Origin: Clostridia bacterium
GTDB taxonomy: Bacteria; Bacillota; Clostridia; Christensenellales; Aristaeellaceae
Direction of reading: 5' to 3'
DNA: 64,000 nt
Assembly (NCBI GenBank): GCA_017404985.1
Contig: JAFRBK010000011.1
Span: forward strand, 124,001-188,000
The notes below the pieces were generated by a model, which saw only the letters and a program-made list of their open reading frames with translations, searched no databases and was not told the DNA's origin. Shown piece after piece: positions 1 to 64,000 of this stretch. Positions within the stretch are counted from its first letter, which is position 1; each line of letters starts with the position of its first letter. Both the position numbers and the translations under genes were made by a program.

Positions 1-328
1 TCTCGAAAACAACGCCAAGGAAGATGAACGCGATATTGTACAGAATGGTGTTCCGCGTCACGCCGGGCAGCTTCCCGTCGATCATGATCGCCTTGAAATT
101 CTGCAGCCCGACCCAGGGGGAGTGGTAGATGCCGCCCCGGTACTGGTATTTTTCGAAGGCCAGCACCAGGCCGCTCATGGGTACGTAGCAGAAAATAATC
201 ACGTATACGACCGCGGGAATCAGCATCACCAGAAGCAGCCAGTGCTTCCGGAAAACCTTCCGCACGGGGATCCGGGAGGAGATGACTTTGTCGCCGTACG
301 CGGTATGGACGACCTCACCTTTTTTCAT
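1..328 (-). CDS. Sugar ABC transporter permease, LplB type (N-terminal part; runs off the window)
   Basis: Membrane subunit of a carbohydrate ABC importer; only the first 109 residues are inside the window, the rest lies to the left. Translating the minus strand from the ATG at 328 gives a basic cytoplasmic start, a first membrane helix at about residues 29-50 and the typical stretch WVGLQNFKAI before the second helix, as in LplB/YtcQ-system permeases. A GGGGGAAAC ribosome site precedes the ATG. It is divergent from the AraC regulator at 509, which probably controls it. It is not the same gene as the permease at 62893, although both belong to the same family. Confidence 0.85.
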   Translation of the reverse strand, partial: MKKGEVVHTAYGDKVISSRIPVRKVFRKHWLLLVMLIPAVVYVIIFCYVPMSGLVLAFEKYQYRGGIYHSPWVGLQNFKAIMIDGKLPGVTRNTILYNIAFIFLGVVFE

Positions 329-449
329 GAAGTTTCCCCCTGTCTGCGCCTTTTGTTTCCGCATGCTTTTGTCTGTTCTGGCCTGAATTTTACCATTGTG
401 CCCCTGCCCCGTCAATGAGATATCCTGTCAAGCAGTTGAGAAAAATTGC

Positions 450-478
450 TTTCATAAAAATCAATCCTGGGGTATAAT
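450..478 (+). promoter_or_regulatory. Candidate promoter of the AraC regulator
   Basis: A perfect TATAAT lies at 473-478, 30 bp before the start codon at 509. The hexamer about 17 bp upstream (TTTCAT at 450-455) is a poor -35 match, which would suit activator-dependent or weak transcription. The site sits in the shared divergent region between the permease and the regulator. Seen in sequence; activity is inferred. Confidence 0.4.
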
Positions 479-508
479 GCAGACAGGCATTTTCGGAGGT
501 GCGGCGCC

Positions 509-1369
509 ATGAAATCCATTGAGCAGAAGGTCTCCCCGGTTTCGGATTACTACATCTTTTCCCCCAGCAAAACCGCGCAGGGATGCTTCCTGTATCCCCT
601 GCAGTGCGGCTTTTTTACCTATGACCCGGGGTACGCGCTCAAGCGCAGCTCCTTTGACAGTTTCCTGCTCATGTATATCCAGAAGGGAACCATGCTGCTG
701 GACCTGGCCGGCAAGCAGCAGCCGGTCGCGGAGAAGCATTTTGTGCTGGTGGACTGCTATCAGCCCCACGGCTATTCAACCGCAGAGGGCTATGAGTGCA
801 TCTGGCTGCATTTTGACGGGGTGCTGGCCCGGAACTACTATGAGCTCATCGTCTCCCGGCTGGGCAACGCATTCTCCATGGAGGATGCCTTTCCGGCCCT
901 GCGGAAAATGAACACCATCCTCCGGACCTTTGAGGAAAGCAAGCAGTTCCGGGAACCGCTCCTTTCCAAATATATCACGGACATCCTGACCGAGTTCATG
1001 ATATACAATCCGGGCAGCGGCGCCGCCGGCAGCAGCACCGAAGCGGTGGAGCGCGCCCTGGTCTATATTTCCGAGCATTTCACGGAGGATATTCCGGTCA
1101 GCCTCCTGGCCGGGCTGGCCGGACTTTCCGAATTCCATTTCATCCGAGTCTTCCGCCAGCAAACAGGGTATACACCCCATGAGTATATCGTCAACCGCCG
1201 CATGGCCTCCGTCCGCTATCTCCTGAAGTATACGGAGCTCTCCATTAAGGAAATCTGCTTCAGCACCGGCTTCTCCGGCGAAAGCGTCTTCTGCAACGCC
1301 TTCAAAAAGCACCACGGCCTCACGCCGCAGCAGTACCGCCTCCAGGGCGTTCCCTCCACCCAACTCTAA
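509..1369 (+). CDS. AraC-family transcriptional regulator
   Basis: 286-residue regulator. Residues about 20-160 form a cupin-like sensor with the string KHFVLVDCYQPHGY, typical of the AraC ligand-binding fold. Residues about 185-280 hold the two helix-turn-helix motifs of the AraC/XylS DNA-binding domain, with the conserved second-helix pattern ending GLTPQQYR. GGAGG at 9 bp before the ATG supports this start. It is divergently transcribed from the sugar permease at 1-328, so a role as sugar-responsive activator of that transporter is likely by the usual arrangement of this family. The effector sugar cannot be read from the sequence. Confidence 0.92.
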   Translation: MKSIEQKVSPVSDYYIFSPSKTAQGCFLYPLQCGFFTYDPGYALKRSSFDSFLLMYIQKGTMLLDLAGKQQPVAEKHFVLVDCYQPHGYSTAEGYECIWLHFDGVLARNYYELIVSRLGNAFSMEDAFPALRKMNTILRTFEESKQFREPLLSKYITDILTEFMIYNPGSGAAGSSTEAVERALVYISEHFTEDIPVSLLAGLAGLSEFHFIRVFRQQTGYTPHEYIVNRRMASVRYLLKYTELSIKEICFSTGFSGESVFCNAFKKHHGLTPQQYRLQGVPSTQL

Positions 1370-1541
1370 TCCTTTCACTCTTCGCTCTGTTACCATCTTC
1401 TTCTATCTTTCCCGTTGCTTTCGTAGTATTCTCTCTTTTATTCATGCAATTTTTGTCTGCCGCTTTCAGGGTGGTATCGATATGAAAACGGGGTTATGGT
1501 CTATTTTATTTCACATGCTGAAACATATTGCATCGTCAAAC

Positions 1542-1590
1542 AAAGAGCTGTGAAGCCCGGCCCCGTAGGCCATTGCTTCACAGCTCTTTT
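1542..1590. terminator. Intrinsic terminator after the AraC gene
   Basis: A perfect 15-bp inverted repeat, AAAGAGCTGTGAAGC (1542-1556) against its complement (1575-1589), encloses an 18-base loop and has T and A runs at its two ends. It probably ends the AraC transcript and may also work for minus-strand transcripts from the right. Confidence 0.85.
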
Positions 1591-1636
1591 GATTGGTCCT
1601 TTTTCTGATTCCGGTTTCCGGAATCACTGAATTGTC

Positions 1637-1795
1637 TTACAGTTCGTTTCCGTTCCGGAGGTTGTTGTATTCCTCCTCAGTGATGATCACGAAGGGCGTC
1701 CATCCATAATCCGGCTTGTCCTTTCCCAGGTGGCCCAGGTCCATATGCACCCGGCCGTCCTCGACCACAGCCTTGCTGTCGCTACAACAGCGGAA
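1637..1795 (-). pseudogene. 3' remnant of an unknown gene
   Basis: The last about 45 codons of this frame (up to the stop at 1637) have good coding character, with GRVHMDLGHLGKDKPDYG and ITEEEYNNLRNGNEL, but upstream of about 1790 the frame becomes Cys/Ser-rich and non-protein-like. On the plus strand the facing frame ending at 2018 also looks like a protein tail (LPISYQHALRLKTA) with no credible start. The stretch 1637-2018 therefore looks like two decayed gene ends meeting. I do not recognise either family. Confidence 0.3.
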
Positions 1796-2048
1796 CAACT
1801 GTGATGACAGGACAATCAGCGAATTGTTTCTCCTCATGATCGATGAACAGGCGGATATCACCTTTGGTCATGCCCTTCAGCTCATCATTGACATAATGCT
1901 GCAGATGATCCAGGAACGGTTCGGATTATCCGATGCTCAACTGGATGAGTTTGTGACCAGTTTCATCGGGCGGCTGCCAATCAGCTATCAGCATGCGTTG
2001 AGATTGAAAACTGCTTGATGATATTTGTGGCTTGGTTCTTATAGAATT

Positions 2049-2088
2049 TTCAAGGTTCAATGACTATTTCTCGTGTGGGAAGTCTGAG
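2049..2088. repeat. Dispersed 40-bp repeat, copy 1
   Basis: About 40 bp beginning TTCAAGGTTCAATGACTATT and ending GGGAAGTCTGAG. It recurs with few differences at 9815-9854. Noncoding in both places and next to small accessory genes. Confidence 0.7.
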
Positions 2089-2092
2089 GTAC

Positions 2093-2299
2093 TTAACCAA
2101 CCTTCTGCGCAGGTGCATTCGTGTATTGCTCAACAATTTCCTGTGGAACTTCTGCTAAAGCAATTTTATGTTCCCGGGCATATTTTATTACAGCAGCAAT
2201 ATCAATGCCAAGGTCCGCGGATTCATAAATGTTGTGTTCCTCCAAATATGAATCAACCATTGAATCATCATATTTCTTCTTCGATTCCATAGTATTCAT
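2093..2299 (-). CDS. Small acidic protein paired with a GNAT-like gene (possible antitoxin)
   Basis: 68 residues, charged and helical, with no recognised family. Its start overlaps the last 32 bp of the GNAT-like gene upstream (2268-2828), and its own GGAGG lies inside that gene, 9 bp before the ATG, so the two are translationally coupled. Partner genes this small and acidic beside a GNAT enzyme suggest an antitoxin or accessory subunit. That role is inference from context only. Confidence 0.55.
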   Translation of the reverse strand: MNTMESKKKYDDSMVDSYLEEHNIYESADLGIDIAAVIKYAREHKIALAEVPQEIVEQYTNAPAQKVG

Positions 2300-2828
2300 A
2301 CGTATATTCCTCCGTAATTCGTTTCATTGCTTCCGAATCAATGACAATTCGGAACGGATGTTTCGGAACACCAAATGGAAAAAACTCCGCACCATAGTGT
2401 TCAATGTAATGGTCCATAATTTCCTGATTCATTGCTTCGCCATAAACCAATCCACTGTACCCAAGTTTTATTGAACGGTTACCGGCGATTGCAAACAGAT
2501 GACCGCCGACACCGGAATATAGTTTCTTTCCATGCCGATGTACGTTATTTTGCGGTGCTGCAACAGCCCACAGAATATGAACAGCTTTACTCTGGACAGC
2601 GTTTTCCAGAGCAATCATACCCTGAATATCTACCGTCCCCTTGAGAACCAACGCATATATTTCTGCTTCGGAAGAGAATTTGCTCCAGTTGACATACCAG
2701 CCGGTTCGCTTATTATACTTTGCCAGAAAGCTTTTACGCCGTAGCCGTATTACTTCCGTTTCAACGATTTCTCCAGTAATCGTGTTTTTCAGGCAGGGCG
2801 TAAACTCATCAATGGTAACTGCAATCAT
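2268..2828 (-). CDS. GNAT-fold acetyltransferase-like protein
   Basis: 186 residues. The central part follows the GNAT order: a beta-4 strand (AVHILWAVAAPQNN, about residues 85-98), then the acyl-CoA loop and helix GVGGHLFAIAGNRSIKLGY, then a strand and the C-terminal HYIEHYGAEFF segment resembling the YxxxGF end of motif B. The N-terminal about 50 residues are unusual for the family. The start at 2828 was chosen over 2849 because GGGGGGAGATG lies just upstream. With the small gene 2093-2299 it forms a two-gene unit resembling a toxin/antitoxin or small-molecule modification pair. Substrate unknown. Confidence 0.6.
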   Translation of the reverse strand: MIAVTIDEFTPCLKNTITGEIVETEVIRLRRKSFLAKYNKRTGWYVNWSKFSSEAEIYALVLKGTVDIQGMIALENAVQSKAVHILWAVAAPQNNVHRHGKKLYSGVGGHLFAIAGNRSIKLGYSGLVYGEAMNQEIMDHYIEHYGAEFFPFGVPKHPFRIVIDSEAMKRITEEYTYEYYGIEEEI

Positions 2829-3007
2829 GAAACATCTCCCCCCATGCAATTATACTATAAAACTGTATATCAGACAACAGAACATCTCCCCGAAACGAAC
2901 AGGGACGGAGCGCACTTAAAACCTCCTGGGATTTCTTACGTGGACTTGATATCCAACTTCCCTTGTGTTAGCATTTCATCAGAAGCTGTGGCTGATTCAT
3001 CGGCATT

Positions 3008-3050
3008 GCCGGTGTTGACGGGTCTGATCCCCATGAGGACCGGCTTTTTT
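3008..3050 (+). terminator. Terminator-like hairpin in a gene-free stretch
   Basis: GCCGGT (3008-3013) pairs with ACCGGC (3039-3044), with an inner GGG/CCC pairing and six T bases after it. No intact plus-strand gene precedes it, so it is probably left over from a lost gene. The whole interval 2829-3594 has no convincing gene. It also holds a hairpin with arms GAAGCCCG/CGGGCTTC at 3124-3157 and two copies of the CCGAAACG repeat. Confidence 0.5.
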
Positions 3051-3293
3051 CATCCCTCAATATTTCCGACGGAATGAGTTCACCGGAACGGAGGTTCGCC
3101 CCTTGTTCCCTTGGAAATTATATGAAGCCCGACCACCGCAATGGTGGCCGGGCTTCTGCCATGAAAAAAGTGGACCAGATGCTTCCGAGCCCCCAGATGT
3201 AGTCCGAAGACGTCCACCGCAATTCCGATGGGTTCATATATGAGCACGGACGAATCGTGCCCGCAAATTTCTTTTCCATCTGCTCTGGAAAAA

Positions 3294-3324
3294 CCGAAAC
3301 GAAAAAGACCGTCCCGCCGTTTCG
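3294..3324. repeat. CCGAAACG hairpin repeat, copy 1
   Basis: Starts CCGAAACGAAAAAGACC, then GTCCCGCCGTTTCG; CGAAACG pairs with CGTTTCG. A partial second unit (CACCGCCGTTTCG) follows directly. It is nearly identical to the copies at 3456, 4466, 11734, 22920 and 29773. Confidence 0.75.
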
Positions 3325-3387
3325 CACCGCCGTTTCGCAAAACCCGTGTTCTTTCAATGTCTGCGGCGATTCGCGAAACCGAAAACT

Positions 3388-3485
3388 TATGAAGGTGAGC
3401 AGAAACGGGAGACGGGATGAGGTACGGGTAGACTGTGCCTGCAAGCTCCGGAAAACCGAAACGAAAAGATCGTCCCGTCGTTTCG
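3388..3485. repeat. Composite repeat: GAGCAGAA block plus CCGAAACG hairpin, copy A
   Basis: A block reading GGTGAGCAGAAACGGGAGAC, a variable middle, then CTCCGGAAAACCGAAACG and the hairpin at 3456-3485. The same order and spacing return at 22841-22951 and 29691-29804, so the unit of repetition is about 100-115 bp rather than the hairpin alone. Confidence 0.65.
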
Positions 3486-3594
3486 TAAGAAGCGGCTCAT
3501 AAGCTTGAAAAAACATGGGTTTTATGGTAGCATAGGTTACGCTAGATGGCTTTTATTTATTTAGCGATGAAGATCTCGAAAGGAGGCGTTTGAT

Positions 3595-3792
3595 ATGGCA
3601 ACTTCCAGTATTTTTGACACAGTAAAAATTAAGGATTCAAAGACTGCGGAATCCTTTATTCGCGCTATTGAAGAATCTGAGAAAGCCAAGGAAATTGTCC
3701 CCGCTATAAAGATCAATTCCAGAATAGCAACAAGAGAGGATTCCGCCAAACTCCGTGAGATGAGAATGCGGCAGATGCAGGTGGGTAATTGA
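3595..3792 (+). CDS. Small basic protein upstream of GNAT toxin-like gene (probable antitoxin)
   Basis: 65 residues, mostly charged helix, beginning MATSSIFDTVKIKDSK. A strong GGAGG lies 8 bp before the ATG. It stands directly before the GNAT toxin-like gene, whose frame overlaps the end of this one. A short charged protein ahead of a GNAT toxin is the usual order in GNAT-type type II toxin-antitoxin modules, so antitoxin is the best guess. No DNA-binding motif (ribbon-helix-helix or HTH) is obvious in it. Confidence 0.7.
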   Translation: MATSSIFDTVKIKDSKTAESFIRAIEESEKAKEIVPAIKINSRIATREDSAKLREMRMRQMQVGN

Positions 3793-3835
3793 GGCTTTTC
3801 TCAAGAACAACGCCGTTTCCTTTGCCCAGAAGAAG

Positions 3836-4300
3836 ATGTCAGTAACATATCTTGTGAGCGACTCTGAAGATGCAAGTTTGCTTGGCTATTTTTCCCTGGC
3901 CAATAAAGCACTGGAGATCAGGAAAGAAGCTGTCAGTAAAGGCTTGGCCAAGAAAGCCTCGAGATATGGCATCCTGGATGAAGATGAAGGGTCCTACACG
4001 ATTCAGGCTTATCTTTTGGCACAGTTTGGAAAAAATTATGCTGTTTCGGATGGAAATCGCATTGATGCTGCAGGCCTTATGAGCCAGGTGAATATGGTAA
4101 TTGCACAGATACAGCATATGATAGGCGGAGGCTTCATTTATCTTGATGTCGAAAAGACCTGTGATCCGGAAAACCCAGATGAGAAACCCTACGAGAAACT
4201 ACTGAAAATATACAGAGACAAAGCTGGTTACGTTGCCTTCAATGAAAGGCATTCTCCATCGGATGGCAAGAATTATATCATGATGATTAAAGCTATCTGA
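3836..4300 (+). CDS. GNAT-family toxin-like acetyltransferase
   Basis: 154 residues from the first ATG. The strand LLGYFSLANKALEI, the helix-rich middle with IQAYLLAQFGKNY, then IGGGFIYLDVE and the tail MMIKAI follow the pattern of GNAT toxins that acetylate aminoacyl-tRNA. The N-terminus is a problem: the same frame stays open upstream to 3764 and encodes IEAFLKNNAVSFAQKK, which matches the normal first helix of the family, yet contains no ATG, GTG or TTG. Either an ATT at 3788 is used, or ribosomes shift from the antitoxin gene at its stop, or the N-terminus is truncated. The ribosome site at 3836 is poor. A clear terminator follows. Confidence 0.75.
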   Translation: MSVTYLVSDSEDASLLGYFSLANKALEIRKEAVSKGLAKKASRYGILDEDEGSYTIQAYLLAQFGKNYAVSDGNRIDAAGLMSQVNMVIAQIQHMIGGGFIYLDVEKTCDPENPDEKPYEKLLKIYRDKAGYVAFNERHSPSDGKNYIMMIKAI

Positions 4301-4302
4301 GG

Positions 4303-4358
4303 AACCCTCCGATCATCATCCTGGCTACGAGCCGACGAATCGGAGGGTTCTTTTTTTC
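4303..4358 (+). terminator. Intrinsic terminator of the GNAT pair
   Basis: AACCCTCCGAT (4303-4313) pairs perfectly with ATCGGAGGGTT (4339-4349), followed by a run of seven T bases. It starts directly after the GNAT stop codon and closes the two-gene unit. Confidence 0.92.
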
Positions 4359-4465
4359 TTGATGATACACTCTATGCATACAGAATCTGTCACGAAAATG
4401 TTCAATGGCAAAAAGATTGATATTATATAATCATGGATGAAGCGTACCTGCAGATTTCCAAAAAA

Positions 4466-4496
4466 CCGAAACGAAATAGACCGTCCCTCTGTTTCG
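4466..4496. repeat. CCGAAACG hairpin repeat, copy 3 (terminator of the wall-protein operon)
   Basis: CCGAAACG near 4466 pairs with the CTGTTTCG end at 4496. Read on the minus strand it lies just after the end of the wall-protein gene (4538) and is followed by a T run, so it would act as that operon's terminator. Confidence 0.7.
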
Positions 4497-4537
4497 CATA
4501 CTGCGGGGCGGTCCTCTCCGGGCTTCAGACTATGCTT

Positions 4538-6748
4538 TTATTTCCGTTTCGGGTGTTTTTGCAGGACCAGCATTGCCATGCCGCTGAGGCCCAGCAGGAT
4601 CAGTCCGATCCAGAGGGCGGGATGGTTGCTGTCGCCGGTCTTCGGCGGTGTCGGAGCCGGTTTGATCGTTAAGGTCGCCTCAGCGCTCCCATCCTGGAAG
4701 TTGACTTTGACCATGTGCTTCCCGACCGAAAGCGTATCCAGATAAGAAGCCTTCAGCGTCAGGATCAGGCTGCCTTCCGCGGTGGTATGACCCCACGCCG
4801 GAATGTCGTTTCCGTCCATGGTGGAACCGGTATAAAGGCTGTAAGCCTTTTCGTTATCCGGCGTACGGCTGACGCTGATCACGGTATCCTTCCCATCCCC
4901 GACGGTATGCTCGCCGTTCTTCACGGAAGTCGTGGAATAGCTTGCGCCGGAAATGGTGGCCGTAACGCAGGCCGGTTCGGAATCTGTATGGTTATCATCC
5001 CCAACGGCCTTATACCAAACATAATAGGTTCCCGCGTCGGTTGCTGTAGGGATGGATGTGGTATAAGGTTGTGTAGCTTCGGTTTCGGTGCCGAGGGCGT
5101 ACTGCATCTCGCCGCCGGTGGCGGTGCCTGCTGTTACAAGCTCCTGTGCAGAGCCGGTATAGGTCAGCGTTTGGGCTGTCGGTGCTTTGGTAACAGTGCT
5201 GTTTGCCTTGTTGATGGTCACGGTCACATCCTTGGTCGCCTGCTCATAGGCGATAGTTCCCGCCGCAGTCACCGTGACATAGGCTTTGCCGTCCGCGGGA
5301 ACCTTTTTGATCGTCAGTGCGCCGGTGGCGGCGTCCACATCAATATAGTCCTCGCTGCCATCCTTCACGGCGTAGCTGATCGCGCCGCCGCCTTCGGTCG
5401 GGTCGGTCACGCTGGCACTTACCTTCTTGTCCGTGTCGCCGTAGGTAACGGTCACATCATCGGCGGTAATGGACTGGGTGCCCTTGTCGCTGATCGTCAG
5501 CGTGCCGCTTGCATAGGTGATGGTGTAGTTGTCACTCGCGGTTGCGCCGGAGGCAACGATGTCATAGGTGCCTGCCGTGGTATTGTCCGGGGTGGCCGCG
5601 CTGCCGTCCTTCTGATAGGCCAGCGTCGGAGCAGTCGACAATGCATCCGTGCCCACAAGCCCGGAGACGGTATAATGCGTGTCCAGAACCGGCGCGGACA
5701 GGTCAGGAACAGTGCCGCCCACATAGATGCTCTGATTCTCCGCCGCAACGGTGACTGTCGCCTTGCTGATCGTCACAACAACTTCCTTGGTGGCTTCCGC
5801 GTAGTCGTCAGTCTCCGCCGCAGTTACAATGACGTAGGCTTTCCCGTCGGTCGGGGGAACCGCCTTGATCGTCAGCGCACCGGTGGATTCATTCACGCTG
5901 ATGTAATCCCCGCTGCCATCTTTCACGGCATAGGTTATGGCCCCGCCGCCCGTGGTAGGCTCGGTGACGCTGGCGCTGACGCTCTTGTCCGTGTCGCCAT
6001 AGGTAGCGGTCACGTCAGAGGCGGTAATGGTCTGCGCGGGCTTGATAACCAGCGTAATGGTCATGGAGTAGGTGTCCGCCTCGGTGCTGAATGATGCGCT
6101 GCTGGCGGGAGAGGCGTTGGTGTTCGCCGTCGCCTTGACGCGCTGATAGAACGTGTACTCCATGCCAGGGGTCAGCCCGGTAAACTCGGTGTCGTTCTGC
6201 CAATTCGTTCCATCCTTGCTGTACTCGCAGCCGTCCACCGCGTTCAGCGTAATGCTGTTTTTGGTGGCGCTCGCCTTTGTCGGCGCGGCAGGCGCGGACG
6301 GCGTGGACGCGGTAATCGCGAACGTCCAGTCTTCACCGTAGAGCACGCCTGTGCTGGCTGCGTACTGGTCGCCCTCGGCAACAGTCGCACCGACATAATA
6401 GGTTCCGACGTTTTTGGTTTCCGTCACTTCGGTACTGCGGTCGGCGTTGCTATAGTACTTCACTGAAATGTCGCCCATGCCCGTCACACCGGATGCCGCG
6501 GCAACGGTCGCTGCCTTGTCGCTTCCGCTGTATGTAAGGTCAGACGGCGCGGTATAGGTCAGGTCAGCCGCTGCCGGGGTTTTCTTCGGGATGACCAGCG
6601 TAACCGTCATTGTCCCGGTCTTTTCAGCGGTTCCATCGCCGCTGATCGTAGTCGTGGCCGTGTTCCCCTCCGCATAAGCCGGAAAACTGAACATTCCGAC
6701 AAGCAGGGTGAAAACCATGATCCACGATAAAAATCGTTTTTGTCTCAT
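4538..6748 (-). CDS. Cell-wall-anchored surface protein with MBG-type repeats and PKTGD anchor
   Basis: 736 residues. A signal peptide (residues 1-27, ending PAYAEG) is followed by beta-rich modules. Two near-identical repeats of about 75 residues each start TASDVTATYGDTDK or TADDVTVTYGDTDK and end in a strand plus VTISKA/VTINKA linker, as in MBG (mucin-binding/Ig-like) domains. One Fn3-like segment (about residues 150-225) contains TPGMEYTFYQRVKA. The C-terminus has PKTGDSNHPALW, a membrane helix and KHPKRK, which fits sortase anchoring although Pro replaces Leu of LPXTG. ATG 6748 was preferred over GTG 6754 because GAGGTG lies 7 bp before it. It is the last gene of a minus-strand surface operon with 6768-7196 and 7278-8039. 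Ligand unknown. Confidence 0.85.
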   Translation of the reverse strand: MRQKRFLSWIMVFTLLVGMFSFPAYAEGNTATTTISGDGTAEKTGTMTVTLVIPKKTPAAADLTYTAPSDLTYSGSDKAATVAAASGVTGMGDISVKYYSNADRSTEVTETKNVGTYYVGATVAEGDQYAASTGVLYGEDWTFAITASTPSAPAAPTKASATKNSITLNAVDGCEYSKDGTNWQNDTEFTGLTPGMEYTFYQRVKATANTNASPASSASFSTEADTYSMTITLVIKPAQTITASDVTATYGDTDKSVSASVTEPTTGGGAITYAVKDGSGDYISVNESTGALTIKAVPPTDGKAYVIVTAAETDDYAEATKEVVVTISKATVTVAAENQSIYVGGTVPDLSAPVLDTHYTVSGLVGTDALSTAPTLAYQKDGSAATPDNTTAGTYDIVASGATASDNYTITYASGTLTISDKGTQSITADDVTVTYGDTDKKVSASVTDPTEGGGAISYAVKDGSEDYIDVDAATGALTIKKVPADGKAYVTVTAAGTIAYEQATKDVTVTINKANSTVTKAPTAQTLTYTGSAQELVTAGTATGGEMQYALGTETEATQPYTTSIPTATDAGTYYVWYKAVGDDNHTDSEPACVTATISGASYSTTSVKNGEHTVGDGKDTVISVSRTPDNEKAYSLYTGSTMDGNDIPAWGHTTAEGSLILTLKASYLDTLSVGKHMVKVNFQDGSAEATLTIKPAPTPPKTGDSNHPALWIGLILLGLSGMAMLVLQKHPKRK

Positions 6749-6767
6749 ATTCACACCTCTTTGTAGG

Positions 6768-7196
6768 TTACTTTACTTCAAGTGTCAGTTCTATCTCCGC
6801 TCCGTTGAGCGGTTGGTTGTCCTCGATGGTATAGCAATCGTAATGGAGCGTCGCGGGGTACTCGCCCGCGTCCAGCGCCTTTGATAGCGTGATGCGGGTG
6901 AAAGCCTCGCCGGGGGAGAGCGCCGCACCTGTCCAGAGGATTTCACCGTCCTCCAAAGTCAGGGTGAGGACGAAGGTACAGGCGTTCTCCGCCGGGTTTT
7001 TGAGGTTCACGACCTGCGCGGTCTTGCCCGCCGCGAAGCTCAGCTTCTCATAGCCCGGTATGGCGATGTTCGCGCCGCTGCCGGGGTTGGCCTCCGCGAA
7101 CCGCTCCACCCTGTCGCCGCCCGCGCCGCAGGCGGTCAACAGGAGCGCAAGGGCAAGGACGAGAAAGGCCGCAAGGATATTCGATTTTCGGTTCAT
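6768..7196 (-). CDS. Small predicted lipoprotein
   Basis: 142 residues. A basic start and hydrophobic core end in LLLTAC, a lipobox with the lipidated Cys at about residue 21. The remainder is an Ig-like beta-sandwich candidate: LKNPAENACTFVLTLTLEDG and later TLHYDCYTI resemble the conserved strands of secreted proteins found beside surface-layer and pilin-like genes. The start at 7196 has an AAAGG site upstream and gives a clean signal peptide, unlike the longer frame to 7241. It sits 19 bp upstream of the MBG wall protein and downstream of the 253-residue secreted protein, suggesting one surface assembly. Confidence 0.75.
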   Translation of the reverse strand: MNRKSNILAAFLVLALALLLTACGAGGDRVERFAEANPGSGANIAIPGYEKLSFAAGKTAQVVNLKNPAENACTFVLTLTLEDGEILWTGAALSPGEAFTRITLSKALDAGEYPATLHYDCYTIEDNQPLNGAEIELTLEVK

Positions 7197-7277
7197 AGGC
7201 TCACGACCTTTCTTTGCCTCTCTCCCTACCGAGCCACACACCGTAGCTCAGAAGGAGTACGGATAGTTTTGCCCGTT

Positions 7278-8039
7278 TTATTGCGCTACATAATACAGAT
7301 TAAGTCCTGCCGATTCTGGATCTCCAGGTAATAAAACATAAAGATCACAAGTATGCTCTGTAGCTACAGTATCGGTGCTAAGGGCATAGTGGATTTCATA
7401 ACCACTATTCTTCACCGACATTATGACATACACGGCCTTACCATCAATAGCTGCCTGATATGTAGCCAGTGCATAGGCTTGTGCGGCAGTCAGGGAAGAA
7501 TTATATGCTTGATATCCTCTGCCAAAACCTTTCAGTAAACTAATTTGCTCTATGATTTTGCCAGCTCCGCTGGTCAGTTTGTTGTAATACTCCGGCTTCG
7601 CATCTTCTACCTTCGCCGTAAAGGTTACAGTGTCTTGATAGGTACCTGCGGGCTTGCTGCTGTAATCATCTACAATGATGCCCATTGTCTTGGTCGTTGC
7701 GGTATTAGAAAGCTCGGTAAACTCCCAAGAGGTGGTAGCCTCCGTATCTGTGGACGCGGTTGCCAGCTTGTAGCCGACAGAATTGTCGCCGGACTTGAGC
7801 GCCCAGCTGTTCGCGGAGCTTGCGGTGACGGTCAGCTTCTTGCCGCTGGCCAGCGTACCAGTGGCGCTGATGCCGTCCGTGGCGTTCCAGCCGCTGTTCG
7901 CTACCGTCAGTGTAGACGGAATGGTAAGGGTGTAGCTGGTGCCTCCGTCCGCCAGCGCGGTCATGGTCATGCCCGGCATCAGGCCAAGCGCCATCGTACC
8001 AGCCAGTGCGAGGGAAAGGATTCTCTTCTTGATCTTCAT
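7278..8039 (-). CDS. Secreted surface protein, first gene of the surface operon
   Basis: 253 residues with a typical signal peptide (residues 1-31, ending TALADG). The mature N-terminal half has YTLTIPSTLTVANSGW and GTLASGKKLTVTASS, a beta-sandwich style seen in secreted wall-associated proteins of Firmicutes that travel with MBG or WxL-type partners. The C-terminal third (about 150-253) is alpha/beta and unassigned. GGAGG lies 9 bp before the ATG. The 300-bp leader upstream contains a terminator just before the ribosome site and a candidate GEMM-like aptamer, so expression is probably controlled by premature termination. Confidence 0.75.
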   Translation of the reverse strand: MKIKKRILSLALAGTMALGLMPGMTMTALADGGTSYTLTIPSTLTVANSGWNATDGISATGTLASGKKLTVTASSANSWALKSGDNSVGYKLATASTDTEATTSWEFTELSNTATTKTMGIIVDDYSSKPAGTYQDTVTFTAKVEDAKPEYYNKLTSGAGKIIEQISLLKGFGRGYQAYNSSLTAAQAYALATYQAAIDGKAVYVIMSVKNSGYEIHYALSTDTVATEHTCDLYVLLPGDPESAGLNLYYVAQ

Positions 8040-8073
8040 AAAATGTGTACCTCCATTTTGCTTTATATATAAT

Positions 8074-8126
8074 AAAAAACCGCCGAACCTGACAGGGCAT
8101 ACCTACCCCGTCAGAATCCGACGGTT
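8074..8126 (-). terminator. Terminator in the leader of the surface operon
   Basis: On the minus strand AACCGTCG...CTGACGGGG pairs with CCCTGTCAG...CGGCGGTT, followed directly by TTTTTTATT, about 35 bp before the start codon at 8039. A two-part stem with a T run ahead of a coding region is the normal expression platform of transcription-terminating riboswitches and attenuators. Confidence 0.8.
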
Positions 8127-8201
8127 ATCCATCACGAATGTAGTATTCAGTTTCAAGCGCCCCGCAGGACGCAAAAAGGGCGCAGTTATGCTGGCTGGCT
8201 G

Positions 8202-8283
8202 GGCAACAGTCTACCGATCTTCAGCATCGTACGCAAGCCCCTTTCGTGAATTATCCGTTTTTTCGGACAGGAAGCAGTTTACC
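8202..8283 (-). promoter_or_regulatory. Possible GEMM-class (cyclic dinucleotide) riboswitch aptamer
   Basis: On the minus strand GGTAAACTG (8283-8275) can pair with CTGTTGCC (8209-8202), leaving one bulged A, the same geometry as GGCAAACC with GGGUUACC in c-di-GMP-I (GEMM) aptamers. GGTAG immediately precedes the 3' arm as in GEMM, and an internal hairpin TCCG-AAAAAA-CGGA sits where the tetraloop stem belongs. The ACGCAAAGC core is only partly recognisable (ACGAAAG). The downstream terminator and the surface-protein target fit a c-di-GMP switch. The match is by eye and weak. The rest of 8284-8730 contains no gene that I can see. Confidence 0.3.
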
Positions 8284-8730
8284 AAAACGATCCGGCCCAT
8301 GCAATGGAGTTCACACTCTTTTTAGGCTCTTGCATAATTTGGTAACATCTGGGAAACAGCTGGTTATCAATCCTCAACACCTCGGAAAAAAGCTTTCGGG
8401 CCTTCGGCCGGTATGACAGCAGCTAAAGGTCCGGGCTTTCACGGAACAAAAAGGGGTGTCCCCCTTCAGGCTGGTCTCCAAAAATTTTACCCTTTTGTAA
8501 CATCTTGACAGAAGCCCACCGGGTATGGGGTGGCGGGGAGGCTCGAAATTGACCAGATTTCCCATTTTCATCGCCCTGCCCAGGTGCTATTATGGCAGTC
8601 CACTCCCCTTCCCCTGGGCCATCAGCGGGAAGGAAAACTGCTTCCCTGTGGGCCCGGCACCCGGAACGGAACCGCAGGATCCACGTGTTATCCGGCCCAC
8701 CTCCCGACAAGCAAAGGAGTTGAGTTGAAC

Positions 8731-9030
8731 ATGACCTTAACCGCACCGCACGAAAGATCCGCTGTCCACTCTGATGTTGTCGCCCGCCCCGATCACGGGA
8801 CGGGAGAAGAGGAAGACCACCAACGTACTGGGCCATCTGCATCGTCTGGCGTAGCCATTCCTTTCCCATGTTGCCCTAAACATAAGGTTGTCGTGTTTCC
8901 AGGTTCGCACGGATATACATCTATCCAGTGTCCCAGCTGTGGACAATATGTGTTATTCGATTCCGACAACCTGACTGCTAAACCTGGGAAACCCTGCAGA
9001 GGAGCGACAAGCCGCTCCAAACGCAAGTAA
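8731..9030 (+). CDS. Small zinc-ribbon-like protein
   Basis: 99 residues from the ATG with AAAGGAG upstream (the frame is open further left, but without a ribosome site). The C-terminal half has FPCCPKHKVVVFPG and IQCPSCGQYVLFDSD: CPSC plus an upstream CCP suggest a small zinc ribbon. The end is basic (RSKRK), which would suit nucleic-acid binding. The N-terminal 40 residues are low in structure. No family recognised. A strong terminator follows. Confidence 0.6.
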   Translation: MTLTAPHERSAVHSDVVARPDHGTGEEEDHQRTGPSASSGVAIPFPCCPKHKVVVFPGSHGYTSIQCPSCGQYVLFDSDNLTAKPGKPCRGATSRSKRK

Positions 9031-9088
9031 TAGAATAGAAAGCATACCATCCGAGCCGATTAGGGGTCCGAAGTAGACCACCGCCTGT

Positions 9089-9151
9089 GCCGGAGTATGA
9101 CGTTGAAAGCCGATCAATCGGCTCAAATCGTTATGCTCCGGCTTTCTTTTT
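9089..9151 (+). terminator. Intrinsic terminator after the zinc-ribbon gene
   Basis: GCCGGAGTATGACG (9089-9102) pairs with CGTTATGCTCCGGC (9129-9142), with an inner GAGCCGAT-type stem and then TTTCTTTTT. Very stable. Confidence 0.88.
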
Positions 9152-9329
9152 CCGCATTTCTTTCACGGATGAGACATGGCGGGTCACCAACATTCTTCGG
9201 GGAAGGGGGTGAGCCTGGATGGGAGCGAAGGAAACCAATAACCCAACAGCCCGGGAAATTGGGTTGCGGAGGGAGAAATGCAGGGACGGTCTTTTTAGTT
9301 TCACCAATGACAACAGCACCATCCATTCA

Positions 9330-9369
9330 AAAAGCCTCAGAACCAGAATCAGCCGGCTCTGAGGCTTTT
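9330..9369. terminator. Bidirectional terminator, probably for the bacteriocin-like gene
   Basis: AAAGCCTCAGA (9331-9341) pairs with TCTGAGGCTTT (9358-9368); T runs follow on both strands. It lies 57 bp after the end of the minus-strand gene 9427-9639. Confidence 0.85.
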
Positions 9370-9426
9370 CTCAATCCATATTCACTTTTCCTGCGCTTGC
9401 AGGAAGCGGAGCGCTCCTTGCGGTGA

Positions 9427-9639
9427 TTACATAAAGCTGACGCATGCGCCGAGCCCGGTGCCGACCGCGCCGCCGATCAGCGCACCCTGCCAGCCCCCGA
9501 GTATTGCACCGCATCCTCCGCCAATGACAGTGCCGCTCAATATGCAGGTGAGTCCGTCTTTCAGTTTCCAGCCGCCGTTGATTATTTCCATATCCTTCAG
9601 GTTCAGTTCTTTCATGTTCGTATTCATATTGGTATCCAT
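9427..9639 (-). CDS. Bacteriocin-like peptide with double-glycine leader
   Basis: 70 residues. The leader carries the pattern MKELNLKDMEIINGG (about residues 9-23), the classic LxxxELxxIxGG signal cut after Gly-Gly by C39-peptidase ABC exporters. The mature part is about 47 residues, Gly-rich and hydrophobic, with repeated small-residue motifs such as GTVIGGGCGAILGG and GGAVGTGLGA, as in two-peptide or Blp-type class II bacteriocins. It has three Cys residues. AAGGAGGG precedes the ATG. No C39 exporter or immunity gene is present in this window. It could also be a signalling peptide. Confidence 0.82.
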   Translation of the reverse strand: MDTNMNTNMKELNLKDMEIINGGWKLKDGLTCILSGTVIGGGCGAILGGWQGALIGGAVGTGLGACVSFM

Positions 9640-9814
9640 TCGTTTTCCCTCCTTGCGCTGTGCGCTTCCTTTTTTTGTTTCTTTCGGTTTATTTCTTTCA
9701 GCTATTTTTCTTTCAGGATCCTTTCACCTGTATATACGCAGCAGCGGAGCGGGGTGGCAGCAAAAATGTGACCGATCGTTCTCTTTTTTTACATATTTTT
9801 GCCGGCCGTGAAAC

Positions 9815-9854
9815 TTCAAGGTTCAATGGCTATTTCCTATGTGAGAAGTCTGAG
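9815..9854. repeat. Dispersed 40-bp repeat, copy 2
   Basis: Second copy of the repeat at 2049-2088, beginning TTCAAGGTTCAATGGCTATT and ending GAGAAGTCTGAG. It lies in the 338-bp gap between the bacteriocin-like gene and the DUF308 gene, a gap with no other feature I can support. Confidence 0.7.
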
Positions 9855-9977
9855 TAAAAACGCTGTAACTTTCACTGTTTTGCTCAACTCTAAGCTCTAA
9901 CCTCTAACCTCCCGGCAGGATTTCCCCATCCCTCCGCCGAAATAATATAGATATAAATCAACGCGGAGGTGTGTCCG

Positions 9978-10865
9978 TTGAAAAAGCCGAATAATCCCAC
10001 CCCAAACGAAAGCAAACCCAACTCCCTGAATATCAAGTCCCTCCTAATGCCGCTCCTGTTCTGCCTGATCTGCGGCGTACTGCTGATTGTCCTGAAGGAA
10101 ACCGCACTGCGGATCACGGCCATGGTGCTCGCCGCCCTGCTGCTCGGCTGGGGCGGGTGGTCGATTTTCAAGTATTTCCGTTCCGACCTCATGACCCGGA
10201 TCACCGAGTCCCACCTGGCCGTCGGCCTGGTGCTGCTGGTCACCGGCGGCATGCTTCTCTTCTCCCCGGATTTCCTGAATGATTTCCTGCCGTATGTCTG
10301 GGGGCTGGCCGTGCTCTTCGGTTCCTTCCTGAAGGTCCAGTACGCTTTTGACGAGCGGTCCGTGAAGGTGAAAAACTGGTGGGTCATGCTGATCTTTGCC
10401 GCCGCCTCCCTGGTGTTCGGCATTCTTTCCCTGCTGCGCCCCGAATTCTTCGGGAATAACATGGAGGTCGTCGTCGGCATCTTCCTGCTGGTGGAAGCCG
10501 TACTGGATTCTGTGGTATTCTTCCTGCTGAACAAGGCCATGAAGGAATTCGCGCCGAAGGCCACCGTCCCGATTCCCACAGCCCCTGCCGCGGCTCCTGT
10601 AGCTGCCCCGGCGCCTGACCCTGCCGCTCCGGCCGCGCCGGCGCCCGCTCCCGTTGCTCCTGCCGCGCCGGCTCCTGCCCCCGCTGCTCCCGCTGCACCG
10701 ACACCCGCTCCCGCCGCGCCGGCTGCGCCTGAAGCACCCGCCCCGGCCCCGGCGACCCCGACGATGCCCATCACCCCGTCGCCCGAACCCACCCCGGTTC
10801 CTGTCCCGGTATGGGAAAAGCCGGCCGCCCCGGAACCCCCCGCCGTCCCTGACAAAGAGGCATAA
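9978..10865 (+). CDS. DUF308-like membrane protein with long Pro/Ala tail
   Basis: 295 residues from TTG 9978. GTG 9969 overlaps the GGAGG at 9965-9969 and so cannot be the start, while TTG lies 8 bp after it. Residues about 20-195 form five to six membrane helices arranged in the repeated hairpins of the DUF308/HdeD family (for instance AVGLVLLVTGGMLLF). Residues about 200-295 are an extended Ala-Pro tail built from APAAPAP-type units, likely an unstructured spacer into the cytoplasm or wall. A Sir2 gene follows after 18 bp. Function unknown; HdeD relatives are linked to acid stress in enterics, which need not apply here. Confidence 0.8.
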   Translation: MKKPNNPTPNESKPNSLNIKSLLMPLLFCLICGVLLIVLKETALRITAMVLAALLLGWGGWSIFKYFRSDLMTRITESHLAVGLVLLVTGGMLLFSPDFLNDFLPYVWGLAVLFGSFLKVQYAFDERSVKVKNWWVMLIFAAASLVFGILSLLRPEFFGNNMEVVVGIFLLVEAVLDSVVFFLLNKAMKEFAPKATVPIPTAPAAAPVAAPAPDPAAPAAPAPAPVAPAAPAPAPAAPAAPTPAPAAPAAPEAPAPAPATPTMPITPSPEPTPVPVPVWEKPAAPEPPAVPDKEA

Positions 10866-10883
10866 GCAAGAGGAGGAACTGTC

Positions 10884-11600
10884 ATGGCATATGAAGAACT
10901 GGCAGCCATGGTCGCCGAAGCGAAAAACATCGTTTTCTTCGGCGGCGCCGGCGTATCCACGGAAAGCGGCATCCCCGATTTCCGCAGCACCGACGGGCTG
11001 TATAACCAGAAATATGATTATCCCCCGGAACAGATCCTGTCCCACACCTTCTTCACCAGACGCCCGGAGGAGTTTTTCCGCTTTTACCGGGACAAGATGC
11101 TCCCCCTGGACGCTAAGCCCAATGCCGCCCACCTGAAGCTGGCCCAGTGGGAACAAGAAGGGAAAATGGCCGGCATCGTCACCCAGAATATCGACGGGCT
11201 CCATCAGGCCGCCGGCAGCAAAAAGGTCTTCGAGCTTCACGGCAGCATCCACCGGAACTACTGCATGAAGTGCGGCCGCTTTTATCCCCCGGAATATATC
11301 CGGGATTCGAAGGACCCCGTCCCGCACTGCGAATGCGGCGGAAAGGTCAAGCCCGATGTGGTGCTCTATGAGGAAGGCCTGGACGACGCCGTCGTTTCCG
11401 GCGCCATCCACGCAATCTCCAAAGCCGACCTGATGATCGTCGCGGGCACCAGCCTCACCGTCTACCCCGCCGCCGGCCTCGTCCGCTATTTCCGCGGCAA
11501 GCACCTGGTCCTGATCAACCGCGACCCCACTCCCATGGACGGGCAATGTGACCTCGTCATCCACGACAAAGTGGGCCAGGTTCTCGCCACGCTTCCCTGA
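10884..11600 (+). CDS. cobB: NAD-dependent protein deacylase, Sir2 family
   Basis: 238 residues, full family length. It removes acyl groups from lysines using NAD+. The NAD site GAGVSTESGIPDFR (residues 21-34), TQNIDGLH (about 100-107), the catalytic His119 in ELHGS and a zinc knuckle with Cys127, Cys130, Cys149 and Cys151 are all present, as is the late GTSLTVYPA motif. GAGGAGG is well spaced from the ATG. It lies 18 bp after the DUF308 gene, so both are likely co-transcribed up to the terminator at 11605. Acyl preference is not readable. Confidence 0.95.
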   Translation: MAYEELAAMVAEAKNIVFFGGAGVSTESGIPDFRSTDGLYNQKYDYPPEQILSHTFFTRRPEEFFRFYRDKMLPLDAKPNAAHLKLAQWEQEGKMAGIVTQNIDGLHQAAGSKKVFELHGSIHRNYCMKCGRFYPPEYIRDSKDPVPHCECGGKVKPDVVLYEEGLDDAVVSGAIHAISKADLMIVAGTSLTVYPAAGLVRYFRGKHLVLINRDPTPMDGQCDLVIHDKVGQVLATLP

Positions 11601-11604
11601 TGAA

Positions 11605-11655
11605 CGCCAAACGAAAGGCCGTCCCTGAAACAGTGGGACGGCCTTTCATTTGGCG
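11605..11655 (+). terminator. Intrinsic terminator after cobB
   Basis: CGCCAAACGAAAGGCCGTCC pairs with GGACGGCC-TTTCATTTGGCG around a short loop; the inner half is followed by TTTC. The loop region shares GGCCGTCCC with the CCGAAACG repeats. Confidence 0.75.
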
Positions 11656-11733
11656 TGGATTATTCCTATATTTACTGCTCCTATGCGTTCCGGTTTTCCA
11701 CTCAAGTATGCAGATCGATAAACTCTGGACAAA

Positions 11734-11765
11734 CCGAAACGAAAAAGACCGTCCCGCCGTTTCGG
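11734..11765. repeat. CCGAAACG hairpin repeat, copy 4 (terminator of the cystatin-like gene)
   Basis: CCGAAACG (11734-11741) pairs with CGTTTCGG (11758-11765). It lies 3 bp from the end of the minus-strand gene at 11769 and, read on that strand, has a T-rich flank, so it is its probable terminator. Confidence 0.75.
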
Positions 11766-11768
11766 TTT

Positions 11769-12416
11769 TCAGATACCTAAAGCCAAATCGGCAATATTCA
11801 GAATGGATGCGTTTCCTTTCAGATCCACGTATACATAGACGATAACCCATTTCGTTCCCTGGTTGATTTCGCTGGCCTTGCTCAGGACTGCGTAGTTCGT
11901 TCCGGCCACAACCTGTGTGCTAAGCAGGCTCACCGGCGTATAGGCGACCGTGATCGTCCCCGTCTGGTAGCTGTCCATTGCCTGGAAGAACCAGTTGTTG
12001 AGGTCTTCGGTGATGGCCTGATCCTCCGCAACCGCCCATCCGCCGGCCAGATTGCCGTTTCCTGCCGCTCCCCTTTCCGGCTCGATGGGCAGCGTCATCT
12101 TAATCGTTGCTTCACTATACTCCCCGGTAAACTCGCGGGTTTCCTCATTCCACTGCAGCGTCAGCACAGCCGCATCCGCTGTCAACACCAGCGTTTTTCC
12201 GTCAAAGGTCCAGGTTCCTTTCAACTTATCGGCCTCATCAATGATTTCAAACGTGCCGTCCTCATAGATGAAAACGTTCTGCTCCGCAAAAACGACGTCC
12301 CCCAGCATGTATTGCAGCAGCCAGTCGCTGATCAGGAAATTACTCTGTTCCGCCTGGGCGCAGACCAGAGAGAGAGACAGTACCAGCGCCAGAAGAAGCG
12401 CGCACAGTTTACGCAT
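11769..12416 (-). CDS. Secreted protein with a cystatin-like domain
   Basis: 215 residues with a signal peptide (1-22, ending VCAQAE). Residues about 60-112 resemble lipocalin-like strands (GTWTFDGKTLVLTAD). Residues about 130-215 resemble a cystatin fold: an amphipathic helix, TGTITVAYTPVSLLST, then QVVAGTNYAVL, which contains the QxVxG papain-inhibitor loop, then WVIVYVYVDLKGNASI. Cystatins block C1 cysteine peptidases; whether this one does is inference. No ribosome site is striking upstream. Neighbours are other secreted peptides. Confidence 0.72.
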   Translation of the reverse strand: MRKLCALLLALVLSLSLVCAQAEQSNFLISDWLLQYMLGDVVFAEQNVFIYEDGTFEIIDEADKLKGTWTFDGKTLVLTADAAVLTLQWNEETREFTGEYSEATIKMTLPIEPERGAAGNGNLAGGWAVAEDQAITEDLNNWFFQAMDSYQTGTITVAYTPVSLLSTQVVAGTNYAVLSKASEINQGTKWVIVYVYVDLKGNASILNIADLALGI

Positions 12417-12524
12417 GAAAATCCCATCCTTTCATCTGTTTCATTGGTTTTGCGCGCCGGCCGCACAGCCGGCGCGTTCAAATGGTTCTGTGTGTCGGCT
12501 GTACAGTCGGCTCGTTCGAATGGT

Positions 12525-12815
12525 TTACCGGGGAAGCCCTACGATGGACGCGGCCACCCAGCCGTTCCGCTCCACGCCGTCCTTTATGTAATTGATCTCC
12601 ACAAAATTGCGGCGGGAAACCGGGTCAAACACCACCTGGTCGGTCACTGTATCGACCTGATAACCGGTCGGCAGATGGTCAATCCATCCGGCTGAAGTGG
12701 ATGCGCCGTTCCGGATCGCGGCATCCTTGCCGGCAATGCCGGTATTGATATACCGTATCACACCGCCGGTGACCTGCCCCATCTGTTCAGGGCTGAGTTC
12801 GTACATTTTGTCCAT
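12525..12815 (-). CDS. Double-glycine leader peptide fused to an SH3-like domain
   Basis: 96 residues from ATG 12815, preceded by AAAGGAGG; the frame is open further upstream but without a ribosome site. The N-terminus MYELSPEQMGQVTGG has the LSxEQxxxVxGG shape of a double-glycine secretion leader. The remaining about 75 residues look like a small beta-barrel of the bacterial SH3 type, with VEINYIKDGVERNGWVAAS as the last strands. Such leaders normally mark bacteriocins or pheromones exported by C39 ABC transporters; a wall-binding SH3 cargo is unusual. It is transcribed the same way as the cystatin-like gene downstream. Confidence 0.65.
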   Translation of the reverse strand: MDKMYELSPEQMGQVTGGVIRYINTGIAGKDAAIRNGASTSAGWIDHLPTGYQVDTVTDQVVFDPVSRRNFVEINYIKDGVERNGWVAASIVGLPR

Positions 12816-12965
12816 GGTTTTTTCCTCCTTTCTGAGAGAAGCCTTTTCCAAAGGAAGCAACTCTCGTTTTCAAAACCAAGCCCGGGTTATTTCCTGTTTT
12901 GGCTCTGTTTTTCATTCATGGAAAAGGGGTTCCGCATATCTGTTCCCTTCTTTGCAGAGTTTTTT

Positions 12966-14879
12966 TTATATCTGGTTTGCCGCCGGTACCACATAATTCA
13001 TCTCATCAAAATGGAAGGATTTTCCGCTGAAAACCATCCCTGTAATGGTTGCCGAGGGCATGTTTTCGGGCTGATCCCCGTAAACCTGTCCCTGTTTCAG
13101 TTCCTCCGCGAAGGAAACCAGATACTCAAAATCCCCGTTGACCATGCAGACATGAATTCCGCTTTCATCACTGTGGTAGCCGTTGTATTCCCAGCCGGCA
13201 TCCAGCAGGTCCTGGCCGGTTTTGCCGATCCACCGGTCCAGCTCCTCCTGCGGCAGAGCCAGAGTCCGCAGGTCGATCACCTGATCGATCACGCAGGGAG
13301 CGAGCACCGCCAGCTGTTTGGCTTCCCAATCTTCCTCAAAGATATCCACATCCAGGATCTGCCGGAACTGTTCTTCCGACAAAGGCGCCGAAACAAACCA
13401 GGTTGTTCCGCCATATTCGAAAACCGCATAATACCGGTCCGCCCCGACGGTTCCGCGCTCCATTCCGCCTGTTTCCAGTGCGAACACGTCTCCCAGTGTC
13501 TTCCAGGCGGAAGGATCCGCCACTTCCTTCGGTTCTTCCTGCTCCGTTTTTTCAGGAACCTGCTTCGGATCCTGCTGCGGAACCAGCCACCCGGCCAACA
13601 GGCCCGCAAGTTCCGGAGAATACCGGGCGATCCTGAGTATCAGGGAGCTGAGGCCGTTCATCACAGTCTCCGAAACCTGCCCGCTGAAGATTTCCGCCAG
13701 GTCCAGAACCTTTTTGCCTTCGGTGTCCACGGAAACGGTTCGTGTCCCTTCCTCTGTCTGCATGTACGATACAGTGAACAGCGGGTTTTCCGTATTCATG
13801 AAATAGAAATCCCCGCGGTACATCGCCATGCCTCCCCGCTCCTTGACAATATCAAGGATGAAAGGCTTTTCTCCCACGTCCACCTCCATGCGCAGCCCGA
13901 GGTCCGACGTGGCGACACTGGCCCTGATTCCCTGGTCATGGTTCGAGAAATTCACCGTAAGGGTTTCCGCATCCTTGCGGAGCATGGAATACTCAAAGGA
14001 AGGGCCTTCCTTGCCCGCGTATTCCGCCCGCCCAACCACGTACATCGCAGGGCTTCCGTCGCTGTTGCTGTAAACTTCCGCTGTCACGTCATCCGGGAAA
14101 TGATTTGCAAACTGGTCCAGAACGATCTTCAGCTGTTCAACGCCGAACAGGCCCCTGCTCATCTTTTCCATCGGCTGAAGGGAGGAAACAATGGATTCAT
14201 CCCTGAACATTTCCGCCGTCATGGTTTTGAATGTGTCCCGGATCAGAGGAATATCCACCTTGACCGGAACCATCGTATCAAACGTCGTTCCGTCGAATGA
14301 GTATTCTCCCCGAACCGGTTCCCCGGGGGTGGCAGCGACGGTGCAGACCTTGATAAAATTGGTGAGATAGGTTTGCATCGTCACGGGCATGATGCTCATC
14401 GTGCCCTCGCCCTCCGCGGCTCCGGCACCGGCTCCGGCCGCCAGGATGCCGCCAAATGTTCCGGGCAGCATGCTGAAAAGCAAATTCAGCATTTCCGTGT
14501 CCGCTTTCACGGCAAAATTCGGAAACAGCGTGGTGACGGCCGTCAGGGTCCGGCCTTCCGTTTTCCAGGCCAGGGAAATCGTCTTGCCTTCATTCAGTTC
14601 CAGGTCTACCTGCGCCCCGTCCTCCGCGGTGATGGCCCTCACACCCAGCACGGAAAAACCGCCCAGCATGGGGTCGATCACTTTCTGCAGTCCGGCGGGA
14701 ACGCCAAGTTCGGCCAAAGTCTCTTTTACGGCTTCCTGATTCAGGGAAAAGCGGACCTCCACAGTATCCGCGGACGCGACGGAGCAGGTCAAAGCCAGCA
14801 TCAACACCAGCATCCACGCGATCCATTTTCTCATTCTCAGTTTGCTTATTCTCAGTTTGCTCATTTTCGGGTTGCCCAT
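12966..14879 (-). CDS. Large secreted protein of unknown function
   Basis: 637 residues. After a positively charged start with a duplicated SKLR unit there is a clear signal helix (about residues 19-36, ending SVASAD). GGAGG 9 bp upstream supports ATG 14879. The mature protein is mixed alpha/beta; about residues 415-470 form an acidic, Pro/Glu-rich linker, followed by a compact C-terminal domain (about 480-637) with GDFEYLVSFAEELKQGQ. No catalytic signature recognised. It may be a wall-exposed or sensor protein; no partner in the window explains it. Confidence 0.7.
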   Translation of the reverse strand: MGNPKMSKLRISKLRMRKWIAWMLVLMLALTCSVASADTVEVRFSLNQEAVKETLAELGVPAGLQKVIDPMLGGFSVLGVRAITAEDGAQVDLELNEGKTISLAWKTEGRTLTAVTTLFPNFAVKADTEMLNLLFSMLPGTFGGILAAGAGAGAAEGEGTMSIMPVTMQTYLTNFIKVCTVAATPGEPVRGEYSFDGTTFDTMVPVKVDIPLIRDTFKTMTAEMFRDESIVSSLQPMEKMSRGLFGVEQLKIVLDQFANHFPDDVTAEVYSNSDGSPAMYVVGRAEYAGKEGPSFEYSMLRKDAETLTVNFSNHDQGIRASVATSDLGLRMEVDVGEKPFILDIVKERGGMAMYRGDFYFMNTENPLFTVSYMQTEEGTRTVSVDTEGKKVLDLAEIFSGQVSETVMNGLSSLILRIARYSPELAGLLAGWLVPQQDPKQVPEKTEQEEPKEVADPSAWKTLGDVFALETGGMERGTVGADRYYAVFEYGGTTWFVSAPLSEEQFRQILDVDIFEEDWEAKQLAVLAPCVIDQVIDLRTLALPQEELDRWIGKTGQDLLDAGWEYNGYHSDESGIHVCMVNGDFEYLVSFAEELKQGQVYGDQPENMPSATITGMVFSGKSFHFDEMNYVVPAANQI

Positions 14880-15146
14880 TGTCAGCCACCTCCGATTTTC
14901 TCTTTCTGATTATTATATACGAAAAAACGGCCCGTAAGGCTACACTTTCGGTACGAACGGTCGTTTTTCAAGGCCGAACGGTTCTTTTTTGCCGCTGTCA
15001 CCGTCATTTTGTCCCGCTTAACCATCAATGCCAACCGCCTGTGCAAAAAATGATTGCCTTTTCTCCGATTTCCCGGTAATATAATTAGATTATATTTCGA
15101 ATCCGAAACTGAAAGCGGAGTGATCGTATGGCTGGGAGGAAACAGC

Positions 15147-15641
15147 ATGAGCAAATCTGTTGATATTCAGGTCCGGATTGATCCTGCCTGCCCGGAGCCT
15201 GTGGTCGTCATCCATACAGCCAGCAAGTCCCAAGATGTGGAGAACATCGTCCATGCGATTGAAAACTGTATGGACAGCGAATATCCCCTGATTATCGGGC
15301 AGCGCGGCGCATCGGTGGAGCTGCTGAGCCAGCGCGACGTGGTCCGGGTTTATTCCGAAGCACGGCATGTCCGGATCAGCACCGTAAATGGGTTGTATGA
15401 TTCCAACAAATCCCTTTCCTGGCTGGAAATGCAGCTGAATCCGGATCGGTTTATCCGCATCAGCCGCTACGAAATCGTCAACATCCGGAAAATCGCCCGG
15501 TTTGACTTCAGCATGGCGGGCACCATCCAGATCGTGCTTGATGACGGATGCGTCACCTGGGCTGCCCGCCGGTATGTCCGCGCCATTCAGCAGGTGCTGA
15601 AAAACCTGGAGGGGAAAAAGGAGGATGATCGCGATGTATAA
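15147..15641 (+). CDS. LytTR-family DNA-binding response regulator
   Basis: 164 residues. ATG 15147 has GGGAGGA just upstream; the longer open frame has none. Residues about 60-160 form a LytTR domain: LSQRDVVRVYSEARHVRIST, a middle with SLSWLEMQLNPDRFIRISR, then EIVNIRKIARFDF and WAARRYVRAIQQVLK. There is no receiver domain, as usual for stand-alone LytTR regulators that pair with DUF3021 membrane proteins. The DUF3021 gene starts inside its last codons. These pairs usually autoregulate; the upstream gap contains a TATAAT at 15080-15085. Confidence 0.9.
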   Translation: MSKSVDIQVRIDPACPEPVVVIHTASKSQDVENIVHAIENCMDSEYPLIIGQRGASVELLSQRDVVRVYSEARHVRISTVNGLYDSNKSLSWLEMQLNPDRFIRISRYEIVNIRKIARFDFSMAGTIQIVLDDGCVTWAARRYVRAIQQVLKNLEGKKEDDRDV

Positions 15642-16047
15642 GAAGGCAATGCTGCTCAGCCTCCTCGGGTTTGCGGCCGGCTGCCTCATCGGCCTGGCCT
15701 TTCATCTGCAAGATGAAAACTTCTCCCTTTCGGAAGCGCTTCCGAATATCCTTCTGGGCGGAATTCCCGGTGCAATCGCGATGGGTACCACGGTGGTGTA
15801 TGATATCGAAAAATGGAGTCTCTTCCGGGCAACGGCAACCCATTTTCTGATTGCCATCGGCGTTATCCTGCTCGGGTGTTTTGTGCTGCACTGGTTTAAA
15901 CCCTGGAGCAGGGCCTTCTGGCTGCTGCTGGCCTTTGAGCTGGCCGCCTATGTTATCATCTGGCTGTTCTGCTATTTCTCCTACAGGAAAAAGATCCGGC
16001 AGATGAATGAAGAGCTGAAAAAGTATAAGTCTGCCCAGCATGAATAG
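15634..16047 (+). CDS. DUF3021 membrane protein, partner of the LytTR regulator
   Basis: 137 residues with four membrane helices: about 6-24, 35-55, 67-87 and 95-118. The charged C-terminus (KKIRQMNEELKKYK) is a short coiled coil. ATG 15634 is preferred over 15625 because the GGAGG abuts the latter. It overlaps the LytTR gene by 8 bp, the standard order for this pair, in which the membrane protein is thought to restrain or sense for the regulator. Confidence 0.88.
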   Translation: MYKKAMLLSLLGFAAGCLIGLAFHLQDENFSLSEALPNILLGGIPGAIAMGTTVVYDIEKWSLFRATATHFLIAIGVILLGCFVLHWFKPWSRAFWLLLAFELAAYVIIWLFCYFSYRKKIRQMNEELKKYKSAQHE

Positions 16048-16156
16048 TTTTTCCGGTATAAAACGGGCCTGCTCCGATTCATCCCTGGGAGGCGAAAAAC
16101 ATGCCTGCGAAAGTCTTCAGCGGCGATCCGAGTATAAGTATCAGGAGGGATTTTTC

Positions 16157-17077
16157 ATGAGCAAGAAAACCATCATGGCAGTTCCGGCAGCCTGCTTCCG
16201 GTCCGTCATCGCGGCATGCGTACTGGGGATCATCATCAGTTCCTTCCGGGACTTTGATATTAACGTCGCGCTGGCCAACAAAACGGATTTGGGATCGTTC
16301 TTTGCCACCTATGGCTCTTACTTCTCCTACTGCCTGTATCCGGCGGCGGGAGCCTGTCTGTATGCGGGGCTGAAAAAGAAGGGAGATGCTTTCCGTCTGC
16401 TGGCGTGGGTTCTGTTGATTCTCGGATGGTTTATGGCAGTGTATTATTCCAACAGCTATAACGGCAAGGCCGTGCGCGCTCTGTTCGGCTATACGGCCGG
16501 GGAATCCTCCGCTGTGCTGTCCGTGCTCAGCTGGCTGTTCTGGGCGGTTCTGTATGGATGGGTGCCGTTTGTGGTGATCCGGCTGGTTGACAACAGCAAT
16601 CCGGACAAACTGATCGCGGTCGGCGCGGCGATTCTGATCGCGGGCATCGCCGCGGATAATGTGAATCTCTGGCTAAAGCAGGTTTCCTCCCGTCCGCGGT
16701 ACAAGTATCTGATTACGCTGGAAGATCCGAAGAGCGAATACCGCAACTGGTGGCAGATGATTCCGAATCTGGCCGGCAGCAACGATAACTACAAGAGCTG
16801 GCCCAGCGGCAACATGACCATTGCCAGCATGATGTTTTCCCTGCCGATGCTGACCGATGCGATGAAGAAGAGAAGCGGAAAAAAGAATCTGGCAGCGTTC
16901 GCACTGGCATGCGTGTTTGTCCTGATCTACGGCTATAACCGGATCCATATGACCAACCACTTCCTGTCGGACGTCTGCTTCGGAACACTGATCACCTATT
17001 TGATCTATTCGCTCATCAGCACCGCGTTTCTGCGTATAGCATCCAGAGGCAGTGCATCAGATGCTTCCGAAAATTAA
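16157..17077 (+). CDS. PAP2-family membrane phosphatase
   Basis: 306 residues, multi-pass. All three phosphatase motifs are visible: KQVSSRPRY (about 174-182), WPSGN (215-219) and NRIHMTNHFLSD (about 262-273), the last carrying the catalytic His. CAGGAGGG supports ATG 16157. Family members dephosphorylate lipid phosphates such as undecaprenyl pyrophosphate or phosphatidic acid; the lumen-side active site fits. It follows the LytTR/DUF3021 pair with a 110-bp gap, so it may or may not be its target. Confidence 0.9.
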   Translation: MSKKTIMAVPAACFRSVIAACVLGIIISSFRDFDINVALANKTDLGSFFATYGSYFSYCLYPAAGACLYAGLKKKGDAFRLLAWVLLILGWFMAVYYSNSYNGKAVRALFGYTAGESSAVLSVLSWLFWAVLYGWVPFVVIRLVDNSNPDKLIAVGAAILIAGIAADNVNLWLKQVSSRPRYKYLITLEDPKSEYRNWWQMIPNLAGSNDNYKSWPSGNMTIASMMFSLPMLTDAMKKRSGKKNLAAFALACVFVLIYGYNRIHMTNHFLSDVCFGTLITYLIYSLISTAFLRIASRGSASDASEN

Positions 17078-17280
17078 CCTGCCTTTTCAAATGCTATTTG
17101 AACAGTATGGGTGACCGATTCAAAGGCCTTCAGAACCGGCAAGGTTCCGTTTTCCCGCTCCGCGTGCCGGCCCATGATATAGCAGTTGGTAGGCTCCAGC
17201 CCCAGCGCATAATCCCCCGCTGCCATGCTTCGCCACTGGGAGAGAGCTTGTACACCATACATATCAGTAAAACGGATCAC
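17074..17280 (-). pseudogene. 3' fragment of an aldose-epimerase-like (DUF4432) gene
   Basis: The frame encodes only the C-terminal about 65 residues of a DUF4432/aldose 1-epimerase-like protein, with the hallmark GDYALGLEPTNCYIMGRHAE and a following TLPVLKAFESV strand. The first 200-250 residues expected for the family are missing; dinB ends 45 bp upstream. No ribosome site precedes its ATG. It is best read as a deletion remnant. Confidence 0.75.
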
Positions 17281-17325
17281 ATCCGGAAAAGAAGGGGGAA
17301 AACATGGCCAGCCCTTTCACCATCT

Positions 17326-18543
17326 TCATTTCCGATGCTTCCGCATGTACTCTATGGTTCTGTAGAGCGTATCTCCATGGAAGACTTTGTCCAGTTTGCC
17401 GATAAAATCCAATCCGTAGCGCTGTCCCAACAACTCCAGGCCCGCTGTCAGCGCCTCCTGTCTCTGCTGCTGAATTTCGGGCAGCAGGTCATCAATCCGC
17501 ATCTGCCTTCCGTTTTCGCCTGTCAGATGATAGATGCCTGCGCCAACCAGCCGGACAGGCTTCCGGGGCACCTGCCCCAGCAGCCGCACCGCCGTCTCAT
17601 AGATGGTGGCCGCGGAACGGGTGGAAGGGATCAGCCTGGACCGCGTAATGCTCTTCATATCCGTATAGGTCAGCTTCAGCGTGACCCCTTCGCCGTATAA
17701 TCCGATGCGTTCCGCCCGGCGCTCCACGCTGATGGCAAGCAGCAGGAGGACATCCTCCAGCAGTCCGAAATCCTCCACATTTTCCTGAAAAGTAATCTCC
17801 CGGCTGATGGATTTGGCGTCTTCCGGTTTATAGGGGCTGACCTTCCGGTCATCGATTCCGAAGGCCAGCTGAACCATCCATTGGCCCTGTTTTCCGAATC
17901 TCCGGAGAATCTCCTCCGAATGATCCCGAATGTCCCGGACGGTCCGGATCCCTGCACGGTTCAGCTTTTCCGCAGTTTTCGCCCCGACGGTATAGAGCAC
18001 CCGGACATCCCGGTCGATAATCAGATTCACAAAATTCTCCGCGGTCGGAATCTCAAAGTACCCGTCCGGTTTCTTTTCCTCACTGGCTGTTTTTGCCGCC
18101 GTCTTGGAATACGCAACGCCGACCGAGCAGGTCAGGCCCTGTTCCTCCATAGTCCGCCGCTTGATCGCCTTCGCAAACTCGCAGGCCCGTTCCCAGCTTC
18201 CGGCACTGTCCGTCACATCCAGATACGCCTCATCCAGCGCAATATACTCCGAGGCCGCGGCATATTCATTCCAGATTTCATGCAGCTGGTTGGAAACAGC
18301 CCGATATTTTTCATAGCTGCCGTGCATATAGACCCCGTAAGGGCACAGGCGGTATGCTTCTTTGATGTTCATCGCAGAGTGGATACCGTATTTCCGGGCC
18401 TCATAACTGCAGGTAGCAACCACGCCGCGTTCCTGCGGCAGGGAACCGATGATCAGCGGCTTGCCGCGAAGCGCAGGATTGTCCCGAATCTCAACCGAGG
18501 CAAAGAAAGCATCCATATCAACATGAATGATGATCTGATCCAC
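17326..18543 (-). CDS. dinB: DNA polymerase IV (Y-family translesion polymerase)
   Basis: 405 residues from GTG 18543, which has GAGGAGG upstream and begins directly before IIHVDMDAFFASVE; a longer frame to 18609 adds unlikely residues. Catalytic acids are Asp9 in HVDMDAFF and the Asp-Glu of ALDEAYLD (about 105). The palm, helix-hairpin-helix thumb (VRVLYTVGAKTAEKLNRAGI) and little-finger domain are complete. There is no clear beta-clamp peptide (QLxLF-type) at the C-terminus. It performs error-prone lesion bypass. No LexA-type box was recognised upstream. Confidence 0.94.
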   Translation of the reverse strand: MDQIIIHVDMDAFFASVEIRDNPALRGKPLIIGSLPQERGVVATCSYEARKYGIHSAMNIKEAYRLCPYGVYMHGSYEKYRAVSNQLHEIWNEYAAASEYIALDEAYLDVTDSAGSWERACEFAKAIKRRTMEEQGLTCSVGVAYSKTAAKTASEEKKPDGYFEIPTAENFVNLIIDRDVRVLYTVGAKTAEKLNRAGIRTVRDIRDHSEEILRRFGKQGQWMVQLAFGIDDRKVSPYKPEDAKSISREITFQENVEDFGLLEDVLLLLAISVERRAERIGLYGEGVTLKLTYTDMKSITRSRLIPSTRSAATIYETAVRLLGQVPRKPVRLVGAGIYHLTGENGRQMRIDDLLPEIQQQRQEALTAGLELLGQRYGLDFIGKLDKVFHGDTLYRTIEYMRKHRK

Positions 18544-18664
18544 TATCCCCGCCTCCTCGACAAACCATTTCTGCCAGTGACACAAGATGGATGTGTTTGG
18601 GGTTGTCAACTTATCACAGGAACATCATACCATATGCAGGCAATGCGGACAAGGAATGATTCGT

Positions 18665-18705
18665 GGGTTGCGGTATTGTAGTGATTTGTTGGTTGTGGTA
18701 TTGTA
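18665..18705. promoter_or_regulatory. Tandem 16-bp direct repeat between dinB and the fucosidase gene
   Basis: GGGTTGCGGTATTGTA (18665-18680) and TGGTTGTGGTATTGTA (18690-18705) match at 14 of 16 positions, with starts 25 bp apart. They lie in the only intergenic space of a divergent gene pair, 70-110 bp before the fucosidase start. A double operator or activator site is plausible. Nothing else is seen there. Confidence 0.4.
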
Positions 18706-18775
18706 TTTCTGCGAAAGCGGACAAAATCAAGGGATGGAATAAGCGCATGCAGACTGCAGGAGGGTAAAAGAAGAC

Positions 18776-20179
18776 ATGACGGATAAGGAACTGATTCGGA
18801 TCGTACCTTCCCCAAGGCAGCTGGCCCTGCAAAAGATGGAGTTTTACGCGTTTGTGCATTTTACGGTCAACACCTTTACGGACCGGGAATGGGGCGACGG
18901 AACAGAAGACCCCGCTGTGTTCAATCCGACGGAACTGAATCCGGACCAATGGGTGGACAGCATCCGGGAAGCCGGCATGAAAGGGTTGATTCTGACCTGC
19001 AAGCATCATGACGGCTTCTGCCTGTGGCCGAGTCAATATACGGAGCATTCGGTCAAAAACAGTCCCTGCCAGCGGGACGTAGTGAAAGAAACCGCCGACG
19101 CCTGCCGCCGCGGCGGCATCCGTTTCGGGGTCTACCTTTCTCCCTGGGACCGGAACCAGCCGCTGTACGGAACAGGGAAACCCTATGACGACTACTTTGT
19201 GAACCAGCTGACAGAGTTGCTGACCGGTTACGGAGAGATCTTCAGCGTATGGTTTGACGGGGCCTGCGGAGAAGGCCCGAACGGGAAAAAGCAGGTTTAT
19301 GACTGGGAAAGATACTATCAGGTGATACGCTCCCTGCAGCCGGGCGCCTGCATCCATGTCTGCGGACCGGATATCCGCTGGTGCGGCAACGAAGCCGGAG
19401 ACACGCGGCCTTCTGAATGGAGCGTGGTTCCCCGGAGAACCATGGACACGGAGAAAATCGCTTCCCTGAGCCAGCAGGAAGACAACGAATCCTTCCGGGT
19501 CCGTCCGATCCGGGCACAGGACCTGGACCTCGGCAGCCGTGAGATCCTGAAGGATGAGACAGAACTGATCTGGTATCCGGCTGAAGTAAACACTTCCATC
19601 CGTCCTGGCTGGTTCTGGCATGAATCCGAGAACGATCTGGTGAAACCGCTGGACCGGCTGATCCATATCTATCTCAACAGCGTGGGCGGAAACGCAACGT
19701 TCCTTCTGAATATACCGCCGGATCGCAGGGGCCTGTTCCACGAGCATGACGTACAGCGCCTGAAAGAGCTTGGCGCGTTCCTGGAAAGCAGTTTTCGGGA
19801 CAATCTGATGCATGACGCAGAGGAGATTGACGCTCCGGAACCGACGGAAGGCTGCGACATAAGCCATATCGTTTCAGAAGATGATTCGTATTATTTCCCA
19901 AAGCACAACGCCGATCCGCTGGAAATCCGCGTGCGCTGGAAGCGGCCGCGCACTGTCCAATTTGCTGTTATCCGGGAACATCTGCAGCTCAGCCAGCGCA
20001 TCGAACAGTTTGAGCTCTGGGCGGAACAGAAAGGAAGTATGGTGCGGCTGTATCAGGGGACGACCGTTGGCAACAAACGGATCGTACCGTTGGAAGACTG
20101 CGTTACTTCCGCTGTGATGCTTCGGATTACCGATGCCCGGGGCACTCCGGCCATTGAAACCCTTGCATTCTATGGATGA
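18776..20179 (+). CDS. Alpha-L-fucosidase, GH29
   Basis: 467 residues. It hydrolyses terminal alpha-fucose with retention. The barrel carries KHHDGFCLWPS (about 76-86) and the nucleophile Asp161 in VWFDGACGEG, both GH29 hallmarks; about residues 335-467 form a beta-sandwich. No signal peptide, so it is cytoplasmic and would act on imported oligosaccharides. The general shape (FVHFTVNTF start, short loop after the nucleophile) favours subfamily B, which acts on alpha-1,3/1,4-fucosyl linkages; this is inference. The FMN reductase gene follows after 35 bp. Confidence 0.92.
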   Translation: MTDKELIRIVPSPRQLALQKMEFYAFVHFTVNTFTDREWGDGTEDPAVFNPTELNPDQWVDSIREAGMKGLILTCKHHDGFCLWPSQYTEHSVKNSPCQRDVVKETADACRRGGIRFGVYLSPWDRNQPLYGTGKPYDDYFVNQLTELLTGYGEIFSVWFDGACGEGPNGKKQVYDWERYYQVIRSLQPGACIHVCGPDIRWCGNEAGDTRPSEWSVVPRRTMDTEKIASLSQQEDNESFRVRPIRAQDLDLGSREILKDETELIWYPAEVNTSIRPGWFWHESENDLVKPLDRLIHIYLNSVGGNATFLLNIPPDRRGLFHEHDVQRLKELGAFLESSFRDNLMHDAEEIDAPEPTEGCDISHIVSEDDSYYFPKHNADPLEIRVRWKRPRTVQFAVIREHLQLSQRIEQFELWAEQKGSMVRLYQGTTVGNKRIVPLEDCVTSAVMLRITDARGTPAIETLAFYG

Positions 20180-20214
20180 CTTGCGGAAGAAAAATCTACA
20201 CGGAGGAATGCTGC

Positions 20215-20778
20215 ATGAAAGTACTGATTCTTAACGGATCACCCCGCCCCAACGGTGATACGGCATATGTACTGGAAGCATTGAGAAGCAGATTCCCCCG
20301 CGGTACTGAATTCGAGGCCCTGAACGCATATGAGGAAAACATTCAGCCGTGCAACGATTGCAGGTATTGCTGGACGAATGAAGGATGCAGCATCAGGGAC
20401 AAAATGGACATTCTGTGGAAAGATGACTACGAAGTATTGGTCCTGGCATCGCCGTTATACATGTCCTTTGTGACACCACCTCTTTTTTCGATCATCAGCA
20501 GACTGAATGCCATATGGAGCAACAGCTTTTTCCTGAAAGCACCGAACAGACAGAAGCCAAAGAAAGGCATACTCATACTGATCGGCGGCGGAGACGGTTC
20601 TGCTGATCCTGCGATCAGCATTGCGAAAACAGCGTTTCATTTTCTGAACGTTCATTTTGATCCGGATTTGGACTATATCCGTTCTCTCAGCACAAATAAC
20701 ATCCCTGTCCAGGATGATCCGGATCTTGCCGGACAGATAGATAGGGCAATAAAACATATTATTAGGAGCAAATCCTGA
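20215..20778 (+). CDS. Flavodoxin-fold FMN-dependent reductase
   Basis: 187 residues. The N-terminal LILNGSPRPNGDT is the phosphate-binding loop of NADPH-dependent FMN reductases (flavodoxin-like fold). The CNDCRYCW cluster at about 46-53 is typical of iron-sulphur-flavoprotein-like and multimeric flavodoxin relatives. GGAGG supports ATG 20215, 35 bp after the fucosidase gene. Substrate unknown; it probably reduces quinones or small electrophiles. Confidence 0.82.
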   Translation: MKVLILNGSPRPNGDTAYVLEALRSRFPRGTEFEALNAYEENIQPCNDCRYCWTNEGCSIRDKMDILWKDDYEVLVLASPLYMSFVTPPLFSIISRLNAIWSNSFFLKAPNRQKPKKGILILIGGGDGSADPAISIAKTAFHFLNVHFDPDLDYIRSLSTNNIPVQDDPDLAGQIDRAIKHIIRSKS

Positions 20779-20827
20779 AAAAGTTGTAGAAAGATGAAGG
20801 ATAGTAAGGCAGCTGACAATATTGGGC

Positions 20828-21580
20828 TTAATCACTCCTGTTTTTCGGTGCATCAAGGTCTTCAGAATCTGGAATGAAAACCAGTTTTCCGTTTTCCAGT
20901 TTTACAGTACCGTATGTTTTCGTTACCGGATCTCCATACCCGTGAGGACCCTCTTCGGCGATAACAATCCGGTCTTTCTCAACCTTGTCGATCAGATAAT
21001 CATAATTATATCCATCCAGGACATACAGTTTTTCCTCGACCGGATCATAGGCGATCAGGTCAGTACGAACCATGCCGCTTCCCCAGGTGTCGTTGGTGAA
21101 CAGGTCCGGGGAGCCGTCGCCGGTGAGATCGTAAAGAGCGATATCCGTCTGGGCCGGACCAGCGAAAGACATCCTTGCGCTCGGCGGGAGATGCTCATTC
21201 ATGGCCTGATTCATTTTTTTGATTGTTACCTTCAGGTCAGCATCCGGAACATCAGGCGAGATGATGCCTTCTTCGGTCAGTATATACAGTCTTTTGTAAA
21301 TCCTTTCACTTCTGTTCTCATTCTGTATATAAATCATATTAATCCGGCCCTTGCTGTCGAAAATCACACTGGCTTCGGATCCGTCCTCCAGATGCCAGGT
21401 ATGAAATATAATGCCGGATCCTTTCACTCCGCCTTGTCCTATATCTTCCACGATGTCTTCCAGGCGGCTTCCTTTATCAAGATTCTCAAAGTACTCTCTT
21501 GACGGCAATGGCTTTTCAGCCAGGGATGCTGAAAGGAACAATATAGCGGCTGCCAGCAGGGAGAAGACGGCTTTTTTCAT
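20828..21580 (-). CDS. Secreted protein of unknown function
   Basis: 250 residues from ATG 21580, giving a good signal peptide (MKKAVFSLLAAAILFLSASL). The mature part contains ALYDLTGDGSPDLFTND, reminiscent of an FG-GAP or EF-hand-like calcium loop, and a preceding domain with YFENLDKGSRLEDIVEDIG. No catalytic signature seen. Translation signal is weak (AGAAG). It converges with the FMN reductase gene. Confidence 0.65.
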   Translation of the reverse strand: MKKAVFSLLAAAILFLSASLAEKPLPSREYFENLDKGSRLEDIVEDIGQGGVKGSGIIFHTWHLEDGSEASVIFDSKGRINMIYIQNENRSERIYKRLYILTEEGIISPDVPDADLKVTIKKMNQAMNEHLPPSARMSFAGPAQTDIALYDLTGDGSPDLFTNDTWGSGMVRTDLIAYDPVEEKLYVLDGYNYDYLIDKVEKDRIVIAEEGPHGYGDPVTKTYGTVKLENGKLVFIPDSEDLDAPKNRSD

Positions 21581-21666
21581 AATCAGGTACTTCTTCTTTC
21601 TTTTTGTTTTTATGGTACAAGAAAGCGAAATCTTTATCCGTCTCATCCGAGAGAATGTCCGGTTTG

Positions 21667-21702
21667 CCAATTCGCCGAGGGGCTGTGCCGTCGGCGAATT
21701 GG
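21667..21702. repeat. Isolated GGCGAATT hairpin
   Basis: Perfect 12-bp inverted repeat, CCAATTCGCCGA (21667-21678) and TCGGCGAATTGG (21691-21702), with a 12-base loop. The arm is built from the same GGCGAATTG unit as the hairpins in the 25 kb and 29 kb repeat regions. Confidence 0.75.
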
Positions 21703-21726
21703 CGAATAGGATCCGAGGGGTGAACG

Positions 21727-22692
21727 TCAGCGGGAGGCCAGCCAGGTTTCCGCTCTGAGGCGGGCATTCTCACGGATGTTCAGATAGAAGAACGAGTAAT
21801 CACAACCATGGTAACTGGTGGGGCCGAAAACGGATTCCAGGTCTTTCATGCCGGTCAGCGCAATAATCGTATATTTTTCGAAAGCGGGATCCGTCACCAT
21901 GACGGTTCCTCTTTCCAGGTCAATCACGGCATCGGCTTTGATTGGAAGTTCGTCCATTCCCGCGTTTAACAGATGCGGCACAAAGGACCCCAGATTCAAT
22001 TCCGGACCCGCCGGGGTTTCGTCCGTGTGCCAGTTGAGGGGATTGATGGAAATCGCGCCCGGTGAGACCACAAGGGATTCCCTTCCCTTGTTTGCCGGTC
22101 CCTCTGTATTCCAGGAAACAACGACGCCCAGGTCGTCCGCCGCCTGCGCCGCCTTCACATGCGGATTGTCTTCCAGATACTGATGGGTCAGGGAATCTCC
22201 AATGCAGTAGGCGGCAATCATGTTTGCGTAGTAATCCGGATGCTCCTTCATATAATCCGACAGGGCAATGTAGCTCAGGCGGGAGCCCTGAGAATGGCCT
22301 GCCAGAAAATACGGCCGGCCCTGATTCAGGTTTTCAAAGTAATAATCCAGGGCGGCATAAACATCTGTCCGAGGCTCGGCCCATTCAGCCTGATCCACTT
22401 CCTCGAAAGTCATTTTTGAAAGCTTCGTCGCGTTCACCTGGCGCCAGAATGGCGCGAAAATATTGGCAACCGGTTCAAAAGCCGTTGCCTCCTGTTTGAA
22501 AATACGCCTGGCCGAGACACGCATGATGGGATTGTTGACCGAACAGATTGTATCAGCCAAAGGATCCTCGCAGCTGGAGGGATAGAGGAAAAGGAGATCC
22601 ACGGGCTTATCCGGGTTTTTCGGCAGGGAAAGCCAGTTTATCTTTTTGGAATAATCCGTCGCTGTTCCGACCAATGGCTTCTGATACATCAT
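21727..22692 (-). CDS. Alpha/beta hydrolase, DUF3089 family
   Basis: 321 residues. The nucleophile elbow AGHSQGSRLS (about 150) lies after a strand and before a helix, as in lipase-like hydrolases; VDLLFLYPSS near residue 33 and the C-terminal YHGCDYSFFYLNIREN are typical of DUF3089. No signal peptide. Substrate unknown; the family is lipase or esterase-like. It is a single gene between two repeat-bearing gaps. Confidence 0.85.
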   Translation of the reverse strand: MMYQKPLVGTATDYSKKINWLSLPKNPDKPVDLLFLYPSSCEDPLADTICSVNNPIMRVSARRIFKQEATAFEPVANIFAPFWRQVNATKLSKMTFEEVDQAEWAEPRTDVYAALDYYFENLNQGRPYFLAGHSQGSRLSYIALSDYMKEHPDYYANMIAAYCIGDSLTHQYLEDNPHVKAAQAADDLGVVVSWNTEGPANKGRESLVVSPGAISINPLNWHTDETPAGPELNLGSFVPHLLNAGMDELPIKADAVIDLERGTVMVTDPAFEKYTIIALTGMKDLESVFGPTSYHGCDYSFFYLNIRENARLRAETWLASR

Positions 22693-22840
22693 GCATCCCC
22701 CCCCGTTTCGTTTTGTTTTTTTCCATTATAACAGTTTCAGCAACTGTCCTCAAGACGGGCAAAGCATCTTTCGTTCAGGAGAGAAACGTTCTATTCCAGG
22801 TTATGATTCAAAAACGACTTTCATTACTCGACAAATATGT

Positions 22841-22951
22841 TTTGGGGTGGTATGAAAGCGAGCAGAAGCGGAGAGACGGGATAAGCACGGATGGACCATC
22901 CCCGTGCGCTCCGGAAAAACCGAAACGAAAAAGACCGTCCCACCGTTTCGG
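22841..22951. repeat. Composite GAGCAGAA/CCGAAACG repeat, copy B (also terminator of the amino-acid transporter operon)
   Basis: The GCGAGCAGAAGCGGAGAGAC block is followed by the hairpin CCGAAACG (22920-22927) / CGTTTCGG (22944-22951). On the minus strand the hairpin lies 18 bp after the end of the ATPase gene and is followed by TTTTTCC, so it probably terminates that operon; TTTTTT also follows on the plus strand. Confidence 0.75.
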
Positions 22952-22968
22952 TTTTTTGCCAAGTGTAC

Positions 22969-23709
22969 TTACAGCACTTTGTTCAGAAAATCCCTGGTGC
23001 GTGGATTCTGCGGATTGTCAAACACTTCTTCGGGGGTTCCTTCTTCAAGGATGACGCCGTCCGCGATGAACATCACGCGATTGGCCACTTCCCGCGCGAA
23101 TCCCATTTCATGGGTAACAACCACCATGGTCATCCCTTCGCGAGCCAGTTCCTTCATCACGTCCAGTACTTCACCGACCATTTCCGGATCCAGTGCGGAG
23201 GTCGGTTCATCAAACAGCATGATATCGGGTTTCATACACAAGGACCTGGCAATGGCCACCCGCTGCTTCTGGCCGCCGGAGAGCTGATGCGGAAAAGCCT
23301 TGATCTTATCCTGCAGGCCAACCCGCTCAAGCATGGCCAGCGCCCGCTCTTTTGCTTCTTCCTTCCCGCACTGTTTCAGATCCACCGGGGCAAGCATCAG
23401 ATTGCGCAGAACATTCATGTTGTTGAACAGATTGAAATGCTGAAAAACCATTCCCACCCGTTCCCGAAGCTTGTTGATATCCGTTTTCGGATCCGTGATA
23501 TCCTGTCCGTCTATAATCACCCGGCCTTCAGTCACTTCCTCGAGCCGGTTCAGGCAGCGAAGAAAGGTGGATTTTCCGCTGCCGGAAGGGCCGATCACAA
23601 CGACAACTTCGCCTTCATATATTTCTGTGGAAACTCCCTGCAGCACATTCAGCCGGCCGAAATCCTTTTTCAGGTTTTCCACTTTAATCTTTACATTATT
23701 TGGATTCAT
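22969..23709 (-). CDS. glnQ: Polar amino-acid ABC transporter ATP-binding protein
   Basis: 246 residues. ATPase of a PAAT-type importer: Walker [10 protein letters not shown] (40-48), signature LSGGQKQR (about 143-150), Walker [11 protein letters not shown] and the switch His in VVVTHEMGF. It overlaps the permease gene by 14 bp. The gene symbol reflects the closest well-known family; glutamine specificity is not shown. Confidence 0.93.
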
Positions 23710-24370
23710 ATTTCAGCTTCCTTTCCAGCACCTTGGCAGCCCACTGCAGAAGCAGGATCACAATCAGATACATGATGGCAACAATTCCCCATGTCTGGAA
23801 AGAAAGGAAAGTCGATGCCACCACATTCTTGGCCGTATTGACCAGTTCCGGAAATCCGATCACCGAGAGAATTGATGTATCTTTCAGGGTAATAATGAAC
23901 TGGTTGATAATGCTGGGGATCATGGTGCGGATTGCCTGAGGAAGAATGACCCGCTGCATGGCACGCCAATAAGGCAGGCCGAGAGAACGGGCTGCCTCCA
24001 TCTGGCCGATATCCACAGACTGGATGCCGGCGCGGATGATCTCCGCCATATACGCACCGCAGTTCAACGCCAGACAGATCGATCCGGCCTGCAGTGCCGT
24101 CAGCGTCACGCCGCCGATTTTCAGAATACTGTTGCAAAAGAAAGGAATGCCGAAAAAGATAAAATATGCCAGCACAATCATCGGGACGCCACGGATCAGA
24201 TTGACAAAAACCAGTGCGAATCCCCGGCAGAATTTATTCTTAACCACACTCATGATGCCGACAATCAAGCCGATAATGCAGGCAAAGAAAAGCCCGTAAA
24301 GCGCAAGGAGCAGCGTCTGCCCCATGGCTGTAATCAGGATCGGTCCGTATTTGTTGAATATCTGAGCCAA
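23696..24370 (-). CDS. Polar amino-acid ABC transporter permease
   Basis: 224 residues with five membrane helices and the cytoplasmic EAA loop [20 protein letters not shown] (about 140-159), as in HisM/GlnP permeases. It lies between the binding-protein gene and the ATPase gene on the same strand. One permease gene suggests a homodimeric channel. Confidence 0.93.
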
Positions 24371-24412
24371 GAAACCCGACTCCTTTCAGGCGCATCCCAC
24401 CCGCCACAGACT

Positions 24413-24447
24413 GAAAAGGAGGGAGGGCTTGAATAAAGCTCCTCCCT
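24413..24447 (-). terminator. Partial terminator between binding-protein and permease genes
   Basis: On the minus strand GGGAGGAGCTT pairs with AAGCCCTCCC around TATTC, followed by TCCTTTTC. A leaky terminator here would give more binding protein than membrane subunits, a common arrangement. Confidence 0.6.
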
Positions 24448-24472
24448 GCCAGATGATCACAGATTCAAAGCG

Positions 24473-25216
24473 TCAGTTCCCCAGGTATTTTGCCAGAATC
24501 TCATCGTATTTTCCGCTGGCTTTGATATTGGCCAGCCCGGCGTTGAATTTGTCGACGATCTCCTGCTTCGCGGGATTAAAGATGGCCATTCCGTAATCAG
24601 CGCCTTCGCTTTCCGTTCCTTCAACCAGCTGGATCGGAACACCGTTGGACTTGATATAGTCCGCCATAATGGGTGTATCATCGAAGCAGGCAGCGCACTG
24701 ACCGCTGATCACAGCCTGATAGATATCGGGAGAGCTCTCGAAGGTTACCACAGTGAAGCCATACGTTCCAGCCAGGCTATCCGCATAGTCCTTGCTCTTC
24801 GTGCCGGTCTTCACGGCAACGTTCTTCCCGTTCAGGCCGTCAAAGCCCGTAATATCAGAACCCTGAGCCACCGCCATGGACTGGGTGGCGGTAAAATATC
24901 CATCCGAGAAAATCCAGCCTTTTTCCTTCCGCTCTTCGGTAATAGAAGCGCCGGCGATCATCGCGTCCTTCTGCCCGGCCTGGCAGGCTGCAATGGAAGC
25001 ATCCCAGCCCAGCGGCTCAATGGTGTAAGTAAAACCCTGATCCTCAGCAATGGCGGCGAGCAGTTCCACATCAATTCCAACCAGTGTACCGGTCTCATCA
25101 GTATACTCAAAAGGCCTGAACGCAGTATCCGTTCCAAAGGTATAATCTTCCGCAGCCGCAACGGCCACACCCACAAGCAGGAATACGCTCAGCAGAACAG
25201 CAATCAGTTTCTTCAT
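24473..25216 (-). CDS. Polar amino-acid ABC transporter substrate-binding protein
   Basis: 247 residues from ATG 25216; ATGs at 25222 and 25225 are also possible, but 25216 gives the best spacing from GGGAGG and a clean signal peptide (MKKLIAVLLSVFLLVGVAVA). There is no lipobox Cys, which is unusual for a Gram-positive binding protein. The family 3 fold is shown by FRPFEYTDETGTLVGIDVEL, ITEERKEKGWIFSDGY and NGKNVAVKTGT. First gene of the operon. Ligand probably a polar amino acid or cystine-like compound. Confidence 0.9.
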   Translation of the reverse strand: MKKLIAVLLSVFLLVGVAVAAAEDYTFGTDTAFRPFEYTDETGTLVGIDVELLAAIAEDQGFTYTIEPLGWDASIAACQAGQKDAMIAGASITEERKEKGWIFSDGYFTATQSMAVAQGSDITGFDGLNGKNVAVKTGTKSKDYADSLAGTYGFTVVTFESSPDIYQAVISGQCAACFDDTPIMADYIKSNGVPIQLVEGTESEGADYGMAIFNPAKQEIVDKFNAGLANIKASGKYDEILAKYLGN

Positions 25217-25225
25217 TTTCATCAT

Positions 25226-26120
25226 TCCTCCCTCGAATTTGCTTCCGGATTCTTTCCCGAACAACAAAAGGCCGCAGGGTACTCAGCACACCCTCACGCC
25301 TTGTTGAGATGGACGAATTGTATTCTACGGTTATCTTCCTGTCAAGAGATAATACACACAAAGAACAGACACCACTCGAAATCTGAAATCTCGCCCAGAA
25401 TTTATCTGCAGGTTTTCTCCGCGAAAATCTTTGCCCTCAAAAAACCTTGCCCTTAAAAATCAGTTCGGTTGTTATATGAAAGCGAATTGGCGAATTGGAT
25501 CAGCCGTGAAACTCAAAAAAAGTGAAACTCAAACGAGGATAGAGATTGCCTCCAAACGGCACTGACAGCGAAAGCGGCAAAAAAAATTACATCATGTACA
25601 AGAACACAACTTAATAGTGTAATCGGACCGGCTTGTTATTTAGCCGGGGCTGTAACGTCGGCGAATTGGCGAATAGGCGAATAGAGGTCTTCAGACCTTG
25701 AAAAATAAAGAAGGTCTATTCGCCAACCAGTGTCGAATTGGCGAATAGGCGAATAGGATTGGCGCCAGCCAACCAGAAAACAGTCCTTTTAATAAGTTCT
25801 TCTCCGGCAAAACTTGAATAATGCGTAACTCAAACGATCTCTCACAGACAAGTCCAGCTCGGTTTGTTTCTCGAATTCTTTGTTTCTCGTTCGTTCCGGA
25901 ACATGATGAAACTCAAAAAAAGTGAAACTCAAACATGTTCTGGTGCGTGTATGTCAATTCCTTCGATCCGTTTGGACCGGTCTGTAATGTCGGCAAATTC
26001 GCGAATTGGGTTAGTGCTTTCGCCACCGTTTGGCAAAATGGCGAAATAACTCTGGAAAAAGCTGGTAAAACTCAAAAATATCAAACTCAAACACGATTTG
26101 GTGCAGGGCCGTGCACACAC
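25226..26120. other. Gene-free, repeat-rich region 1
   Basis: About 900 bp with no credible gene on either strand. It holds a direct repeat with 16-bp period at 25505-25535, a full 371-bp element (25564-25934), a degraded hairpin block (about 25985-26055) and another 16-bp-period repeat at 26065-26092. It resembles region 2 at 29144-30494. Confidence 0.7.
25564..25934. repeat. 371-bp noncoding element, copy 1
   Basis: Begins GACAGCGAAAGCGGCAAAAA and ends with the pair TGAAACTCAAA / TGAAACTCAAAC. Order inside: an A-rich start, TTTAGCCGGG, a tandem GGCGAATWG block with hairpin (25676-25724), a second tandem block (about 25733-25758), GTAACTCAAACGAT, the palindrome GTTCCGGAAC (25893-25902), then the paired ACTCAAA repeat. 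Copy 2 (29822-30192) has the same order and the same length. Confidence 0.85.
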
Positions 26121-26163
26121 AAAAGAGCCACCTCAATCTTTTTCAACAGAGATGGCTCTTTGG
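26121..26163. terminator. Bidirectional terminator of the nitroreductase gene
   Basis: AAAGAGCCACCTC pairs with GAGATGGCTCTTT with one mismatch and a T-rich loop; it starts about 10 bp after the end of the minus-strand nitroreductase gene and has T/A runs on both sides. Confidence 0.85.
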
Positions 26164-26171
26164 GTTCACCT

Positions 26172-26714
26172 TTATCCTATTCTGCTGATTTTTTCTTCCC
26201 GCTGTTCATGCGCTTCTTTCGTATCCGTCGCGAAGCCCAGCGCCAATGCTATCACAAAATCGTATCCTTCGGGACACTGAAGTTTCTGCTTCAGTTTCTC
26301 CGCCTTCTCGCCCATGAATGCCGGCTTCGGCAGGCCGAGAATCACACTGCCGATACCAAGCCCTTCCGCCGCCAGCGCCATATTTTCCACAGCGATCCCG
26401 CAATCCACCTGCGTCCAGGAGAAGTCTTTCTCGCCGAAGATAAAAATGACCGTTGGCGCGTGATAGAAGATCTGGAAGTCGGGGTCAGAAAAACGGGGGC
26501 TTCCCTGTTTCCCCATTACCCGCGCCGCTTCATCATGGATTTCCTGAATCAGCTCCGCGTTCTGCAGCACTGAGAAGTGCCAGGGCTGATGATTCCGGGC
26601 GCTGGGAGATTCAAGCCCGGCTGTAAGGATCTGCTTTAACGTTTCTTCCGGGATCTGCTCTGCTTTATAAGCCCTGTGCGATCTGCGTTTTGAGATGGTT
26701 TCCAACACGTTCAT
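26172..26714 (-). CDS. Nitroreductase-family FMN enzyme
   Basis: 180 residues. RRSHRAYKAEQIPEETL is the FMN-binding start of the family, and SARNHQPWHFSVL and LGIGSVILGLPKP are the later conserved strings. At 180 residues it is at the short end of the family. GGAGG precedes the ATG. The enzyme would reduce nitro compounds, quinones or flavins with NAD(P)H; substrate unknown. Stand-alone gene with its own terminator. Confidence 0.88.
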   Translation of the reverse strand: MNVLETISKRRSHRAYKAEQIPEETLKQILTAGLESPSARNHQPWHFSVLQNAELIQEIHDEAARVMGKQGSPRFSDPDFQIFYHAPTVIFIFGEKDFSWTQVDCGIAVENMALAAEGLGIGSVILGLPKPAFMGEKAEKLKQKLQCPEGYDFVIALALGFATDTKEAHEQREEKISRIG

Positions 26715-26894
26715 TGCGGTTTCCTCCTTTTTGTCCTGATTTTTCTTTCTTCCCGGCCTACGATATCCTGGTCAGGCCCGGTATCGAACTCCGGTCCACG
26801 GTTATCAAGGAAATGGAAAGGCAGGACAATTGTCCCGTCTTTTTCGTGTATTTTATCAATTTTTCGGTTGTGACACAAGTTATCGTTTGTGCCC

Positions 26895-27064
26895 GGCATT
26901 GGTTTTTTCCCTGACTCATAGCAAAGCCGAGGAATCTATGAACAGAATCCAAATATGAGGCTAAACAGTTGGCAATGATCAGTGATCTCGGGATTGTGCT
27001 CCCTTCCCGGTGTATCGTAGATGGCATTTTCTACTCCGCCATCCTTGTACTTCTTCAGGCAGAG
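26895..27064 (-). pseudogene. Degenerate IS630-family transposase fragment
   Basis: In the frame entered right after the radC homology, the strand encodes CLKKYKDGGVENAIYDTPGR and then NPEITD, matching the helix-turn-helix and linker of IS630 transposases (RRYxEGGxxAL..D.PRxGRPxKITD). The match then continues in another frame with LDSVHRFLGFAMSQGKN, like the next conserved segment. The gene is short and frameshifted, with no DDE domain. The gap 26715-26894 shows nothing else. Confidence 0.6.
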
Positions 27065-27659
27065 TATCCCCTTGCGACGGGGTGCAGGATCCGCTTGGAT
27101 GATTGTGGCAGAAAATCACACTGTGCGCATTATAGTTCAGGGCCGTTTCCATCACAAGACGCGGATAGGGATCCACACTTGTCAGTGTGCCGGAAGATAT
27201 TTTTCTTTTCCCCAGAACCCCGCCATGACAATTGAGGGCGATAACATAGGCATTTTCAACCCGTTCGCCGATCAGCAAGCTTTGGCAGTATCTTTCTGCG
27301 TCCTTGACAGTTCGAATTGTTTCCGGCTTTTCATTGTTGGTTCGGATCCAGGTTCGAATTAGCGGGATGATCATGGATACCAGACTTGTCTGTGTCTTGT
27401 TCATTCCTTTGACTGTCATCAATTGCTCCGGACGGGCTTCGAGAACTCCCTTCAAGCTGCCGAAACCGTCAAGCAGACGTTCCGCAATTTGTGTTGCTTC
27501 CTCTGCGCAGTTGGCCACGGACAGAATCATCGACAGTGTTTCCACATCATTGAAGGATTCAAAGCTGCGCTCCGACAGAAAACGTTCCTGCAATGTAGGG
27601 CTGTAGTTACTCCGGATCTTTTCCTGGATTAATAAATCTGTGTTCCTGTTATAGGTCAT
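26979..27659 (-). pseudogene. radC: RadC-family JAB protein with replaced C-terminus
   Basis: The frame has 226 codons. Residues about 1-197 are normal RadC: a helix-hairpin-helix start, then the JAB/MPN metal motif in CHNHPSGSCTPSQGD. After that point the last about 28 residues do not match RadC, and the expected tail around a DH-containing GIPLLDHIIIGD-type strand is missing. The break coincides with an IS630 remnant (26895-27064). Good GGAGG upstream, so it may still be translated. RadC function in DNA repair is disputed; many copies belong to mobile elements. Confidence 0.75.
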
Positions 27660-27802
27660 GGCTCATACCTCCTTACTTTTTCCTATAACAGGCGATGTTT
27701 ATTTTGCGTTTTGGCCAATGTCAAAAGAAGGCTTCCCTTTATAGCTGAAAAACGAGGATGCAGGCTGCATCCTCATTCGCTCTGGGCTGTTTTTCCGGCT
27801 GT

Positions 27803-29143
27803 TTACTTGACCGCCGAAGGTGTCACAAGCACACTGTATTTTGTTCTTCTGACCTTGCCGGTCATGTAGCTCTGCATCAGCACCGTGAAAGTATCTTCTC
27901 CCGCTTTCAGGGGCTTCAGGCGCTCGCTCTCGCTGGTAACGCAGTGCGTCTTGGATCTGAAGCCGACGCCCCAAATACCGTTAGGAACATCAACTTCCAC
28001 ATTGGCACCGGCACTCGTGGTGATCACAATGTCGTAATTCTTTACCGTCACGGGGATGTTCATTTTCACGCCGGATCCATCCATCGCAGCTACCGTAATA
28101 GTTGCCCTTCCTTTTTTGATTCCCCTGACCGTTCCGTCCTGGGTGACCGTGACGATACTTTCATCGGAGGACGTCCAGATGATGTCTTTTACAGTGGCGT
28201 CTTCCGGTTCGACGGTAGCGGTAACGGGCCATTCCGTATCCGGAGCCAGTGGAATCCGGTTTACGCTCGTTTTGATCGTCCGGACCGGTGACACTACAGT
28301 CACCACATATTTCGCTTCAACTCCAGATCCGTCCTGGGCGATGGCGGTGATGGTTGTGGTTCCGGGAGCAATGCCCTTGACCAGGCCGTTTGCGTTCACG
28401 GTCGCAACGGATTCATCCTCAGATCTCCAGGTGACCCGCTTATTGGTGGCGTTAGCAGGGGCGACACTGGCCTTCAGGGCGAGGGTTCTACCTTTGGGCA
28501 GGTTTCCTTCATTCCCGGATAAGGTGATACTCTGAACAGCCTGGCCGACACCGAGGTTTACCTGGGATTTTTTCTGTCCGCTGGGATCATCGCTGGTGAA
28601 AGTAATCAACGCTCGTCCTGTGCTCTTACCTGTGACCAGTCCATTCTGGTCGACTACAGCAACTGCTTCATTGGAGGAGGACCATGTACCGGTTTGGTGA
28701 TAAGCGTTTTCAGGCTTTACGGTAACCGTCAGCTGAATGGTAGCCGCTTCCACACTGCTGCCGACCACCACGCTGGGATTCTTTTCATTAATAGTAACCG
28801 CCTGTACCGGTACGCGGACCTCAATCTCTACGGAGGCTTTGACGTCTTCATCGTCCCTGGCTGCAGCAGTGATGACAGCCTTGCCGGCAGCAACTCCCCG
28901 GACGAAACCGGCACCATTGACGGCCGCGATGGCAGGATCGGAAGAGCTCCAGTTCAGCGCCGTCTGTTTCGGCGCGGTTTCCGCCAGGTTCGTCACGACA
29001 GCGTTCAGTTTCATCTGTTTTCCGATATACAGAACCGGATCCGCATTTTCAATGGTAATGCTTCTGTTCGTTTCCGCAAAAACCATAGTGCTTCCGAAGA
29101 GGATGGCCGTGCACAGAAGGAAAGCCAGAATTTTCTTTGTCAT
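27803..29143 (-). CDS. Secreted protein with tandem Big2 (Ig-like) domains
   Basis: 446 residues from ATG 29143 with AAAGGTGG upstream. After a signal peptide (1-23, ending MVFAET) come four to five Big2 modules of about 80 residues each, recognisable by TWRSEDESVATVNANGLVKG, TGTWSSSNEAVAVVDQNGLV and WTSSDESIVTVTQDGTVRG and by closing strands such as GTTTITAIAQDGSG. A unique domain of about 70 residues ends the protein. No sortase signal or membrane helix at the C-terminus. Probably a secreted or loosely attached adhesin-like protein. Confidence 0.87.
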   Translation of the reverse strand: MTKKILAFLLCTAILFGSTMVFAETNRSITIENADPVLYIGKQMKLNAVVTNLAETAPKQTALNWSSSDPAIAAVNGAGFVRGVAAGKAVITAAARDDEDVKASVEIEVRVPVQAVTINEKNPSVVVGSSVEAATIQLTVTVKPENAYHQTGTWSSSNEAVAVVDQNGLVTGKSTGRALITFTSDDPSGQKKSQVNLGVGQAVQSITLSGNEGNLPKGRTLALKASVAPANATNKRVTWRSEDESVATVNANGLVKGIAPGTTTITAIAQDGSGVEAKYVVTVVSPVRTIKTSVNRIPLAPDTEWPVTATVEPEDATVKDIIWTSSDESIVTVTQDGTVRGIKKGRATITVAAMDGSGVKMNIPVTVKNYDIVITTSAGANVEVDVPNGIWGVGFRSKTHCVTSESERLKPLKAGEDTFTVLMQSYMTGKVRRTKYSVLVTPSAVK

Positions 29144-29344
29144 GTCTTGTCCACCTTTCTTTTCTTGTTCCGTTCGGTCAGGTCGTTCACTGTTCCAGAG
29201 CCAATAAGCTTCCGGTTTTCTATGCCTCTGTGGAATACTTATTGTAGCAAGGCAGCACAGCCAATTTGTCCTCTTCAGCTGACAAAATGTTTCCAAAAGA
29301 AAAAAGGCAAACGGAATTGGCAGCCTTCGTTTACCTTGGTATGT

Positions 29345-29450
29345 GTCGTCGGCAAATTTGCGAATTGGCGAATTGAGGCCTACAGCCCTTGCAAATCAAG
29401 GAAAGTCAATTCGCCGATCATCGGCGAATTGGCGAAAAGGGTTAGAAGTT
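29345..29450. repeat. GGCGAATTG hairpin block, variant 2
   Basis: Tandem GGCGAATTG units, then GGCGAATTGA (29367-29376) paired with TCAATTCGCC (29406-29415), then another GGCGAATTGGCGAAAAGG tract. Compared with the 371-bp element the arm reads TTGA instead of TAGA, and the partner arm has changed to match. Confidence 0.7.
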
Positions 29451-29467
29451 GCTAACTAGTTGGCCAG

Positions 29468-29565
29468 TTATATCGGCAAAACGGCGAAACGGCGAAAAGG
29501 GGCCTCCAGCCCTTACAAATCAACAAAGTGGTTTCGCCACTGTTTGGCGAAACGGCGAAACCACT
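29468..29565. repeat. GGCGAAACG hairpin block, variant 3
   Basis: Units are GGCGAAACG rather than GGCGAATWG. AGTGGTTTCGCC (29527-29538) pairs perfectly with GGCGAAACCACT (29554-29565). The middle part, GGGGCCTCCAGCCCTTACAA, corresponds to the AGGTCTTCAGACCTTGAAAA of the other variant. Confidence 0.7.
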
Positions 29566-29580
29566 CTGGAAAAGAGCTGA

Positions 29581-29609
29581 TGAAACTCAAAAAAAAGTGA
29601 AACTCAAAC
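29581..29609. repeat. Paired ACTCAAA repeat
   Basis: TGAAACTCAAAAAAAAG followed by TGAAACTCAAAC: one 16-17 bp unit and about two thirds of a second. Other copies lie at 25505, 25908, 26065, 30165, 30225, 30329 and 30387. Confidence 0.7.
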
Positions 29610-29690
29610 ACGGTCTGGTACATCCCATCATCTGTCCTTTCACAATCGATGATTTGATATCATTATATTCTTCCATACTTGGCATATTCT

Positions 29691-29804
29691 TTTTTGGGAG
29701 TGCTACGAAGGCGAGCAGAAGCGGAAAGACGGATTGAGCACGGATAGATCGAACCTGCGTACTCCAGAAAAGCCGAAACGAAAAAGACCGTCCCACCGTT
29801 TCGG
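29691..29804. repeat. Composite GAGCAGAA/CCGAAACG repeat, copy C
   Basis: GCGAGCAGAAGCGGAAAGAC at 29711, then CTCCAGAAAAGCCGAAACG and the hairpin CCGAAACG (29773) / CGTTTCGG (ends 29804). The last 18 bp (GTCCCACCGTTTCGGACA) are duplicated in tandem and run directly into the 371-bp element at 29822. Confidence 0.7.
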
Positions 29805-29821
29805 ACAGTCCCACCGTTTCG

Positions 29822-30192
29822 GACAGCGAACGTGGCAAAAAAATTACATCGTGTGCACGAGCGAAACTCAACAGTGTAAGCAGACCAGTTTGATATTTAG
29901 CCGGGCGCTGTAACGTCGGCGAATTGGCGAATAGGCGAATAGAGGTCTTCAGACCTTGAAAAATAAAGAAGGTCTATTCGCCGATCAGTGGCGAATTGGC
30001 GAATAGGCGAATAGGATTAGGGCCAGGCAACCAGGAAACAGTCCATCGAATAAGCTCTTCTCTGATAAAACACGAAAAACACGTAACTCAAACGATATCT
30101 CACAGCCAAGTCCGGCTCGGTTTATTTCCCGAATTCTTTGTTTCTCGTTCGTTCCGGAACATGATGAAACTCAAAAAAAGTGAAACTCAAAC
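29822..30192. repeat. 371-bp noncoding element, copy 2
   Basis: Same order and exact same length as 25564-25934. The hairpin arms are GGCGAATAGA (29934-29943) and TCTATTCGCC (29973-29982); the palindrome GTTCCGGAAC lies at 30151-30160 and the paired ACTCAAA repeat at 30165-30192. The segment around the first hairpin is essentially identical to copy 1, other parts differ at scattered positions. Confidence 0.85.
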
Positions 30193-30224
30193 ACGATGCC
30201 CGATCGAGTTTGTTCAGAACACGT

Positions 30225-30416
30225 GTACACTCAAAAAACAGTACACTCAAAATCGGATTCGACAAACAGAAATGTTAAGAGATGGAAAATATGGTCAAAA
30301 AAATGACCACGGTTGGTTCAGAGGGCGGTGATACTAAAAAAAAGTGTTACTAAAAATGGTTTGTGACTCGATTGTTCCGGAACGTGATGAAACTCAAAAA
30401 AAGTGAAACTCAAACG
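30225..30416. repeat. Cluster of three 16-bp-period repeats with different sequences
   Basis: GTACACTCAAAAAACA + GTACACTCAAAA (30225-30252); GATACTAAAAAAAAGT + GTTACTAAAAA (30329-30357); TGAAACTCAAAAAAAG + TGAAACTCAAAC (30387-30416). The period is the same while the unit differs, and within each pair the two halves agree. The last is again preceded by GTTCCGGAAC (30374-30383). Confidence 0.7.
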
Positions 30417-30494
30417 AGGATGTGGAGCGCTGAAACCATTCTGGATTATTGCCGGTGATACTGCGTCAGAGTGAAGGGTGAAGGGTGGAGCAGT

Positions 30495-31001
30495 TTAACC
30501 CCACATCCCGGAACTGCCTATTTTCATTGGCCTACGGCATTTCGGGCAGTTCACGTTTACCGCCGTATTTCCCATACCCCGATCCGGCGGAATCAGGCTT
30601 TCCTCTTTGATTACCCGCATTTCGCTACCGCATTCTTTACAGACATGGCCATAGGGTTTCACAAGCTGATAATTCGCCTTCAGTTCCCACGGTTCAACAC
30701 AAGGAATATCTTCCAACGGGCAGGGAAGAGAACCTTCAGGTTCATCTTCCGGGAGATACATCGACAAATCCGGACCGCTGTCCAGCGCGCCACAGGAAGT
30801 GCATTGCAACAAAACCTGTTCACAATCCAAAGCCCCCTGCGGAGAATCCCTCAGGAAGTCCTGAACCTCGCTGCCGAGCTTCCCTTCCCAGGCTGCCTGG
30901 ATTGTTTCCCGATACACATGCGGAAACAGGAGGCCGATGCCAAAACCGATCCTGAACGAATAGCGGCATCTTCTGCAGACCAGTTCAAACCCAATGCCCA
31001 T
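30495..31001 (-). CDS. Cysteine-rich zinc-ribbon protein
   Basis: 168 residues from ATG 31001 (GGAGAGGG upstream; the frame is open to 31073). Four Cys pairs are spread over the protein: LVCRRCRY, LLQCTSCGA, HVCKECGSEM and VNCPKCRRPM, which would make two zinc ribbons separated by an acidic segment. No family recognised. It follows the NusG-like gene by 82 bp on the same strand and is probably co-transcribed, so it might act with it in transcription; this is inference. Confidence 0.65.
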   Translation of the reverse strand: MGIGFELVCRRCRYSFRIGFGIGLLFPHVYRETIQAAWEGKLGSEVQDFLRDSPQGALDCEQVLLQCTSCGALDSGPDLSMYLPEDEPEGSLPCPLEDIPCVEPWELKANYQLVKPYGHVCKECGSEMRVIKEESLIPPDRGMGNTAVNVNCPKCRRPMKIGSSGMWG

Positions 31002-31083
31002 GGCGGCTCCCTCTCCTTCACCCAGATCATCGGCAGGGCCGGATAAACAGAAGGACCGGCCCTTTTCGCTCACCCTGTCCGCT

Positions 31084-31773
31084 TCACCTCAGATCCGCGA
31101 GGATCCTTTCCATCTTTTCAATCGTCCCCTGCAGGGATGCAATTCTTTCCCTCAATACAGCATTTTCCACAAACAGGGAAACAGCTTTCCCCGGGGCCAG
31201 CTTCTTCATGCGGGAAGGCCTGCCATCCGTACCTTCCCCTTCGCCGGATTTCGCAGCCCAGCGCCTCAGTTGGGCGATGGTCTGCCACGGAACGCCGAAA
31301 GCATCCGCCGCCGCTTTCACACCGACTTTCTCCGCCCTGGCCAGCATCTCCGCGCGCTGTTCATCCGTATAAACAACCTTCTCCTTCGGCTTCTTTACCG
31401 ACGGATCCGCAAACCGCACCGGGAGCCAATATTCCCTCGTCTCTCCGAGGAGATTCATCCGGATCAGAACCGCTTTCACGGCAGGGTCAATCTGAAGGAT
31501 CGGCAGATCCTTCAAAGGTCCATCTATAATCCGGCAGGTTACCACATCCAGCGAGGAGGGATAGGTGCTGCTGATTGCCTCGATGGCTTTCCATTCCTCT
31601 TCCGGAACGCGCTCCGCCCCGTCTTTTTTCGTCCTGGTGAAAACATAGCCCGGAACAACACGGAGGCGTTTATTCATCGTTGCAGCTGCAGCGGACAGAT
31701 AGGTCGGGACAATCCCGTTCGGGACCTGGATCCGTTCCATGCCGGGTTCAACACGCATACTATACATCATCAT
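31084..31773 (-). CDS. NusG-like protein fused to a helix-turn-helix domain
   Basis: 229 residues. Residues about 1-75 look like a reduced NusG N-terminal domain: the first strand MMYSMRVEPGMERIQ and the signature RVVPGYVFTRTK. Residues about 85-125 match the KOW domain: IIDGPLKDLPILQIDP, then VKAVLIRMNLLGETREYWLP. Residues about 137-175 form a helix-turn-helix (YTDEQRAEMLARAEKVGV, AADAFGVPWQTIAQLRRW), and about 200-229 a short coiled coil. Specialised NusG paralogues such as LoaP prevent termination in chosen operons; the DNA-binding tail is not part of the usual architecture. Several in-frame ATGs lie at 31773-31767, with a weak ribosome site. Confidence 0.7.
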   Translation of the reverse strand: MMMYSMRVEPGMERIQVPNGIVPTYLSAAAATMNKRLRVVPGYVFTRTKKDGAERVPEEEWKAIEAISSTYPSSLDVVTCRIIDGPLKDLPILQIDPAVKAVLIRMNLLGETREYWLPVRFADPSVKKPKEKVVYTDEQRAEMLARAEKVGVKAAADAFGVPWQTIAQLRRWAAKSGEGEGTDGRPSRMKKLAPGKAVSLFVENAVLRERIASLQGTIEKMERILADLR

Positions 31774-31925
31774 TCATTCCCATCTTTATGTCCTATCCAC
31801 AAGGGATTGATTGTATCGAGTTATTATACCACATTATCATGGGAGATGAAAACTCCCCCCATAGACAAATCCCACAGCAAAGTGGTATTATATTATGATT
31901 CTATATTCAGCAAGGAGGTCTTTTC

Positions 31926-32165
31926 ATGAAAAAGGGTAATTTAGCCAAGTATATTCTGATCGCCGTTCTGGCCGGCGCCGCTTTTATCGTTGGCTGGGCT
32001 TTCATCGACTCGGCGATTCTGAAAACGACAGAAACGTTTGCCGACGGGTTCAAGAGCGTGATCAACTGGATTCTCGCGGTTTGCTTTGGCATTTCCTGCG
32101 CTTACTCCTCCTGGAAAAAGGACAACAAGGACGGCAAAGACAGCAAGGACGAAAAGAAAGCATAA
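31926..32165 (+). CDS. Small membrane protein
   Basis: 79 residues: two membrane helices (about 8-27 and 43-61) and a Lys/Asp-rich tail (KKDNKDGKDSKDEKK). AAGGAGG is ideally placed before the ATG. No family recognised. Single gene followed by its own terminator. Confidence 0.7.
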   Translation: MKKGNLAKYILIAVLAGAAFIVGWAFIDSAILKTTETFADGFKSVINWILAVCFGISCAYSSWKKDNKDGKDSKDEKKA

Positions 32166-32210
32166 GCATCAGAATCAACATCAGCATCCACCGTCCCGAA
32201 ACGAAGCAAA

Positions 32211-32246
32211 CGCCTCCGGCCGCAATCTTGCCGGAGGCGTTTTTAT
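32211..32246. terminator. Intrinsic terminator between convergent genes
   Basis: CGCCTCCGGC (32211-32220) pairs with GCCGGAGGCG (32230-32239), followed by TTTTTA. It ends the small membrane gene and may also serve the operon arriving from the right at 32252. Confidence 0.9.
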
Positions 32247-32251
32247 CTTCT

Positions 32252-32731
32252 TTATTTCAGCGTGATCCTTCTGGAAAAAGGGATTCCCCAGAAATAATAA
32301 GTCACCGTGCCTTCCCGCACGTTATGTCCTTCCTTGGTGGTCAGGATCGTCGTAGTGAGCCCGATGCTCTTGCCGGAATCCAGGTCCACCGCCTGGTTCT
32401 GGCCCATCTGGAGCATATCTCCGTCCATCGGGGTGACGCTGACCTCGACCACTTCCGCCTTCAGGAAGGTTTTGTTGGTGATTTTCAGCGTATAGCTGTA
32501 AAACACACAGTTTTCCGGCGAGGCCTCGCCCGGCTTGCGGAACAGGGTTCCCGTCAGGGTTCCGTCCTCCGCCGCTTTGGCCAGTGCCTGAAAGGTTTCC
32601 GCCTGGGACGCCGCATCGGTGGCGATACATCCTTCGACTTCGATATCCAACGTGGCGTTGAAATACAGGTAGCCGATCCCGCCCATGGCCGCAAGGCACA
32701 GCACGATCAGGATAATGGCAAAGGCTTTCAC
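32252..32731 (-). CDS. Membrane-anchored protein, third gene of the ZorAB-like operon
   Basis: 159 residues: one N-terminal membrane helix (MKAFAIILIVLCLAAMGGIGYL) and an outward domain of beta strands. The stretch YSYTLKITNKTFLKAEVVEV resembles Ig-like or LEA14-type folds. The ATG overlaps the stop of the MotB-like gene (ATGA), so the two are coupled. No known Zorya component (ZorC, ZorD, ZorE, ZorF, ZorG) has this shape. It may be a stator accessory or wall-contact subunit. Confidence 0.65.
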   Translation of the reverse strand: MKAFAIILIVLCLAAMGGIGYLYFNATLDIEVEGCIATDAASQAETFQALAKAAEDGTLTGTLFRKPGEASPENCVFYSYTLKITNKTFLKAEVVEVSVTPMDGDMLQMGQNQAVDLDSGKSIGLTTTILTTKEGHNVREGTVTYYFWGIPFSRRITLK

Positions 32732-33729
32732 GTTGTCTCCTGATCCTCCTTCGGGCTTCCCTCCAGAATCCGATTCATTTCCTCAATCATTTCGGCATCC
32801 TTCAGGCTGAATTTGAATTCCACCCGGCGGGAAGCATCCGGATCTTCCCTGCCGTATTCGTCATACACCAGATCGGAATAGCTCTTTCCCTTAGCGGTCA
32901 GGATCTTCTGCAGCATCGCCTTCTGATCCTTTGTCAGGCTCTTCAGGTTCAGGCAGTACAGCGCCACCTGCAGGGCCCGCTCCTGGCTCAGCTTCAGGTT
33001 GTTATCATAGGAGCCGGAGGAGTCCGTATGCCCTTCAATGATGATTTCGCCCAGATAGTCGGAGTATTCCGGCCGCAGCAGCACTTCCAGATAGATCGGA
33101 ATAAACCGGTCCAGCAGCGCCTGGCCTTCCGCCTTGATCACATATTTCCCCGTTTCAAAGAACACCGCGCTGTCCAGCACGATATCGCCGGTGTTGGGGT
33201 CCACGGTAGCTTTCATGTTCGCCTTGTTCAGGCTGGAGGAAAGGTCCTGGATGATGTCGGCCTTCACGCCGATCAGCGCGTCGATCCGTTTCGCCTGGGT
33301 GGCCAGCGCCAGCTGCTGCTCTTCCACCTTCTTCGTCGCGGCATCCAGGTCCGCCTGCTTCAGCGCCAGCGCGGCCTGCAGCTCTTCCAGCTCCTTCTCC
33401 CGCGTGATCAGGATGATGTTGGCCTCGTTCAGTTCCTCTTCCTTCGCGGTCAGGGTATCCCGCAGGGTATCCAGATCCGCCTGAATCACGATCAGGGTCT
33501 TTTCCTTCTCAGCCAGCTCATCCTGGGCCAGATTCAGCGCAGCCGTCTGCAGCTCCAGCTCCTTCGTCTTGGTTTCCAGCATGCTGAAATACTGGTACAG
33601 GCTGTAACAGAGGACCAGCACGAAGATCAGCAGCAGCGCCGCCATCATGTCGGAATAGCTGATCCAGCTGGCGCCGCCTCCGGAGGAGCCCCTGGCCGCG
33701 CGCCGGTTATGGATTCGTTGCCGTGCCAT
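32728..33729 (-). CDS. ZorB-like/MotB-like protein with OmpA domain
   Basis: 333 residues. One membrane helix near the N-terminus holds the proton-carrying Asp in WISYSDMMAALLLIF (about 22-36). A long coiled coil follows (about 50-165), then an OmpA-type peptidoglycan-binding domain with IIIEGHTDSSGSYDNN and LSQERALQVALYCL. It starts 3 bp after the ZorA-like gene. In Zorya, ZorA and ZorB form an ion-driven motor anchored in the wall. No flagellar genes are in the window, and the coiled coil is longer than in MotB. Confidence 0.82.
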   Translation of the reverse strand: MARQRIHNRRAARGSSGGGASWISYSDMMAALLLIFVLVLCYSLYQYFSMLETKTKELELQTAALNLAQDELAEKEKTLIVIQADLDTLRDTLTAKEEELNEANIILITREKELEELQAALALKQADLDAATKKVEEQQLALATQAKRIDALIGVKADIIQDLSSSLNKANMKATVDPNTGDIVLDSAVFFETGKYVIKAEGQALLDRFIPIYLEVLLRPEYSDYLGEIIIEGHTDSSGSYDNNLKLSQERALQVALYCLNLKSLTKDQKAMLQKILTAKGKSYSDLVYDEYGREDPDASRRVEFKFSLKDAEMIEEMNRILEGSPKEDQETT

Positions 33730-33732
33730 GCC

Positions 33733-35010
33733 TTATCCCTCCCGGGAAAGCGCGTCCAGCGTCCTGGAGATGGCCTTCACATTCTCATTCAGGGCGGCGG
33801 TGTTCTCCCGCAGGTCCTTCAGGGAATCGCTTTCATTTTCCCCGATCCCCTGAATCTTTTCCGTCAGGTCGTCCATCAGCTTTCCAAGTTGCTTGCTCTC
33901 CTCCTGCATCCGCTCCAGCAGCTCCGTGCTCCTTTTTTCAAAGTTCACGTCCCTGTCCCGGACTTCGTTGATCGTGCCCATGTAGTTATCAAACTTATCC
34001 AGGATATGGTTCGTCATTTCCTCCAGCGCACGGGCATTCCGGATGATCTCCTGCGCGTTTTCCAGGGTCTCCCCGGTTTGCTGCGCGGCCTGCATCTGGG
34101 CTCCGGTCAGGCTTGTCATCGCCCCGGCCAGCTGGGCAAACTGCCCGCCCATGCGACGGTCCATTTCCTCCAGGAAACGGCCCACGATATGGTTAACACC
34201 GTCGATCTGGTTCCGCGTCGCCGCAACGATAAAGCGGTCCATGCTGTCCCCCACGGGCGACAGCGCCCGGTTCACGGCCCGGCCTACATTCTCCGCCATC
34301 CGCTCCGCCAGGGTTTCATTGATGCCCTGCAGCATAAAGTTCCGATCCTGGTTCTGGCAGATCAGCTGCACATCGTTATCCAACGGCCGGGACATGGCCA
34401 ACTGGGTAAAGCTGGTCACGAAGTCGTCGATGGCCCGGTAGCTGGAGCCCTGGGAAATCCGGTTCAGCATGTTGAACACGATGCTGCAGCTGATGCCGGC
34501 CACGGAGGTTCCGAAAGCAAAGCGCATCCCCTGCAGCAGGTTCGGGATGCCTTCCACCAGCTGGGTCGCATCCGCGAAATTCAGGGAGGAAAGCCCCCGG
34601 CTCAGCCCCATGAAGGTCCCCAAAATGCCCAGGGAGGTCAGCAGGTTCGGAATCAGGTCTGCCAGCGTGGCGTTCCCAGGCCCGTGGGTCACAGTATCAT
34701 CATTGATATAGTCCTCCACATTCGTCGGCAGGCCCCGACGGTCCAGCTGCTCCGCATTCTGCAGAAAGCGCAGCCAGCTGCCCTTCAGCCGCCGGCCCAT
34801 AAAGCGGGCTTCCTGCCAGACGGGTTTTTCCGTCTTCTTCCCCGCCTCATCCTGCAGTTTGGAAATTGCCCTGCGCAGGGCACCGGTGGTGCTCCACAGG
34901 GGAAAAAGGCATTTAAAAACGCCGATCAGCGTCACGATCGCGATCGCGCCGTAAACCAGATAATCCGCCAGATCCGGCAGCATTGCGGTCACCTTGGACA
35001 AATCCGGCAT
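33733..35010 (-). CDS. ZorA-like/MotA-TolQ-ExbB channel protein with coiled-coil tail
   Basis: 425 residues. Membrane helices lie at about 18-38, 116-135 and 158-180, with LADLIPNLLTSLGILGTFMG and FGTSVAGISCSIVFN as the conserved channel helices of MotA/TolQ/ExbB proteins. Residues about 200-425 are helical and largely coiled coil, ending inside the cytoplasm, as in ZorA, though the tail is shorter than in characterised ZorA. First gene of a tight three-gene operon. Known Zorya systems also carry effectors (ZorC and ZorD, or ZorE), which are not seen here; a non-defence role is possible. Confidence 0.8.
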   Translation of the reverse strand: MPDLSKVTAMLPDLADYLVYGAIAIVTLIGVFKCLFPLWSTTGALRRAISKLQDEAGKKTEKPVWQEARFMGRRLKGSWLRFLQNAEQLDRRGLPTNVEDYINDDTVTHGPGNATLADLIPNLLTSLGILGTFMGLSRGLSSLNFADATQLVEGIPNLLQGMRFAFGTSVAGISCSIVFNMLNRISQGSSYRAIDDFVTSFTQLAMSRPLDNDVQLICQNQDRNFMLQGINETLAERMAENVGRAVNRALSPVGDSMDRFIVAATRNQIDGVNHIVGRFLEEMDRRMGGQFAQLAGAMTSLTGAQMQAAQQTGETLENAQEIIRNARALEEMTNHILDKFDNYMGTINEVRDRDVNFEKRSTELLERMQEESKQLGKLMDDLTEKIQGIGENESDSLKDLRENTAALNENVKAISRTLDALSREG

Positions 35011-35167
35011 TTCACTCGCCTCCCAATATCGGATAGGCTATTATACCATCATCTTTTCGAAATGTAAATGAAACATTTCCTTAATATAACGTCCTGTGGG
35101 TGCGCCTGTCGGACCCCTCAGGCCATGTCTTTATACCGTCCCAACGAAAATGTATGCCGGAACGCAA

Positions 35168-35202
35168 AGCGCCGGCGATGCCACAAAAGCAACACCGGCG
35201 CT
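35168..35202. terminator. Hairpin after the XRE gene
   Basis: AGCGCCGG (35168-35175) pairs perfectly with CCGGCGCT (35195-35202). It lies between the end of the XRE gene (35219) and the ZorA-like gene and may separate the two transcripts. No strong T run follows. Confidence 0.5.
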
Positions 35203-35218
35203 GATGAAACAAACACCG

Positions 35219-35458
35219 TTATGGTTCCAAAGCCGTTCGGGCAAGAAATACATCCGCCGGGATTTTATAAAAGTCACACAGGACCACCATATGGTGAATC
35301 GGGAGCTCATTGACCCCGCGCTCATACCGGGCATACATGGTCTGGCTGGTTCCGATCGCCCGGGCCACCTGACCCTGGGTCAGCCCGGCTTTCAGCCGCA
35401 GCTCCCGCATCCTGGCAACATATGGCAGCCGAATCTGTCTGGGAGCCTTCTTTTCCAT
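35219..35458 (-). CDS. XRE-type helix-turn-helix regulator
   Basis: 79 residues covering one Cro/C1-type HTH: MRELRLKAGLTQGQVARAIG, then TSQTMYARYERGVNELPI and a closing helix. GAGGG lies upstream. It lies 208 bp upstream of the ZorAB-like operon on the same strand, so it is a likely regulator of it. Confidence 0.88.
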   Translation of the reverse strand: MEKKAPRQIRLPYVARMRELRLKAGLTQGQVARAIGTSQTMYARYERGVNELPIHHMVVLCDFYKIPADVFLARTALEP

Positions 35459-35852
35459 TTGCCCGTCCTCCCTCCGTTGTCCTTCGCCGCTTCTTCAGCC
35501 ACAATCCCTGCAGAATAAGCCTGCAGGGACTGTGGAATTTCATCATATATTATATTTTGAAATTTGACGGATTCAAAGCGTTTAGGGACAAGATGACGGC
35601 GAAGTGTGACGAAATGACAAATTGTTTTTCGCGAATGGGTTTTCCTATCAGCAAGCGCCAGGCATCCGGAAAAACAAGGACGAGCCCGGGGAGCCTCAGT
35701 TCCCGGTATAGGGTACAAACGGGATTTTATGCATCAACGCCCAGCCCTGCGCCGTCCCGCCGGCGGGGCCGTATGCGCTTCGGCCCACCCGCTTTTTCTT
35801 GCATTCATCCCGGACGACAGATACAATACTATCCATAAAGGAGTGGGGCAGC

Positions 35853-36230
35853 ATGAAACCGATTGCGCTGATCGTGGCCGTTTTTCTTTTCTTTACTCTT
35901 TTTCCTCCCGCGCCGGTCCAACCCAGCGCAATTACCGTTACGCCGCTGTCCGTTCCTGCTTCGGCTTCCGCCGGTGAGCAGCTCAGCCTCCGGTTTTCCG
36001 TCTCCGGCGGCGAGGGTTTTCTGTATTATCAGGTGTGGCTGGAAACCTGGTACGGCGGCCAATGGCACTATCCGGGGTTTCCCGGCCGCACGTTCATGAA
36101 CAGCCGCACCTTTTCCGTTTCGCTGGACGTGCCGCCCGGATCCGCTGAAAAAGTCCGGGTCGGCCTGTTTGTTACGGATAATCATTCCAACCAGGCAGAA
36201 TGGCTGAGCGAAGAGATCCCGATCGAATAA
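35853..36230 (+). CDS. Small secreted Ig-like protein
   Basis: 125 residues from ATG 35853 with AAAGGAG upstream. Signal peptide 1-25. The mature part is a single beta-sandwich with GEQLSLRFSVSGGEGFLYYQ and the later VRVGLFVTDNHSNQAEW. No anchor seen. Function unknown. The 394-bp gap upstream (35459-35852) shows no other gene. Confidence 0.65.
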   Translation: MKPIALIVAVFLFFTLFPPAPVQPSAITVTPLSVPASASAGEQLSLRFSVSGGEGFLYYQVWLETWYGGQWHYPGFPGRTFMNSRTFSVSLDVPPGSAEKVRVGLFVTDNHSNQAEWLSEEIPIE

Positions 36231-36257
36231 TCCCCCGAGGCCTCAGCCCCGTCCGGT

Positions 36258-37082
36258 TCACTTTCCCTTACTTTTTTTGACGAAGAAGAATCCGAGCCCC
36301 GCCAGGCCCACAATCAGCAGAACCACCCAAAGGGGGAAGGCGGCTTCATCGCCGGTTTTGGGAACGGAGGTCGGGGCCGCGGTCGGCGCGGCCGTGGGAG
36401 CTGCGGTCGGCGCCGGGGTCGGGGTCGGCGCAGCCGCCTTCATCTGAATCGTTGCGGCAGCGCTGCCATCGGTGAAGTTCACTTTGAGTTTGTGTTCTCC
36501 TTCGGAAAGAGTATCCAGATACGCGCCTTTCAGGGTCAGAATCAGGCTGCCTTTTTTGTGGGTATAGTTTTCTTCCGACACCAGTTCCCCGTCCATGGTG
36601 ACGCTTCTGAATTTTTCATTTTCCGTAGATTGCCCATCGCTACACTTGAAGGTAAACACGGCATCCTCTCCGCTGCCGGAAACATGCTCCGCGCCCTGCG
36701 CGTCCGTTTCATCATAGGTGATTCCGTTGGCGGGATAGGTGTAGGTGTAGACCATGTCCCGGGAAATGACCCGTTCCGTGGTCGGTACAACATCCCACGA
36801 GCCATCCTTTTTATACCCGAGATCTGGATTTTCGGGCTTCGGGATATCTTTTTCCGAAAGCGTCAGCAGAAGATCCTCGTCTTCGCGGCGGGAAAGCACC
36901 ACCGTATATTGAGTCTTTCCCTGATTGTCCAGCGCACCATTCACCGATTTGAACGTGACATTGTAGGAAATGATGATAAACGGTTCGTCTACCGCCAAGC
37001 TGTTTTCCCATTCCGGCACAAGGCCAATCACCAGCGCCACACACAGCAGGAATCCCAACAGTTTCTTTCTCCAGCCCTTCAT
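36258..37082 (-). CDS. Cell-wall-anchored protein with PKTGD sorting signal
   Basis: 274 residues from ATG 37082 with GGGGGA upstream; the open frame to 37322 lacks a ribosome site. Signal peptide 1-30. Residues about 100-200 hold a beta-rich module whose end, GSLILTLKGAYLDTLSEGEH, is nearly the same as in the MBG wall protein at 4538. A spacer of PTPAP/TAAP repeats (about 210-235) leads to SVPKTGDEAAFPLW, a membrane helix and KKSKGK, a typical sortase substrate tail. Ligand unknown. Confidence 0.85.
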   Translation of the reverse strand: MKGWRKKLLGFLLCVALVIGLVPEWENSLAVDEPFIIISYNVTFKSVNGALDNQGKTQYTVVLSRREDEDLLLTLSEKDIPKPENPDLGYKKDGSWDVVPTTERVISRDMVYTYTYPANGITYDETDAQGAEHVSGSGEDAVFTFKCSDGQSTENEKFRSVTMDGELVSEENYTHKKGSLILTLKGAYLDTLSEGEHKLKVNFTDGSAAATIQMKAAAPTPTPAPTAAPTAAPTAAPTSVPKTGDEAAFPLWVVLLIVGLAGLGFFFVKKSKGK

Positions 37083-37330
37083 TTTTCCATCCCCCGTTTC
37101 CGCGACGAAGCGAATCCAGAATATATCGTTTCCGTCACGCCCGAAGCCATTTTTCCCACATAATGTTTTATCACTTTCCGCGCCCTGTGTACAGTAGAAA
37201 TTTGCAACTTGAGGCATTGCGGATAAGAGTAAAAGCCAGCCAGAAGCGGGCTGGCGCTGTTTCCGATTTTTTGCAGATTCTGCATGTGAAGAAGAATTGG
37301 GCAAAGGAAGAACATCAGCCAAGTGGAGAC

Positions 37331-38470
37331 TTATTGGTGTTCGGGTAAAGTCGGGGTTGAATCAGGTGGTACCGGAACTGTTCTGGGCTTGTTGATCAAC
37401 CCGGTCAGGTAGCCCAGAATCGTCTGGCCGCTACTCAGCCCCAGGCGGCCGATCAGCCGGAGGCCTTCCTGCTGCTGGTCCTTCGGGAGGGCCTTGATGG
37501 CGTTGAGGATGGACTCGGTGGTTTTCCATTTATCCTTGCTCATGCTGCTGAAGCGGCCCTGGCCGGTGGACTCAATCAGGGAAAAGATGATTTCCGTGAA
37601 TTTCTGGCGGGATTCGTCATCCATGGATTCCAGCCAGTTGCTCAGAGACTTGTCAATCAGCTTGCTGAAGCCGGAAAGCCGGGCCCGGACAAAGCGGTTG
37701 CGGTTCACCTGCCAGGTGAGCGCATCATGCTGGGTGATGCCCAGGGCAGAGCTTTTTACCACCAGGGGCTCCTCATGGCCGGCAAACAGCAGGCCGATGA
37801 CGGAGCTGTCCGGAACGATGCTCGTCACCTTCGGCAGAATCCGCTGGAATTCCTCCCGGGAGACGATTTCGTCCCGGAAGCCCGGGCCATCGTTGCTGTA
37901 CACCTCCAGGATCCTTTCCTGCCGGTTGCAGAAGGCGGAGGCGTAAACCGCCAGATTACCGCCCTTGGAATGGCCGCCCACCCGGAGATTGCCGTTGATG
38001 CCGTTCAGATACTGCACGGCCAGGCGCTGACCCTCCGTTTCATTCATAAAGCTGAAATTGAAATCTTCCTTCCAGCCGGCCACCGTGCCATCCGTGCCCC
38101 GGAAGGCCACATAATCCGTATTGTCCTCCAGGCGAAAGGTGACCGCCGCGACCTGGTGGGTGTCGTCACTTTCATCCAGATAGCACCGGAGGGCCATACT
38201 GCCGAAACGGCGGCCTTCCACCATCTCCTCCATCAGGAGGGGGGCCTTGGCGGTGAAGGATTTATTGGCGGCGATTTCCTGCTTCGTATGGCGGGAAAAG
38301 AACTCCCGGCAGGCATCCGAAAGGCGGACCTCGCTGCCGTCCGAGGGAACGATGCCGCTGAAATTGGTATAGGAGAGCTCCGCCAGCACCAGGTTATCCA
38401 CCTCGTTGAACGGATCCACCGAAAGCGGAATATCCGCCCGCCACTTCAGATAATCAAAGATGCCAGCCAT
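37331..38470 (-). CDS. DUF2974 (Mbeg1-like) alpha/beta hydrolase
   Basis: 379 residues. The lipase elbow GGHSKGGNLAVYAS (about 166-179) with the preceding TDYVAFRGTDGTVAGWKEDF (about 116-135) identifies DUF2974. The C-terminal about 120 residues are helical. No signal peptide. Family members occur widely in Firmicutes; substrate unknown. AGGAAG lies upstream of the ATG. Confidence 0.88.
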   Translation of the reverse strand: MAGIFDYLKWRADIPLSVDPFNEVDNLVLAELSYTNFSGIVPSDGSEVRLSDACREFFSRHTKQEIAANKSFTAKAPLLMEEMVEGRRFGSMALRCYLDESDDTHQVAAVTFRLEDNTDYVAFRGTDGTVAGWKEDFNFSFMNETEGQRLAVQYLNGINGNLRVGGHSKGGNLAVYASAFCNRQERILEVYSNDGPGFRDEIVSREEFQRILPKVTSIVPDSSVIGLLFAGHEEPLVVKSSALGITQHDALTWQVNRNRFVRARLSGFSKLIDKSLSNWLESMDDESRQKFTEIIFSLIESTGQGRFSSMSKDKWKTTESILNAIKALPKDQQQEGLRLIGRLGLSSGQTILGYLTGLINKPRTVPVPPDSTPTLPEHQ

Positions 38471-38756
38471 CGCCTGAACTTCCTTTCTTCTTCGCTGCCC
38501 ACCTGAGTTTTCCCTTCCATGCCGCCTCTGGGGATCGGCTTTTTCTCCGCCGGAAGGACGGGAACGGTTCCCTGTTCCATTGCACCGATTATACCAGTTT
38601 TCCGGAGCGGAAACAAGGAACCGCGGCGTGCCGGAACGGGCGCTTTTTCCCCAGGCTATTTTCCCGAAGAAGCTTCACAGCCCGTTCATATGCCGGTCAC
38701 AATCCTCTGGTAGGATACAGACAAACGAAGGTGAAAACCTTCTTCATGATAGATCA

Positions 38757-38794
38757 CTGTCCCGCTCCAACCGGCGCCGGTTCGAGCGGGACAG
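38757..38794. repeat. 38-bp near-perfect palindrome
   Basis: Arm CTGTCCCGCTC-C-AACCGGC is followed at once by GCCGGTT-C-GAGCGGGACAG: 18 of 19 pairs match, with one C/C mismatch and no loop. No T run on either side, so it is not a usual terminator. It lies in the 650-bp gene-free stretch 38471-39120. Confidence 0.8.
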
Positions 38795-38855
38795 ACAATT
38801 TGGGGGAAAGGCGGCTGGACAGGAAGGCAGTTTTGGGGGAGAGGCCATTGAGGCA

Positions 38856-39078
38856 GAAAAAAAGCGCTCTTTTTTCGAAGAGTGCTTTTTTGATGGCCCA
38901 GGGAGCCGATGCCCTCGTTTTTTCACCCGCTATGTATAAGCAGGCTGGTGCCCTGCCGTGTGACTCTGCCGTCCCCTGGCGCTAAAAGCGGGGGCATGGC
39001 ATATCACCCAATGGACCCGGGCTCCATTTTATGAAATGTGGGGAAAACCGAAAAGCTGTCGCGAACCCCAGGTGATCT
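38856..39078 (-). ncRNA. Candidate noncoding RNA with own promoter and terminator
   Basis: A minus-strand transcript of about 223 nt is predicted from the promoter at 39085-39113 to a terminator (AAGCACTCTT / AAGAGCGCTT, then seven T) at 38856-38887. No open frame of note lies in it. It folds well: a 5' domain closed by AUCACCU/GGGUGAU (39070-39076 with 39003-39009) that holds UGGGG/CCCCA and AAUGGA/UCCAUU hairpins, then a GCC-GCCCC...GGGG-GGC hairpin and a GCAGG/CCUGC hairpin. Size and promoter strength suit a housekeeping or regulatory RNA. I could not match it to SRP RNA, RNase P RNA or tmRNA; 6S RNA remains possible but unproven. Confidence 0.6.
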
Positions 39079-39084
39079 GACCAT

Positions 39085-39113
39085 ATTATAACCGTTTTAT
39101 CCCCTGCCGTCAA
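39085..39113 (-). promoter_or_regulatory. Consensus sigma-A promoter
   Basis: On the minus strand TTGACG (39113-39108) and TATAAT (39090-39085) are separated by exactly 17 bp. This is the best -10/-35 pair noticed in the window. The TPM gene ends only 8 bp upstream of it, so it serves the noncoding stretch downstream. Confidence 0.85.
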
Positions 39114-39120
39114 TAGGGAA

Positions 39121-40035
39121 TCAAAAGTGGTGGCCGCCTCCGCCGTGGCTCATGCCGCCGGAGGAAACATGGACGCCGCTGCCGTGGCCGCCTCCGCCTC
39201 CTCCCCCGCCGCCTCCGCCGCCGGAGGAAACCCGCGTGCGATGGACGGTTTCGCGAAGGAATGTTTTATCATCCACGGTGTAGTTGACCGCACTCTGGGT
39301 GGACTTATTGAACTGATAGGTTTTCCGACGGAGCCCGTAGCGCATGTTGATGAGCAGAAGCACAATGCCCATCGTGGTGACACCCCCGAAGCCGGCCAGC
39401 ACCAGCTCACCCGTCGTGAGCATATTATACAGGCCCGTCAGGCGGCGCCCGGTTTCGCTGTCATAGCGGAAATGCCCCTCCCGGATGCCCTTGGACAGAA
39501 TCTTCTGCAGGGTTCGGAGCAGGCTGAGGACCGCCTGTCCATACTTCCTCCGGCCCAGGTTTTCGTCCGCGGAAGAGAGCAGCTGCTCCTGCCGGCTGTC
39601 ATCAATATAATCAATCATGTCGCCAGCGGTGCTGACATAGCTGACCCGGTTATTCATATCCAGCACATAAAGGATACCGGCCCGGTCTTCCCCGATGCCC
39701 ATGCCCTGATTCTCAAACCAGGCATCGGCATAGGCCATGGTCTGCTCCTCCGTTTGGTCGCTCCGGTTTTTCGGCACCCGCTGCGTGGTCAGCACGCCGC
39801 AGTCCATCTGATACTCCGTCTGGACCTGGTCGATCACGGATTGAATCTGGGTTTTTTCATCATCGCCGAGGAGTCCGCACTCATCCCAGATCCGGGTTTC
39901 CCCGGCCACGGATGAACTCGACGCAGCCGGATCCGCAGCCGTCTGGGACGCGGCCGTTTCCGCCCCGGCAAGGGGGAGCAGGAGGGCCAGGAGCAAAAGC
40001 GCCGCTAAAACCGCGGCTCCGAATCTCTTCACCAC
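39121..40035 (-). CDS. TPM-domain secreted/membrane protein with Gly-rich tail
   Basis: 304 residues from GTG 40035, which lies 9 bp after GGGAGG; a longer frame exists but lacks a ribosome site. Signal peptide 1-25. A TPM (YgcG-like) domain covers about 45-165 with WDECGLLGDDEKTQIQSVID and AGILYVLDMNNRVSYVSTAG. One membrane helix lies at about 210-232. The end is a run of glycines followed by GGGGHHF, the usual tail of this family. It overlaps the zinc-ribbon gene by 7 bp, a frequent partnership. Role unknown. Confidence 0.85.
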   Translation of the reverse strand: MVKRFGAAVLAALLLLALLLPLAGAETAASQTAADPAASSSSVAGETRIWDECGLLGDDEKTQIQSVIDQVQTEYQMDCGVLTTQRVPKNRSDQTEEQTMAYADAWFENQGMGIGEDRAGILYVLDMNNRVSYVSTAGDMIDYIDDSRQEQLLSSADENLGRRKYGQAVLSLLRTLQKILSKGIREGHFRYDSETGRRLTGLYNMLTTGELVLAGFGGVTTMGIVLLLINMRYGLRRKTYQFNKSTQSAVNYTVDDKTFLRETVHRTRVSSGGGGGGGGGGGGHGSGVHVSSGGMSHGGGGHHF

Positions 40036-41084
40036 AGGAAAGCACCTCCCAGACAGAGCAGCCCGCACACCAGGCCGCCGGCCGCGCCCGCCACGGCCAG
40101 CAGCTTGCCCCAATGAATCGGAAGCTTGCCGCAGACCTTGCCGTTCTGGCCGTTCATCATATAATAATACACCCGATTCTTCGCCTGATGGACATAGGTC
40201 AGCACCCAGGCGGGCAGCAGCACATAACGCTCCCTTACCTCCGTGGGGGAGAAGCTTTCCTTGCCGGAGACACCGCTGAGCCCAAGGCTTCTGGTCATCA
40301 TCTCCCGCACATAACCCCGGGCCTCCTGCAGCATATCGCTTTCCACATCCGCCTTCTCCACATCCCGCTTCTCCGCCAGGAAGCCGCTGAGATAGCCCGC
40401 GGAAAAGGATTTCATGCTCTTCAGGTCATAGGGATGGATGCCGTCGGACAGCTGGCGGTCCGCCTGGACCAGCGCCTTGCGGACCATATCCCGGAAGGCG
40501 AGCTGCCCTTCCCGGTGCAGCTGGTAATACCGGGTGGTGGTAATGATCCAGTTGCCTGTGGTAACGCTGCTGACCGTATGCCCTTCGCCATCGAAGGTTC
40601 CCTGGCCGTCGATATCCCCGATCCAGTAAGGATAATAGACGCCGGAAAAGTCCTCCATCTGGGCCTCGGAAAAGAACTTCCGGTCCACAAAATGATGCTT
40701 CCGGATATACTGGCTGAACTGCTCCTTCGCTTCATCCTCTGTCAGCACGAAGGGGATCACGCCGTCCGGCGTATAGCCCGCCGTGACCCGGTCGCTGATC
40801 ACCACGGGGTTATGGCAGAAATAGCATCGGGTGGCCGCGGTGGTTTCCCCGGTCACGATCTGCGCGCCGCAGTTGGCGCAGTGGTACTCCTTCAGCCTGC
40901 CGCCCCGGGATTCCTTCTCCCTGTTTTCCTTTTCCGCCTCCTGCTGCTGGCTGGCGGAAAACTCCCGGAGCTGGGCTTCCGAAAACTCGGAGCCGCAGTA
41001 GCCGCAGGCAAAAGCATTCTTTCCCGGATCAAACTCCAGATAGGCGCCACAGGACGGACACTTGAAATTCATGGTTCCGGCCAT
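40029..41084 (-). CDS. Zinc-ribbon membrane protein, partner of TPM protein
   Basis: 351 residues. Two zinc ribbons at the N-terminus: FKCPSCGAYLEF...CGYCGSEF (about 8-32) and YHCANCGAQIVTG...CYFCHNP (about 67-92). A middle domain with VIPFVLTEDEAKEQFSQYI follows, and a C-terminal membrane helix (about 328-350). This layout is common in Firmicutes beside TPM proteins and resembles primosomal-N-like zinc-ribbon proteins. Function unknown. Confidence 0.8.
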   Translation of the reverse strand: MAGTMNFKCPSCGAYLEFDPGKNAFACGYCGSEFSEAQLREFSASQQQEAEKENREKESRGGRLKEYHCANCGAQIVTGETTAATRCYFCHNPVVISDRVTAGYTPDGVIPFVLTEDEAKEQFSQYIRKHHFVDRKFFSEAQMEDFSGVYYPYWIGDIDGQGTFDGEGHTVSSVTTGNWIITTTRYYQLHREGQLAFRDMVRKALVQADRQLSDGIHPYDLKSMKSFSAGYLSGFLAEKRDVEKADVESDMLQEARGYVREMMTRSLGLSGVSGKESFSPTEVRERYVLLPAWVLTYVHQAKNRVYYYMMNGQNGKVCGKLPIHWGKLLAVAGAAGGLVCGLLCLGGAFLW

Positions 41085-41136
41085 CGGTTATCCTCCCTTC
41101 CGCGGGTCTTGCTCATGAAAAAAAACGTAATACGCT

Positions 41137-42333
41137 TTACTGCAGGCGGCGGGCGATTTCCGCCAGGAATTCCCGGCTGTTGACCGCTTTCGCTTCCCCT
41201 TCGTAGAGGAGCGCCAGGTCCTTCGTCATTACGCCGCTGTTGATCGTATCCAGGGTGGCCTGCTCCAACCGGTCCGCAAAGGCCTGCAGGTCCGGCAGGG
41301 CATCCAGCTCGCCCCTCTTCCGCAGGGCGCCGCTCCAGGCGAAAATGGTCGCCACCGGGTTGGTGCTGGTTTCCTCGCCCTTCAGATAGCGATAATAATG
41401 CCGGGTAACAGTGCCGTGGGCCGCCTCATATTCAAACTGGCCGTTGGGGCTCACCAGCACGGAGGTCATCATCGCCAGGGAGCCGAAGGCCGTGGCGATC
41501 ATATCGCTCATGACATCGCCGTCATAGTTCTTGCAGGCCCAGATGAACCCGCCCTCGGAACGGACCACCCGCGCCACCGCATCATCAATCAGGGTATAGA
41601 AATAGGTGATGCCTGCCTTTTCAAAGGCTTCCTTATATTCGCTGTCAAAGATCTCCGCGAAGATATCCTTGAAGCGGTGGTCATAGGTCTTACTGATGGT
41701 ATCCTTCGTGGAGAACCACAGGTCCTGCTTCACGCTGAGGGCGTACTGGAAGCAGGAACGGGCAAAGGAAGCGATGGAGGCATCCACATTATGGATCCCC
41801 TGGATCACCCCGGGGCCCTTGAAATCAAAAACGGTCTGGCGGATTTCCTGACCGTCCGCGCCGGTGAAGACCAGCTCCGCTTTGCCGGCACCGGGCACCC
41901 GGATTTCACTGTTCTTATACACATCCCCGTAGGCATGGCGGGCGATGGTGATCGGCTTCTGCCACGTGCGGACCGTAGGCCGGACCCCTTTCACCAGAAT
42001 CGGGGCCCGGAAAACCGTGCCGTCCAGAATCGCCCGGATCGTGCCGTTCGGGCTCTTCCACATTTCCTTCAGATTGTATTCCTTCACCCGCTGGGCGTTG
42101 GGGGTGATCGTGGCGCATTTCACGGCTACGCCGTATTTCTTCGCCGCCTCGGCGCTTTCCACCGTGATCCGGTCGTCCGTCTCGTCCCGGTGCCTGAGCC
42201 CCAAGTCGTAATACTCCGTTTTCAGGTCCACAAAAGGCTCCAGCAGGGCCTTTTTAATCTCCGCCCAGAGGATCCGGGTCATTTCGTCCCCGTCCATCTC
42301 TACCAGTGGGGTTTTCATCTGAATTTTTGCCAT
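41137..42333 (-). CDS. icd: NADP-dependent isocitrate dehydrogenase
   Basis: 398 residues, the homodimeric type shared with eukaryotes. It makes 2-oxoglutarate and NADPH from isocitrate. Visible are the substrate loop [19 protein letters not shown] (about 95-113), the metal-binding Asp in [17 protein letters not shown] and the cofactor region [22 protein letters not shown] precedes the ATG. It stands alone; neighbours are unrelated. Confidence 0.95.
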
Positions 42334-42461
42334 CGGTCCTTCTCCTGTTCTTGTTTTTCATGGGTTCCGGAAAGAGAAACTCCCACAAGGATTGTATGCC
42401 CTGTGGGATGCCGAATCAATATCCGGTACCGTAAAACAACAGGAAAACAACAGGAATACAA

Positions 42462-43211
42462 TTACTCCCAGCCCATTTCCCACTCCTCCGCGGCCGCGGA
42501 ATCCGGCTCCGGCGTGGCCGTGGTGAAGATTTCATAATGGGTATAATCATCCGAGGAAAAATAACCGTCGTAGTTCGCGTCGTTGCCGCTCCAGGTGTCC
42601 GGCGCCTTCGTCGTTTCCGCCGCGGTGGTGGTGCTGCTGCCGTCCCAGGTTCCCTCCAGGGGGAAGATGATCGTCATCTGGAGCCAGTTGACTCCATCCC
42701 GGTACTGGTTCGGATAATAGGCGTAATACATCCGGGGCTGGGTGCCGTTCAGCTCCTCCACCGGATCCTCAAAGGAGTTCTGGGGATTTTTCGCCGCCTT
42801 CCGCGCCCGCTCCTGCGGGACGGAGAGCGCTGACTCCCGGGAGATGGTGTCCGGGTTCAGGGCCTGGATCAGGGCTGCCGCGATCACCGGGAAACGGCCC
42901 GGGTCATTGACGCGGAGCACCAGGCTGTTGATAGCATCATACAGAAGGGAGACGGAAATCTCGACGCCTTCCGGCTCATCCGCCCCCTCCCGGGCCGTGA
43001 TGCCGAAGGTGGCCAGTTGCTTATACATTTCGAACAGGCTGTTTACCGGCTGCTCCCCCATCTCCTGAAGGAAAACGTTCACCCTGTCCATATACGCCCG
43101 GAGCGCCTGCTGGCCCGGCGTATCGGCCTGCCAGGCCAGGTCCGCCGCACCGAAGGCCGCAACCAGGAGAACCGCCAGCCCGGCCAGAACCGCCAGGATC
43201 CGCCTTACCAT
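42462..43211 (-). CDS. Secreted protein of unknown function
   Basis: 249 residues with a signal or anchor helix (MVRRILAVLAGLAVLLVAAF). The mature part is helical up to about residue 150, then holds MYYAYYPNQYRDGVNWLQMT and ends in a Thr/Asp/Glu-rich, probably disordered tail. It overlaps the cytidylate-kinase-like gene by 7 bp. No family recognised. Confidence 0.65.
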   Translation of the reverse strand: MVRRILAVLAGLAVLLVAAFGAADLAWQADTPGQQALRAYMDRVNVFLQEMGEQPVNSLFEMYKQLATFGITAREGADEPEGVEISVSLLYDAINSLVLRVNDPGRFPVIAAALIQALNPDTISRESALSVPQERARKAAKNPQNSFEDPVEELNGTQPRMYYAYYPNQYRDGVNWLQMTIIFPLEGTWDGSSTTTAAETTKAPDTWSGNDANYDGYFSSDDYTHYEIFTTATPEPDSAAAEEWEMGWE

Positions 43212-43852
43212 ATGTTCCCTTCGCCCATATCCTTTCTTTCCTTAACCTCGACGGCGCGGACGATGATATCCACGCAGCCGTCATACCCCAGCACGCCGGA
43301 ATCCAGGCAGAGGTGGTAATTATTCACATCACCCCAGCCGCCGGTGGCATAATAGTTATAATACGCCGCGCGCTGCTTATCCGTCTTCCGCAGGATTTCC
43401 TCCGCTTTGGAGGGATCCACCTGGTTATACTCGATGATCCGCTTCATCCGGTCCTCCGCCGAGGCGCGGATAAAAACATTCAGCAGGTTTTCATGATCCC
43501 GGAGGACATAATCGGCGCAGCGGCCCACGAGGATGCATGGCCCTTCGTCCGCCAGGCGGCGGATCGTATCGAACTGGGCGAGGAAGATTTTGTGGTTCAG
43601 GGGCATATCCAGATACATGGATCCCCCCTCGCCCCGGGGCGTGCTGCCCATGAGACCGAAAAGCAGCCCCTTGGTATGCTTCTCGTCATAATCCTCCAGC
43701 ACCTGCTGGTTAATCCCGCTGTCCTTGGAGGCTTCCGCCAGCAGCTCCTTGTCGTAATAGGGAATCCCCATTCTTTCCGACAGCATGCTGGCAATATAGC
43801 GCCCGCCGGACCCGTATTGCCTGCCGATGGTAATAATAGAATGATACTCCAT
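43205..43852 (-). CDS. Cytidylate-kinase-like family protein
   Basis: 215 residues from ATG 43852 with GGGAGG upstream. The P-loop-like start ITIGRQYGSGGRYIASML replaces the usual GxxGxGKS of nucleotide kinases, the hallmark of the Cytidylate_kin2 family, and IPYYDKELL follows. CILVGRCADYVL and the lid region with RIIEYNQVD complete the fold. Probably a nucleoside monophosphate kinase relative; substrate not established for the family. Confidence 0.85.
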   Translation of the reverse strand: MEYHSIITIGRQYGSGGRYIASMLSERMGIPYYDKELLAEASKDSGINQQVLEDYDEKHTKGLLFGLMGSTPRGEGGSMYLDMPLNHKIFLAQFDTIRRLADEGPCILVGRCADYVLRDHENLLNVFIRASAEDRMKRIIEYNQVDPSKAEEILRKTDKQRAAYYNYYATGGWGDVNNYHLCLDSGVLGYDGCVDIIVRAVEVKERKDMGEGNIW

Positions 43853-44034
43853 CAGAATCCTCCCTTTCGTCATCCGTTCAGGAAACACAATTCCGGCCGA
43901 GGGCCTATACAGGTTTTCGTCTGAAGACAGTATACCACAGGCCGGGCCTTTCCGTCAATTTGCAGATTCAGCCCGGGACGTCGATTTATCACCTGTTTTC
44001 CGCGGCGCCGGGGGCCCGAAAACGGCTGATTTCC

Positions 44035-44814
44035 TCACCTTTCCCGGAAAATCCGCCCGGAGGCTTTCTGGATCAGGCGGCTGTAATCCGGCACGCAGAT
44101 TTCGCTGCCGAAGAAGCACAGGATATAGGGACGTTCGCAGTCCACCAGCGCCGCATCGTGCACCACATGGGCCAAGCCGCCGGTTTTATGGGCAATGGTG
44201 TGCTCCGGCAGGGTTTCATCCAGGAACCAGGGAATCAGGCTGGAATCCTGCTGGTTCTTGAGGATTTCCAGCATCCGGCGGCTGGCTTCGGGGCTCACCG
44301 CCCGGCCGCGGTAAATCATCTCCAGCACTTTTCCCGCCTCAAAGGCCGAGGTCGTGTTGTCTTCTCCCCGCTCAATGGCCTCCAGGTCCATCATCTTCCG
44401 CCGCACGCGGGTGGCCGTGAGCCCGAGTTCCTTCTCAAAATACGCGTTCAGCACGTCCTTCCCGGCCAGATCAATCAGGACATTGGTGGCGCTGTTGTCG
44501 CTGACGATGATCATCAGCTGGATCAGGTCCCGGACGCTGAGCTCCTGCAGGTCCTGCAGGTAGGACAGAACGCCCGCGGAGGGCGCGATCTGCTCCGGGC
44601 GCAGCGGAATCCGCTGATCCGGGCGCAGCTTCCCGTCCTCGAACAGCTGAAAGATATAAACCATGATGAAAATCTTGATCGTGCTGGCGGAAGAGTGCAC
44701 CGTGTGCTCCCCCCACCCGAAGGTTTCCCCTGTTTCCAGATCCTTGTACCATACACCGGCCTTGCCCTGCACGGCAGCCATTTCCCTGGCAAGCCATTCC
44801 CATTTTCCGTCCAT
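44035..44814 (-). CDS. Class A beta-lactamase-like serine hydrolase
   Basis: 259 residues from ATG 44814, supported by GGGAGG. Active-site motifs: Ser44 in SASTIK (S-x-x-K), SDN at 105-107 and KTG at 210-212. There is no signal peptide, so it works in the cytoplasm unless a start further left is used. It resembles the paralogue at 53580 in layout. Being next to peptidoglycan-recycling genes, it may act on muropeptides rather than give drug resistance; inference. Confidence 0.85.
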   Translation of the reverse strand: MDGKWEWLAREMAAVQGKAGVWYKDLETGETFGWGEHTVHSSASTIKIFIMVYIFQLFEDGKLRPDQRIPLRPEQIAPSAGVLSYLQDLQELSVRDLIQLMIIVSDNSATNVLIDLAGKDVLNAYFEKELGLTATRVRRKMMDLEAIERGEDNTTSAFEAGKVLEMIYRGRAVSPEASRRMLEILKNQQDSSLIPWFLDETLPEHTIAHKTGGLAHVVHDAALVDCERPYILCFFGSEICVPDYSRLIQKASGRIFRER

Positions 44815-44929
44815 CCGCGGCACCTCCCTGAAATAAATCTTCTTTTTGTATTGTTTCGGTTTCCCGGTTGCAATTCCTGCCGGATTGGCATATGATGGCA
44901 AACAGAAATGAGAAAAGAGGCGATCCCCT

Positions 44930-46039
44930 GTGAAAATTACGGAAATTGCCATCGGAACCATTGAGATTCCCCTGCTGACCCCGTTCAAAACCGCGCTTCG
45001 CACCGTGGACCGGATTCAGGACCTGCTGGTGCGGGTAACCCTGGACAACGGCGAAACCGGATTCGGCGAAGCCCCGCCCACCGCGGTGATCACCGGCGAA
45101 ACCATTCCCTCCATGCAGGCCGCGATTCGGGACTACCTGGCGCCGTCCGTGCTGGGCCTGGATCCCTCCGACCGGGAGGAATGCTTCGCCCGGCTGGAAA
45201 AAGCCATGGCCAAAAACACCTCCGCCAAGGCCGCCCTGGACATTGCCATCCACGACGCCCTTTCCCGGGCCCTGGGGCTGCCCCTGTTCCGCTACCTGGC
45301 ACAGAAGACGCCGGAGCAGGCCCGCGCCGAGCTGGAAACGGACCTGACCATCAGCGTCAACGACCCGGAAACCATGGCCGCCGACACCCGGGACGCCGTC
45401 GCCCGCGGCTTCCGCATCCTGAAGGTGAAGGTCGGCAAGGGCGGCGAAACGGACGTGGAGCGGGTCCGCCGCGTGCGGGAAGCCGCCGGCCCAGATGCCG
45501 TGCTGCGGATTGACGCCAACCAGGGCTGGACGCCGGAGGAAGCCGTGCGCACCATCGGCATGATGGAAGACGCGGGACTGAACATCGAGCTCGTGGAGCA
45601 GCCGGTTTCCTGCCATAACTTCAAGGGCATGCAGTACGTGACCGCCCATACGGCCACGCCGGTGCTGGCGGACGAGAGCGTATTCGCCCCGGAGGACGCC
45701 GCCCGCATCATTGAGGAGCACGGGGCGGACCTGATCAACATCAAGCTGATGAAAACCGGCGGGATCTATCCCGCGGAAAAAATCTGCGACATGGCGGAAG
45801 CCAACGGCATCGCCTGCATGATGGGCTGCATGCTGGAAAGCGCGGTATCCGTCAGCGGCGCGGCCCACCTGGCCGCCGCACGATCCATCGTCACCATGTG
45901 CGACCTGGACGGGCCCAGCCTCTGCGCCGAAAACCCCTATGCCGGCGGCCCCATCTACCGGGAGCAGCAGATTTTGCTGCCCGAAACCCCCGGCATCGGC
46001 ATTACCCGGGTTCCCGTTGATTTCAGGCCGGTCGGGTGA
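44930..46039 (+). CDS. ykfB: L-Ala-D/L-Glu (dipeptide) epimerase
   Basis: 369 residues, enolase superfamily, GTG start. It converts L-Ala-D-Glu from peptidoglycan to L-Ala-L-Glu. The barrel carries the KxK pair in ILKVKVGKGG, metal ligands in RIDANQGW, VEQPV and ADESVF, and the second catalytic Lys in INIKLMKTGG. The NlpC/P60 peptidase gene follows on the same strand, the same order as ykfB-ykfC in Bacillus. The symbol is by family analogy. Confidence 0.9.
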   Translation: MKITEIAIGTIEIPLLTPFKTALRTVDRIQDLLVRVTLDNGETGFGEAPPTAVITGETIPSMQAAIRDYLAPSVLGLDPSDREECFARLEKAMAKNTSAKAALDIAIHDALSRALGLPLFRYLAQKTPEQARAELETDLTISVNDPETMAADTRDAVARGFRILKVKVGKGGETDVERVRRVREAAGPDAVLRIDANQGWTPEEAVRTIGMMEDAGLNIELVEQPVSCHNFKGMQYVTAHTATPVLADESVFAPEDAARIIEEHGADLINIKLMKTGGIYPAEKICDMAEANGIACMMGCMLESAVSVSGAAHLAAARSIVTMCDLDGPSLCAENPYAGGPIYREQQILLPETPGIGITRVPVDFRPVG

Positions 46040-46131
46040 CCGCCGCATCCGCAGCCAATGCGCTTGACTGCAGGCTGCCGATGGGCTGCCAGCAGGCTTT
46101 CCAGGCTTTCCGATGAAAGGAGTTTTTTGCC

Positions 46132-47052
46132 ATGGATGAACTGAATCTGGGGCTGGTGACGGCCCCCCGGGCTTTCCTGTATGACCAGCCCGGCGCGCCT
46201 TCCGCGCCCCGGGGCATCGGCGCCCAGACGGATGAGATTTTCTGCGGCTGGGCCATTGAGGTGCTGGAAACCGGCCCGGATGCCTGGGACCGGATCCGGA
46301 CCCACAACGGATACGAAGGATGGGTGCGCAAGGAAACCTTCCGCCCCCTGGCACGGGAGGAACTGCTCGCGCGCCAGGACGGCGCCCGCTTCGCGCTGGT
46401 GACCGACGCCTGCACAGACCTGCATGCGGAGCCCTCCGTCAAGGGAGACCTGCTCTTCACGCTGCCCCGGGGGAGCATCGCGGAGCGCCTGCCCGAACCG
46501 GACAAGGACGGCTGGATCATGGTCCGGGCCGCCGACGGCACCGCAGGCTGGGCCCAGTCCGACGCCCTGCGGGACCGCAAAGACGACGACCTCTTCCTGC
46601 TGGAGGGCGGAGGGGACCGCTCCTGGTTCCTGCGCCACGGAAAGGACATCATTGCCCGGGCGGATGAGCCGGCCCTGCGCGCCGCCGTAGCCCGCACTGC
46701 CCTGAGCCGGATCGGGGCGCCCTACCGCTGGGGCGGAAAGGCCTCCGACGGCATCGACTGCTCCGGCCTGGCCTTCATGAGCTGGATGGAAAACGGCCTG
46801 CTGATCTGGCGGGACGCGTCCATCCTGCCGGACTATCCGCTGGTTGCCATTTCCCGCGAACAGCTGCAGGAGGGCGACCTGGTCTTCTTCCCCGGCCATG
46901 TGGCCGTGTATCTCGGAGACGGGCGCTATATCCACGCCACCGCCTACCGGAAAACGCCCCGGGTGACCATCAACAGCCTGAACCCCGGGGACCCGGACTA
47001 CCGCCAGGACCTGGCGGAAAGCATCGAGGCCTGCGGCAGCCTGTTCGCCTGA
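46132..47052 (+). CDS. NlpC/P60 peptidase with SH3 domains (YkfC-like)
   Basis: 306 residues. Two SH3-like domains (about 35-75 with YEGWVRKETF and 95-145) precede an NlpC/P60 domain with catalytic Cys210 in SDGIDCSGLAF, the His in FFPGHVAVYLG (about 256) and YIHATAY. This is the layout of gamma-D-Glu-diamino-acid dipeptidyl peptidase (YkfC), which frees L-Ala-D-Glu for the epimerase encoded upstream. No signal peptide, so it is cytoplasmic. AAAGGAG precedes the ATG. Confidence 0.9.
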   Translation: MDELNLGLVTAPRAFLYDQPGAPSAPRGIGAQTDEIFCGWAIEVLETGPDAWDRIRTHNGYEGWVRKETFRPLAREELLARQDGARFALVTDACTDLHAEPSVKGDLLFTLPRGSIAERLPEPDKDGWIMVRAADGTAGWAQSDALRDRKDDDLFLLEGGGDRSWFLRHGKDIIARADEPALRAAVARTALSRIGAPYRWGGKASDGIDCSGLAFMSWMENGLLIWRDASILPDYPLVAISREQLQEGDLVFFPGHVAVYLGDGRYIHATAYRKTPRVTINSLNPGDPDYRQDLAESIEACGSLFA

Positions 47053-47072
47053 ACTCCAAACTCTACACTCTC

Positions 47073-48935
47073 TTACTCTTCACTCTCCGTCACCAAGATG
47101 CCCTCCGCCCAGCCGGGCTTTCCCCCGGCCAGCAGGAAGGGCTTCATTTTTTTCTGCAGGGTCGTTTCCTCCGGCAGGTCCTCCGAGATGCCCTTATGCC
47201 CCGGATAAACCCAGTCCACCGCCCCCATGCTTTCCCGGTTCACGGACAGGAGCCGGAAACGGCGCTGGAATCCCAGAATCCGGGAGGCCGGCGGCAGGAG
47301 CTCCTTCAGCACCGGCGTCATCAGCCAGGAATCGCAATACACCGGCGCATCCGCCCATTCCGGATAAAAATCGGCCAGGAAAGCCCTGAGCCGCTTCAGG
47401 GAATCATCAATCGACTCCGGCGCAAGGGACGCGTTCGTGGGAATATGGATATAGATCCGCTTTCCCTCATCATGAGGGATGAGTTCGAACTCCAGGCTGC
47501 CCAGGCGGAACAGTTCCATCGCCAGATGGCGCTGGAACCACCATCCCGCCGTGAAACACCAGCGGCCATAAGCCTTCCGCCCGTCATACAGATAGCGGGT
47601 CGCGAAGGCATAGGTATCCCGGTAGATCTCCTCCGGGATTCCGGCCTGAAGCCATTTCGGCCACTGCAGCCGGGCAATCCGCAGCTCCTCCCACAGCAGG
47701 CGCAGGTGGCCCGGATCCTCCCCGATCCGCTGCTCCAGCTCCTTTTCCGCCTCCGCCCACACCGCGCGGGTCAGGAGCCGGCAGACGATATCCTGATCCG
47801 CGAAGGGCCGGTCCTCCCGGTCCCAGCCGGCGAACATCCGGCGGACCTCCTCCGGAATCTGAATCAGGTGGTACAGCTCCTCCGCACCCAGGGGCTCGTG
47901 AAACAGCCGCCACGCCTCCGCATGCAGCTTCCGCCGGAAGGGGAACAGGGCCGTGGATTCCCGGGTGGGATACACGCGGTTGGCCAACAGCAGGACCCAG
48001 AAGCCGCTTTCCGGCTCCACCAGCAGGCTGGTTCCCGTGAACCCGGTGTGGCCGAAGCAGTTTTCCGGCACCGCGGGGCTGAAGAAACAGTCCGGCGATC
48101 CGGCAATCTGAAATCCCAGGCCGCGGTGCTCGTCCATGCCGCGGGTATAATTCCGGGTCGCCGCCTTCAGGGTTTCCTCCCGGAGGAGCCCTTTTCCACC
48201 CCGGGACAGCATCGCGGCAAAGCGGATGCCATCGCAAAGGGGCATGAACACCCCGGCGTTGCCGGAGATTCCCCGCAGGAAGCGGGCGTTTTCATCATGG
48301 ACAACGCCGGTCCAGGCTTTGCCGGTTTCCGGATCCTTCTCCGTGGCGGCGCACACCGCGCCCGCGGGGGGACAATAGCCGGTTTCCGCCATGCCCAGCG
48401 GGCGGAACACCATCCGGTCCGCCAGCTCATTCAGCGGGGCGCCCAGCCGCTTTTCCAGCATCTTGGCTAGCAGGATGAACCCCATGCAGGAATAGATGGG
48501 CTCCACCCCCGGCTTCTGCTTCAGCGGGACTTCCAGGATACAGCGGACCGCGTCCGCCGGATCCGTCAGCATTTTATCCAGCCGGAAGGAGGGTTCGAAC
48601 CCGCCGGTATGCGTCATCAGCTGAAAAACGGTGATCCCCGCCTTATCCGCCGGCGCCTCCGGAAAAAAGTCCCCGACCGTTTCCTCCAACCGCAGCTGTC
48701 CCTCCTCCATGGCCCGCAGCGCCACCATCGTGGTGCCGAGGACCTTCGAAAGGGAGGCCATATCCCAACGGGTATGCGCATCCACCGGCGTTCCGCCCGG
48801 TTCCGGCGCCTCGCCCGCGAAAGCCGACGCCAGCACATGGTTCCGCACCCCGACGGCGGCCGCCGCCGCGGGAAAACAGCCCTCCCGCACTCCCTGGTCC
48901 AGACGTTCCTTCAGCCAGTTACTGTTCAGCATCAT
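47073..48935 (-). CDS. Serine hydrolase (beta-lactamase/AmpH type) fused to an acyltransferase-like domain
   Basis: 620 residues from ATG 48935 (GGGAGGA upstream). Residues about 1-335 are a class C type serine hydrolase: RWDMASLSKVLGTT gives the S-x-x-K, PIYSCMGFILLAK the tyrosine motif (Y-S-C in place of Y-S-N), and CFGHTGFTGTSLLV the HTG motif. Residues about 345-620 form a helical domain and then a GNAT-like acyltransferase domain of the DUF5596 kind (RIYIHIPTNASLAPESIDDS). No signal peptide. It is transcribed against the recycling genes on both sides. Fused substrate unknown. Confidence 0.75.
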   Translation of the reverse strand: MMLNSNWLKERLDQGVREGCFPAAAAAVGVRNHVLASAFAGEAPEPGGTPVDAHTRWDMASLSKVLGTTMVALRAMEEGQLRLEETVGDFFPEAPADKAGITVFQLMTHTGGFEPSFRLDKMLTDPADAVRCILEVPLKQKPGVEPIYSCMGFILLAKMLEKRLGAPLNELADRMVFRPLGMAETGYCPPAGAVCAATEKDPETGKAWTGVVHDENARFLRGISGNAGVFMPLCDGIRFAAMLSRGGKGLLREETLKAATRNYTRGMDEHRGLGFQIAGSPDCFFSPAVPENCFGHTGFTGTSLLVEPESGFWVLLLANRVYPTRESTALFPFRRKLHAEAWRLFHEPLGAEELYHLIQIPEEVRRMFAGWDREDRPFADQDIVCRLLTRAVWAEAEKELEQRIGEDPGHLRLLWEELRIARLQWPKWLQAGIPEEIYRDTYAFATRYLYDGRKAYGRWCFTAGWWFQRHLAMELFRLGSLEFELIPHDEGKRIYIHIPTNASLAPESIDDSLKRLRAFLADFYPEWADAPVYCDSWLMTPVLKELLPPASRILGFQRRFRLLSVNRESMGAVDWVYPGHKGISEDLPEETTLQKKMKPFLLAGGKPGWAEGILVTESEE

Positions 48936-49041
48936 GGTTTCCTCCCCTGTTGCAAGCCGTAATATCAACTGTTATAATATGGTATCATGAATCGGAGGCT
49001 CCCGCAATGAGGCCGCCGGAAAAACAGAAAAAGGTGAAAAC

Positions 49042-49950
49042 ATGGAAGAGCTGAACAAGCTGGATACGGAGCAGCGCAATCCTGCCAGCGCGAATATTGA
49101 CCTGCTTTCCTCGGAGGAAATGGTGGCCCTGATCAACCGGGAGGACCACCGCTGCGCGGAAGCCGTTGCGCAGGTGCTGCCGGAAATCGCCCGCAGCGTG
49201 GACCTGATTGAGGGGCAGCTTCACCGGGGCGGCCGGCTGTTCTATGCCGGGGCGGGAACCTCGGGCCGGCTGGGCGTGCTGGATGCCGCCGAATGCCCGC
49301 CGACCTACGGCGTCGCGCCGGAACTGGTCGTCGGGCTGATTGCGGGCGGGCCTTCCGCCTTCCTGAAGGCGGTGGAGGGCGCGGAAGACAGCCCGGAGCT
49401 GGGCCGGAAGGACCTGCAGGAGCACGGCTTCTGTGAAAAAGATGCGTTGGTGGGAATCGCCGCCAGCGGCCGCACACCGTATGTGATCGGCGCCATGGAC
49501 TATGCGCGGGAAGTGGGCGCCCCGGTGATGGCCCTGGTCTGCTGCCGGAACAGCGAAATGTCCCGCCACGCCGACGTCACCATGGCGCCGGCGCCGGGCC
49601 CGGAGGTCATTACCGGTTCCTCCCGAATGAAGAGCGGGACCTGCCAGAAGCTGGTGCTGAACATGCTCTCCACCTGCGTGATGGTGAAGCTGGGCAAGGT
49701 TTACGGCAACCTGATGGTGGACGTGCAGGCCACCAACCACAAGCTGGTGAACCGGGCCATCCGCATTGTATGCACCGCCACCGGCGCGAATGCGGAGGAG
49801 GCGGAGGCCGCCCTGAAGCAATGCGGCTTCAGCTGCAAAACCGCCATCGTGATGCTGCTGCTGAAGGCGGACGCCGAGGAGGCGGAGCGCCTGCTGGCCG
49901 AAGCGGACGGCCGCATCGCCCTGGCGCTCAAAAACCAACAGGAGGGCTGA
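49042..49950 (+). CDS. murQ: N-acetylmuramic acid 6-phosphate etherase
   Basis: 302 residues. It cleaves the lactyl ether of MurNAc-6-P to give GlcNAc-6-P and D-lactate. The SIS domain has FYAGAGTSGRLGVLDAAECP (about 68-87) with the catalytic Glu, GIAASGRTPYVIGAM and TGSSRMKSGTCQKLVLNML; the C-terminal helical domain is present. First gene of a plus-strand run; the kinase gene follows after 1 bp. Confidence 0.95.
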   Translation: MEELNKLDTEQRNPASANIDLLSSEEMVALINREDHRCAEAVAQVLPEIARSVDLIEGQLHRGGRLFYAGAGTSGRLGVLDAAECPPTYGVAPELVVGLIAGGPSAFLKAVEGAEDSPELGRKDLQEHGFCEKDALVGIAASGRTPYVIGAMDYAREVGAPVMALVCCRNSEMSRHADVTMAPAPGPEVITGSSRMKSGTCQKLVLNMLSTCVMVKLGKVYGNLMVDVQATNHKLVNRAIRIVCTATGANAEEAEAALKQCGFSCKTAIVMLLLKADAEEAERLLAEADGRIALALKNQQEG

Positions 49951-49951
49951 T

Positions 49952-50896
49952 ATGCTGTATTGCGGATGGGACGGCGGAGGAACCAAAACGGAGGTCTGCC
50001 TGGCGGACGAGGCCGGCCGGCGCCTGGCATCGGCAGTGTTCGGTCCGCTAAACCCCAATGGGACGGCCCGGGACCGGGTGGTGGATACCATCCGGCAGGG
50101 AATCCGGTACATGGCGGAAGCGGCCGGCAGCCTTTCCGCCGTCGGCGGGCTCGTGGTCGGCATGGCCGGCATCAGCAACCGGAGCGCCGCCACGCTGGTA
50201 GAGAACGCCCTGAAGGAAGCCATGGATGAAACCGGCGGAGCCGTGCCCTTCCGCCTGGCCGGAGATCAGGAGATTGCGCTGGCCGGCGCGGTGGAAGGCG
50301 CCGGCGCCCTGCTGATTGCCGGCACCGGATCGGTCTGCACCGGCCGGGATGCCGAAGGCCGTCCCTTCCGGGTCGGCGGATACGGATACCTGATCGATGA
50401 CGCGGGCAGCGGCTGGGACATCGGCCGGGGCATTCTGGCCGCCGTGGTGCGCGCGGAGGATGGGCGGGGCCCCAACACGGCGCTGACCCAGCTCGTGTTC
50501 GACAAGCTGGGCTGCTCCTCCGTCGGGGAGATGATTACCTGGCTCTATGCCCCGGAAACCGGCAAAAAGGACGTGGCCGCGCTGGCCGCGCTGCTGCCCA
50601 CCGCCCTGGAGCAGCAGGACGCCGCGGCGGAAACCATCGCCCGGCAGGCCGCGGACAGCCTGGCGGAGCTGGCGGAAACCGGCTGGCGGAAAAGCAGCCT
50701 GCAGGCCGGCGAGCTGGCCGTCACCGGCAGCATCCTGCTGCATGTTCCCGCCATCCGGAACGCCCTGGAGCAGCGCCTGCACCGGACCTGCCCCCTGCTC
50801 CGCGTGACGGAACCCCACGGAACCCCGGCGGAAGGCGCCGCCAAAATGGCCCGCCAGATTTTTCAGAAAAAGGGGCAGCAACCTGCCCCACATTGA
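49952..50896 (+). CDS. BadF/BcrA-type amino-sugar kinase (MurNAc/GlcNAc kinase)
   Basis: 314 residues, ASKHA fold. DGGGTKTEVCLADEAG near the N-terminus is the phosphate-1 loop, GTGSVCTG the phosphate-2 loop and YLIDDAGSGWDIG the family signature of GlcNAc/MurNAc kinases such as MurK. The tight link to murQ (1-bp gap) and namZ indicates that it makes MurNAc-6-P inside the cell, the substrate of MurQ. GGAGGG before the ATG. Confidence 0.88.
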   Translation: MLYCGWDGGGTKTEVCLADEAGRRLASAVFGPLNPNGTARDRVVDTIRQGIRYMAEAAGSLSAVGGLVVGMAGISNRSAATLVENALKEAMDETGGAVPFRLAGDQEIALAGAVEGAGALLIAGTGSVCTGRDAEGRPFRVGGYGYLIDDAGSGWDIGRGILAAVVRAEDGRGPNTALTQLVFDKLGCSSVGEMITWLYAPETGKKDVAALAALLPTALEQQDAAAETIARQAADSLAELAETGWRKSSLQAGELAVTGSILLHVPAIRNALEQRLHRTCPLLRVTEPHGTPAEGAAKMARQIFQKKGQQPAPH

Positions 50897-50909
50897 AAAG
50901 GAGAAACCT

Positions 50910-52052
50910 ATGCCTGTTCTTTCCGGAATCGACCATGCCGAAAACATTCACGGCCTGCTTTCCTCCGGGCGGCTGGGCCTGATGACCAACCAGACCGGCA
51001 TCAACCGGCAGTTTCAGTCCTCCATCGACGTGCTGCAAAAGCAATACCGGCTGGAAGCGCTCTTCGCCGTGGAACACGGCATCCGCGGCAGCATTCAGGC
51101 GGGCGAAAACGTCACCTCGGACACGGATCCCGCCAGCGGCCTGCCGGTTTATTCGGTATACGGCGGCACGCACCGGCTGACGGAGGAGATGCTGGATGCC
51201 TTCGACATTTTCTGTTTTGACATGCAGGATGTGGGGGCCCGGTTCTATACCTATCTGTATGCCCTGTCCCTGGCCATGGCAGAATGCGCGAAGGCCGGGA
51301 AGCCCGTAGTGGTCTTTGACCGGATCAATCCCCTGGGCGGGGAGCTGATCCAGGGCACGGTGCTGGATCCCCGCTTTTCCTCCTATGTGGGCCTGTATCC
51401 CCTGCCCACCCGATACGGCCTGACCATCGGGGAATATGCCCGGTGGGTCAAGGCCCATCTCCGCCTGGACAGCCTGGACCTGACGGTGGTTCCCCTGGCC
51501 GGCTGGCGCCGCGGCATGCTGGTTCGGGAGCTGGACCTGCCCTGGGTGGCGCCCTCCCCGAACTGCCCCAGCTTCCATGCCGCCCGGGCCTACGTCGGCA
51601 CCTGCATTTTTGAAGGCACCAATGTTTCGGAGGGGCGCGGCACCACCCTGCCCTTTGAATATATCGGCGCACCCTGGATCGACGCGGACCGCCTGGCCGC
51701 CCTCCTGGCGGAAAAGCCCCTGGCCGGCGTATTCTTCCGCCCGTGCTGGTTCACCCCGACCTTCTCCAAATATGCCGGGGAAGCCTGTGCCGGCGTGCAG
51801 CTGCATATCACCGAACCCCTGACCGCGGATCCGGTGCTGGCAGCCCTGACGCTGCTGGACGCCATCCGGGAGCTGTATCCGGACCGGCTGCAGTGGATTT
51901 CCCAGCCTGACGACAGCTTCACCATCGACAAGCTGCTCGGCACAGACACCTACCGCCTGGGGCAGCATGGCGCCGCCTCGCTGACAGCAGCCCATGAAGA
52001 AGCCCGCCTCCGGTTCCGGAAAGAACGGGAGCCGTATCTTCTGTATGAATAA
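50910..52052 (+). CDS. namZ: Exo-beta-N-acetylmuramidase, DUF1343 family (NamZ)
   Basis: 380 residues. DUF1343 is the NamZ family, which releases MurNAc from the non-reducing end of peptidoglycan sugars. Conserved strings seen: GLMTNQTGIN, FAVEHGIRGSIQAGE, FDMQDVGARFYTYL, FDRINPLGG and PSPNCPSFHAARAY. No signal peptide here, whereas Bacillus NamZ is secreted, so this enzyme would work on imported disaccharides. It lies between the kinase and nagZ genes. Confidence 0.9.
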   Translation: MPVLSGIDHAENIHGLLSSGRLGLMTNQTGINRQFQSSIDVLQKQYRLEALFAVEHGIRGSIQAGENVTSDTDPASGLPVYSVYGGTHRLTEEMLDAFDIFCFDMQDVGARFYTYLYALSLAMAECAKAGKPVVVFDRINPLGGELIQGTVLDPRFSSYVGLYPLPTRYGLTIGEYARWVKAHLRLDSLDLTVVPLAGWRRGMLVRELDLPWVAPSPNCPSFHAARAYVGTCIFEGTNVSEGRGTTLPFEYIGAPWIDADRLAALLAEKPLAGVFFRPCWFTPTFSKYAGEACAGVQLHITEPLTADPVLAALTLLDAIRELYPDRLQWISQPDDSFTIDKLLGTDTYRLGQHGAASLTAAHEEARLRFRKEREPYLLYE

Positions 52053-52098
52053 CACAACCATTTCTCAAAGCAGGCAACAATAAACGGAGGAAACAACC

Positions 52099-53583
52099 AT
52101 GGAACTCACCACAATGATCGGCCAGCGGATCTGCACCGGTTTCACGGGCACGGAGGTCACGGACGAAATCCGGGACCTGGTTAAAAAACACAAAGTCGGC
52201 AACATCCTCCTTTTCAGCCGGAATGTAGTCAATTTTGACCAGCTCCGTACCCTCTGCAAGGACCTTTCAGACCTGATCCTGTCGGAAACAGGCCTCCCGC
52301 CCTTTATCATGATCGATGAGGAATGCGGCGCCGTTTCCCGCATCGGCCATCTGGCCGGCGATACGCCCTGCGCCGGCGCCCTGGGGAGCACCGGAGACCC
52401 GGAAAACGCCCGGACAGTCGGCAGAATCATCGGCAAACGGCTCCGCGCCGCTGGAATCAACCTGAACCTTGCCCCCGTGCTGGACTGCCTGAGCCAACCC
52501 CGCTCCACCGTGATGGGCAACCGCTGCTTCTCCGAAAGCCCGGATGAGGTCGCCCGCTTTGGCAAAGCTTATATCGAAGGCATCCGGGAATCCGGCATCC
52601 TGTCCTGCGGCAAGCATTTCCCCGGCCACGGGGATACCGCGGTGGATTCCCACTTCGCCCTGCCCGTGGTGGACAAAAGCCTGCCGGCCCTGGAACAGAC
52701 AGAGCTGGTTTCTTTCCGGGAAGCCATCCGTACCGGGCTGGAATCTATCATGACAGCCCATATCGTCTTCCCGGCGCTGGACCCGGACCTGCCGGCAACC
52801 ATCTCCCCGCGAATCCAGCAGGGGCTTCTGCGGCAACGGCTGGGATTTGAAGGCCTGGTCATTTCCGACGGCATGGAGATGCAGGCCATGCAAAACCTCT
52901 TTCCGCTTCCGGAAGGCGTGTTCCGTGCCCTGCAGGCCGGAATTGATATTGTGCTTGTCTGCCATGAGCCGAATCAGGCCGCTGCCGCCTGTGAGCGGGT
53001 ACTGGCCGCCGTGGAGCAGGGAAAAATGGCTCCGGAGGATCTGGAAGAACACTTCAGCCGGATTCAACGGTTCAAGCAGGCCCTGCCCTCCCCCGGCAGC
53101 AAGGAAGATTTTTCGGATCCACTGGATCGGAAGCTGTCCTCGGAAATCATGGATCGGGCCGTCCGGGTCCTTCATGCCCCGAATGGCAGCCCCCTGCCGG
53201 AAGTGAATCAGGACACGCTGTTCTGGGCCCGTTCATCACGGCGCGCTTCCCCCGCCATGGACAGCAGCACGCTGAACGCCGCAGCCTACGCCGCGGCTCG
53301 GATCGGGTCTACGCTGGTTTTCACCGGCACGGAGCCCCTGCCGGAAAGCAGGCCGGCAACAGCGGTGTTCTTCCTGGAGAAAGGAGACCACCTGCAGGAT
53401 GATCTGGCGGAAGCATCCAGGCTGGCCAGTCTTGGGACGCAAACCATCCTCGTTGGCCTGGATACTGCCTTCGTTCTGGAAAGCGCGCCGCCAAACACCT
53501 GGCACATCGCAGCCTGGCAGTATCAGACCCTTGCTCTTGACGCCGTCCTGCGCATGCTGAAACAGAGAGGAGCCGAACAATGA
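52099..53583 (+). CDS. nagZ: Beta-N-acetylglucosaminidase, GH3 (NagZ)
   Basis: 494 residues. It removes GlcNAc from muropeptides. The GH3 signature KHFPGHGDTAVDSH (about 174-187) contains the Asp-His catalytic dyad special to NagZ enzymes, and VISDGMEM (about 254) contains the nucleophile Asp. The C-terminal about 130 residues extend past the barrel. No signal peptide. Good GGAGG. The next gene starts within its stop codon. Confidence 0.92.
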   Translation: MELTTMIGQRICTGFTGTEVTDEIRDLVKKHKVGNILLFSRNVVNFDQLRTLCKDLSDLILSETGLPPFIMIDEECGAVSRIGHLAGDTPCAGALGSTGDPENARTVGRIIGKRLRAAGINLNLAPVLDCLSQPRSTVMGNRCFSESPDEVARFGKAYIEGIRESGILSCGKHFPGHGDTAVDSHFALPVVDKSLPALEQTELVSFREAIRTGLESIMTAHIVFPALDPDLPATISPRIQQGLLRQRLGFEGLVISDGMEMQAMQNLFPLPEGVFRALQAGIDIVLVCHEPNQAAAACERVLAAVEQGKMAPEDLEEHFSRIQRFKQALPSPGSKEDFSDPLDRKLSSEIMDRAVRVLHAPNGSPLPEVNQDTLFWARSSRRASPAMDSSTLNAAAYAAARIGSTLVFTGTEPLPESRPATAVFFLEKGDHLQDDLAEASRLASLGTQTILVGLDTAFVLESAPPNTWHIAAWQYQTLALDAVLRMLKQRGAEQ

Positions 53584-54365
53584 ATTCAATGGACTGGATC
53601 CGCCCGCGGCTGGAAACCCTGCCGGGGAACATCAGCGCTGTATGCAAAAACCTTGCCACGGGGGAAACTTTTGCCTACCGGCCCCACGCACTCCATGACG
53701 CGGCCAGCATCATCAAGCTGTATGTGATGGCCGCCATGTTTCAGGGCTTTCACGACGGGGATTTCCGGCCGTCCGACCGGCTTCCCGTCCGCCGGGAGGA
53801 CTGCATGCCCTCCTGCGGTGTTCTGACCTATCTGGACGACGGCAAGGAGGTTTCCCTGCGGGACCTGACTGAGCTGATGATCATCGTCAGCGACAACACC
53901 GCCTGCAACATCCTGCTGGACTTCTATACCCTGCCCCGGATCCAATCCTTCATCCGGGAAAAGCTGGAACTGGAGGAAACCTTCTGCCGCCGGAAACTCT
54001 TTGACGAGGAGGCCTCAGCCCGGGGGGTCCGGAACGAAACCAGCGCCGGGGATGCGGCCCGGCTGCTGGAGGAGATCCGGCTTGGCCGCCTTATCAGCCC
54101 GGAAGCTTCCGCCGCCATGCTGACCATGCTGGGGCACCAGCGCCTGAACGGCAAGCTGCCCTTCCGCCTGCATACACTGGAGGATGCACCGCACATTGCC
54201 CACAAAACCGGAGAGGACGACGGCACCACCCACGACTGCGGCATCATCGAAGCCCGGGAGCCGCTGCTGGCCTGCCTGATGGGCAACGAAACGGACGTGC
54301 CCGCCTTTGAGCGCGCCATGGGCGATATCGCCTGGGACCTGGTGGCGGGGCTGGGCAAAGCATGA
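53580..54365 (+). CDS. Class A beta-lactamase-like serine hydrolase, paralogue 2
   Basis: 261 residues. Ser43 in AASIIK, SDN at 104-106 and HKTG around 209 match the class A layout; the order and spacing resemble those in the 44035 gene. It overlaps nagZ (ATGA), so it belongs to the recycling operon. No signal peptide. A cytoplasmic peptidase or amidase acting on stem peptides is more likely than a drug-resistance enzyme; inference. A terminator follows. Confidence 0.85.
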   Translation: MNSMDWIRPRLETLPGNISAVCKNLATGETFAYRPHALHDAASIIKLYVMAAMFQGFHDGDFRPSDRLPVRREDCMPSCGVLTYLDDGKEVSLRDLTELMIIVSDNTACNILLDFYTLPRIQSFIREKLELEETFCRRKLFDEEASARGVRNETSAGDAARLLEEIRLGRLISPEASAAMLTMLGHQRLNGKLPFRLHTLEDAPHIAHKTGEDDGTTHDCGIIEAREPLLACLMGNETDVPAFERAMGDIAWDLVAGLGKA

Positions 54366-54390
54366 TTTCGTGAAAAGAAAACGGGTCAAA

Positions 54391-54428
54391 AAAAGCGCCT
54401 GCTGTTTTGTCAGAAGCAGGCGCTTTTC
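54391..54428. terminator. Bidirectional terminator between convergent operons
   Basis: AAAAGCGCCTGCT (54391-54403) pairs perfectly with AGCAGGCGCTTTT (54414-54426). It closes the recycling operon and, from the other side, the ROK-kinase operon, whose last codons lie inside the hairpin. Confidence 0.93.
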
Positions 54429-55333
54429 TGATGGTCCAGCCAGAACCGTACAGCGCCGACCATGCCGGCATCGTTTCCCAGCAGAGCACGTTCGATCCTG
54501 AGCCCTTCGGAAAAGCGGGGCATGGCCTCCTGAAGAATCCGTTCCCGCAGAGGACGGATCAGCAGTTCCTCCTGGGCACTGACGCCACCGCCGATCAGGA
54601 CCATTTCCGGATTGAAAATATGAATCAGTCCGGTCAGCCCTTCAGCGATATCCCGGATCCAGGCAGAGACCTCCGCCTGGATCACCGGATTCCCTTTTTC
54701 CGCCTCCCGAAAGATGATTTTTCCGTTCAGCCCGCTTTTTCCGGATGCCGCTTCGCACCGGGACACCAGGGCAGACGCGGAAGCATAATGTTCGAAGCAG
54801 CCGCGTTTTCCGCAGGGACAGGCGGGGCCGTCCGCCCGCAGAGTGAAGTGGCCCAGCTCCCCGGCGATTCCCCCGGCGCCGCCCAGCAGCCTGCCGCCGG
54901 ACAGCACCCCGCCGCCGACGCCGGTGCCCAGCGTGATCAGGATCACGTCCTTCAGTCCCTTTGCCCGCCCTGTGAAGCACTCGCCCAGCAGGGCAGCGTT
55001 CGCGTCGTTCAGCACCCAGGTTTCTTTTTCGAAGGCGCGCTCCATTGCGGCTTTGATATTCGTTCCCTCATAATGGGGAATTCGGCCGTTGGTCCCGATG
55101 ACCGTGCCGCTTTCCGGGTCAATCTGCCCGCAGGCGGAAACCGCGACTCCCCGGATTTCGCACGGGTATTCCGCCATAAACTGCTTCGCAGCATGAATGG
55201 CGCTCTCCACAATCGGCGTGCGGTATCCGTCCTCGGAAACACCGGCTGAGGCTTTTTTATGGATACGGCCTTCCCCGTCCGAGAGGCCGATTTTCGCCTC
55301 GGTCCCTCCAAGGTCAATTGCCAGCAGCATCAT
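54410..55333 (-). CDS. ROK-family sugar kinase (probable ManNAc kinase)
   Basis: 307 residues. LAIDLGGTEAKIG is the ATP-phosphate loop; the ROK zinc site is CPCGKRGCFEHYAS (about 165-178), following ELGHFTL. The start codon overlaps the stop of nanE (ATGA at 55333-55330). Directly after NanE in the operon, an N-acetylmannosamine kinase role is likely; glucose or other hexoses cannot be excluded. Confidence 0.87.
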   Translation of the reverse strand: MMLLAIDLGGTEAKIGLSDGEGRIHKKASAGVSEDGYRTPIVESAIHAAKQFMAEYPCEIRGVAVSACGQIDPESGTVIGTNGRIPHYEGTNIKAAMERAFEKETWVLNDANAALLGECFTGRAKGLKDVILITLGTGVGGGVLSGGRLLGGAGGIAGELGHFTLRADGPACPCGKRGCFEHYASASALVSRCEAASGKSGLNGKIIFREAEKGNPVIQAEVSAWIRDIAEGLTGLIHIFNPEMVLIGGGVSAQEELLIRPLRERILQEAMPRFSEGLRIERALLGNDAGMVGAVRFWLDHQKSACF

Positions 55334-56025
55334 TGGACCACCGCCATAAACCGCTGCGCGATCTCCAGGGGCCGGGTAATTGCTCCGCCGACCACCACCG
55401 CCCAAGCACCCAGATCCAGCATTTTCCTCGCCTGTTCCGGGGTATGGACCCGTCCTTCGGCGATCACGGGACAGGGCAGTTCCTTCACCATCTGTTCTAC
55501 CAACTCATAGTTCGGTTCGCCCGTGCAATGCGCCGTTGCGGCAGTATATCCGTTCATGGTGGAACCGGCCAGGTCCGCGCCGGCCTGGACGGCGGCTTTC
55601 GCCTCCTCCAGGGTGGCGCAATCCGCCATGATGATGATATTCGGGTATTTTTTCTTCACCTCGCGCAGGAACTCCGGCGCGGACAGCCCATCTCCCCGGG
55701 CTGTGTCCGTACAGTCGATCGATACGATATCCGCCAGCGCCTCCATGCACTCGTCCACTTCCCGCATGGTCATGGTGATCCGGCCCGTATAGCCCGGGTA
55801 TTCCCGCTTAATCAGCCCGATCACCGGCAGCCCGGTTTCCTCCTTGATGCCGATGATATCCCGCACAGAACTGGTGCGGATCATCTTCGCCCCAGCCTGT
55901 TTCGCGGCGCGGGCCATCAGGGGCATTACCGAGCGCACGGGGTCGTACAGCGGTTCGCCCGGCGTAGCCTGGCAGGAGACGATAATTGTTCCCTTCATGA
56001 TTGCGAACAGTTCTTCCTTCGTCAT
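55330..56025 (-). CDS. nanE: N-acetylmannosamine-6-phosphate 2-epimerase
   Basis: 231 residues from ATG 56025 with AAAGGAAA upstream. It interconverts ManNAc-6-P and GlcNAc-6-P. Family strings: IIVSCQATPGEPLYDP, VIGLIKREYPGY, IIMADCATLEEAKAAVQAGA and ELVEQMVKELPCPVIAEGRV. It lies between the GH38 and ROK genes in one operon. No sialic acid lyase (NanA) is present in the window, so it may serve ManNAc-containing glycans or GlcNAc-6-P balance. Confidence 0.93.
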   Translation of the reverse strand: MTKEELFAIMKGTIIVSCQATPGEPLYDPVRSVMPLMARAAKQAGAKMIRTSSVRDIIGIKEETGLPVIGLIKREYPGYTGRITMTMREVDECMEALADIVSIDCTDTARGDGLSAPEFLREVKKKYPNIIIMADCATLEEAKAAVQAGADLAGSTMNGYTAATAHCTGEPNYELVEQMVKELPCPVIAEGRVHTPEQARKMLDLGAWAVVVGGAITRPLEIAQRFMAVVQ

Positions 56026-56041
56026 GGCCGGTTTCCTTTCG

Positions 56042-59000
56042 TCATACTTTTGCCAGCTGCAGTCTGAGCGTCTTGACCTCAAAGGTATGGAAATTCAGCC
56101 GCAGGCTGCCGCTTTCCGCGGCCAGCTCCCGCTGCCGGTTTTCCATCATGTCGCACTCCCAGATTTTCGCGGCGGGCAGGCTGGTTTTCAGGGTGCAGGC
56201 GGTGTCCGCCTTCTTGGCCTCGTACAGCCGCAGAATCAGGTCGCCACTGCCGTCCTCCGCCGGCTTGACGGTATCAATAAAGATGTTCTCCGCATCCACA
56301 CTGAAGGCACTGAAGAATTCGCAGCTGCCCTTCGCCACCAGCATCGGCACATTGAGGGAGGCGGCTTCGCGGACCACCGGGCTTCCCAGGAAGGGGCCTT
56401 CCCAGCAGGTTACGGAATAGGTGAAACAATGTTCACCGTTATCCGCCTGCATCTCCGGGCAGGCTGCCGCACGGAGCAGGGTCAGCTGCAGGGCGTTGTC
56501 CCGCATGCTGATGCCGTATTTGCAGTCGTTCAACACGGCGGCGCCGTGGCTCTCGTCGCACAGCGCACTCCACCGCTGGTTGCAAACCTCGAAGCGGTCG
56601 ATGTCATACAGGCGGGAGCGGTGCGTCGGCCGGGCCATATAGCCGAACTGGATTTCGTTCAGGCCTTCCGAAGCCCGCACGTTCACCGGGAATTCCACCT
56701 TCAGCAGGCGGTGCAGCTCATGCCAGTCCACATGGGTCACAAAGTCAATCCGGCGGCTGTCCGCCGTGAGCACGATATCCTGCTCCAGCGTGGAATGCTG
56801 CAGTTTCCGGGACAGGTGCAACACCGCCCTGAGGCCGAAATTCTCCTTCACTTCCAGGGTAACTTCCTCATTGAGTTCGATACCCTGGAGCACATAGTTG
56901 GAGTCAATGTCCCACGCGTCAAACAGGCGCGGCACATCCTTATACATCAGCAGCCTGTTCATCGGCCCGGCCGCGAATTCACGCCCGGAGGCTTTGTCCG
57001 TCAGGGACACAATCTCGCCCCGGGCGTTCAGCTCGGCCCGCAGGCAGGCATTCTCCAGCACGGCGCCGGATTCCGTCAGGGCTGCCCGGACGGTGTCCTG
57101 CACCGGCTCTTCCTGCCCGGCCGGTTTCAGGGATACGGCGCCGCAGGCAGGCACGGACACCAGCGCCAGTGCCTTGTCTCCCAGGGCCTGCACGGGAACC
57201 TTCTTCCCTTCCGCGGTCACGCAACCATGGGCGAATTCCGCCGGGAGCTCCACGACTTCCGTCCGGGGGAAGCTGAGGCTGTTCATCACGGTAACGCCTT
57301 CGCCGCCGGAAAGCGCCCGCAACGCCCCATCCCGCACAGCTTCCGCCTCGGCGATGATCCACCGGTGGTCCCGGCGTGCGTCCTCGTATACCTTGCCGAT
57401 AGAGGAGCCGGGCAGGATATCGTGGAACTGGTTCAGCAGCAGCCTCTTCCATGCCGCATCCATCCGGGAAAGCGGGTATTCCGCGCCTTTCGCCATGGCC
57501 AGGGCGCCCCACATTTCTGCCTCCCGCAGGGCCAGCTCGGCTTTCCGGTTGCCCCGCTTGATGGCTGCCTGGGAAGTATACACGCCCCGGTGGGCGGAGA
57601 AATACAGTTCGCCCACATAGGTATGGCAGGGACCACCCTGGGCCTCCATATCCTCAAAGAACTGAACAGGGCCTTCCATCCGGACCCGGGGCATGCCCTC
57701 CAGGTCCTTCTCCCGGCGCAGGTATTCGATGTGATCCCGGGTGGGGCCGCCGCCGCCGTCCCCGTATCCGAAGGGAAGCAGGAAGGCGTTCAGATCCCGC
57801 TTCTGCACCCGCTTCTTCCAGGTTTCGCAGATCCACTGGGGATCGGTGGGATAGGTATAGCTGGTCGGCAGGAAGGAGTCGATCTCCGTGCCGTCCGCGC
57901 CGCGCCAGGTGAAATAATGATAGGGGAAACGCTCTCCCTCGTTGTAGCTCCAGAAGATTTTCTGGGTCACCAGGTATTTGACGCCGGACTGCTTCAGAAT
58001 CTGGGGCAGCGCCGCGGAGTAGCCGAAGGTATCCGGCAGCCACAGCACCACGGAATCCACGCCCATCACGTCTTTGAACCAGCGCTTTCCGTGCAGCACC
58101 TGGCGGATCAGGGATTCGCCGCTGGTCATATTCGTATCGGGTTCCACCCACATGGCGCCTTCCGCAATCCACTGCCCGGTTTTCTGCGCTGCCACAATGC
58201 GGTCGAACAGCTCCGGGTAGTGCTCCCGGCACATCTCGTAAGCCGCGGGCTGGCTCTGCAGATATTTGTACTCCGGGTATTTTTCAATCAGGCGCAGCTG
58301 CTGGGCAAACGTCCGGCTGGTTTTCCGCCGGGTTTCCGCCATGGGCCACAGCCAGGCCAGGTCCAGGTGCGCATTGCCGATGGCGTAGAATACCGGCGCG
58401 GTGGTGCCGTTGACGGCTTCCAGCGCGGGCCGCAGGGCTTCGCGGGCGGCACGGTAGCTTTCGATTCGCTGCTCCAGGGGCTGCTCACTGTCGGCAATCA
58501 GGGTCGCCGTTTCCAGCGCCTTCGCGATGCGGTCCGCCCGCAGGCTTTCCGGATCCACCTGGTCCCCCAGCAGGAACAGGGTGTTCAGGTCCATATACAG
58601 CTGATAGGCATCCTCGTTCCAGATGCCGAAGGTCATATTCCCCAGCGTGGAGCGTTCGCCCTCCGTCTTCGGGTCCTTGTAACTGCCGGGGAGCACGGGG
58701 CCGGTGGCGCAGCCGCCCAGCTCGCTTTCCGCGATGAAATGCCCCGCGTAGGCTTCGATCAGCAGGTCGTATTCCGTGCCGGGCTTCGCGTCAAAGGTCA
58801 GGAAATTATCCACGATATAATGATGGGGCACTTCCACCCATTCCGCCCGCCGGGTGCCGTAGCTCCGGTGGTTGACAAACACGGTGGACTCCCCGCCGGT
58901 CTGCAGGTCCATGGCAATGCTGCGGCCCGCCGCCTCCTCTGGCAGCACGATCTTTCCGCGCATCCAGCAGTATTCCCAGGTGCGGCCCCATTTTGTTCCC

Positions 59001-59164
59001 GGCGCCATCGGCGCAAAGGCATGGGCCCGCGCCTCCTCCGGCGTCAGATAATCCATGGTCAGAAAAGATTCCACGGGAATCGGGGCCAGGGGAATGTAAA
59101 GGTCCTTTTTCAGGGTGTTGATCCAGTGGCGAATTCTCGCCTGCCATTCGGAGTGCATGTACAT
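56042..59164 (-). CDS. Alpha-mannosidase, GH38
   Basis: 1040 residues, full length. It removes alpha-mannose from N-glycans or mannosyl oligosaccharides. Zinc and catalytic motifs: GNAHLDLAWLWPMAETRR (about 273-290) and the nucleophile Asp in WLPDTFGYSAALPQIL (about 403-418); the C-terminal beta-sandwiches are complete. No signal peptide, so substrates must be imported. AAAGGAG before the ATG. The gene order 761-residue protein, GH38, NanE, ROK forms a single minus-strand operon. Confidence 0.95.
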   Translation of the reverse strand: MYMHSEWQARIRHWINTLKKDLYIPLAPIPVESFLTMDYLTPEEARAHAFAPMAPGTKWGRTWEYCWMRGKIVLPEEAAGRSIAMDLQTGGESTVFVNHRSYGTRRAEWVEVPHHYIVDNFLTFDAKPGTEYDLLIEAYAGHFIAESELGGCATGPVLPGSYKDPKTEGERSTLGNMTFGIWNEDAYQLYMDLNTLFLLGDQVDPESLRADRIAKALETATLIADSEQPLEQRIESYRAAREALRPALEAVNGTTAPVFYAIGNAHLDLAWLWPMAETRRKTSRTFAQQLRLIEKYPEYKYLQSQPAAYEMCREHYPELFDRIVAAQKTGQWIAEGAMWVEPDTNMTSGESLIRQVLHGKRWFKDVMGVDSVVLWLPDTFGYSAALPQILKQSGVKYLVTQKIFWSYNEGERFPYHYFTWRGADGTEIDSFLPTSYTYPTDPQWICETWKKRVQKRDLNAFLLPFGYGDGGGGPTRDHIEYLRREKDLEGMPRVRMEGPVQFFEDMEAQGGPCHTYVGELYFSAHRGVYTSQAAIKRGNRKAELALREAEMWGALAMAKGAEYPLSRMDAAWKRLLLNQFHDILPGSSIGKVYEDARRDHRWIIAEAEAVRDGALRALSGGEGVTVMNSLSFPRTEVVELPAEFAHGCVTAEGKKVPVQALGDKALALVSVPACGAVSLKPAGQEEPVQDTVRAALTESGAVLENACLRAELNARGEIVSLTDKASGREFAAGPMNRLLMYKDVPRLFDAWDIDSNYVLQGIELNEEVTLEVKENFGLRAVLHLSRKLQHSTLEQDIVLTADSRRIDFVTHVDWHELHRLLKVEFPVNVRASEGLNEIQFGYMARPTHRSRLYDIDRFEVCNQRWSALCDESHGAAVLNDCKYGISMRDNALQLTLLRAAACPEMQADNGEHCFTYSVTCWEGPFLGSPVVREAASLNVPMLVAKGSCEFFSAFSVDAENIFIDTVKPAEDGSGDLILRLYEAKKADTACTLKTSLPAAKIWECDMMENRQRELAAESGSLRLNFHTFEVKTLRLQLAKV

Positions 59165-59219
59165 CGTGGTTCTCTCCTTTATTTAATGGTTGTTTCGGAT
59201 AATTGATGGCATATACGGT

Positions 59220-61505
59220 TTATCTGCAGAACAGGTGAATCCGCAGCGGCTGATGGCAGGCCGGAAAGCTGAGGAACAGCGTCCCGGTACCATCGTGCCA
59301 ACGGAAGGTGTCCGGTGCGAGGATCGTCCCGTCCTCGCAGGATGCCTCCGCGCGGACCGGCGCCGCGGGCAGCTTCAGCAGCATACGGATGCGGATTCCC
59401 GCAGCCGCTCTGCATTCGGCGATGAATCCGCCCTCCGCCGCTTCCAGGCGCCCGATCCGCGCCGTGGAGGCAACAGGCTGCAGCGGATCCAGATTCGAGT
59501 CATTCAGGTCAAAGAGCAGCGCGGTTTTCCCGGGAAGGACTTCCTTCTCCGAGACGATCTCGTATTCGCCGGAGAAAAGGTCCGCAAAGCAGCCGCGGAG
59601 CACCAGCGGCCGGGACCACGGCGTCTCCGCCGTCACCACCGCGATCCGGTAGGGTCCCCGCTTCATCAGGAAGGCGCCGCGGGGCTCGAAGCCGGGCGCC
59701 GCATGCTCCAGCACCCACCGGAGCCAGCGGCCGGAGGCCTCCGGCGACAGCGTCAGCCGCGCCGGGGATACCGGCAGCACCGCAACCTTTCCGGCACCCG
59801 CAGCATACACGCCCTCCGCCGGATCCCAGCCCAGCCCCAGCAGTTCGCACAGGTGCTGCGCCGGATGCCGGTATGTCCTCCCGCCGGTATTCCACCAGCC
59901 CTGCACGGCGTGATACGGGTCGCTCCCGTCCCCGGCCAGCAGCAGGATGCCGCCCCGCCGGACCCAGTCCGCCAGGATCTCGTGCTCTCGCGGGCTTTCG
60001 GGCTTCATCCATTCCTCGCTCAGAATGACGGCGCGGAAATCCGCCAGCGCATCCGGAACCCGCGTCAGGTTATCCATTTGCACCGGCCGCAGGGGAATCC
60101 CCGCCTTGACCAGCGGCATGGCGAGGCCGAAAAAATGGGGAAAAGCGCCCGAAGCGACATAATCGTTATACAGGCGGGGATCGCCGGCAATCTGTTCCAT
60201 CAGCTGCCGGTCATCCTCCCGTGTGTCCTCCCCCGCCTGGCGCCGCTCCTTCAGGGAAAACAGCCGGCGGTTCATTTCCTCCGGCCCGCCTTCCGTCCGC
60301 GGAACATCGTCCGGAAAGCCGCGCTGGTACAGGGCGCTGTCAGCCACCAGGATGCCGATCCGCGGGTCGTCCTCCGGGATAAACCCGCTGTCCGGCTGAT
60401 TCATGTCCCCCAGGGTCTGGATCAGGGTGGCGATCAGCTCCGCGTAGGAAGGGGGAATGGGCTTCGCGCCCGCCATTTCACTGCCGGGCAGCAGCCCGCC
60501 TTCCCCGACGCGGCCCTTTTTCGGATACACGCCATGAAAAATCCGGTCCGGCCAGGGCGCCGCCTCATAACGGAACACGTCGGGAACCATCAGGGAGGCG
60601 GCCACCGTCGCCAGATAATTGTCCCGAAAGCTTTCCCAGGTGTATTCCGGATTGTCCTCCACCGGGTCATGCAGGAACCACAGGCGCTTTCCGGTTCCCC
60701 GGGCCAGCTCCCGCAGCACGCCGTATTCGAGGAAAGCGGTTTCAAAGGTGCGCTCCGCGTACTTCCCCTGCCATACGTTGCCAGCCCGGGCGGTTCCCGT
60801 CCATACCTGGGCAATGAAGCCGTCCGCGGCAGGAATATCCAGCAGAGAGCTCTCCGGGCTCAGGATTTTCCACTGGGAATAGTTAATCAGGGAATGGGTC
60901 GCGACACAGAAATCCAGCTTTCTCCCCTGCGTCTCGGCGTAGGCCTTCAGGCCGCTGCCGACCTCCGAAAGCAGCTGCCTATATAAGGAAGCTTTCAGCC
61001 TGCAGGCACGGTAACGGTTTTCGCATCCGGAGTGCGGTGGCTGCCACGGTTCGCCGAAGGCCGCTTCCCAGGCCCGCCGGAAAGCCGGGCTGTATCCGCC
61101 CGCATCCCAGAATTCCGGCTCCTCCAGATGGATCGCTTCCACGCCCGCGTCCACTGCGGGCTTCAGCTTCTCCAGCAGATATCGGCTGAAGGACGGCGTG
61201 GGGCAGAGATAGGGCGTACGGAGACCGTGCATAATGGGCCGGCCGTCCCGGCCGCACTGGCCCTCCTCCCAGTGGCCCGCATGGTCCCATTCTCCATCCA
61301 GATAATCCTGGTAATCCCCCCAGGCGCATCCCGCCATCAGATGGACCACATACCCCTTTTCCCGCCACACGCGGATGCGGTCGGCGGTGGTTTCGTCCAT
61401 CCCGTACACCATCACAAAATCATACTGCAGGTCCGTTTCGGGGGACCAGGGACTGTGTTCCTGGCACCCCGTCAGGCATTGGCGGCGATCGTGGATCAAG
61501 GCCAT
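59220..61505 (-). CDS. Large glycosidase-like protein of unassigned family
   Basis: 761 residues from ATG 61505 (GGGAG 8 bp upstream; TTG 61511 is also open). Residues about 1-330 look like a TIM barrel, with GVEAIHLEEPEFWDAGGY as a likely acid/base segment. Residues about 360-540 include ILVADSALYQRGFPDD and GGILLLAGDGSDPYHAVQGW, like the amidotransferase-like trimerisation domain of GH42-type enzymes. A beta-sandwich closes the protein. It heads the GH38-NanE-ROK operon, so a mannoside or amino-sugar glycosidase role fits. I cannot place it in a CAZy family. Confidence 0.65.
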   Translation of the reverse strand: MALIHDRRQCLTGCQEHSPWSPETDLQYDFVMVYGMDETTADRIRVWREKGYVVHLMAGCAWGDYQDYLDGEWDHAGHWEEGQCGRDGRPIMHGLRTPYLCPTPSFSRYLLEKLKPAVDAGVEAIHLEEPEFWDAGGYSPAFRRAWEAAFGEPWQPPHSGCENRYRACRLKASLYRQLLSEVGSGLKAYAETQGRKLDFCVATHSLINYSQWKILSPESSLLDIPAADGFIAQVWTGTARAGNVWQGKYAERTFETAFLEYGVLRELARGTGKRLWFLHDPVEDNPEYTWESFRDNYLATVAASLMVPDVFRYEAAPWPDRIFHGVYPKKGRVGEGGLLPGSEMAGAKPIPPSYAELIATLIQTLGDMNQPDSGFIPEDDPRIGILVADSALYQRGFPDDVPRTEGGPEEMNRRLFSLKERRQAGEDTREDDRQLMEQIAGDPRLYNDYVASGAFPHFFGLAMPLVKAGIPLRPVQMDNLTRVPDALADFRAVILSEEWMKPESPREHEILADWVRRGGILLLAGDGSDPYHAVQGWWNTGGRTYRHPAQHLCELLGLGWDPAEGVYAAGAGKVAVLPVSPARLTLSPEASGRWLRWVLEHAAPGFEPRGAFLMKRGPYRIAVVTAETPWSRPLVLRGCFADLFSGEYEIVSEKEVLPGKTALLFDLNDSNLDPLQPVASTARIGRLEAAEGGFIAECRAAAGIRIRMLLKLPAAPVRAEASCEDGTILAPDTFRWHDGTGTLFLSFPACHQPLRIHLFCR

Positions 61506-61661
61506 AGGCAATTCTCCCGGTGAAATTTTTTTGCTCTGGAAATGATTGTATCATGGTTCGGAGAAAAATAAAAGCCATGGAAATTGAAAACAGCCCCTTT
61601 CCGAATCCCGAAAAATGGGTTATATTGGTAGCAAAAGAAAAAACAGAAAAGGAGAAGCATT

Positions 61662-62654
61662 ATGCCTAAGATTATCGGCACTCCCATCCCCAATATTCCC
61701 TGGCAGGACAAGCCCGCCGGCTGCAGGGAGCCCGTCTGGCGCTATTCCGGCAATCCCATCATCGGCCGCGATGGCAACCTGCGGTCCAACAGCGTCTTCA
61801 ACAGCGCAGTCGTGCCCTTCCGGGGCAAATTCGCCGGAGTGTTCCGGTGCGACAGCCGATCCATTTCCATGGACCTGTTTGCCGGCTTCTCGGAGGACGG
61901 CATCCACTGGAAAATCAATGATGAACATCTGGCCATGACGGGGGCCGATGAGGAAATTCTGCGGAAGGAATACCGCTACGACGCCCGGATCACGCCCCTG
62001 GAAGGCAAGTATTACATCACCTGGTGCAACGGGTACCACGGCCCGACCATCGGCGTCGCCTGGACCGAGGATTTCCAGACCTTCCACCAACTGGAAAATG
62101 CCTTCCTGCCCTATAACCGCAACGGTGTGCTCTTCCCCCGGAAAATCGGCGGCCTGTATACGATGCTTTCCCGGCCTTCCGATACCGGCCATACGCCCTT
62201 CGGGGACATTTACCTGAGCCAGTCCCCGGACCAGGAATTCTGGGGCCGACACCGCTTTGTGTTCGGAACCTATCCGGGAGACGCCTCCGCCTGGCAGTCT
62301 ACCAAGGTGGGGCCAGGCCCCGCTCCGATTGAAACAGACGAGGGCTGGCTACTGATCTACCACGGCGTGCTGAACACCTGCAACGGGTTTGTGTACCGGA
62401 TGGGCTGCGCCCTGCTGGACCGGGACCAGCCCTGGAAGGTGCTGTACCGCTCCGCGGACTACATCCTCGCCCCGTGGGAGCTGTATGAGTGCGTCGGCGA
62501 CGTTCCCAACGTTACCTTCCCCTGCGCCGCCCTGGCGGACGCAGATACCGGCCGCATCGCGATTTATTACGGCTGCGCCGACACGGTGACAGGCCTGGCT
62601 TTCACCACGGTGGATGAACTGATTTCCTTCATGAAAGCCCACCCCCTGAAATAA
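61662..62654 (+). CDS. GH130 beta-mannoside phosphorylase
   Basis: 330 residues. The five-bladed fold of GH130 is shown by [20 protein letters not shown], the catalytic Asp in [12 protein letters not shown] (about 104-115), [17 protein letters not shown] and LIYHGVLN. These enzymes split beta-1,4-mannosides with phosphate to release mannose 1-phosphate. The overall pattern suggests the mannooligosaccharide or Man-GlcNAc phosphorylase groups, which would fit N-glycan use beside GH38. AAAGGAG before the ATG. It is divergent from the 761-residue gene. Confidence 0.92.
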
Positions 62655-62661
62655 GAAAAAA

Positions 62662-62697
62662 CCCCGGGCGGAACTCTCCGCCCGGCCTCTTTTTTTG
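62662..62697 (+). terminator. Intrinsic terminator after the GH130 gene
   Basis: CCGGGCGGA (62664-62672) pairs perfectly with TCCGCCCGG (62677-62685) around ACTC, followed by CCTC and a run of T. Confidence 0.95.
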
Positions 62698-62709
62698 AAA
62701 ACGATTACA
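62696..62709 (+). promoter_or_regulatory. Catabolite-responsive element (cre) upstream of the sugar transporter
   Basis: TGAAAACGATTACA fits the CcpA consensus TGWAANCGNTNWCA at every position. It ends 30 bp before the -35 box of the transporter promoter. Binding by CcpA is inferred; a LacI-family local regulator would recognise a similar site. Confidence 0.65.
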
Positions 62710-62739
62710 TGACTAACCAAAAAAAATTACACAAAAATC

Positions 62740-62768
62740 TTGAAACATCCCGGGAAATCGTGTATAAT
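62740..62768 (+). promoter_or_regulatory. Sigma-A promoter of the sugar ABC transporter
   Basis: TTGAAA (62740-62745) and TATAAT (62763-62768) are spaced by exactly 17 bp. The leader to the start codon at 62893 is about 115 nt. Confidence 0.8.
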
Positions 62769-62892
62769 TTCCGCAGATGTGGTTTTTGGTGATAAAACCC
62801 ATTATTTCAAACAAGCCATCACACGGTACAAAAGCCTTACAGCCAAGGTTCTTCCGGTTTGTTTGCATTTTTTAATGGAGGGGGACTGTCCG

Positions 62893-63873
62893 GTGAGCAA
62901 CTTGTCCGTCAAACAAAAGAAGAAGAAGGGAAAAGGGAGTACCGGGTCGTCGTTTGACAATCTGGAGATTTTCCTGCTTCACCTTCCGACCACGATCTGG
63001 TACCTGCTGTTCTGCTACGCCCCGATGTTCGGTGTCATCATCGCCTTCAAGAACTACAAGCCCCGGCCGGGCAAGAGCTTCCTGTGGGCGCTGTTCAACA
63101 ACAGCAAATGGGTCGGCCTGGACAACTTCAAATTCCTGGTCAATTCCAGCTATTTTGAAACGATGCTGAAAACCACGGTGCTGTACAACATCGTGTTCAT
63201 CATCCTGGGCATCCTGATCCCGGTTACACTGGCAATCCTGTTCAACGAGATTTATTCCAGGAAGCTGGCGAAAACCTGCCAGACCATGATGTTCCTGCCC
63301 CACTTCCTCAGCTGGGTTGTGGTCAGCTATTTCGTTTATGCCTTCCTGGCCACGGACCAGGGCCTGGTCAACAACCTGTTTAAGCAAATAGACCCGGCCA
63401 CGGGGCGATACCATAACTGGTACGCAGATACAAATTTCTGGATGTATTTCCTGGTGTTCCTGAACGTCTGGAAAGGCATGGGCTACAGCATGGTTGTCTA
63501 TATGGCCTCAATCAGCGGCATTGACGGCGAGCTGTACGAGGCCGCACTGATTGACGGCGCCACCAAATGGCAGCAGGTGAAATACATCACTCTGCCCCTG
63601 CTACGGCCTACAATTTCCATCATGTTCATCATGGCCGTCGGCAACATCTTCCGCAGCGACTTCGGCCTGTTCTACCAGGCAACCCGCAATTCCGGCGCGC
63701 TGACCAGCGTCACGCAGACCATCGACGTATACGTTTACAAAGCCCTGCTGGAACAGAGCAACGTGAACCTTTCCTCCGCGGCTGCCTTCCTGCAGTCTGT
63801 AGTGGGCTGCCTCACCATTATCGGCGCCAATGTTCTGGTCAAGAAGATCGACCCCGAAGCGGGCCTGTTCTGA
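62893..63873 (+). CDS. Sugar ABC transporter permease, LplB type
   Basis: 326 residues from GTG 62893, following GGAGGGGG; ATG 62875 is in frame but overlaps that site. Six membrane helices and the EAA loop EAALIDGATKWQQVKYITLP (about 225-244) mark a carbohydrate importer permease of the LplB/YtcQ group. The second permease gene follows after 33 bp. The neighbouring GH130 and GH38 genes suggest mannose-containing oligosaccharides as cargo; inference. Binding protein presumably lies beyond 64000. Confidence 0.92.
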   Translation: MSNLSVKQKKKKGKGSTGSSFDNLEIFLLHLPTTIWYLLFCYAPMFGVIIAFKNYKPRPGKSFLWALFNNSKWVGLDNFKFLVNSSYFETMLKTTVLYNIVFIILGILIPVTLAILFNEIYSRKLAKTCQTMMFLPHFLSWVVVSYFVYAFLATDQGLVNNLFKQIDPATGRYHNWYADTNFWMYFLVFLNVWKGMGYSMVVYMASISGIDGELYEAALIDGATKWQQVKYITLPLLRPTISIMFIMAVGNIFRSDFGLFYQATRNSGALTSVTQTIDVYVYKALLEQSNVNLSSAAAFLQSVVGCLTIIGANVLVKKIDPEAGLF

Positions 63874-63906
63874 TCCGGATGGCCTGAAGGAAAGGAGAGA
63901 ATCAAA

Positions 63907-64000
63907 GTGTCTGAGAATGTAAAAACAAAAAAGAAAGCCGAAGCAAAACTGAAATATACCAAGGTGAAGCCCGGAACAAACGTGGCCATCAGCGCCCTGT
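63907..64000 (+). CDS. Sugar ABC transporter permease, YtcP type (5' end only)
   Basis: The GTG at 63907, with AAGGAGAG upstream, opens a frame to the window end: a Lys-rich cytoplasmic start (MSENVKTKKKAEAKLKYTKV) as usual for the second permease of this transporter class. Only 31 codons are visible, so the family is assigned from context. Confidence 0.65.
   Translation, partial: MSENVKTKKKAEAKLKYTKVKPGTNVAISAL

What the first reader, a model, noticed from the sequence alone, without database searches (positions are those of the whole stretch)
32252..35458. Compact ZorAB-like operon without known Zorya effectors
XRE regulator, then MotA/TolQ-like channel, MotB/OmpA-like anchor and a single-helix third protein, tightly packed (3-bp gap and ATGA overlap). 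ZorA and ZorB are the motor of Zorya antiphage systems, but ZorC/D/E-type effectors are absent. The third gene could be a new effector or a sensor, or the whole unit may be a cell-wall motor of another kind.
Basis: partly seen in the sequence, partly recalled or inferred. Interest (0 to 1): 0.72.

Follow-up and report, generated by a model that had tools for sequence, protein, structure and literature searches.

The report
ZorAB-like cell-wall motor, not defence
Flagella-free gut bacteria carry, as standard genes, an ion-driven membrane motor related to an anti-virus system; here it is paired with a small surface-side protein that in some relatives is fused to a cell-wall-cutting enzyme, so it looks like a cell-wall machine.

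Summary
The genes are real: zorA-like (33733-35010 -), zorB-like (32728-33729 -) and a one-helix 159-aa protein (32252-32731 -). The overlap is GTGA, not ATGA. The XRE gene has no match in 31 other genus loci. Best profile relatives are ZorA/ZorB, motor and peptidoglycan motifs intact; NCBIfam Zorya cut-offs are not met.

Defence is unlikely. All three genes are in 32 of 37 genus genomes (10 of 10 good ones), in housekeeping surroundings, with dN/dS 0.01-0.09 and no close plasmid or viral copy. Gene 3's family is in 157 of 180 genomes of the bacterial family, but not always beside the motor: of 125 places examined 74 follow zorB, 41 do not, 10 are unclear.

Some genomes have another one-helix third gene, or none.

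Best explanation: a peptidoglycan-anchored ion motor that works, through gene 3, on wall peptide trimming. Sequence, linkage and fusion are shown; assembly, ion flow and output are inferred. No structure could be predicted.

The parts
33733..35010 (-). zorA-like gene, 425 aa: MotA/TolQ/ExbB-type channel subunit with a C-terminal helical tail
   Evidence: Thr/Ser motifs GILGTFMGL and AFGTSVAGIS line up with ZorA1/ZorA2
32728..33729 (-). zorB-like gene, 333 aa: one TM helix with the ion-binding Asp (D27), long linker, OmpA-like peptidoglycan-binding domain
   Evidence: motif distance 206 residues against 114 and 116 in two Zorya ZorBs
32252..32731 (-). gene 3, 159 aa: N-terminal TM segment (residues 1-26) plus a domain of about 130 residues predicted outside; no known family (FixG_C Ig-like hint below cut-off)
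   Evidence: follows zorB in 71 of 75 named loci whose contig reaches that far; family members fused to an M15 peptidase in three genomes
33730..33732 (-). 3-bp gap between zorA and zorB
32728..32731 (-). 4-bp GTGA overlap of zorB stop and gene 3 start
35219..35458 (-). XRE/HTH_3 gene upstream; judged NOT part of the unit
   Evidence: no match in 31 other genus stretches

Best explanation
It is a housekeeping, peptidoglycan-anchored, ion-driven membrane motor of the ZorAB branch that acts on the cell wall through gene 3. ZorA-like subunits form the channel ring around ZorB helices, and ion flow past ZorB Asp27 drives it (inferred from homology to solved ZorAB and MotAB). ZorB holds the wall through its OmpA-like domain on a linker about 90 residues longer than in Zorya (motifs and length measured; binding inferred). 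Gene 3 stands beside it, anchored by one helix and facing outward, and couples the motor's force or state to D-Ala-D-Ala (M15) peptidase activity: in some genera the peptidase is the next gene or is fused to gene 3 in one polypeptide, in the window it would be supplied from elsewhere. The motor might place, pull on or gate the peptidase, or gene 3 might report wall state to the motor; direction is open. Shown by computation: homology, motifs, distribution, inheritance, purifying selection, linkage and the three fusions. Inferred: assembly, ion flow, topology in the window protein, and the wall output.
For: Closest relatives by profile: PADLOC ZorA1/ZorB1, solved ZorA 8vvn (3.2e-17) and ZorB 8qyd (2.1e-19), ahead of MotB and OmpA chains. 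Asp, Thr/Ser and peptidoglycan motifs kept. All three genes in 32 of 37 genus genomes and in 10 of the 10 that are at least 90% complete. Of 57 zorB-adjacent gene 3 places newly read, 9 are followed on the same strand by an M15 gene and 3 are one protein of 390-399 aa: helix, gene 3 domain (1-159), M15 domain (from about 176-185), with the H...D and E..H motifs present. In the named loci an M15 gene follows gene 3 in 10 of 11 loci of one ZorA group, 9 within 100 bp (partly the same species). Distances track Asd (Spearman 0.58-0.65, 0 of 500 permutations as high, 32 loci). dN/dS 0.012-0.091. FliG in 0 of 37 genus genomes; every MotA_ExbB match there is a Zor-like or EPS-locus gene.
Against: Gene 3 is not tied to ZorAB everywhere: 41 of 125 examined places have no zorB beside them (one of these has a zorA), 20 of the 41 adjoin polA instead. 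ZorAB occurs with another third gene or none. The window genome and most linked loci show no M15 gene beside gene 3 (45 of the 57 newly read). No structure: 20 attempts met a full queue. zorB and gene 3 distances correlate only weakly (0.34). In L127 two unrelated genes separate gene 3 from zorB. Simple hydropathy found one helix in ZorA where homologues have three, and none in 10 of 71 gene 3 calls, some of them called too short. The motor's solved relatives are all defence proteins.
Confidence: 0.55

Rival explanations
1. A Zorya-type anti-phage system of a new subtype: ZorAB senses phage-made envelope damage and gene 3, or an effector encoded elsewhere, stops the phage.
For: ZorA/ZorB are the nearest known families; compact operon as in Zorya II.
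Against: Core in the genus; strong purifying selection; housekeeping neighbours with scattered generic PADLOC hits; no close relative on plasmids, phages or viral contigs; gene 3 relatives are coupled or fused to a wall peptidase; PMC8565338 (passages) says ZorAB alone is not sufficient for defence.
Confidence: 0.1
2. A fixed envelope-stress sensor: ZorAB reports wall state through the ZorA tail to an unlinked cytoplasmic partner; gene 3 is its outer sensing lobe and little work is done on the wall.
For: In Zorya the ZorA tail is required (PMC11890865, section 6 read in part); the third gene varies between genomes; the tail is kept and longer in other genera.
Against: No linked cytoplasmic partner is conserved; the tail is the least conserved part of ZorA; the linked and fused enzyme acts outside.
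Confidence: 0.22
3. Gene 3 is an independent wall-peptidase partner that merely shares an operon with ZorAB in some genera; the two have no joint mechanism.
For: 41 of 125 gene 3 places lie away from zorB, 5 of them next to an M15 gene; ZorAB occurs without gene 3.
Against: Gene 3 follows zorB in 71 of 75 named loci and in 20 of 20 strong-match family places read, with overlaps and short gaps; the unlinked copies are more divergent and may be paralogues.
Confidence: 0.1
4. A motor for surface motility, polymer export or flagella.
For: Two same-genus genomes carry a MotA-like/MotB-like pair in an exopolysaccharide cluster.
Against: That pair is 27-28% identical over the channel and its genomes have no gene 3 match; FliG in 0 of 37 genus genomes with a control that rings.
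Confidence: 0.03

Closest known systems
Zorya ZorA/ZorB (types I and II; PDB 8vvn, 8vvi, 8qyd)
   Same: Channel plus peptidoglycan-anchored subunit, same Asp and Thr/Ser motifs, A-then-B order, ZorA tail; best profile matches.
   Different: No ZorC/D/E/F/G found; an outward-facing third gene instead; ZorB motif distance 206 against 114 and 116; core in the genus; NCBIfam cut-offs not met. ZorA length is no difference: 425 aa here, 550-708 in three plasmid references, 378 for the type II chain 8vvi.
Flagellar MotAB
   Same: Stator architecture by homology; OmpA-like peptidoglycan-binding domain in the B subunit.
   Different: No FliG in the genus; apart in the tree; longer linker (206 against 162).
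TolQ-TolR-TolA and ExbB-ExbD-TonB
   Same: Works like: channel pair plus a third single-helix protein that carries force across the envelope.
   Different: Third protein unrelated by Pfam; B subunit carries an OmpA domain; apart in the tree. The window has an LPXTG protein, so an outer-membrane output is unlikely (inference).
M15 D-Ala-D-Ala peptidases (VanX/DdpX-like, PF01427)
   Same: Next gene or fused domain of gene 3 relatives, catalytic motifs present.
   Different: Known enzymes of this family are not reported in what I read as coupled to a stator-type motor; substrate untested.

Membership tests
Zorya anti-phage system | ZorA and ZorB homologues side by side | tested here: met
   PADLOC ZorA1 4.4e-25, ZorB1 7.3e-69; PDB best hits. 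The ZorB1 model also rings on flagellar MotB
Zorya anti-phage system | Curated ZorA/ZorB cut-offs of NCBIfam | tested here: not met
   ZorA best 86.4 bits against 100; ZorB1 82.4 against 400
Zorya anti-phage system | Linked ZorC+ZorD, ZorE, or ZorF+ZorG | tested here: not met
   None among 20 window proteins nor among 119 neighbours at 16 loci. EH_Signature in 0 of 180 family genomes, but its control genomes were silent too
Zorya anti-phage system | Patchy, mobile or defence-island distribution | tested here: not met
   32 of 37 genus genomes; housekeeping neighbours; no close plasmid, phage or viral copy
Zorya anti-phage system | Protects against phage | not testable with these tools
   Needs phage challenge
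Ion-driven 5:2 motors (MotAB/ExbBD/TolQR/ZorAB) | MotA/ExbB channel domain plus B subunit with TM Asp | tested here: met
Ion-driven 5:2 motors (MotAB/ExbBD/TolQR/ZorAB) | 5:2 assembly and ion flow | not testable with these tools
   Needs cryo-EM and flux assays
Flagellar stator (MotAB) | FliG in the same genome | tested here: not met
   0 of 37 genus genomes, control positive. In 180 family genomes 8 partial matches, 3 over cut-off, in frames of 493-582 aa, not followed
Tol/Ton-type force transducers | Third protein of TolA/TonB family | tested here: not met
   No such match in gene 3 or in the listed families of 51 members

The most novel reading that the evidence does not exclude
ZorAB is not at root a defence motor: in this Clostridia family it is a cell-wall motor of cells without flagella that drives or gates D-Ala-D-Ala trimming of peptidoglycan through an anchored partner, which evolution has variously placed next to the peptidase, fused to it, or exchanged for another protein. 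Zorya would be an exaptation of such wall motors for phage sensing.
Probability: 0.35. Interest if true: 0.87.

Novelty: new variant of a known kind. Interest (0 to 1): 0.68.

Why it matters
ZorAB has been studied as the sensor-motor of an anti-phage system. A vertically inherited relative that is core in a genus, mostly the only MotA/ExbB-type gene detected there, and joined to a protein whose relatives are fused to a peptidoglycan peptidase, offers a non-defence setting in which to ask what such motors do and where Zorya came from. An ion motor acting on wall peptide trimming in a bacterium with an LPXTG-type wall would be unexpected, and the fusion makes it directly testable. It also warns that ZorAB pairs without effectors should not be counted as defence systems.

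Tried and rejected
Structure of gene 3: structure prediction on A5 was tried 20 times; each time the queue was full, so there is no fold and no fold search. Kinship of the kinds of third protein: A5 against A6 (probability 0.2%) and the L083 lipoprotein (0.5%) gave nothing. PDB search with gene 3: one chance-level hit (E 0.7). Pfam on 51 gene 3 members: FixG_C in 2, eight other families in 1 each.

Re-reading showed that weak matches in sister genomes of gene-3-negative ones needed checking; 108 places were read and 41 proved unlinked to zorB. The same reading gave the M15 neighbours and fusions. I raised the best explanation from 0.50 to 0.55 and the novel case from 0.30 to 0.35, lowered defence from 0.15 to 0.10, and added a rival for these facts.

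ZorA trees: the long alignment separates the ZorA group, Zorya included, from MotA (99/97) but has very long branches; the 95-column core tree leaves Zorya unresolved and neither recovers nor rejects one clade for the family rows (p-AU 0.53). So I do not claim where Zorya attaches.

Literature: in six searches no title or abstract start listed describes an effector-less core ZorAB in Clostridia; listings were partial (for example 25 of 168), and three papers were opened, in passages or one section.
Full report
WHAT IS THERE. An XRE/HTH_3 gene lies 208 bp upstream. ZorA just reaches the Pfam MotA_ExbB cut-off and scores 4.4e-25 against PADLOC ZorA1; ZorB matches OmpA (1.5e-11) and ZorB1 (7.3e-69); gene 3 has only a sub-threshold FixG_C hint (0.0033). 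No NCBIfam Zorya cut-off is met. Best solved relatives are ZorA 8vvn and ZorB 8qyd.

MOTOR PARTS. In 16 genus sequences ZorB Asp27 (SYSDMM) and the GHTD...LSQ.RA...SRRVEF motif residues are invariant or nearly so. They line up with ZorB1, ZorB2 and E. coli MotB, and ZorA Thr/Ser motifs with ZorA1/ZorA2. Their roles are taken from PMC11890865 (section 6, part 1) and general knowledge. The distance from TM motif to GHTD is 206 residues in the window, median 208.5 (187-392) in the 70 family rows where both motifs were found (of 83 family rows), against 114 and 116 in two Zorya ZorBs, 162 in E. coli MotB and 197 in a ZorB-like protein of another family (G045). A coiled coil is likely by eye, not computed.

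DISTRIBUTION. Of 61 relatives, 37 belong to the genus (G000 included); zorA, zorB and gene 3 are in 32 of these and in 10 of the 10 with completeness of at least 90%. With a 51-sequence gene 3 profile: order, 15 of 200 genomes, 13 of them family members and two outside with weak partial matches; family, 157 of 180, 90 of 95 good ones, 46 of 50 genera; class, 2 of 291, the window genome and one weak partial match. In the order sample the PADLOC ZorB1 model also hits those 13 family genomes. Of 23 gene-3-negative family genomes 20 were tested for ZorA: 15 have it (weakest 2.0e-24).

LINKAGE, CHECKED. Gene 3 presence is not trio presence. By coordinates gene 3 follows zorB in 17 family-sample genomes. 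I then read 108 more gene 3 places: the listed ones weaker than about 1e-45, bar one and those already known, plus 20 stronger ones. In 57 gene 3 is next to zorB, same strand, downstream (20 of the 20 stronger ones); in 41 no zorB lies in the stretch (mostly 3.5 kb each side; L251 has a zorA there); 10 are unclear (5 near contig ends, 5 not called). Total 74 linked, 41 not, 10 unclear of 125; 32 of the 157 were not read. The unlinked copies score weaker (about 1e-41 to 1e-13) and 20 of 41 adjoin polA. Whether their genomes hold ZorAB is untested, for want of searches; in two of their genera (g103, g117) gene-3-negative genomes have ZorAB with another third gene.

NAMED LOCI. A scan with ZorA gave 80 loci (best of 87), titled Clostridia, Clostridiales or, once, Christensenellaceae, many from ruminant gut. 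Gene 3 lies downstream of zorB in 71; five of the other nine end in zorA or zorB, leaving 71 of 75. In 70 it is the next gene; in L127 two reverse-strand genes intervene. Absent in L192, L194, L195, L197.

THE PEPTIDASE. In the named loci with ZorA 39-43% identical to the window's, 10 of 11 with gene 3 continue into a gene for a PF01427 D-Ala-D-Ala peptidase with a signal-like start by eye, gaps -17 to 463 bp, 9 within 100 bp (Pfam on one representative). In the 57 newly read linked places, 9 have an M15 gene directly downstream on the same strand, and 3 (L242, L250, L264; one genus, g108, which also has four unfused pairs) encode one protein of 390-399 aa with the gene 3 profile at residues 1-159 and M15 from about 176-185. 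Five unlinked gene 3 copies adjoin a reverse-strand M15 gene (genera g105, g140). Some genomes of the two sets are the same species, so the counts must not be added. The linked cases span genera g30, g106, g108 and g115 (handles). Fusion is direct evidence that a gene 3 domain can work in one molecule with this peptidase, and that the domain faces outward if the peptidase acts on the wall (inference).

SURROUNDINGS. In the genus loci Sir2 is within the stretch in 22 of 32, isocitrate dehydrogenase in 22, a cytidylate-kinase-like gene in 20, a DUF308 gene in 16, the HTH only in the window's own (Pfam). In the named loci Asd is in 36 of 80, DapA and DapB in 15 each, MurI in 10 (one representative each by Pfam). 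These wall-precursor genes may be inherited synteny only.

DEFENCE TESTS. Of 119 neighbours from 16 loci, 12 PADLOC families were hit at 1e-10 or better, by one to three proteins each, by name mostly generic. In the window 18 other proteins gave only HTH, ABC-ATPase and marginal hits. Plasmids: 38 records, none above 60% identity or covering 80%; three fetched are annotated Zorya loci or carry an EH-signature gene and a helicase beside zorA. Viral contigs: 130 candidates, none confirmed. Phages: three records with zorB similarity at 37% or less. EH_Signature: 0 of 180, but controls silent.

INHERITANCE AND SELECTION. Over the 32 loci with all four genes, distances of zorA, zorB and gene 3 correlate with Asd at 0.65, 0.59 and 0.58 (0 of 500 permutations as high each); zorA-gene 3 0.63, zorA-zorB 0.62, but zorB-gene 3 only 0.34. 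dN/dS in three close pairs per gene (two share a genome): zorA 0.012-0.037, zorB 0.018-0.032, gene 3 0.041-0.091.

OTHER MOTORS. FliG_M: 0 of 37 genus genomes. MotA_ExbB matches in 34 of 37, all at the trio, the second copy (G000, G033) or the EPS-linked pair (G021, G028); so in 30 genomes the trio's zorA is the only such gene found.

OTHER THIRD GENES. In 11 loci of gene-3-negative genomes, five (genera g142, g111, g103, g117) have after zorB a different family of 163-189 aa as called (A6), with one TM segment in the three scanned and a SnoaL_4 hint below cut-off in two of four. In four g110 loci no third gene follows; L223 and L230 end in zorB. In another family (L083) a lipoprotein, by eye, follows. 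Profiles show no kinship.

MECHANISM AND SCORE. I infer a wall-anchored ion motor whose force or state is coupled, through an anchored partner, to peptide trimming. PMC11890865 calls Zorya's distribution typical of anti-phage systems and PMC8565338 (passages) says ZorAB is not sufficient for defence; PMC12505986 (passages) left ZorAB out of its stator phylogeny. New variant of a known kind; interest 0.68, because the fusion makes an unexpected function directly testable while structure and phenotype are still missing.

Noticed in passing
window 44035-54365: Muropeptide-recycling-like cluster: two Beta-lactamase2 proteins, an enolase-like epimerase, SH3-NlpC/P60, SIS-domain (MurQ-like, recalled), BadF/G kinase-like, NamZ, GH3 (NagZ-like, recalled), about 10 kb from the motor genes.
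   Followed up: partly
L231-L238, L284-L318 (41 loci): Gene 3 homologues away from zorAB, 20 of them next to polA; in several a short lytic-transglycosylase-like gene (by eye and motif) is near.
   Followed up: partly
L081:8673-12259 (G000 contig C30) and L082:2351-5841 (G033): Second, patchy ZorAB copy (about 40% identical ZorA) whose ZorB of 667-699 aa has two OmpA matches; in 2 of 37 genus genomes. In G000 a Card1-like nuclease gene lies upstream (L081:5789-6952).
   Followed up: partly
L096:9683-12849 and L097 (G028, G021): MotA-like gene followed by a 540-aa protein with SpaA/SdrD-like domains and an N-terminal helix, inside an exopolysaccharide-type cluster.
   Followed up: no
L083:9773-12175 (G045) and L208:9877-11723 (G170): Shorter ZorAB-like pairs in two other families of the order; L083 lies near ribosomal-protein genes and has a lipoprotein as third gene.
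   Followed up: partly
PADLOC model PDLC00609 (ZorB1): Scores this ZorB at 7e-69 and also rings on flagellar MotB, so single-model hits over-call Zorya.
   Followed up: partly
L127:9363-13378: Two reverse-strand carbohydrate-enzyme-like genes (by eye) between zorB and an intact gene 3.
   Followed up: no
window 31926-32165 (+): Small 79-aa membrane protein convergent to gene 3; no family above cut-off.
   Followed up: no
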